Source: a virus
IMG/VR virus record: IMGVR_UViG_3300027659_000191
Coordinates: 1-25,200 of that record
Reading direction: 5' to 3' (one strand)
DNA length: 25,200 bases
Shown here piece after piece: positions 1 through 25,200 of the stretch (position 1 is the first letter of the stretch; every line of letters begins with the position of its first letter). The translations under genes and the position numbers were made by a program. The notes beneath the pieces are model-generated. The model was not told the DNA's origin, did no database searches, and saw nothing but the letters and a program-made list of their open reading frames with translations.

Positions 1-126
1 ATGGTACAATTGATCTTTGATGGAACTACTTGGCAGGTTATGAGTAACATTGGCCCACAGGGTCCTATAGGTCCCGCTCAGGGTGTTGGTAAAGTCATTG
101 CTATGGCAATGATATTCGGAGGTTAA
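1..126 (+). CDS. C-terminal end of a collagen-like phage fibre protein (5' end outside window)
   Basis: An open frame runs from the first base of the window to a TAA at 124-126, giving 41 visible residues. It holds the motif LIFDGTTWQV, which also closes three small fibre genes further along (for example VIYDGTNWLTIA at 18907-19209). A short collagen-like run GPQGPIGP follows, then a hydrophobic end VIAMAMIFGG. The first codon happens to be ATG, but the module normally sits at the end of a longer protein, so I read this as a truncated gene continuing upstream. A role as a virion fibre or decoration protein is inferred from the shared module and the neighbours. Confidence 0.7.
   Translation: MVQLIFDGTTWQVMSNIGPQGPIGPAQGVGKVIAMAMIFGG
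118..122 (+). promoter_or_regulatory. Shine-Dalgarno GGAGG inside the last codons of the upstream gene
   Basis: GGAGG lies five bases before the ATG at 128. It is read at the same time as the final Gly-Gly codons (GGA GGT) of the upstream gene, directly before its TAA. This fixes the start at 128 and implies coupled translation of the two genes. Confidence 0.8.
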
Positions 127-127
127 T

Positions 128-499
128 ATGGCAGCACCAAATATTGTAAATGTTACAACGATTATCGCAGGTTTAGCTGTTGCAGCACCTGCCAATACAA
201 CTGCCAACGTAGTAGTATCAAATGCAGCCAGTTCTGCTGCAGTCATCAAGATTAATTCACTGACTTGTACTAATGTAACAGGTACTTCAGCTACTGTAAC
301 AGTATCTATTACTAGTAGTGCAGCAGGAGCTGGTACAGCTTATAGATTAGCATTTCAGATTTCAATACCTGCAAATAGTTCGTTACAACTTATTGATAAG
401 GGTAACTTTGTATACTTAACGGAGGATAAGAGCCTTGTAGTAACCAGCGGCACTAGTAGTGCCATTGAATATGTAACAAGTTACGAGACTATCAGCTAA
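128..499 (+). CDS. small virion structural protein, family of unknown function
   Basis: 123 residues. The first two thirds are rich in Ala, Thr, Val and Ser with alternating hydrophobic residues, as expected for a beta-rich virion protein. The end has a conserved look: IPANSSLQLIDKGNFVYLTE followed by a SLVVTSGTSSAIEYVTSYE stretch. Similar short proteins are common in marine and freshwater phage structural clusters. The segment resembles the end of a beta-sandwich head or tail accessory protein, but I cannot assign a precise role. A consensus ribosome site at 118-122 sets the start. The stop overlaps the next ATG (TAATG), so it is probably co-translated with the giant adhesin. Confidence 0.65.
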   Translation: MAAPNIVNVTTIIAGLAVAAPANTTANVVVSNAASSAAVIKINSLTCTNVTGTSATVTVSITSSAAGAGTAYRLAFQISIPANSSLQLIDKGNFVYLTEDKSLVVTSGTSSAIEYVTSYETIS

Positions 500-3400
500 T
501 GTCAAAGTTTAGTAAAAAACTAATTTCCTCTATAGTACCCGCAGCGAATACTGCTGGTATCTATAATGCTGCTGAGCAGTTACAGAATCTAACTGCTTTA
601 GCTATTACTGCTATTAATTTCTGTGCTGATAGTTCTGGCAACGCTAATGGTCTGAACGATGACACCGCAATTAATACTGCGGGTGGTTTCGTAAAACTTA
701 CGGGCAGTGGTTTTACTAGTGCTACCATAGTTTATATCAATGGCATAAGTGTAACTAAATATTATCTAAATACTACTACAATTGTTGCTACAGTACCTGC
801 TGCAGTTGCCGGCACTACTGCTTCCTTGATGGTATTCAATGGCTCCACAGTAGGCTCTATCTGGGCAGCTGGTATCTCGTACTCAGGTTTCCCAAGCTGG
901 ACGACTACAGCAGCAAGTAATGCTGGATTTGTTGTTAGTACACAGCTCGTGGCAACAGGTGACGCACCTCTCGTGTATACATTTGTTAGTGGTACACTGC
1001 CTCCTAACTGCACGATCAGTAGTTCAGGTTTACTGAGCGGTACAGTTACCGGCGTAGGCACAAACGCAATCTATACGTTTACTGTAGCAGTCACAGACGC
1101 ACAGAATCAGAACGTATCACAAAGCATTGTGTACACACTAGTCGTATCAGATGCATTTTATAGATACACAAGTTTACACATCTCAGGTGATAGTAATCCA
1201 ACTTGGATCACTGATGCTAGCACTAATGTGCTGGCAGTTACCTCCGTAGGTGCTCCTCAGTCTACCATCTTTAGTCCGCTTAAAGCTGGCTACTACGGGA
1301 ATAGTTTTAATGGTAGTAGTGATTGGCTATCCATACCACTTACTGCCGGTCTAACTCTTGGATCCGGTGATTTTACAATCGAAGCATGGATTTATAAAAA
1401 TACTAGCGGCTCCGGTGAGATTTTTGGTAAAACAGGTAGCGTAAATTACGCTATAGATTGCCAAACTAGTCCCAGCAACTATCCACAAATATCGCTTTCT
1501 TCAAATGGAACCGCAACAACAATCGTTGCTGGTGCAACCGCATTAGCAACTAACAGATGGTATCATGTTGCTTGGGTGCGTAGTGGAACAACAATTAACA
1601 TTTATTTGAACGGTGTTCTTGATGGTACCGGTGTATTTAGTGGTGCCATTTTTAGTGGCAGCAATGTAGACGTAAGCGGTATTGGTGCTCGTCCTGGAGG
1701 CGGAACAGTAGACACTTGGTTTAACGGTTCTATATCTAACCTGCGTGTGGTAAAAGGCACTGCAGTTTATACTGCTAACTTCACACCTTCAGCAACTCCG
1801 CTAACTGCAATCACTAACACAAGTTTACTAACCTGTCAGTCTGCTCGTTTCATTGATAACAGTGCTGCACCTGTAACCATCACAGTAGCTGGCACACCTA
1901 AGGTAGTCTCAAGCAATCCTTTCAACTTACCCTCGGGATTATCTGCGTATGGTGCGGGGTATTTTGATGGTAGTAGTTATCTATCAGTACCTGCAACTTC
2001 AACTTTTGCATTTGGAACAGGTGATTTTACATTAGAATGTTGGATTAATGGAAATTCTACTACTTATGCATCAGGGGCTGTGTGTGCTCCAAATGTATAT
2101 AACGGGGGTTCACTCTATTGGGGGTTGACCTTTAGTAGTGGTAATATTGCTTGGCAAAGTAGTCACGGTAATGTTAATTTATTCTCAATATCTGCTGTTG
2201 CATACTATAATACTTGGTTACACCTTACAGTTGTTAGATCATCTGGTACAACAAAGATGTATTTTAATGGAGTTCAAGTAGGATCTGCTGCTGACACAAA
2301 TAATTATGTTCTTACTACAACATATAATATAGCACGAAATGGAGATGGTCCTTATAATATACAGCAAGGTTATCTCTCCAACCTAAGAATAGTCAAAGGC
2401 ACAGCAGTCTACACCGCAGCATTTACTCCTCCAACAGCTCCGCTAACCGCAATAACTAACACAAGTTTACTAACCTTACAAACCAACGTACCACACAATA
2501 ACTCGCAGTTCAGGGACACAAGCACCAACAACGCCTTAATCACACGCTACGGTAACGTAACACAGGGTTCGTTCTCGCCATTCACCAAGCAGTATCCATA
2601 CTCAACTGCTACGGTTGGGGGATCGGCTTATTTTGATAGTACTGCAGGAGACTACTTAAATATAGCTGACCCAACAGGAACATTTAATTTTGGATCTGGT
2701 AATTTTACTGTCGAAGCCTGGGTTTATTCAAGAGGCGGTAATAATGTTATGATCTGGGGTAATGGTACTAGCGGAAATAATTGGGTTGCTTTCTATACAT
2801 CTACTTCAGCAGAGTTCGCAATAGCTGTTGGTGGTGCAGTACCTCTAGACGTTTTAACTGGTACTAATTCTATAATACCTGATCAATGGTCACACGTAGC
2901 ATTGGTAAGAAGTGGCGATGTATTTACGATATACATTAATGGCATAAAGGGTAGTAGTGGCACACGGGCTGGGGTTGTTCCTTACTATGATACTACCAAT
3001 ACATATTTTGGTGGTCCTAGGTGGCCTGGAGATACTGCTAGTAGTAATGGTTACATGTCTAACCTTAGAATCGTCAAGGGAGTTGCACTATACACCAGCA
3101 ACTTCACACCTTCTACAGCACCACTAACTGCAGTATCCGGTACAGTCCTGCTAATGCCGTTCACAAACGCCGCAGTCTACGACAACACCATGCTCAGTAA
3201 CTTAGAGACGGTTGGTAACGTACAGGTGAATACTAGTGTGTTCAAGTATGGCACAGGTAGTTTGAAGTTTAATGGCAGTACAGATTACTTAACTATACCC
3301 GCCAGTGCTAATACATCATTCGGTACTGGCGATTTTACAGTCGAATTTTGGATAAATACTGCAGGTGCAAATAGCCAGATATTATCATTAGCTAGTGGCA

Positions 3401-5904
3401 CTGCAGCAGGTAATTGGCAGGTCTCTCTATATAATGGAAATTTCTATTGGCAGAGTGCTAGAAATACTACTGACGCACTGTATGTAGCAAGCACATCTAT
3501 TACAAATAGTCTATGGCACCATGTAGTAATCACTAGAGCCTCTAATACTTTACGAATATTTTTTGATGGTACACAGCAAGGTAGTGTAACAGATAGTACT
3601 AATTATAATGTAACAAGCGTACTTAATATTGGATATAGCACTACATATTTCAACGGCTACATCGACGAACTAAGAATCACCAAAGGCTACGCTAGATACA
3701 CCACAGCATTCACTCCGTCCACCGGTGCTTTCTCAGCTTCAGCACCTTTTGGAACTTCAGTGTTGCCCTCTAAGTCGCTGAGGTTTCGTGCGAGTGCGAG
3801 TGCGTACTTGGACAAGACTCCTGCTACCACAACCAACCAGAGGACTTGGACCTGGAGTGCTTGGGTTAAGCGTGGGATTTTGGGTAGTAGCACTCAGGAT
3901 TTATTTATAGGAACATCTGGTGGCAATTTTAATGGCGTTAGAATTATTGCTGACCAGATATATGTACAAGACTACCAAGCCAGCGTATACAATATTTTTT
4001 GGACAACCACGGCAGTTTATCGTGACCCTGCCGCTTGGTATCATGTTGTAGTTAATTATGATACAACACAAGCATCATCTACAAATGCAGTATCTATTTG
4101 GATTAATGGTACTATTCAAGCCGTAACGTTTACCGCCTCACTTGGCGCTTATGTTCAAAACAGAACTGGTTTTATAAACACTGCAAGTACTGCCCACTAT
4201 ATTAGCCGAGGTAATACAGCACAGTATTACGACGGCGAACTAGCCGAAATCAACTTCGTAGACGGTCTAGCTTTAGCCCCTACGATGTTCGGTGCATACA
4301 GCGCATACAACCAGTGGTTACCAGTTTCCTACTCTGGTTACATGGGAGCGAATGGGTTCTACTTGCCGTTTAATGTAGGTACTGATACATCATCAGTGTC
4401 CGTGAGTTATCTTGCGGTAGCAGGTGGTGGTGGTGGCGGAACAGGTCAGAGTGCTTCTACTGTGGGTAATGGTGGCGGTGGCGGTGCTGGTGGTTTGTTA
4501 ACCGGCACAACTTCGTTAGTTATCAATGGTGTATATCCTGTAGTTGTTGGTGCTGGCGGTAATGCAGGTACACCTGGTGTTAATTCAGGTAGTGGTGCAA
4601 ATTCCACTGCGTTTGGCGTAACAGCAACGGGTGGTGGAGCCGGCGGTAGTTATAATGGTAATAATGGTCAAACCGGCGGCTCAGGCGGAGGTGCTGGATA
4701 TGGGGGCACGGCAGGTTCTGGTACTTCTGGGCAAGGTTATGCAGGGGGTGCTGGGAATACTGCAGGTTCTCCATATCAAGCAGGTGGCGGTGGCGGTGCT
4801 GGTGCAGTAGGTACTAATGGTCCCGGTGGTATAGGTGTCCAATCAAGCATTACTGGTAGTAGTGTTTATTATGCTGGCGGCGGCGCTGGCGGTAATGGTA
4901 GTAATGTAACAGGTAGTTCAGGTGGTTCAGGTGGTGGGGGTACTGGTGGATATGGTACAACAGCTGGTACTGCGGGTACCGCTAACCTCGGTGGTGGTGG
5001 TGGTGGCGGTGGTAACCAAGGGACTGGCGGCACTAACTCAAGTAATGGTGCCGCAGGTGGTTCGGGTGTAATCATCATCTCCTACTCTGGTACACAGAAA
5101 TTCTACGGTGGCAACGTTACTTCTGTTGGTGGTAACACGATACACACGTTCACGACCTCAGGTTCATTGACTGGTGTATTCGGCGACCAAAGCGGAAACA
5201 ACAACAACTGGACTCCTAACAACATCAACGTCAGCACAGTTGGTCCTACTTACGACCTACTCACAGATGTGCCAACACTCACAAGTGCTACTGCGGCGAA
5301 CTATGCTGTGTTGAATCCGTTGCAAATTGGAGGTGTAGTTACTTCCCCAACGCCAATTGCACTTAGTAACGGTAATTTATCTTGGTCTTATAACCGCACT
5401 ACTAGCGGCAGCGGGTGGCTACAGGCAACAATCGCTATACCATCGACTGGAAAATGGTACTATGAATATGTATCCGATTCGGGTTCTCCGGTAGCTTATT
5501 CTGAACCTGGTATTATGGATATTGCAACTCCAAAATCACAAGCGACCCCATCACAGTATAGAGCCTATTATGGGTATGATGGCACAAAACTTAGTAACGG
5601 GGTATACTCTGCTTACGGCACAACAGCAGCTTTAAACGATGTTCTTAGCGTTGCTATTGACATGGACAATGGTGCGCTGTACTTTGGTAAGAATGGTACA
5701 TATCTAAACTCTGGTGTTCCTACTAGCGGAGCGTCTAAAACCGGAGCAGCGTTTACTGACCTTATTTCTGCTGGTGTTACTTGGGTGCCAATGATGGGTA
5801 TCATGGGAAATAGCGTAGCAAGTGGCTATGTCAACTTCGGCCAGCGACCTTTCACCTACACCGCCCCCAGCGGTTTCCTCCCACTCAACACTTACAACAT
5901 CTAA
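499..5904 (+). CDS. giant modular tail fibre/adhesin with five LamG, Gly-rich and SPRY domains
   Basis: 1801 residues; the ATG overlaps the previous stop. Domains in order: an IPT/TIG-like fold (about 58-125), a putative Ig-like domain of He_PIG type (about 130-215, TLPPNCTISSSGLLSGTVTG), four LamG/concanavalin-like repeats (about 269-440, 487-650, 709-880, 921-1074), each with a DFT.E.WI/WV strand and an NLRIVKG-type C-terminal strand, and a fifth, divergent LamG (about 1090-1270, WTWSAWVKRG). A Gly-rich domain (about 1307-1529) and a SPRY domain (about 1628-1799, GKWYYEY ... VNFGQRPFTYTAPSGF) follow. LamG and SPRY folds bind sugars or proteins, so the likely role is recognition of the host surface at the tail tip. 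This is inference from fold and context. No enzymatic or self-cleaving chaperone domain is visible. Confidence 0.85.
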   Translation: MSKFSKKLISSIVPAANTAGIYNAAEQLQNLTALAITAINFCADSSGNANGLNDDTAINTAGGFVKLTGSGFTSATIVYINGISVTKYYLNTTTIVATVPAAVAGTTASLMVFNGSTVGSIWAAGISYSGFPSWTTTAASNAGFVVSTQLVATGDAPLVYTFVSGTLPPNCTISSSGLLSGTVTGVGTNAIYTFTVAVTDAQNQNVSQSIVYTLVVSDAFYRYTSLHISGDSNPTWITDASTNVLAVTSVGAPQSTIFSPLKAGYYGNSFNGSSDWLSIPLTAGLTLGSGDFTIEAWIYKNTSGSGEIFGKTGSVNYAIDCQTSPSNYPQISLSSNGTATTIVAGATALATNRWYHVAWVRSGTTINIYLNGVLDGTGVFSGAIFSGSNVDVSGIGARPGGGTVDTWFNGSISNLRVVKGTAVYTANFTPSATPLTAITNTSLLTCQSARFIDNSAAPVTITVAGTPKVVSSNPFNLPSGLSAYGAGYFDGSSYLSVPATSTFAFGTGDFTLECWINGNSTTYASGAVCAPNVYNGGSLYWGLTFSSGNIAWQSSHGNVNLFSISAVAYYNTWLHLTVVRSSGTTKMYFNGVQVGSAADTNNYVLTTTYNIARNGDGPYNIQQGYLSNLRIVKGTAVYTAAFTPPTAPLTAITNTSLLTLQTNVPHNNSQFRDTSTNNALITRYGNVTQGSFSPFTKQYPYSTATVGGSAYFDSTAGDYLNIADPTGTFNFGSGNFTVEAWVYSRGGNNVMIWGNGTSGNNWVAFYTSTSAEFAIAVGGAVPLDVLTGTNSIIPDQWSHVALVRSGDVFTIYINGIKGSSGTRAGVVPYYDTTNTYFGGPRWPGDTASSNGYMSNLRIVKGVALYTSNFTPSTAPLTAVSGTVLLMPFTNAAVYDNTMLSNLETVGNVQVNTSVFKYGTGSLKFNGSTDYLTIPASANTSFGTGDFTVEFWINTAGANSQILSLASGTAAGNWQVSLYNGNFYWQSARNTTDALYVASTSITNSLWHHVVITRASNTLRIFFDGTQQGSVTDSTNYNVTSVLNIGYSTTYFNGYIDELRITKGYARYTTAFTPSTGAFSASAPFGTSVLPSKSLRFRASASAYLDKTPATTTNQRTWTWSAWVKRGILGSSTQDLFIGTSGGNFNGVRIIADQIYVQDYQASVYNIFWTTTAVYRDPAAWYHVVVNYDTTQASSTNAVSIWINGTIQAVTFTASLGAYVQNRTGFINTASTAHYISRGNTAQYYDGELAEINFVDGLALAPTMFGAYSAYNQWLPVSYSGYMGANGFYLPFNVGTDTSSVSVSYLAVAGGGGGGTGQSASTVGNGGGGGAGGLLTGTTSLVINGVYPVVVGAGGNAGTPGVNSGSGANSTAFGVTATGGGAGGSYNGNNGQTGGSGGGAGYGGTAGSGTSGQGYAGGAGNTAGSPYQAGGGGGAGAVGTNGPGGIGVQSSITGSSVYYAGGGAGGNGSNVTGSSGGSGGGGTGGYGTTAGTAGTANLGGGGGGGGNQGTGGTNSSNGAAGGSGVIIISYSGTQKFYGGNVTSVGGNTIHTFTTSGSLTGVFGDQSGNNNNWTPNNINVSTVGPTYDLLTDVPTLTSATAANYAVLNPLQIGGVVTSPTPIALSNGNLSWSYNRTTSGSGWLQATIAIPSTGKWYYEYVSDSGSPVAYSEPGIMDIATPKSQATPSQYRAYYGYDGTKLSNGVYSAYGTTAALNDVLSVAIDMDNGALYFGKNGTYLNSGVPTSGASKTGAAFTDLISAGVTWVPMMGIMGNSVASGYVNFGQRPFTYTAPSGFLPLNTYNI
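1306..4310 (+). repeat. five tandem LamG-encoding modules
   Basis: Five protein-level repeats, roughly at 1306-1815, 1960-2450, 2627-3130, 3262-3720 and 3770-4310, each with the core strand DFT[ILV]E.W. The first four close with a strand like NLRIVKGTAVYTANFTP and an APLTAI linker. DNA identity survives mainly in the linkers: a 22-base run is exact at 1813-1834 and 2455-2476. The fifth module is of a different subtype and matches the single LamG of the 6964-10263 protein. Confidence 0.8.
4417..5085 (+). repeat. Gly-rich low-complexity domain, copy 1 of 3
   Basis: GGN-codon-rich DNA encoding runs of Gly broken by Ser, Thr, Ala and Asn. It starts with YLAVAGGGGG and ends GGSGVIIISY. The same start and end recur at 12382-13015 and 13336-13990. 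The spacing of the Gly runs is similar in all three copies, so this is a folded domain family and not random low complexity. Confidence 0.85.
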
Positions 5905-5913
5905 GGAGCAATC

Positions 5914-6957
5914 ATGGCAACTACATTTGCAGTACCAGATGGACGAGTGGCGATGGCTGCTACGTTGTATACGGGGAATGGGTCAACGCAGACGATTAGT
6001 AATGCAGTTAACTCTGTGTCGTTTCAACCTGATTTGGCTTGGATGAAGGCACGGGTTGCTGGGTCAAACAATCTTGTTGATTCGGTTAGGGGGGTTAACA
6101 AGATATTGTTTTCTGACGCTACTACTGCCGAAACAACATACACTGATAACCTAACATCTTTCAATGTTGGTGGGTTTTCGGTTGGGGCAAGTGCTTCGTC
6201 CAATGTAAATATAAACGGCAACACTTACGTCGGTTGGCAATGGAAAGCCGGTGGCACAGCGGTCAGCAACACTGCGGGGACTATCACATCGTCGGTGAGT
6301 GCTAACACCACTGCTGGGTTCTCTATTGTGACGTATACGGGGAATGGCGTTAACTCCACAATGGGGCATGGGTTGGGTGTTGCTCCAGCAATGATCTTTT
6401 ATAAGTCTAGGACTACCGCAGAAGGTTGGCCTGTTTATCATTCGGCTTTGGCGGTAACTAATAATTTGGCGCTTAATAATAACAACTTGCAGCAACCTGG
6501 AGGCAGTTACTATTGGAACAATACCGCCCCTACGTCTACTTTAATTAGGGCAGGAACAGATACTGCAAACAATGGTAACGGCACTAACTACGTCGCATAT
6601 TGCTGGGCACCGGTAGCAGGTTACAGCGCATTTGGTAGTTACACGGGCAATGGTGTTGCAGATGGTCCGTTTATATACACTGGGTTTAGGCCACGTTGGG
6701 TGTTGATTAAAAATGCTTCAACCGCAGGTTATTCTTGGCTTGTATATGATTCTGCCCGCAACACATACAATGCTACAGGCGCAAATCTTCGACCAAACGT
6801 ATCTGATCTTGAAGGCACTCAGTCAGCTAACCTATTAGATTTTGTGTCAAATGGCATTAAGATTAGGGGTGATTCTACTGGGTCTATTAACTCGGTACAT
6901 ACTTATATCTACGCAGCCTTCGCCGAGAATCCGATGAAATACGCAAACGCAAGGTAA
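5914..6957 (+). CDS. DUF7483-like phage fibre protein
   Basis: 347 residues. AGGAG at 5904-5908 places the start at 5914, ten bases after the adhesin stop. Recurrent elements include YTGNG (three times), SFQPDLAWMKAR, YVGWQWKAGG, HGLGVAPAMIFYKSR, YVAYCWAPVAGYSAFGSY, TGFRPRWVLIKN and a closing YIYAAFAENP. These fit the DUF7483-type domain found at the C-terminus of many phage tail proteins, from memory of the family. The whole protein aligns with residues about 758-1099 of the next gene, where it is fused to SPRY. Codon use differs from its neighbours: ACG, GGG and TTG are frequent here, so it may have been acquired separately. Host binding is inferred; no catalytic motif is seen. Confidence 0.75.
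   Translation: MATTFAVPDGRVAMAATLYTGNGSTQTISNAVNSVSFQPDLAWMKARVAGSNNLVDSVRGVNKILFSDATTAETTYTDNLTSFNVGGFSVGASASSNVNINGNTYVGWQWKAGGTAVSNTAGTITSSVSANTTAGFSIVTYTGNGVNSTMGHGLGVAPAMIFYKSRTTAEGWPVYHSALAVTNNLALNNNNLQQPGGSYYWNNTAPTSTLIRAGTDTANNGNGTNYVAYCWAPVAGYSAFGSYTGNGVADGPFIYTGFRPRWVLIKNASTAGYSWLVYDSARNTYNATGANLRPNVSDLEGTQSANLLDFVSNGIKIRGDSTGSINSVHTYIYAAFAENPMKYANAR
6304..6341 (+). repeat. 38-base exact direct repeat, copy 1 (partner at 9622-9659)
   Basis: The 38 bases match 9622-9659 exactly, in the equivalent position of the two DUF7483-like domains. Two further matches keep the same order: 6585-6624 with 9903-9942 (one mismatch in 40) and 6904-6927 with 10210-10233 (exact). The sequence between them has diverged strongly. 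This points to duplication followed by partial gene conversion, or to selection on these segments. Confidence 0.9.
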
Positions 6958-6963
6958 TAAAAT

Positions 6964-9900
6964 ATGACACAATTAAGTACTTTAATCCAAGGCAGTGGCA
7001 AGAACGCTATAGACAAGAGAAGCTATATAGCCACCTCTGGTCAAACAGCGTTCACTGTAACTTACTCCCCTCCATATGTAGACGTATATCAGAACGGTGT
7101 ACGTTTGAACGTTGTTGACTATACTGCAACTTCAGGAACTTCAATCACGTTAACGGTAGGTGCTGCAGTTAACGATGAGATCGAAGTAATTGGCTTTGCC
7201 AGTGACGCATCGATCACAGCGAGTTTTAGTGGACCTAATGCGCCTTCACTGCCTATTGAAGGAATGATGTGGTACGACACTACAGATGGTGCACTATATG
7301 TACGTACCGGAGGTTTCTGGGTAGAAGCATCTCAAGCAGGTGCTACTCAGGGTATTCAGGGTATTCAAGGCCCTGCCGGTGACGGAGTAGTTATTAGCGG
7401 TATCACAGTTACTGATGCCAGTTATGCTAATACTGATGACACCGCAGTTAGTTTAACTGGCGGATATATCAAGGTCACAGGTACAGGTTTTGTTAGTGGA
7501 TGTACCATAGTAGTTGGTACTGTAATCGCAACTTCAGTAACTTTTATAAGTTCTACTGAAGTGCGTGCTCAGTTACCTGCTCTGACAGCTGGCACTTATA
7601 TCTTGTACGTTAGTAATCCTAGCGGAGCAGTAGCAATCAGGGTAAATGCAATTACCTTTAGTGCGCTTCCAACTTGGGTATCTACATCACCATTGCCTAA
7701 TGGTAAACTTAATACCGCTATCTCTATACAGTTATCTGGTACCAGCGACAGCGCAGTTGTCTATGCTCTACAAAGTGGTAGCACGCTACCCGCTGGTTTA
7801 GCATTATCTAGTGGTGGTCTACTATCTGGTACTGTAACTGGTATCAGTGTAGAAACTACATATAATTTTACAGTAGTTGCTACTGATGCACAGTTACAAG
7901 ATAGTCCTAAGGCTTTCTCTATTACTATTACTGTTTTTTATGTGGTTGCTAGATCATTGCGCTTACGCTCCGCTGCGAGTGCGTCCTTAAATAGAACTCC
8001 TGCCGCTTCCGGGTCACTTACGACTTGGACGATGAGTATGTGGCTTAAACGCGGAACTGTTAGTTCCGCACAAGATATATTTGGAGCACTTACAGGTTCT
8101 GGTGCTACTACAGAAATATACATTGCCGCAGGTGGTACACTTGGGTTTTATTGGAACTCATCAAATTCAGTTGTAACTACTGCGCTGCTTCGAGACCCTG
8201 CCGCTTGGTACCACCTTGTTTTTGTTTGGGATACAAATAATGCAACTGCAGCAAATCGAGTTAGCATTTACATAAACGGTGTATTGCAAGGCATAACATT
8301 AACTGGTAGTTACCCTACATCAGGGCTATCGTCTTATTGGAATCAGGCACTTTCTAATACTATTGGTATGTTTAATGGCAGTAATTATGTAGATGGACAA
8401 ATAACTGAGATCAACTTCATAGATGGTCAGGCTTTAACTGCAGCAAGTTTCGGCGAAGTTTCAGTAACTTCAGGAGCTTGGGTTCCTAAAGCTTATGCTG
8501 GTACGTACGGCACTAATGGTTTCTGCCTTAAATTTGCAGATAATAGCGCTAATACAGCCGCTGCGATTGGTAAAGATTCATCAACTAATGGTAACAACTG
8601 GACTCCCAGTAATATTAGTCTTACTGCCGGATCAACTTACGATTCGTTGTTAGACAGCCCAGTTCCATCAAGTGCTACTGTGGCGAATTATGCTGTGTTG
8701 AATCCACTGCAAAATGGTGGAGGGACACTGTCCAACGCCAATTTGACTTTGACAGGCCCAAGTGCTACTTGGGGAACTCGACTAGGAACAATTGCAGTTA
8801 CTTCCGGCAAGTGGTATTATGAAGTAACAGTTCAAGTTATGTCTGGGTCTTGGGGTTACATGCTTGGCATTACACAAAACCCCGCTCCATCAAGCTTCTT
8901 AGGATTTGATGCAAACGGTTATAGTTATTATGATACTGGACAAAAGTATACCAACAACGTTGCTGCTGCTTACGGAGCAGCCATGTCACTTAATGATGTA
9001 ATTGGTGTTGCTTTTGATGCTACTGCGGGAACACTTACGTTCTATAAAAATAATGTAAGTCAAGGCGTCGCTTATTCTGGTTTGGCATCTGGAACTTGGT
9101 ATCTTGGCGCAGCGTGTTATGCAAGTGCAGTTGCATCTGTAAACTTCGGTCAACGCCCCTTCACCTACACACCGCCTACAGACTTCCTAGCACTAAATAC
9201 TTTCAATTTGCCAGCTTCCGCAGTTCTAAATCCTGCAACAGCGATGGCTGCTACCATATACACTGGTAATGGTACATATCCTAGAACTATAACTAATACA
9301 GTGAATGCGATTTCATTTCAACCAGATTTAGTATGGATAAAAGCTAGAAATCAAACTTACGATCATATACTCTATGATTCAGTTCGTGGGACGGGCACTA
9401 CTAAAAGTTTAGTTTCAAATAGTTCCGCAGTTGAAGGCAGTAATGCTATATATGCAAATTTAAGTGCGTTTACTTCAACAGGGTTTACGGTTGATACTAC
9501 TAGTAATACTAATATACTTAATAATAATGCAAATACGTTTGTTGCTTGGCAATGGAAAGCTGGAGGTGCAGTAAGTGCCGGCAACAATACTGCAGGTACA
9601 ATCACATCAACTGTAAGTGCAAACACCACTGCTGGGTTCTCTATTGTGACGTATACGGGAAATGGCACTAACGGCGCTACTGTAGGACATGGACTTGGTG
9701 CGAAACCATCTCTCATCCTAGAAAAAGGCCGCGGATCGGCTTATAATTGGGCTGTGCAGGGAGGTGGAGTGATGTGGACTCCTGCAACATCAGCATTGGC
9801 TCTTAATACTACAGGTGGACTTAACGCATCTCAAATTCCAGCTGTTGCAACAACTTCTGTTTTTACGCCTTCGGTCACTGCATACTCCAATGAAAGCGGA

Positions 9901-10263
9901 GTTAACTACGTCGCATACTGCTGGGCACCGGTAGCAGGTTACTCTAAGTTTGGTACATACACAGGCAATGGTAGTGCGGATGGTCCGTTCGTTTACACTG
10001 GGTTTAAGCCACGGTGGTTGATGATAAAGCGTACGGATGCAACACTGAGTTGGGGTATTTTTGATACCTCTAGAAACGCATTCAATGTAGTTGATTTGCA
10101 GTTGTACGCCAATCTATCAGCAGCAGATAATGTTTTTACAACTATGGACATATTAAGCAATGGGTTTAAGAGCCGTTCTGCTACAGAGTACAACACTTCC
10201 AGTGGCACATATATCTACGCAGCCTTCGCCGAGTCCGCATTCAATTTTGCTACTGCACGCTAA
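6964..10263 (+). CDS. tail fibre protein: phage N-terminal domain, IPT, Ig-like, LamG, SPRY, DUF7483-like
   Basis: 1099 residues. The N-terminus (about 20-80) has YVDVYQNGVRL and DEIEVIGFA, a module usual near the start of fibres in aquatic phages. Then: a PIEGMMWYDTTDGALYVRTG segment (about 97-116), a short GIQGIQGPAGDG collagen-like link, an IPT-like domain (about 145-225), an Ig-like domain (about 230-320, TLPAGLALSSGGLLSGTVTG), one LamG (about 327-512), SPRY (about 580-742) and the DUF7483-like end (about 758-1099, closing YIYAAFAESAF). It repeats the module order of the two preceding genes in one chain, without the Gly-rich insert and with one LamG instead of five. The complete N-terminal module suggests it can attach to the tail by itself. 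Host recognition is inferred. Confidence 0.85.
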   Translation: MTQLSTLIQGSGKNAIDKRSYIATSGQTAFTVTYSPPYVDVYQNGVRLNVVDYTATSGTSITLTVGAAVNDEIEVIGFASDASITASFSGPNAPSLPIEGMMWYDTTDGALYVRTGGFWVEASQAGATQGIQGIQGPAGDGVVISGITVTDASYANTDDTAVSLTGGYIKVTGTGFVSGCTIVVGTVIATSVTFISSTEVRAQLPALTAGTYILYVSNPSGAVAIRVNAITFSALPTWVSTSPLPNGKLNTAISIQLSGTSDSAVVYALQSGSTLPAGLALSSGGLLSGTVTGISVETTYNFTVVATDAQLQDSPKAFSITITVFYVVARSLRLRSAASASLNRTPAASGSLTTWTMSMWLKRGTVSSAQDIFGALTGSGATTEIYIAAGGTLGFYWNSSNSVVTTALLRDPAAWYHLVFVWDTNNATAANRVSIYINGVLQGITLTGSYPTSGLSSYWNQALSNTIGMFNGSNYVDGQITEINFIDGQALTAASFGEVSVTSGAWVPKAYAGTYGTNGFCLKFADNSANTAAAIGKDSSTNGNNWTPSNISLTAGSTYDSLLDSPVPSSATVANYAVLNPLQNGGGTLSNANLTLTGPSATWGTRLGTIAVTSGKWYYEVTVQVMSGSWGYMLGITQNPAPSSFLGFDANGYSYYDTGQKYTNNVAAAYGAAMSLNDVIGVAFDATAGTLTFYKNNVSQGVAYSGLASGTWYLGAACYASAVASVNFGQRPFTYTPPTDFLALNTFNLPASAVLNPATAMAATIYTGNGTYPRTITNTVNAISFQPDLVWIKARNQTYDHILYDSVRGTGTTKSLVSNSSAVEGSNAIYANLSAFTSTGFTVDTTSNTNILNNNANTFVAWQWKAGGAVSAGNNTAGTITSTVSANTTAGFSIVTYTGNGTNGATVGHGLGAKPSLILEKGRGSAYNWAVQGGGVMWTPATSALALNTTGGLNASQIPAVATTSVFTPSVTAYSNESGVNYVAYCWAPVAGYSKFGTYTGNGSADGPFVYTGFKPRWLMIKRTDATLSWGIFDTSRNAFNVVDLQLYANLSAADNVFTTMDILSNGFKSRSATEYNTSSGTYIYAAFAESAFNFATAR

Positions 10264-10272
10264 GGAATAATT

Positions 10273-10878
10273 ATGGCATTAGCTTTCCCTTCAAGCCCAA
10301 CGGTAAGCCAAACCTACACTTCAGGTACTAGAACCTGGACATGGAATGGTACCGCTTGGAAGCTACCAAGTACTATGTTAACCGGTGTAACCGGCACTGG
10401 TAATGCAGTACTTAGCGTAGGACCTACAATTACACTCGCCAATGCTACGGGGTTACCCCTAACTACAGGAGTTACGGGGGTACTACCAGCAGCTAACGGC
10501 GGCACAAGTCTCTCAAGTCCCGGAACTTCAGGAAATATTTTGACTAGTAATGGTACAACTTGGACTAGTGCCGCCCCCGTTCTAGCTTCAGGTACTCCTA
10601 CTTTAGTAATAGTTAGTGCAACTACTCAAACTGCAGTAGCTGGTAATCACTATGTATTAACTAATGTAGCAGCTACTACTATCACCATGCCTGCTACTGT
10701 TGTTGCGGGAGATTTAATCTTTATCACATCAGGCAATGCATTAGCTACTAACGTAGTAGCGTATAGTGGAAGTCATAAGATCATGGGACTACTAGAGAAT
10801 CTTACAATAAATACTACAGCTTACATTACACTACAGCTCCGGTATATTAATGCAACTATAGGGTGGGTAACGCTATGA
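10273..10878 (+). CDS. small fibre-like virion protein
   Basis: 201 residues, start preceded by AAGGA. The N-terminus MALAFPSSPTVSQTYTSG then TWTWNGTAWK is a recurrent head module of phage fibres and is shared with the 13030-14103 protein. A tail-fibre-repeat-like middle (LSVGPTITLANATG, VLPAANGGTSLSSPGTSGNI) is followed by a beta-rich end (TTITMPATVVAGDLIFI ... ATIGWVTL). That end resembles the C-terminal modules of the small fibres at 17895-19770. It probably forms or decorates a fibre. The stop overlaps the next start (ATGA). Confidence 0.7.
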   Translation: MALAFPSSPTVSQTYTSGTRTWTWNGTAWKLPSTMLTGVTGTGNAVLSVGPTITLANATGLPLTTGVTGVLPAANGGTSLSSPGTSGNILTSNGTTWTSAAPVLASGTPTLVIVSATTQTAVAGNHYVLTNVAATTITMPATVVAGDLIFITSGNALATNVVAYSGSHKIMGLLENLTINTTAYITLQLRYINATIGWVTL

Positions 10879-11168
10879 GTAATATAACTCAATTTACAAC
10901 AGGTGGGGTGAAGTCGGTGCAGTCTGGTACAGCGAATCCAGCAGCTGGAGCTGTTAATACCGCTATAACTATTAGCAGTATCAACCCAGCTAAAGCAGTA
11001 GTGACATTAAATGGGGGTTATATACACAGTTATGATACATATGCATGTCAATTGCCATACATAGTATCTTTAACTGCTACTACACTTACTTTTAATGGAA
11101 CACATTTTTATAGTGGTTCTGCATGGAGTGGTCAGCCGACTTCGTGGCAAGTAGTTGAATATTATTAA
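10875..11168 (+). CDS. small putative virion protein ending in SWQVVEYY
   Basis: 97 residues from the ATG at 10875, which overlaps the previous stop. A GTG at 10863 would add four residues but lacks a better ribosome site, so I prefer 10875. MSNITQFTTGGVKSVQSG begins a family often seen beside phage fibre genes; GGYIHSYDTYACQLPYIVSL and SWQVVEYY are its distinctive segments. It is Thr/Ser/Tyr-rich, has no membrane segment and one Cys. I infer a structural or fibre-accessory role from position only. Confidence 0.6.
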   Translation: MSNITQFTTGGVKSVQSGTANPAAGAVNTAITISSINPAKAVVTLNGGYIHSYDTYACQLPYIVSLTATTLTFNGTHFYSGSAWSGQPTSWQVVEYY

Positions 11169-11177
11169 AGGATTAAC

Positions 11178-11597
11178 ATGCCAAATTATGTACAATTAAA
11201 CGATACTAATTTTGTAATGGGAGTAACTCAAGCTGCCGACACAATAGACGCTGCACATATGATAGAGATTGCCGAGTATGATACCACTCTACTAGGTAAG
11301 AAATATGAAAATGGTGTGTTTGTTGATGGCCCTGTTGTAGTACTGCCTAGTATCATTACCAAAATTGCGTTTCTTGATCGTATGACGGATGCTGAATTCA
11401 TCGGCATTATTAACGCAGCTAAGACTGACGCAGAAGTAGAACTGTGGAAAACTAGGTTCGACAACGCGACCACAATTGATCTCAACGACGGTAGCAGAGT
11501 AGTAGCAGGATTCCCTATGTTAGTGACAAAAGGTCTACTAACCCAAGACCGGGCTACTGCTATTCTGACCGCCCCTATACAACCTAACGAAAGATAA
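11178..11597 (+). CDS. conserved phage protein of the fibre cluster, function unknown
   Basis: 139 residues with AAAGGA before the start. The N-terminal half (YVQLNDTNFVMGVTQAA, LGKKYENGVFVDG) looks like the short beta domain that ends in a printed-peptide 'entered value' loop in tail accessory proteins. The C-terminal half is helical (AFLDRMTDAEFIGIINAAK, VELWKTRFDNA, LLTQDRATAIL). Such proteins often sit between fibre genes and may act as fibre chaperones or baseplate-associated parts. I cannot confirm either role. Confidence 0.6.
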   Translation: MPNYVQLNDTNFVMGVTQAADTIDAAHMIEIAEYDTTLLGKKYENGVFVDGPVVVLPSIITKIAFLDRMTDAEFIGIINAAKTDAEVELWKTRFDNATTIDLNDGSRVVAGFPMLVTKGLLTQDRATAILTAPIQPNER

Positions 11598-11601
11598 AAA
11601 C

Positions 11602-11952
11602 ATGTCACATTTTGCACAAGTAGTTGACGGCGTCGTCACTCAAGTAATCGTAGCTGAACAAGACGTCATTGACACGGGTCTTTTCGGTACAGGTTGGATT
11701 CAAACTAGCTATAATACCTTAGGTGGAGTGCATCCTGAAGGCCGCCCGCTGCGTAAGAACTACGCAGGTATTGGCTACACATATGACGCACAGCGTGATG
11801 CTTTCATTCCCCCAAAACCTTTCGCAAGTTGGGTACTTGTGGAAGAGTCATGCTTGTGGACTGCGCCTGTTCCCATGCCCACAGACGGCAAGAAATATGC
11901 TTGGGACGAAAACACTACATCTTGGAAAGAATCTGATGGCAACCAAGGCTAA
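11602..11952 (+). CDS. conserved aquatic-phage virion-cluster protein (MSHFAQVVDG family)
   Basis: 116 residues. The sequence MSHFAQVVDGVVTQVIVAEQ, then LRKNYAGIGYTYDAQRDAFI, PPKPFASWVL and YAWDENTTSWKE is a strongly conserved type that I recognise from many cyanophage and pelagiphage genomes, generally near tail genes and without an assigned biochemical role. Trp and Tyr are plentiful. Its end overlaps the start of the next gene by 17 bases in another frame. Confidence 0.7.
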   Translation: MSHFAQVVDGVVTQVIVAEQDVIDTGLFGTGWIQTSYNTLGGVHPEGRPLRKNYAGIGYTYDAQRDAFIPPKPFASWVLVEESCLWTAPVPMPTDGKKYAWDENTTSWKESDGNQG

Positions 11953-13030
11953 GCTCTTAGCAACTGGTAGCGGAGCAGCTACTATCATAGGGGTAACTCC
12001 CCCAACCTCTCCAATTGAGGGTCAAATGTGGTATGATACAACTGATGGTACTCTATACATTAGAACCGGCTCACTTTGGATCGAGGCGATAGTAACTACT
12101 GCAGGTGCTACAGGTGCAGCAGCTAATCCATTACCTATTGGTACTACTGCGCAACGTCCAGGATCCCCTGTAGCAGGTAATATGCGCCTTAATAGCGATA
12201 CTAATGTTGCCGAAATATACTATGGAACTACTTGGTTCCCTTTAGCCTCATTTGGATACATAGTTGCTACAGGAGGAACAATTACATATAGTGGTAATTA
12301 TGCTATTCATACTTTTACTAGTAGCGGTACTTTTACTGTAACTACTGCACCTAGTGGAAATACTGTTGATTATCTAATTGTTGGAGGTGGCGGCGGAAGC
12401 GGGAGTAACACTGGCGGAGCTTTTGGCGGAGGGGGTGCCGGGGGGCTACTAGCTAGTTCAACTAGTCTGGCAGTTAGCGCATATGCAATTGTAGTAGGAG
12501 CAGGAGGCGGTGCAAATACTACTGGTGTAAATTCTACTGCATTTAGTTTAATTGCGTATGGTGGTGGCGGCACACCAAGTACTGGGAGAGTTGGTGGAGC
12601 AGGAGGAAGTGGATCAGGAGTAGGATTTTCTGTTGCAAATAATGGTGTAGGAGGATCAGGCACGCTAGGTCAAGGTAATAATGGCGGTACGGGAGGCGAT
12701 GGAGTAACTACATATACTTCAGGTGGTGGTGGTGGTGGTGCAGGGGCGGTAGGTGCAAGTACTGCTAATACTGTGGGAGGTGCTGGAGGTGCGGGACTAG
12801 CCTCAACAATTACAGGCACTTCTATTATTTATGCAGGTGGTGGCGGCGGCGGTACTAATTATAGTGGTAGTGCCGGCGGCGCTGGTGGTACTGGCGGCGG
12901 TGGCGCTGGGTCTTATTATACTATTGCAGGTGTATCAGGCACAGCAAATACTGGCGGTGGCGGTGGCGGTGGATCTACGTCTGGCTCTGGCGGGTCTGGT
13001 ATTGTAATAATTAAATATAGGTATCAATAA
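11936..13030 (+). CDS. Gly-rich fibre/adhesin protein 1
   Basis: 364 residues from the ATG at 11936. The frame is open from 11723, but that region codes for the previous gene, and MATKAKLLATGS is a natural N-terminus with GGAAAG upstream. Modules: PIEGQMWYDTTDGTLYIRTG (about 26-45, the same as in the 1099-residue fibre), TTAQRPGSPVAGNMRLN (about 70-86, shared with the next gene), an IHTFTSSGTFTV strand (about 124-135), then a Gly-rich domain to the end, closing GGSGIVIIKYRYQ. Gly-rich domains of this kind form polyglycine-II-type bundles at the tips of some phage adhesins (known for gp38-type proteins). Application here is inference. The stop overlaps the next start (TAATG). Confidence 0.75.
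   Translation: MATKAKLLATGSGAATIIGVTPPTSPIEGQMWYDTTDGTLYIRTGSLWIEAIVTTAGATGAAANPLPIGTTAQRPGSPVAGNMRLNSDTNVAEIYYGTTWFPLASFGYIVATGGTITYSGNYAIHTFTSSGTFTVTTAPSGNTVDYLIVGGGGGSGSNTGGAFGGGGAGGLLASSTSLAVSAYAIVVGAGGGANTTGVNSTAFSLIAYGGGGTPSTGRVGGAGGSGSGVGFSVANNGVGGSGTLGQGNNGGTGGDGVTTYTSGGGGGGAGAVGASTANTVGGAGGAGLASTITGTSIIYAGGGGGGTNYSGSAGGAGGTGGGGAGSYYTIAGVSGTANTGGGGGGGSTSGSGGSGIVIIKYRYQ
12382..13015 (+). repeat. Gly-rich low-complexity domain, copy 2 of 3
   Basis: Begins LIVGGGGGSG and ends GGSGIVIIKY. Between them come the same landmarks as in copies 1 and 3: VVGAGG, a GQGNNGG-type step, GGGGGGAGAVG, YAGGGG and GTANTGGGGGGG. It lies at the C-terminus of its protein. Confidence 0.85.
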
Positions 13031-14103
13031 TGGCACTATCATTTCCCGCAAGTCCAACTGTTGGTCAAACCTATACATCGGGTTTGAAAACTTGGATTTG
13101 GAATGGCACGACTTGGAAAGCAAATTTAGTTGCAGCATCTATATATGATATCGCAAATACTAGTACAGGATATTTTTCATTACCTGCAGGTACTACAGCA
13201 CAACGTCCTGGCACTCCCACTGTAGGCAATACACGTTGGAATACATCTCTTAATGTAGCAGAATTATGGACGGGCAGTGCTTGGGCAACTTACTTTAGTC
13301 CAGTAACACCACCTAGTATTGTTGAATATTTAATAGTAGGTGGTGGTGGTGGTGGTGCATCTGGTAACGGTGGTGGCGGCGGAGCAGGCGGATACTTATA
13401 TTCCGCTTCTTTTGGAGTAGCATCTGGTGTATCTTATAGTGTTGTAGTTGGTAGTGGTGGTGCAGCAGCTACTAACGGTACAAATAGTTCACTATCAGCA
13501 ATTGTAGCTTTGGGCGGTGGATATGGCGGATATGGCGGTGGTGGATCTGGCAATACAGGCGGATCTGGTGGAGGATCTTCGGCAGGATACTCTACAAATC
13601 TTGCTGGAGGACTAGGCACTGCTGGGCAGGGTAGTAATGGCGGAACAGGAACTCAAGGAGTAAGTAGCGGATGTGCTAATTATGCTGGCGGTGGCGGTGG
13701 TGGTGCAGGCGGTATAGGGGGCACCGGCTATTCTGATCCTTGCAATTCTACAGCCTATGGTGGCGCTGGAGGTATTGGTACAGCATCGACCATTAGTGGT
13801 AGTACTTTATTTTACGCTGCTGGTGGTGGCGGTGCTAGTGAACGCAATGGATCTCAAGCTGCTGGAGGTAGTAGTATAGGTGGTAATGGTGGTAGTAGTA
13901 ATGGTAGTGCAGGTACAGCAGGTGTAGTTAATACTGGTAGTGGTGGTGGTGGGCGTAATGGTACTGGAGCTTCAGGAGTAGTAATTATTAGATATTCTGA
14001 TTCAAAGTCTGCAGCGGTAACAACAACTGGAACTCCTACATATACTGTTTCTGGCGGATATAGAACATATATTTTTACAACAACTGGTTCTTTAACATTC
14101 TAA
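13030..14103 (+). CDS. Gly-rich fibre/adhesin protein 2
   Basis: 357 residues; the start overlaps the previous stop. The head MALSFPASPTVGQTYTSG ... TWIWNGTTWK matches the 10273-10878 protein. TTAQRPGTPTVGNTRWN (about 57-73) matches the preceding gene. A Gly-rich domain then runs from about residue 103 to 320, and the chain ends with YTVSGGYRTYIFTTTGSLTF, which corresponds to the IHTFTTSGSLTG segment that follows the Gly-rich domain in the 1801-residue adhesin. It is thus a chimera of modules found in three neighbours. A tail-tip receptor-binding role is likely but inferred. Confidence 0.75.
   Translation: MALSFPASPTVGQTYTSGLKTWIWNGTTWKANLVAASIYDIANTSTGYFSLPAGTTAQRPGTPTVGNTRWNTSLNVAELWTGSAWATYFSPVTPPSIVEYLIVGGGGGGASGNGGGGGAGGYLYSASFGVASGVSYSVVVGSGGAAATNGTNSSLSAIVALGGGYGGYGGGGSGNTGGSGGGSSAGYSTNLAGGLGTAGQGSNGGTGTQGVSSGCANYAGGGGGGAGGIGGTGYSDPCNSTAYGGAGGIGTASTISGSTLFYAAGGGGASERNGSQAAGGSSIGGNGGSSNGSAGTAGVVNTGSGGGGRNGTGASGVVIIRYSDSKSAAVTTTGTPTYTVSGGYRTYIFTTTGSLTF
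13336..13990 (+). repeat. Gly-rich low-complexity domain, copy 3 of 3
   Basis: Begins LIVGGGGGGA and ends ASGVVIIRYS. It keeps the VVVGSGG, GQGSNGG, GGGGGGAGG and YAAGGGG landmarks. It differs from copies 1 and 2 by a Cys-containing insert (SSGCANYAGG and SDPCNSTAYGG), a possible disulfide. Confidence 0.8.
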
Positions 14104-14106
14104 AAT

Positions 14107-14316
14107 ATGATTGAAGAATTTGTACCTGATAAATTGCATACTATAAGAATGAATATCTGTAATACTTGCGAGAAATTAACTAGTATTAAATTTTGTTCTT
14201 CTTGTGGGTGTTTTATGCCTGTAAAAAGTAGAATTAAAACTACTTCCTGTCCTTTGGGTAAATGGACTAAGTTTATAGAAAGCAATAACAATGTGGATCC
14301 TAAACTGGTTACCTGA
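14107..14316 (+). CDS. small Cys-rich, zinc-ribbon-like protein
   Basis: 69 residues with Cys at 18, 21, 30, 33, 35 and 48 in the order CNTC, CSSCGC, CPLGKW. Two CxxC pairs suggest a bound zinc. Short proteins ending in a CPLGKW-type motif are common in aquatic phages, often near the lysis genes; their function is unknown. There is no clear ribosome site before 14107; an internal ATG at 14149 (MNICNTCEKL) is possible but would leave only four residues before the first Cys. The 3' end overlaps the inner spanin gene by 26 bases. Confidence 0.6.
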   Translation: MIEEFVPDKLHTIRMNICNTCEKLTSIKFCSSCGCFMPVKSRIKTTSCPLGKWTKFIESNNNVDPKLVT

Positions 14317-14698
14317 CTGGCTTTTCTATTCGATGTTTTTCGCAGGAGTTTTAGCTTTAGTAATTGGTAAGATGCTTGCCACCGCACGGTTATACGCCTA
14401 CCCCGCCGGCGTTGCGCTAATAATTCTGGGTACATGGTACTCAGGCGGTATTGCTAAAGATCATGAATGGAAAGCTCGAGTAGCAGAAGTAGAAGCTAAA
14501 TTAGTGCTTGCCCAACAAGCAAGTGCCCAAGTAAACGAAAAGATAATTACTAAGGTAATTACCAAGAATCAGATAATTAAACTACGTGGGGATGACGTAG
14601 TAAAGTATATCGATAAAGAAGTCGTCAAATATGATAATACTTGTAAGATCCCCCTCGAAGTAATTACTGTACATAACATGGCTGCTAAACATGATTAA
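14291..14698 (+). CDS. inner-membrane spanin (Rz-like)
   Basis: 135 residues. Hydrophobic segments at about 9-27 and 37-50 are followed by a charged helical region (about 58-115, KARVAEVEAKLVLAQQ) predicted to extend into the periplasm as a coiled coil. A short end holds one Cys and LEVITVHNMAAK. Inner spanins usually have one N-terminal membrane helix, so the second segment is a small oddity. It would pair with the lipoprotein encoded next, joining inner and outer membranes in the last step of Gram-negative lysis. The genes overlap by eight bases. Annotation rests on topology and on the adjacent outer spanin, not on strong sequence identity. Confidence 0.75.
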   Translation: MWILNWLPDWLFYSMFFAGVLALVIGKMLATARLYAYPAGVALIILGTWYSGGIAKDHEWKARVAEVEAKLVLAQQASAQVNEKIITKVITKNQIIKLRGDDVVKYIDKEVVKYDNTCKIPLEVITVHNMAAKHD

Positions 14699-14945
14699 GT
14701 ATATCGCTATCTTATTATTAGCTGGATGCGCTACGGCAGTACCTGTAAAGCAGGTATTTCCTAGCGTACCCCAAGAACTGTTAAAGCCATGTCCCGCCCT
14801 AACTATTATAGAAACTCAGGAGATTAAATTAAGCGAGTTATTGAATATTGTTAGCGCAAATTATACCAAGTACTATCAGTGTTCTAATGTATTAGAAGCA
14901 TGGACAACTTGGTATAAAGAAAATAAGAAAATAAGCGAGGAATAG
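14691..14945 (+). CDS. outer-membrane lipoprotein spanin (Rz1-like)
   Basis: 84 residues. A short signal peptide MIKYIAILLLAGC carries a lipobox LAGC with the lipidated Cys at 13. Residues 14-84 form the periplasmic part, with PCPAL near 33-37 and a Trp/Lys-rich end (AWTTWYKENKK). The order inner spanin then lipoprotein, with overlap, is typical of two-component spanins, although here the two genes merely overlap and are not nested. It ends one base before the endolysin start. Confidence 0.8.
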   Translation: MIKYIAILLLAGCATAVPVKQVFPSVPQELLKPCPALTIIETQEIKLSELLNIVSANYTKYYQCSNVLEAWTTWYKENKKISEE

Positions 14946-14946
14946 T

Positions 14947-15564
14947 ATGTTTGATTTCACTCAAGATCATCTATCTCAATTACTACCAAGTAATCCCTAT
15001 ATTGAATACTGGCACTCTGCTTTAATGCAATGCTTGCCAGACTATGAGATTGATACTCCGCAGAGAGTAGCAGCCTTTATCGCTCAATGTTCGCATGAAA
15101 GTGGCGGATTTAAAGCCCTAAAGGAGAATCTTAATTACCGTGCTGAAACTCTATTAAAAGTATTCCCCAAGTACTTTTCTACTTTAGCTATTGCACAGCA
15201 GTACGCTCATAAGCAAGAAGCAATTGCTAATAAAGTATATGCTAATCGTATGGGCAATGGCCCTGAAGCTAGCGGAGATGGATTTAGTTATTGTGGACGT
15301 GGACTTATTCAATTAACTGGTAAGAGTAACTATACAGCATTCGCGGCTAGTATTGAAACTCCAGTAGAAGAAATACCTGAATTCTTAGGTACATTTGAAG
15401 GTGCTGTACAAAGTGCATGTTGGTTTTGGGAATCTAATAACTTAAATCAATACGCAGATGTAGGCGATATCTTAACTATGACCAAACGTATCAATGGGGG
15501 AACAATTGGATTAGAGGATCGTAAAAAACATTATCAACATGCACTGCATGTATTTGGGATATAA
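14947..15564 (+). CDS. GH19-type endolysin (peptidoglycan muramidase/chitinase-like)
   Basis: 205 residues with GAGGAA upstream of the ATG. The GH19 signature is clear: FIAQCSHESGGF with the catalytic Glu at 51, a second acidic residue nearby (E60 or E67), NGDG-type loop GEASGDG-like (GPEASGDGFSY, 106-115), GRGLIQLTGKSNY (117-129) and TKRINGG (179-185). This single-domain form, with no signal peptide or wall-binding repeat, cuts the glycan strands of peptidoglycan and needs the holin for access to the periplasm. The spanin genes precede it, the reverse of the lambda order. Confidence 0.9.
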   Translation: MFDFTQDHLSQLLPSNPYIEYWHSALMQCLPDYEIDTPQRVAAFIAQCSHESGGFKALKENLNYRAETLLKVFPKYFSTLAIAQQYAHKQEAIANKVYANRMGNGPEASGDGFSYCGRGLIQLTGKSNYTAFAASIETPVEEIPEFLGTFEGAVQSACWFWESNNLNQYADVGDILTMTKRINGGTIGLEDRKKHYQHALHVFGI

Positions 15565-15565
15565 T

Positions 15566-16093
15566 ATGGAAAAACCACTTTCTAGATCAGAACGCGAAGC
15601 ACACATTAAAGACAAAGCCGGTTGGATTATCACTGTTCTTGCTGCTCTGTTGGCCATTACTATGCTTATTGGTGGGAGTAATAGTAGCAAAATTCTTAAT
15701 AACACCCTAGCTATTAATGATACTTGGGGATTTTATCAAGCTAAATCAATTAAGCAAACTATAAATGAAGTAGCAGGAGTACAAGCCGCTAACGGAGGTA
15801 ATTTAGCTTTAGCTGAGAAATACGCAGCGAAAGCTTTATCGTACGAAAGTGAACCTAAAACTGGAGAAGGTAAAGTAGAATTAGCAATTAAAGCACGCGC
15901 ACTGGAAGCAGAACGCAGCATCGCTAAGTCTAAAAGTCCTTACTATACTTATGCTGGTAGCTTATTCCAGATCGCAATCGTACTACTAACCGCAAGTATT
16001 TTAGCTGTTAGTATGTCACTATTCTGGGGTAGTTTAGCTGTCGGTAGTTTAGGAGGCCTTATGCTAGTACAGGCAGTTTGGTTGCTGGTATGA
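15566..16093 (+). CDS. DUF4337 family membrane protein in the lysis cassette
   Basis: 175 residues from the ATG at 15566, one base after the endolysin stop; an in-frame ATG at 15539 lies inside the endolysin and is unlikely. Membrane segments are at about 18-36, 130-148 and 152-174. The family signature NDTWGFYQAKSIK (51-63) and a charged, Ala/Glu-rich helix (80-125) lie between them. DUF4337 proteins are known mainly from bacterial chromosomes and have no established function. Placement between endolysin and holin suggests a role in timing or membrane disruption, for example as a holin partner; that is inference. The end overlaps the holin start by four bases (ATGA). Confidence 0.75.
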   Translation: MEKPLSRSEREAHIKDKAGWIITVLAALLAITMLIGGSNSSKILNNTLAINDTWGFYQAKSIKQTINEVAGVQAANGGNLALAEKYAAKALSYESEPKTGEGKVELAIKARALEAERSIAKSKSPYYTYAGSLFQIAIVLLTASILAVSMSLFWGSLAVGSLGGLMLVQAVWLLV

Positions 16094-16479
16094 AGAAAGA
16101 AGATTGGTTACAGAATAGATGGAGACCAGCTATTGCATGGCTCTACATGGCAGTATGTGCTTTTGACTTCATTATAGGACCTATCTTCTTTACTATCGTA
16201 CAATTCTGGGAAACCTCAGTGGCTAACGATGCTTTTAGACAGTGGGCTCCAATGACTCTACAAGGTGGTGGTTTATTCCACATATCTATGTGTGCAGTAT
16301 TAGGAGTTTCAGCTCATGGGCGCACGCAAGAAAAATTAGCAGTTACTAATGCTGCTCCTACTCCTACCTCCATGGCAGTTCCGACTCCTGTAGTAACTTA
16401 CACAGCAGTAGCAGCACCAATGGTAGCTGTAGTAAACGGTAAACCTGCTCCTCCAAAACAAATTGACCCTATTCTATAA
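16090..16479 (+). CDS. holin, 3TM/gene-transfer-agent holin type
   Basis: 129 residues from the ATG at 16090, which overlaps the previous stop. The N-terminus KKEDWLQNRWRPAIAWLYMA fits the GTA_holin_3TM family (NRWRP.LAW pattern). Hydrophobic segments lie at about 14-38 and 58-76. The tail (about 85-129) is rich in Ala, Pro, Thr and Val and ends PAPPKQIDPIL. It would form the inner-membrane lesion that lets the endolysin out. The family call comes from the N-terminal motif and the neighbours. Confidence 0.75.
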   Translation: MKKEDWLQNRWRPAIAWLYMAVCAFDFIIGPIFFTIVQFWETSVANDAFRQWAPMTLQGGGLFHISMCAVLGVSAHGRTQEKLAVTNAAPTPTSMAVPTPVVTYTAVAAPMVAVVNGKPAPPKQIDPIL

Positions 16480-16487
16480 GGCATTAT

Positions 16488-16649
16488 ATGAAAATCCTAG
16501 CCACATTATTAGTAAGTTTTAGCTTATTAGCTCCTGCTTACGCAGTCGAAAAGAAAACAGCTCCTACTGCAGCTTCTGCACCTAAAAAAGCTAAGCCTGC
16601 AAAGATTCACAAGAAAGTAGAAGGCACAAAAGTGCCAGTCAAGAAGTAA
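16488..16649 (+). CDS. 53-residue secreted Lys/Ala/Pro-rich peptide
   Basis: A short frame with TAAGG before the ATG at 16488. Residues 1-19 (MKILATLLVSFSLLAPAYA) are a textbook signal peptide with an AYA cleavage site. The mature part has about 34 residues and no aromatic residue or Cys: Lys-rich with Ala and Pro (SAPKKAKPAKIHKK), strongly basic. It would be exported to the periplasm, where a cationic peptide could bind peptidoglycan, lipopolysaccharide or DNA. Similar tiny signal-peptide proteins occur in bacteria, and a host origin is possible. Function unknown; the place directly after the holin suggests, but does not prove, a role in lysis. Confidence 0.7.
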   Translation: MKILATLLVSFSLLAPAYAVEKKTAPTAASAPKKAKPAKIHKKVEGTKVPVKK

Positions 16650-16674
16650 TTTCATCAACTAACCGGGATAATTA

Positions 16675-17364
16675 ATGGCAACTAATAGTGGTAAAAAAGC
16701 CAGGCGTGTTACTGCAGTCGGGGACACGTATAAAACTCAATCAGAATTCAGAGATGTAAAACCATTAAATTACATCCAAGAAACCTACTTAGAGGCTATC
16801 AAGAATAATGAAATTATTTTTGGTATTGGTTCAGCAGGTACAGGTAAGACCTATGTGGCAGCCTCGTACGCTGCTGGCGAGTTATTTCACAGACGCGTAG
16901 AACGAATTATTCTTACACGCCCCAATGTGGAAACTGGCCGCGGTTTAGGATTCTTACCCGGTACTCTAGAAGAAAAATACGCTCCATACTTAGAACCTTT
17001 TGACTCGGTATTTCATAAATCGCTGGGTACAGGATTCTATGAATACGCACTCAAGTCTAAGACTATCGATCCTAGACCTTTAGGATTTATGCGAGGAGCT
17101 ACGTTTGACAATGCAATCGTTCTAGTGGACGAATGCCAGCAGATGACAAAACCTGAATTCCAGATGCTATTATCCCGCATCGGAAAAGGTACTAAGATTA
17201 TTCTTAGCGGAGACCAGGATCAATCAGATATTCCTGATTCAGGTCTCATGGATGCTGTTAAACGTCTAGAAGGCATTCCTGGAATCGAAGTAGTAAGATT
17301 CCTAGATTCAGATATTGTACGCAGTAAGATGTGCAAGGCTATAATCATAGCATACCGTAAATAG
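16675..17364 (+). CDS. phoH: PhoH-like P-loop ATPase
   Basis: 229 residues. Walker A is GSAGTGKT at 52-59, Walker B VLVDE at 149-153, and the PhoH-family segments TRPNVETGRGLGFLPG (81-96) and SGDQDQSD (178-185) are present. PhoH-like proteins are cytoplasmic ATPases and very common in marine and freshwater phages. Their part in infection is unsettled: a link to phosphate stress is presumed, and RNA-related roles have been proposed. It is somewhat shorter than the bacterial form and has no added RNA-binding or PIN domain. It sits in the + strand late-side cluster, not with the replication genes. Confidence 0.92.
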   Translation: MATNSGKKARRVTAVGDTYKTQSEFRDVKPLNYIQETYLEAIKNNEIIFGIGSAGTGKTYVAASYAAGELFHRRVERIILTRPNVETGRGLGFLPGTLEEKYAPYLEPFDSVFHKSLGTGFYEYALKSKTIDPRPLGFMRGATFDNAIVLVDECQQMTKPEFQMLLSRIGKGTKIILSGDQDQSDIPDSGLMDAVKRLEGIPGIEVVRFLDSDIVRSKMCKAIIIAYRK

Positions 17365-17373
17365 GAGACTAAC

Positions 17374-17754
17374 ATGGCAGAGACATATAAACCAACTGAA
17401 GGCATGGCTACTGCCGCAAAAAGAGCTTTAAAATGGCGTGAAGATGGCTTTCCTGGAGGCACCTTAGTAGGACTTGCAAGAGCTAATCAACTAAAAGACA
17501 GAGAACCTTTAAGTGCTAGTGTTGTGTTACGCATGTACAGCTTCTTCTCTAGACACGAAGTAGATAAACAAGCAACTGGATTTTCAAGTGGGGAAGAGGG
17601 TTTTCCCAGTAAAGGCAGAGTAGCTTGGGATTTATGGGGTGGCGACGGCGGATTTTCGTGGAGTACTCAAAAACGTGATCAAATCATGAGAGATAGAGAA
17701 AATGGTAAACAAATGGATACTGTAGCTCGACTATTTGCATATTTAGACGATTAA
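17374..17754 (+). CDS. conserved phage protein with GGT..G..RA / FSRHEVDK motifs
   Basis: 126 residues, strong ribosome site AGGAG before the ATG. The pattern is KWREDGFPGGTLVGLARANQ (20-39), then SFFSRHEVDK, GFPSKGRVAWDLWGGDGG near the middle. This small domain recurs in many phages, alone or attached to larger proteins, and I know no established function for it. It carries no membrane segment. It is the last gene before the terminator, in tandem with PhoH, so the two are probably co-transcribed. Confidence 0.7.
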   Translation: MAETYKPTEGMATAAKRALKWREDGFPGGTLVGLARANQLKDREPLSASVVLRMYSFFSRHEVDKQATGFSSGEEGFPSKGRVAWDLWGGDGGFSWSTQKRDQIMRDRENGKQMDTVARLFAYLDD

Positions 17755-17755
17755 T

Positions 17756-17792
17756 AAAAAGCCCGCAAGGTATTATCCTTAGCGGGCTTTTT
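17756..17792 (+). terminator. strong intrinsic terminator
   Basis: AAAAAGCCCGC pairs with GCGGGCTTTTT, and an inner AAGG/CCTT stem encloses a TATTAT loop; the run of T follows at once. The A and T flanks make the hairpin symmetric, so it could also stop transcription from the other strand. It begins one base after the preceding stop codon. Confidence 0.93.
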
Positions 17793-17825
17793 CACGTCCT
17801 TAAATTTTGATTAATAATTTTGGAG

Positions 17826-17854
17826 TTGACATTTTATGGTACCTATTGTATAAT
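17826..17854 (+). promoter_or_regulatory. perfect-consensus sigma70 promoter
   Basis: The -35 box TTGACA (17826-17831) and -10 box TATAAT (17849-17854) are separated by exactly 17 bases. The predicted start of RNA is near 17861, about 34 bases before the ATG at 17895, which has AAAGG upstream. The rest of the 140-base gap 17755-17894 holds the terminator and AT-rich DNA; I see no other element. The promoter should be read by the host polymerase without phage factors. Confidence 0.9.
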
Positions 17855-17894
17855 ATACATATAAGATATTGGTATATAAAATAAAGGTATACAT

Positions 17895-18359
17895 ATGTTT
17901 CAAACTCAATCGCTTTTTCCCACTACTGGCTTGATGGTTATGCCCGGTTTGACACAGGCACAAGGTTTATTTCCAATACAACCTATTTATGGTTCGGACG
18001 ATGATATTACTGTTAACTTCTGTCCTATTCCGGGCCCACCAGGCCCTCCAGGACCCCCGGGCCCACCCGGCCCGCCAGGTTCCTTATCGGATGTACCCGT
18101 TACACTAATCGATGAACCTACTTATATTCCTAATGCTGATGAGTATTTTCTTGGCTGCATATATAATGGACAAGTAACCATTACTTTGCCGGCAGGTACT
18201 GTAGGCAAAGTTTATGTAATCAAAGATAGCGTTGGCGATGCTGCTAATAATCCTATTACTATAGTAGGATCAATTGATGGAGCCGCTAGCTATGTAATTA
18301 ATATTGACTGGGCTAGTATTACTTTAGTCTTTAACGGTATAGAATGGAATGTAATATGA
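17895..18359 (+). CDS. collagen-like small fibre protein
   Basis: 154 residues. A hydrophobic N-terminal 43 residues contain two LFP segments, then five successive GPP triplets (47-61) and G62. The C-terminal module VTITLPAGTVGKVYVIKDS ... LVFNGIEWNVI recurs in the next genes. GPP triplets would make a short, stiff collagen triple helix, so a trimeric fibre is likely; known phage collagen-like parts behave this way. It is the first gene after the sigma70 promoter. The tract is far richer in G and C than its surroundings. The stop overlaps the next start (ATGA). Confidence 0.8.
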   Translation: MFQTQSLFPTTGLMVMPGLTQAQGLFPIQPIYGSDDDITVNFCPIPGPPGPPGPPGPPGPPGSLSDVPVTLIDEPTYIPNADEYFLGCIYNGQVTITLPAGTVGKVYVIKDSVGDAANNPITIVGSIDGAASYVINIDWASITLVFNGIEWNVI

Positions 18360-18907
18360 GTTACTCAGCACCTTTAGCCTCAGCAACAGAATTTGGAGTA
18401 GCAAAAATAGGTACTGGTTTAACTGCAACTAATGGTACTGTTTCTGCTACATTAGGTTTATTAAATTATGGCTTCTTCACTGACGGTACACAAACTAATC
18501 CTGTAGCAAGTGCGATTAATCTTGTTACTTTAAACATAACAGGTCCTGCAAATGGTATAAATGTTATTGGTGGTAATGCTATCACTGTAGACAATGCTGG
18601 AGTATATACTAAGATGTTTACAGTTACTGTGTCCAAAACATCTGGCGGAACTAGTGACGTAAGTATATGGTTGAGATATAATGGAGTAGATGTAGTAGGC
18701 TCTAGGCAAGACTTAGAATTAACAAATACTTTAGCTCTAATATTTGCTTCTGGTAATTTTACATTAAATATGGCTGCTGGTAGTAATATTCAAATGTGTT
18801 GGAGTAGCGCTGATACCACAGTATCTCTAATTGCGCTACCTGCCGCAATAACACCTATCAGACCTACTGGAAGTAGTGCTAAGATAACATTAACTAGGAT
18901 TTCATAA
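18356..18907 (+). CDS. small fibre/decoration protein with C1q/TNF-like jelly-roll
   Basis: 183 residues from the ATG at 18356 overlapping the prior stop. The head SYSAPLASATEFGVAKIGTGL matches the 19225-19770 protein. The body has the order expected of a jelly-roll: NAGVYTKMFTVTVSKTSGG, VSIWLRYNGVDVVGSRQDLE, FTLNMAAGSNIQMCW, SAKITLTRIS. This type is frequent in phage structural clusters and looks like the C1q/TNF fold, which trimerises. The fold call comes from pattern recognition only. Coupled to the next gene (TAATG). Confidence 0.65.
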   Translation: MSYSAPLASATEFGVAKIGTGLTATNGTVSATLGLLNYGFFTDGTQTNPVASAINLVTLNITGPANGINVIGGNAITVDNAGVYTKMFTVTVSKTSGGTSDVSIWLRYNGVDVVGSRQDLELTNTLALIFASGNFTLNMAAGSNIQMCWSSADTTVSLIALPAAITPIRPTGSSAKITLTRIS

Positions 18908-19209
18908 TGTCACTGGATCTAAATACAGTAATAGTTACTACGTCTCCGTACACTATGAATAAAAATAGTACTGTATTCCTTGTAAATCGTAGTGCACCTT
19001 CTTCTATCATATTACCCTCACTATCTAATGATGATGATGGGAAAAGTTTTTATATTAAAGATGCTTCTGGTACTTCAACATCCAATCCTATAACAATTAC
19101 TGCTCCGGGATCTAAGAAAATAAACGGCGTAGCCTTTGCTATGCTTAATGGTGCATATAGCCATATACAAGTTATATATGATGGTACTAATTGGTTAACT
19201 ATAGCCTAA
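18907..19209 (+). CDS. small fibre C-terminal-module protein
   Basis: 100 residues. It consists almost entirely of the module seen at the end of the neighbours: VFLVNRSAPSSIILPSL, GKSFYIKDASGTSTSNPITI, YSHIQVIYDGTNWLTIA. It has no collagen tract and no attachment module, so it may be a stand-alone trimer or a cap on another fibre. It closely resembles the partial protein at the start of the window (LIFDGTTWQV). Confidence 0.65.
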   Translation: MSLDLNTVIVTTSPYTMNKNSTVFLVNRSAPSSIILPSLSNDDDGKSFYIKDASGTSTSNPITITAPGSKKINGVAFAMLNGAYSHIQVIYDGTNWLTIA

Positions 19210-19224
19210 CTTTAAAGGAACAAA

Positions 19225-19770
19225 ATGGCATATAATACTCCTCTAGCTTCAACTACGCAGTTTGGTGTAGTTGAAGTTGGCACAAACATTGACGTCGTAG
19301 CCGGCGTTATCGATCTACCCCAAAGTGTAGCAACTACTGCAAACCCAACGTTTGCAACCGTAACTAGCACAGGTGCAGTTACGGACACAGGTAATAGAGT
19401 TATCACAACTCTTACCGCAGGTACTGGTATCACAATCACAGGAGTTGCTCCTAGTTTAACAATTAATGCGGATCCAACCTCCCTAGTACCTACTAGATTA
19501 GTAGCTGTTACTGGGCCTGTTCTAACCACGGATTACTATGTTGGTGTTATTGCAGTAGCTCCTGTAACACTAACCCTACCAGCAGGTGTAGCTGGAGATG
19601 AATATGTTATTAAATCTGAGTTTGGCAATTTGGGCAATGTAACAATTGTCGGCAATGCCGTAGCAGATACAGTTGAGGGTCTAGTTTCACCTGCAGGTTT
19701 TGTACTAGCTTTTGCAGCCAATGCAAGTGCTACATTAATCTTCCGCGGTACAAACTGGAACGTAGTATAA
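19225..19770 (+). CDS. small fibre-like virion protein
   Basis: 181 residues with AAAGGA upstream. Head: AYNTPLASTTQFGVVEVGTN, like the 18356-18907 protein. Middle: ATTANPTFATVTSTGAVTDT and TAGTGITITG, typical phage fibre repeats. End: VTLTLPAGVAGDEYVIKSE ... LIFRGTNWNVV, the same C-terminal module as the two other small fibres. It thus joins a head and an end used separately next door. The 51 bases after it contain only the next gene's ribosome site. Confidence 0.7.
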   Translation: MAYNTPLASTTQFGVVEVGTNIDVVAGVIDLPQSVATTANPTFATVTSTGAVTDTGNRVITTLTAGTGITITGVAPSLTINADPTSLVPTRLVAVTGPVLTTDYYVGVIAVAPVTLTLPAGVAGDEYVIKSEFGNLGNVTIVGNAVADTVEGLVSPAGFVLAFAANASATLIFRGTNWNVV

Positions 19771-19821
19771 GTCGGCTTTTTAATTTAAAGTCTTTCTTAA
19801 ATCAAAAAGTAAAGGAAGATA

Positions 19822-20988
19822 ATGTGGACACTAGAATCACCAGTAAGCACACTTACTAATAAAGTAGTCACTCCTACGGATGGCAAAATACAAGTAATGT
19901 CTACTGGTAATACAAAAGTAACAGCTTTTATAAACGATGAAGAAGTAAGACCTCTAAGTCGTTTATGGGCAAGGGCAGGAGATTCTGTACATTTCGAGAT
20001 CAAAGGAGATCGAAGTGCAGCTACTACTGTAACAATTATGTATGGGGAAGGTACGAGCACTATTGAAGTGCCCGCACGTGGTCCCAAAATGTCAAATTCA
20101 GATGTATATGATGCATCAGCAATCAACGAGGAAACTATTATGACACCAGCAGAAACAATCAATCTATTCGCCAATCCACAAGGTGGTAATATGGGCGGCG
20201 CTCTAGGCGGCGGTTTAGGAGCAGGACTAGTTGGCGGCCTATTAGGCACAATGCTATTCCGTAACGGCGGGCTTAACGGCGGCGACGGCGGAGCACCAGC
20301 GACGCTACTTGGAGTTGAGTCAGTTGTCAACAATGCTGCGATTATGCAGAGTCTTGGAGACATTAAGGCTTCTGTACCTCTAGCAGAAGGCCAGATTCAA
20401 CTAGCTCTAGCCGGAGCTCAGATGGACATTAACAACCGTACTACAGCAAGTACAGGTTCAGTTATCGGTGCAATCTCATCATTTGAGAGCAACATCATGG
20501 CTAACCTAAATATGCAAACCCAGATGAATCAAAAAGGATTCTCTGATAATGCAGCTACCACAGTAGCAACTGGCCAGACTAACCTAATAGCTACCAAAGA
20601 TGCTGCAACTCAAGCTCTACAAAGCTCATGGTTACTAAATCAAGCTATCGTTGCAGATGGCGATCGTACTCGCGCTCTAATTCAGTCTATCGACAAGACC
20701 AATGACAGCCGTGCACTAGTTGTTCTAGCTAATGAAGTTAGCGAACTACGTAACGAAGGCCGTTTAAACGCAGCCACAGGTAACATCACTATTAGCAACA
20801 CAAATACTGCTAACGCAGTAGCTCAACAACAGCAAGCTCAGCAACAACAACAGCAATTAGCTGTTCTAGGTGCTAACATTGCTGCTTTATACTCACAAAA
20901 CCAGCACATCCAACAAGGTGTTCTAAACATCGGTAGTGGTACAGTTAGTGGTAATTCACAAACTGCTGCTAACACTCGCGTAGCCTGA
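19822..20988 (+). CDS. Gly-zipper and Gln-rich helical protein, unknown function
   Basis: 388 residues, ribosome site AAAGGAAG. Parts in order: a beta-rich N-terminus (1-88, IQVMSTGNTKVTAFIND ... VTIMYGEGTSTIEV), a hydrophobic Gly-zipper segment (121-147, GGALGGGLGAGLVGGLLG), a long helical region (165-315) with the motif DRTRALIQSIDKTNDSRALV, and a Gln run (335-345, QQQQAQQQQQQ) leading to a Ser/Asn-rich end. The Gly-zipper could insert in or cross a membrane. Proteins with a similar ...RALI.SI... plus Gln-rich tail occur in other phages as uncharacterised putative virion proteins. An internal or ejection protein is one possibility; I cannot confirm it. It is co-transcribed with the small fibres. 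Confidence 0.6.
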   Translation: MWTLESPVSTLTNKVVTPTDGKIQVMSTGNTKVTAFINDEEVRPLSRLWARAGDSVHFEIKGDRSAATTVTIMYGEGTSTIEVPARGPKMSNSDVYDASAINEETIMTPAETINLFANPQGGNMGGALGGGLGAGLVGGLLGTMLFRNGGLNGGDGGAPATLLGVESVVNNAAIMQSLGDIKASVPLAEGQIQLALAGAQMDINNRTTASTGSVIGAISSFESNIMANLNMQTQMNQKGFSDNAATTVATGQTNLIATKDAATQALQSSWLLNQAIVADGDRTRALIQSIDKTNDSRALVVLANEVSELRNEGRLNAATGNITISNTNTANAVAQQQQAQQQQQQLAVLGANIAALYSQNQHIQQGVLNIGSGTVSGNSQTAANTRVA

Positions 20989-20992
20989 TACT

Positions 20993-21244
20993 ATGCTTGC
21001 TGAGTTGCTCAAAGCGTTAACTCCTGAAATGTTAGTGCACGCTATTAAAACAAATCAGGCCCCTATTATGGCAGCTCTCCGGAATTTTGATGCATACAAT
21101 TCTTTCGGAGCAGCATTGTCTGTAGAACAGCAAATATGTATTTCTAGTAACCTCCCGAAGGCTAACGACTTTTTTCTATCGAAAGATGGTAAAGAAGCGC
21201 TATCTATACTCGCTGAGGAATTTGTGACATTTTGTAGCAAATAG
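20993..21244 (+). CDS. small helical protein, unknown
   Basis: 83 residues starting four bases after the previous stop. Mostly helical composition (LAELLKALTPEMLVHAIK, SILAEEFVTFCSK), with two Cys and no membrane segment. It ends four bases before the terminator hairpin. I do not recognise the family. Tight spacing suggests it works with, or is made alongside, the 388-residue protein. Confidence 0.55.
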   Translation: MLAELLKALTPEMLVHAIKTNQAPIMAALRNFDAYNSFGAALSVEQQICISSNLPKANDFFLSKDGKEALSILAEEFVTFCSK

Positions 21245-21247
21245 CAG

Positions 21248-21283
21248 AAAGCCCCCTAGACATTTAGTTTAGGGGGCTTTTTT
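21248..21283 (+). terminator. intrinsic terminator between convergent blocks
   Basis: AAAGCCCCCTA pairs with TAGGGGGCTTT across an 11-base loop, followed by more T. It ends the + strand unit. Read from the - strand the same hairpin is followed by only TTTC, so it would stop leftward transcription less well. It begins four bases past one stop codon and ends three bases before the other. Confidence 0.92.
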
Positions 21284-21285
21284 AC

Positions 21286-23145
21286 TTACAGAATCTCACA
21301 TCCGTCAGGACCTGAGCAGGCTAGCTCATTGCTTAAATCTACAGAACTACCATCCATTTCGAATACTTTACTAATATCTACTGCCTCTAGTAAAGGTAGC
21401 ATTTCATAGTATTGTTCTTCAGTAATGTCCTCAAAAGGTAACTGAGGATAGGCGGCAGCCCCGAAATAAGGTAGAACTGAAATACCGTTATAGTGATCAC
21501 GATTATCCCACATCCATCGAGTTAGTAACTTCCACTGATTATCCATTACTGAGATAGTGCAAGATACATTATGTTGATTAATACCATCACGATGCCCCGG
21601 AGCAACCCAACGTACTGATACATCTTTAACTCGTTCTAGAAGTTCTAGCATATGCTCGCTGCGTACTTTAGCACCTGTGGGAGCAGCTTGAGGGAAGCTA
21701 AGAACTACTTGATGGGCAACATTAACATCCTGTTCTACTAGTCCAGGTGCTGCTTTCATCATGTATTGCGCTAGTGCTTCATCTTTACCAGCACGCATCC
21801 TGCGAATGTAATAAGGAGCGTGCCAAGCATGAATTCCAGAGCTAGTACCTAGAACTAGAGACGTAGTTCCTGCGGGTTTCACGCAGGTGGTTCGTGCGGC
21901 TGGGTTGATTCCAATTCGCTCGGCCATATCTGCATTCATAGTTTTTACATATTCTACAGCTTCACGCATATCAAGATTCTCTACTGTACCGCTAGCAATA
22001 CCTGTCATAGATACTCCGATTAGAGCATCTTTCTCACAAGCAATACGCCACTTAGGATTCAGATAGTGGAAGTCAGTATAGCCTGCCTGTAGAGTACCTA
22101 AGAAAGCAGCAGCACCTGCAGCATGGTTGAAATCTTCCTGAGTATAGATTTCGCCAGCATTAATCTCTGTTAGATTACACATCTGGTAAGGCCGGAGAGC
22201 AATCTCGCAACAAGGATTAGTGCCCCAATCTTTGTTATTAGTCCAGTATACTCCAGGCTCCCCACAACCAGATTCTTCAATACGCTTCATTAGCTGAGTG
22301 AATTCAGCTTGTGTAACTTCATCCCGAGGAAGAACTGCTGAGTTATTACTACGAGCACGTGCAGGATGGTTAATATACCATTCACCTGCTTTACATGCTA
22401 GCATTTCTTCATCATCACGGTCGAATAAACTAATCATTGCTGCACGTCGAATACCGCCAGCTAATACTGCATCAGCAATAACGCAAGCCATATCATGAAC
22501 TTCTAGCGGACGTAGTTTACGACCAATAGCTTTCCTAAGAATAACTTCTAGATTATTAATGCAAATACGTAGAGGTTCTGGACCTGGGGCTTGCCCACCA
22601 GTAGTGATTAGTTCTGCACCTTTTTCACGAATATCACGGTAGTCAAAGATCGGTAGAGTACCTGCGTTGAAGAATGCCTTACATACTACCTTAACTGCAT
22701 CGCTCCATCCTACGATGCTGTCTTGCACCTGAAACTTGTATTCCTTATCAGACTCAGGAGTCTTGATTTTAGGCAATTTATTAACGTGTCGGGCTTGTAC
22801 AGAGTATCCCATACCAGTTCCACCCAATAGAAGGAACATTAGCTCTGAGAAAAACCTGGTTGACTCTGCTGGTGCATACGCACAATTGAAGATGCGATTC
22901 TCGGCCATAAGGATAGGTCGCCCACCGAATTGTAGGCTGCGCATACTAGGTAGAACCTTTTTAGTATGCACAAAGTTCTTATACACCGTATCAATGTCTT
23001 CTGCAATACCGGGATACTTGGTCTTATGCATCTCTGCATTACGGTTGACTATTTCAGTCCAAGACTCTCGCCGGCCTGCATTATGATTGAAACGCGCGTA
23101 CTTATTAAATACGGTAATATCTGCTAGTGCTAATTTATCATTCAT
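21286..23145 (-). CDS. nrdJ: adenosylcobalamin-dependent (class II) ribonucleoside-triphosphate reductase
   Basis: 619 residues. It converts NTPs to dNTPs for phage DNA synthesis, with vitamin B12 as radical source. Visible motifs: FNCAY with the substrate-site Cys at 88, GGTGMGYSVQ (108-117), NPCCEIAL (310-317) with the thiyl Cys at 312 and Glu at 314, CNLTEI with the second redox Cys at 323, VKPAGTTSLVLGTSSGIHAWH in the C-terminal half and a C-terminal Cys pair (C610 and C616) that would pass electrons to the active site. It is the monomeric RTPR type and shorter than the Lactobacillus enzyme (739 residues); no ATP-cone and no intein. No beta subunit is present, as expected. The start overlaps the dUTPase stop (TAATG). 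Confidence 0.93.
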   Translation of the reverse strand: MNDKLALADITVFNKYARFNHNAGRRESWTEIVNRNAEMHKTKYPGIAEDIDTVYKNFVHTKKVLPSMRSLQFGGRPILMAENRIFNCAYAPAESTRFFSELMFLLLGGTGMGYSVQARHVNKLPKIKTPESDKEYKFQVQDSIVGWSDAVKVVCKAFFNAGTLPIFDYRDIREKGAELITTGGQAPGPEPLRICINNLEVILRKAIGRKLRPLEVHDMACVIADAVLAGGIRRAAMISLFDRDDEEMLACKAGEWYINHPARARSNNSAVLPRDEVTQAEFTQLMKRIEESGCGEPGVYWTNNKDWGTNPCCEIALRPYQMCNLTEINAGEIYTQEDFNHAAGAAAFLGTLQAGYTDFHYLNPKWRIACEKDALIGVSMTGIASGTVENLDMREAVEYVKTMNADMAERIGINPAARTTCVKPAGTTSLVLGTSSGIHAWHAPYYIRRMRAGKDEALAQYMMKAAPGLVEQDVNVAHQVVLSFPQAAPTGAKVRSEHMLELLERVKDVSVRWVAPGHRDGINQHNVSCTISVMDNQWKLLTRWMWDNRDHYNGISVLPYFGAAAYPQLPFEDITEEQYYEMLPLLEAVDISKVFEMDGSSVDLSNELACSGPDGCEIL

Positions 23146-23582
23146 TATTTAGTTCCTGTTGATCCGAATCCGTCAGCTCCACGCTCGGTATCTAACCAAT
23201 CTGCGTCTGACATATTTACTAATTCTAGTGTTGGTAATGCAATAGGCATAATCACAATTTGCCCGATGCGATCATAGCGCTCGATAATATAATCCTGAGT
23301 GCTATAATTACATAAATTAATTTTTATATTTCCTCGATAAGATGAATCAATTACGCCCACGCAATTAGCCGGACTAACATTATGTTTCCCCATTCCGCTC
23401 CTTGCGAAAACAAGGCCAACGAAACCCTCCGGAATTTTGAAGGCTACTCCTGTATCAAAAAGTTTTGTCTCACCCGCAACTAGAATGTAAGGGATAGTTG
23501 AACGTAGATCTAAACCCGCATCAGTGGGATTAGCGCGGTTGGGTAGACATGCAATATCTGTTACTTTAGTTTGCAATTCCAT
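23145..23582 (-). CDS. dut: dUTP diphosphatase (trimeric dUTPase)
   Basis: 145 residues from the ATG at 23582, which has GGAGA nine or ten bases before it; an in-frame ATG at 23603 would add seven residues inside the exonuclease and lacks a ribosome site. All five motifs are visible: DAGLDLRS (21-28), RSGMG (61-65), GVIDSSYRG (76-84, catalytic Asp 79), DRIGQIVIMP (104-113) and RGADGFGSTG (134-143). It splits dUTP to dUMP, keeping uracil out of phage DNA and feeding dTMP synthesis. It overlaps the exonuclease by 17 bases and the reductase by one, so the three are one operon. Confidence 0.95.
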   Translation of the reverse strand: MELQTKVTDIACLPNRANPTDAGLDLRSTIPYILVAGETKLFDTGVAFKIPEGFVGLVFARSGMGKHNVSPANCVGVIDSSYRGNIKINLCNYSTQDYIIERYDRIGQIVIMPIALPTLELVNMSDADWLDTERGADGFGSTGTK

Positions 23583-24429
23583 TAAGATATTTCTCCAAAA
23601 CATGGTTGACTTTTTTGCAATTTTCTGGGCCGATTGCCTCGTCGCAGAACTCCATCAAGTCCATTAATTTATAGTTCAGCATCAGATTTTCTGCACCGAA
23701 CGCGTTTAGATTCTGAATATATTTATACTTACTAGTAATAGGTAGGTTTGCTGCAATATCATACGCAGTACCATATGCACGTACTAGATCCAAAGCTTTC
23801 TTAGGGCCCACACCAGGAACTCCAAGCACATTATCACCAGAATCACCTTGCAGGCATTTAATGCTAATATACTCTTCTCTAGTAAATTCATAATGTTCTG
23901 CCCAATTATCCACAGTGAATTCTTTACGCGTGACATAAGAGAATTGACTAACTCCCTCATCTACTAATAGATTCCAGTCACGATCTGAGCTAATCAACCA
24001 TACCTGGTCAATCTCAAACTTCTTCTTATTCTTTACGATTAGAGCAGCAATATCATCAGCTTCTGTCTTATCGAAACGAAATACTGGAAAATGAGTTGAC
24101 TCTTCGTAGGATTCCATAACTCGGTTGAATTCTTCGAAGAAAAGCTCGAACTCTTTCTGCTCCTCAGGGGTCTGTAAAGCATGCTTATCTTTACGATTTT
24201 GCTTGTACTCAGGGTAAATAGCTTTACGATAGCTACTAGAACCTGAATCACAAGTCATAACTACTTTACCCGCACCGTACGATTTACGCAGACTATCTAC
24301 AGTGCGGATATAAGATTCTAGGAAATTTAGGTCTCCTGAATGTTTCCAGCGAAAGGCTAGATTAAGAGAATCTACGACCATTACAGTACGTGGGTTCAAT
24401 TCTGTAATACTTGAGAATGTTTTAGCCAT
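23566..24429 (-). CDS. 5'-3' exonuclease / flap endonuclease (T5 D15, T4 RNase H type)
   Basis: 287 residues. FEN-family acidic residues are seen in VVDSLN (D20), CDSGSSSYRKAIYPEYKQNR (D61, with Lys/Arg of the arch), EADD (123-126), SSDRD (147-151), and GDSGDNVLGVPGVGPKKA (195-212), which includes the helix-3-turn-helix. The enzyme removes RNA primers and 5' flaps during lagging-strand synthesis, using two divalent metal ions. There is no polymerase domain. A promoter lies just upstream; dUTPase and reductase follow. Confidence 0.93.
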   Translation of the reverse strand: MAKTFSSITELNPRTVMVVDSLNLAFRWKHSGDLNFLESYIRTVDSLRKSYGAGKVVMTCDSGSSSYRKAIYPEYKQNRKDKHALQTPEEQKEFELFFEEFNRVMESYEESTHFPVFRFDKTEADDIAALIVKNKKKFEIDQVWLISSDRDWNLLVDEGVSQFSYVTRKEFTVDNWAEHYEFTREEYISIKCLQGDSGDNVLGVPGVGPKKALDLVRAYGTAYDIAANLPITSKYKYIQNLNAFGAENLMLNYKLMDLMEFCDEAIGPENCKKVNHVLEKYLNGIAN

Positions 24430-24453
24430 AGTATGTTTTATTTAAGAATAATT

Positions 24454-24482
24454 ATTATAACAATAATGATAAAGAAAGTCAA
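24454..24482 (-). promoter_or_regulatory. sigma70-type promoter for exonuclease-dUTPase-reductase
   Basis: Read on the - strand: -35 TTGACT (24482-24477), a 17-base spacer, -10 TATAAT (24459-24454). Eleven of twelve box positions match consensus. The -35 box overlaps the TGA stop of the nuclease gene. RNA would start near 24447, about 18 bases before the exonuclease ATG at 24429. It would uncouple these three genes from the upstream nuclease and ATPase. Confidence 0.85.
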
Positions 24483-24931
24483 GCTATGAATTTTGGTTTC
24501 TCATTTACAAGATAATCTTCTAGTAGAGATATAAAGAACTCGTGCTCGTCAATATGTATTAACATGTGCCTATAATCTGCGGAAGGTATTTCAGTAAAGG
24601 CTACAAATACTTTACTACGATCGTGTTTGAAGATCAAAATTGGCGCTTTATTAACCTGAATTCCCTGTCGTATGGCCTGCTTCCACCATTCGATAAGCTG
24701 AGGATTCTTATTAGTTAATAGACCACTATTGATATGATCGTCCTTATAGTGCTTAACTTCTACACAATAGAGATTCTTCTCGTTGGGAACATATAAATCT
24801 CCTTTCAATCCGTGTTTCTCATTAAGAGCACCCGAACCTGGAGTACGTTCCCAATTCAATCCTGTAGCTTTTCTTAGCACATCTCTAATAACTGACTCTG
24901 CTCTAGCTCCTTTATCCCTACTATCTACCAT
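24479..24931 (-). CDS. PD-(D/E)XK nuclease, Holliday-junction-resolvase-like
   Basis: 150 residues. The N-terminus SRDKGARAESVIRDVL carries the conserved Glu (E12), then RTPGSGA (29-35), KGDLY (43-47, catalytic Asp 45) and VEVKHYK (57-63, E58 and K60). That order is the PD-(D/E)XK core and the RTPGSGA segment resembles archaeal Hjc-like and phage resolvases. It probably cuts branched DNA during recombination or before packaging. A different restriction-like or exonuclease role is possible. Its start overlaps the stop of the ATPase gene (TAATG), consistent with joint action in recombination. Confidence 0.75.
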   Translation of the reverse strand: MVDSRDKGARAESVIRDVLRKATGLNWERTPGSGALNEKHGLKGDLYVPNEKNLYCVEVKHYKDDHINSGLLTNKNPQLIEWWKQAIRQGIQVNKAPILIFKHDRSKVFVAFTEIPSADYRHMLIHIDEHEFFISLLEDYLVNEKPKFIA

Positions 24932-25200
24932 TATTCAATCCTTGATATATTCTTAGTTTTAATTACCTGAATCTTCTCTAATAGGGGATGGCTAAAACCA
25001 TGACTTATTACAAATGTATTTAAGTGTTCTTCTGCTAGCAATACTTCTACTAACTTCTCTTTGCCTTCTGTGTCTAAATTCTCGATGGTTTCATCTAGGA
25101 TCAGTAGATTGATTCTACTATTACTAAGAGACTGCATAAGTTTGCGAATCCCCAGCAATGCTGCTGCATTTACGCGCGCACGCTCTCCACCACTAAGTGC
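24931..25200 (-). CDS. C-terminal end of an SbcC/Rad50/gp46-type recombination ATPase (5' end outside window)
   Basis: The frame is open to the window edge, giving 89 visible residues of the C-terminal ATPase lobe. Directly visible are the ABC signature LSGGE (2-6), Walker B INLLILDE (30-37), the D-loop ENLDTEG (40-46) and the H-switch ISHGF (65-69). This is the C-terminal half of an SMC-like ATPase such as T4 gp46 or SbcC, partner of an Mre11-like nuclease that trims DNA ends. A TTG at 25158 is a chance start codon within the gene. The Walker A half and coiled coil lie beyond the window. Confidence 0.88.
   Translation of the reverse strand, partial: ALSGGERARVNAAALLGIRKLMQSLSNSRINLLILDETIENLDTEGKEKLVEVLLAEEHLNTFVISHGFSHPLLEKIQVIKTKNISRIE

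Follow-up and report, generated by a model that had tools for sequence, protein, structure and literature searches.

The lysis cassettes of phages that infect Gram-negative hosts are usually described as consisting of a holin, an endolysin and spanins. Small phage proteins that are exported or lipid-anchored can act in superinfection exclusion or envelope protection, and we know of no spanins in phage phiKT, which carries the disruptin gp28. Disruptins are described as short amphipathic helical peptides (PMC12819732). The antiholin RI of phage T4 is a secreted protein that binds its holin and whose signal peptide is cleavable (PMC8385771).

Here we describe a gene for a small, putatively exported protein in a virus record of 25,200 bases, the whole of which is called the window. 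Like RI, a periplasmic partner of a holin whose signal peptide is cleavable (PMC8385771), the protein is small and predicted to be exported; RI, in contrast, binds a large periplasmic domain of its holin. Like gp28, it is a small cationic phage peptide with a role in lysis, proposed in this case, but it has spanin-like genes beside it, and no strong amphipathic helix is seen. With o- and u-spanins its family shares the cassette, Cys in most members and, in 7 of 56 distinct members, the prediction of a lipoprotein. The window member, however, has neither Cys nor lipobox, and in eight of the nine loci with the long forms described below, a separate small lipobox protein is seen by eye upstream of the endolysin (L229 offers no upstream view).

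The gene and its cassette

The gene occupies 16488..16649 on the plus strand, from an ATG at 16488 to a TAA at 16647-16649, and its 53 codons plus stop specify MKILATLLVSFSLLAPAYA followed, across the predicted cleavage site, by VEKKTAPTAASAPKKAKPAKIHKKVEGTKVPVKK. It begins 8 nt past the stop codon of the holin gene (16477-16479), which is overlapped by the Shine-Dalgarno-like AAGG read from the sequence at 16478..16481 on the plus strand, 6 nt before the ATG. The first 19 residues, MKILATLLVSFSLLAPAYA (16488..16544, plus strand), look by eye like a cleavable signal peptide, with Ala at -3 and -1 and the cleavage context APAYA/VEKK; in the aligned cleavage-site column of 101 distinct family members, Ala or Ser is found in all (98 and 3, respectively). 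The predicted mature part has 34 residues, among them 11 Lys, 6 Ala and 4 Pro, and a net charge of +9 (by eye, the charge also computed). An earlier note on this DNA had proposed such a frame, with a clean signal peptide cleaved after AYA and a mature part of about 34 residues rich in Lys, Ala and Pro, and these predictions agree with it. In the family alignment, the mature part divides into an Ala/Pro/Lys-rich linker, VEKKTAPTAASAPKKAKPA (16545..16601, plus strand), which replaces the two-Cys loop of most relatives, and a C-terminal module, KIHKKVEGTKVPVKK (16602..16646, plus strand), marked by the conservation of the tail.

The preceding genes lie on the plus strand as well. The i-spanin candidate at 14291..14698 is a weak one (phrog_4952, 'signal peptide motif', E 3.7e-11; phrog_2536, Rz-like spanin, E 0.0033; no Pfam match), and the o-spanin candidate at 14691..14945 is Rz1-like, with a LAGC lipobox by eye (phrog_456, E 2.1e-7; PF23793 LysC at 26.4 bits, just under the cut-off of 27). 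They are followed by a gene for a GH19-type endolysin at 14947..15564 (phrog_181 endolysin, E 5.6e-81; PF00182 at 34.1 bits, cut-off 25.5) and one for a DUF4337 protein at 15566..16093 (PF14235, E 3.9e-26), which overlaps the start of the holin gene and whose product could itself be a holin-like part. The holin gene, directly upstream of the peptide gene at 16090..16479, matches phrog_3427 (holin, E 9.8e-8) and, over part of its length, PF11351 GTA_holin_3TM (26.2 bits, cut-off 24.8). The sequence evidence for calling it a holin is modest; of 15 matches in named phages, 13 are annotated as 'hypothetical' and two as 'structural protein'. A PhoH gene lies downstream of the peptide gene. With spanin-like, endolysin and holin genes upstream and PhoH downstream, the peptide gene thus closes a seemingly complete lysis cassette. 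The earlier note had placed it in the lysis region and in the company of spanins; it does stand directly behind the holin, with homologues in phage lysis cassettes, and the spanins have their candidate counterparts in the Rz1-like gene at 14691 and the weaker Rz-like match at 14291. Near the cassette, at 18030-18080, a 154-residue protein contains a collagen-like Gly-Pro-Pro run.

Conservation of the reading frame

The nearest relative, in locus L001, keeps the frame and is 83% identical to the window protein. Over the 53 codons, 14.5 synonymous and 9.5 non-synonymous changes give a dN/dS of 0.157, which compares with 0.20 for the holin of the same two loci; their PhoH proteins are identical. 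By this measure, the peptide frame is under purifying selection relative to L001. When the window protein is the sole query, it finds L001 and, at 36-47% identity (E 5e-8 to 1e-6), five other loci. An HMM built from 20 members, the window included, yields 157 matches, 101 of them distinct, across 200 loci plus the window, which as a training row itself scores E 6.1e-15. A simple rule, applied without a shuffled control, places a Shine-Dalgarno-like element before 97 of the 101 distinct members (only three bases in 3 of these) and none before 4, so that both the frame and the ribosome site, whose conservation the earlier note had proposed to check, are found to be kept in relatives.

Codon usage in the tail points the same way. 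Among the 101 distinct members, the conserved His is encoded by CAT in 61 and CAC in 40, and the Gly by GGC in 53, GGT in 34, GGA in 10 and GGG in 2; the Glu is mostly GAA (91 of 101). Because synonymous codons vary, conservation appears to act on the protein rather than on the DNA. A frame this short and simple in composition might be spurious or non-functional, but the 101 distinct relatives, the conservation of the tail at the protein level despite synonymous change and the dN/dS of 0.157 make this extremely improbable; together with the relatives found from the window query alone, they lead us to reject a chance frame, and the dN/dS, the relatives and the HMM family support the frame as a gene. 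We consider it very likely that the frame encodes a genuine phage protein that is secreted, one of a large family without a name found at the end of the lysis genes in many environmental phages.

Features of the protein family

The usual member consists of a signal peptide, ETKKVC, a variable Lys/Asp/Gly loop and EVCK-x-[IV]-K-x-HKKLEGT-x-[VI]-P-x-KK. The tail pattern of the family is K-x-[IV]-K-x-H-K-K-L-E-G-T-x-[VI]-P, and the choice of loci by this pattern makes conservation in the 101-member set partly one by construction. The window protein is placed in the family by its sequence match and by its position behind a holin-like gene. A set of 56 distinct members comes from loci chosen by phoH or by the window-type holin, with an HMM built from the 101. 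In window numbering, Lys43 is present in all 56, Glu45 in 54 (Asp in 2) and Pro50 in 53; position 41 is His in 47 and Arg in 9, and position 35 is Cys in 54. Two or three Cys are found in the last 60 residues of 54 of the 56; the window and L001, the only two without any there, keep the tail.

Net charge ranges between +4 and +9 across 100 distinct members, those for which a crude rule gives a cleavage site, and the cationic character that the earlier note had stressed is thus a family trait. Aromatic residues are absent from the last 36 residues in 91 of the 101 distinct members. The best helical moment over 18 residues is 0.29 in the window (mean hydrophobicity -0.22) and 0.27 in the two-Cys member L071, where nine residues with a moment of 0.62 could form an amphipathic strand. 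For L071, with the 101-member alignment as input, AlphaFold predicts strands at 24-32 and 39-47, which contain both Cys, at low confidence (mean pLDDT 60.8). The two-Cys loop of most relatives is probably a disulfide-closed beta-hairpin.

Ten of the 56 distinct members have at least 90 residues: L237 has an extended start, and the other nine have a long Ala/Pro/Lys linker that recalls the short one of the window. A lipobox is found in seven of the 56, all among the nine with the long linker, in the forms LTAC (2), LSAC, LGAC, LNAC and AWAC (2), followed by Ser in five cases and by Asp in both AWAC forms. By the rule for E. coli, Asp at +2 would favour the inner membrane. In one study, AWAC functioned as a lipobox when placed in a u-spanin (PMC6139136). 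The seven long forms suggest that the same C-terminal module comes in predicted soluble and predicted lipid-anchored forms. In L361 and L369, a lipobox-like SAC or AAC is seen by eye where the signal peptide ends, with a short linker after it.

Linkage to holin-like genes

When the type-B holin-like gene of L185 serves as bait, the peptide gene is found downstream in 79 of 80 loci (the best 80 of at least 595), with 55 distinct peptides, mostly 168-312 nt further on, a distance that can accommodate the 72-residue membrane protein seen between the two in many cases. The one locus that departs from this, L371, shows a window-type holin at that place and no visible peptide gene. Type B corresponds to phrog_25359, where function is unassigned, and to no Pfam family, and we call it holin-like from its place and its two-TM look. 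With the window-type holin as bait, the peptide adjoins in 37 of 76 scored loci and does not in 39 (best 80 of 304, with 4 unscored). In 24 of these 39 (L220, L223, L224, L226-L228 and others of L214-L293 are examples of the peptide-less loci), the next frame has 496-812 residues and the C-tail of the holin is unlike the cassette type; the window-type holin domain thus also occurs in a second, perhaps structural, setting.

Among the 70 phoH loci with at least 900 bases upstream, 36 have the peptide together with a holin-like gene and 34 have neither, the holin-like set having itself come from peptide neighbours; 10 loci were left out as short, one of which, L054, has the peptide with no holin-like gene in view. 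Among those listed, many of the phoH loci without peptide (L002-L034) have, in place of the holin-peptide pair, an apparent lysozyme gene right before phoH. The gene calls behind the neighbour clusters are greedy and mechanical. By these calls, the gene after the peptide in the 101 distinct members is phoH in 40, cluster c8 in 40 (mostly before a primase or thyX gene), DnaJ in 11 and another in 10, and the gene before it is HOL1 in 50 or HOL72 in 36. As the next gene varies while a holin-like gene precedes, it is the lysis cassette that stays constant beside the peptide. In 35 of 94 cases, the peptide gene has a gap of -4 to the gene before it. Of the 68 members with at least 4 kb upstream, 67 have a holin-like gene among their upstream neighbours; GH19 is in view in 47, an Rz1-cluster gene in 33, and either that or a small protein with a loose lipobox in 56, counts that the flanks limit.

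Two further small proteins recur in these cassettes. HOL72 (L148:4469-4690 and relatives, 79 in the cluster), of about 72 residues with two hydrophobic stretches, lies between the holin-like gene and the peptide gene; it has no convincing family match in PHROG or Pfam and is perhaps a second holin or an antiholin. Cluster c7 (L101:2950-3231 and relatives, 76 in the cluster), of about 93 residues, Cys-rich and with an N-terminal hydrophobic stretch, lies between the endolysin and the holin-like gene, and the one member scanned has no PHROG or Pfam match. The C-tails of the holin-like proteins share the ending GKxAPxPxPQPE[IL]. We considered this tail as a docking site for the peptide and dropped the idea: in several loci, such as L071, L061 and L069, the Shine-Dalgarno site of the following gene falls within its final codons, and by eye the tail probably lies in the cytoplasm.

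Distribution

Scanned for the tail pattern, viral contigs give at least 600 stretches. A two-Cys query confirms at least 568 of these, and the window protein as query confirms 56 of the same 600; the window member is thus a divergent one within the family. The loci analyzed are the best 80 of 303, of at least 568, of 304 and of at least 595, and therefore lean to near relatives; several share contigs, so the counts are not independent events. In genome contigs, 78 pattern matches contain a single confirmed relative, on a 5.2-kb MAG contig, and we reject a bacterial family on this count.

In named phages, tblastn with three members finds no match (E up to 10, 1 and 1), a search in which the low-complexity filter may hide Lys-rich matches. 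The HMM finds none in four named phage records with similar holin-like genes (E up to 1), while matching the MAG relative again. Pfam returns nothing for the window at E up to 0.1 or for six other members at E up to 1, and PHROGs nothing convincing (best E 0.046 for the window and 0.012 among six other members). NCBIfam gives only weak, scattered matches for 20 members (best E 0.004; mini_HHHH in 4 of 20), and among PDB sequences the profile has a single match at E up to 10, to ribosomal L18 (E 0.87). Searching the open-licence literature by words rather than by sequence, we found no published description of the family. On these sequence searches, it is a large, uncatalogued phage family.

Discussion

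We tentatively favour the reading that the window gene encodes a Sec-exported periplasmic lysis accessory that would bind a component of the envelope. Encoded where the lysis cassette ends, the peptide would be expressed along with the holin-like gene, and its predicted signal peptide would lead to Sec export into the periplasm. There, the Lys-rich C-terminal module may attach to part of the envelope, for which the anionic cell wall or one face of a membrane is the likeliest candidate, and in the bound state could assist endolysin and spanins in breaking the envelope open. The module of most relatives carries the two-Cys loop, closed by a putative disulfide; in some it is predicted to be lipid-anchored through the long Ala/Pro/Lys linker; in the window phage it would be free and Cys-less. 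In each case, the peptide would work outside the inner membrane around the time of lysis. The linkage to holin-like genes, the varying next gene, the net charge of +4 to +9 and the lipoboxes in 7 of 56 members speak for this model. The specificity of the tail counts against it, as it suggests a defined partner rather than a bulk surface, and so do the spanin-like genes already present, the holin annotation, which the window-type gene has but type B and HOL72 lack, the 39 of 76 loci in which the window-type holin lacks the peptide, the Asp at +2 in the two AWAC members and the low confidence of the hairpin model.

The precedent of RI, which is secreted and binds its holin, makes a secreted holin regulator a serious rival: the peptide would bind the holin from outside and set lysis time, perhaps sensing periplasmic DNA through its positive charge. 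The tight linkage to holin-like genes, the frequent 4-base overlap with the upstream gene and the specific conserved tail are what such a regulator would lead one to expect, and the complex of T4 RI with its holin is reported to bind DNA (PMC11413866). However, by eye the holin-like proteins are short, with two TM segments, and show nothing like the large periplasmic domain to which RI binds in T4; the peptide accompanies two types of them, phrog_3427 in the window and phrog_25359 in L185 (single linkage joined both, so they may be distant relatives); and some members are predicted lipoproteins. As to relationship with RI, the peptide falls in no Pfam family, and ribosomal L18 is its one PDB-sequence match. 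We consider a regulator unlikely on balance and rank the envelope accessory above it, on account of the apparent lack of a large periplasmic domain and the two sequence types of the holin-like proteins.

A disruptin-like peptide, permeabilising the outer membrane by itself, would also be cationic, exported as predicted here and encoded in the lysis cassette, and the possible amphipathic strand of the two-Cys members would suit it. Among disruptin features, the window peptide has the charge, at +9, but neither a strong amphipathic helix nor the replacement of spanins, since an Rz1-like gene and a weaker Rz-like match are present; across loci, spanin-like genes are frequent, aromatic residues are scarce in the tail, the helical moments are low, and the tail is conserved in sequence and not in charge alone. 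This makes such a peptide improbable. The earlier note's generic polycation that disturbs the membrane finds no support either: the tail residues are near-invariant beyond what charge would call for, most members have two Cys, aromatics are few, and neither of the two members checked shows a strong amphipathic helix, on which grounds we reject a polycation acting by charge alone. Replacement of spanins is likewise rejected, as spanin-like genes occur in the window and across loci and a separate lipobox protein accompanies the long forms. A periplasmic factor for superinfection exclusion or envelope protection, encoded with the lysis genes by happenstance, would have precedent among small exported or lipid-anchored phage proteins, but the place behind a holin-like gene is kept before three common next genes, and we regard this as slightly more improbable.

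It is doubtful, though conceivable, that these peptides form a further class of lysis proteins, distinct from holins, endolysins, spanins, disruptins and antiholins. Such a protein would be a Lys-rich module, either secreted or tethered by a lipid, in most cases with a disulfide loop and almost always paired with a holin-like gene; it would bind a defined envelope target and be required for efficient lysis despite the spanins. Members of the family are frequent among contigs of environmental phages, and no convincing counterpart came up in the family libraries or the named phage records that we searched. The alternation of soluble and lipid-anchored forms, both predicted, offers a handle on the binding target. 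Behind the type-B holin-like gene, a further gene is present in 79 of the best 80 of at least 595 loci, and the gene is a candidate for an overlooked extra part of the host-bursting machinery. If the peptide is active in lysis, it would be a missing part of the lysis machinery.
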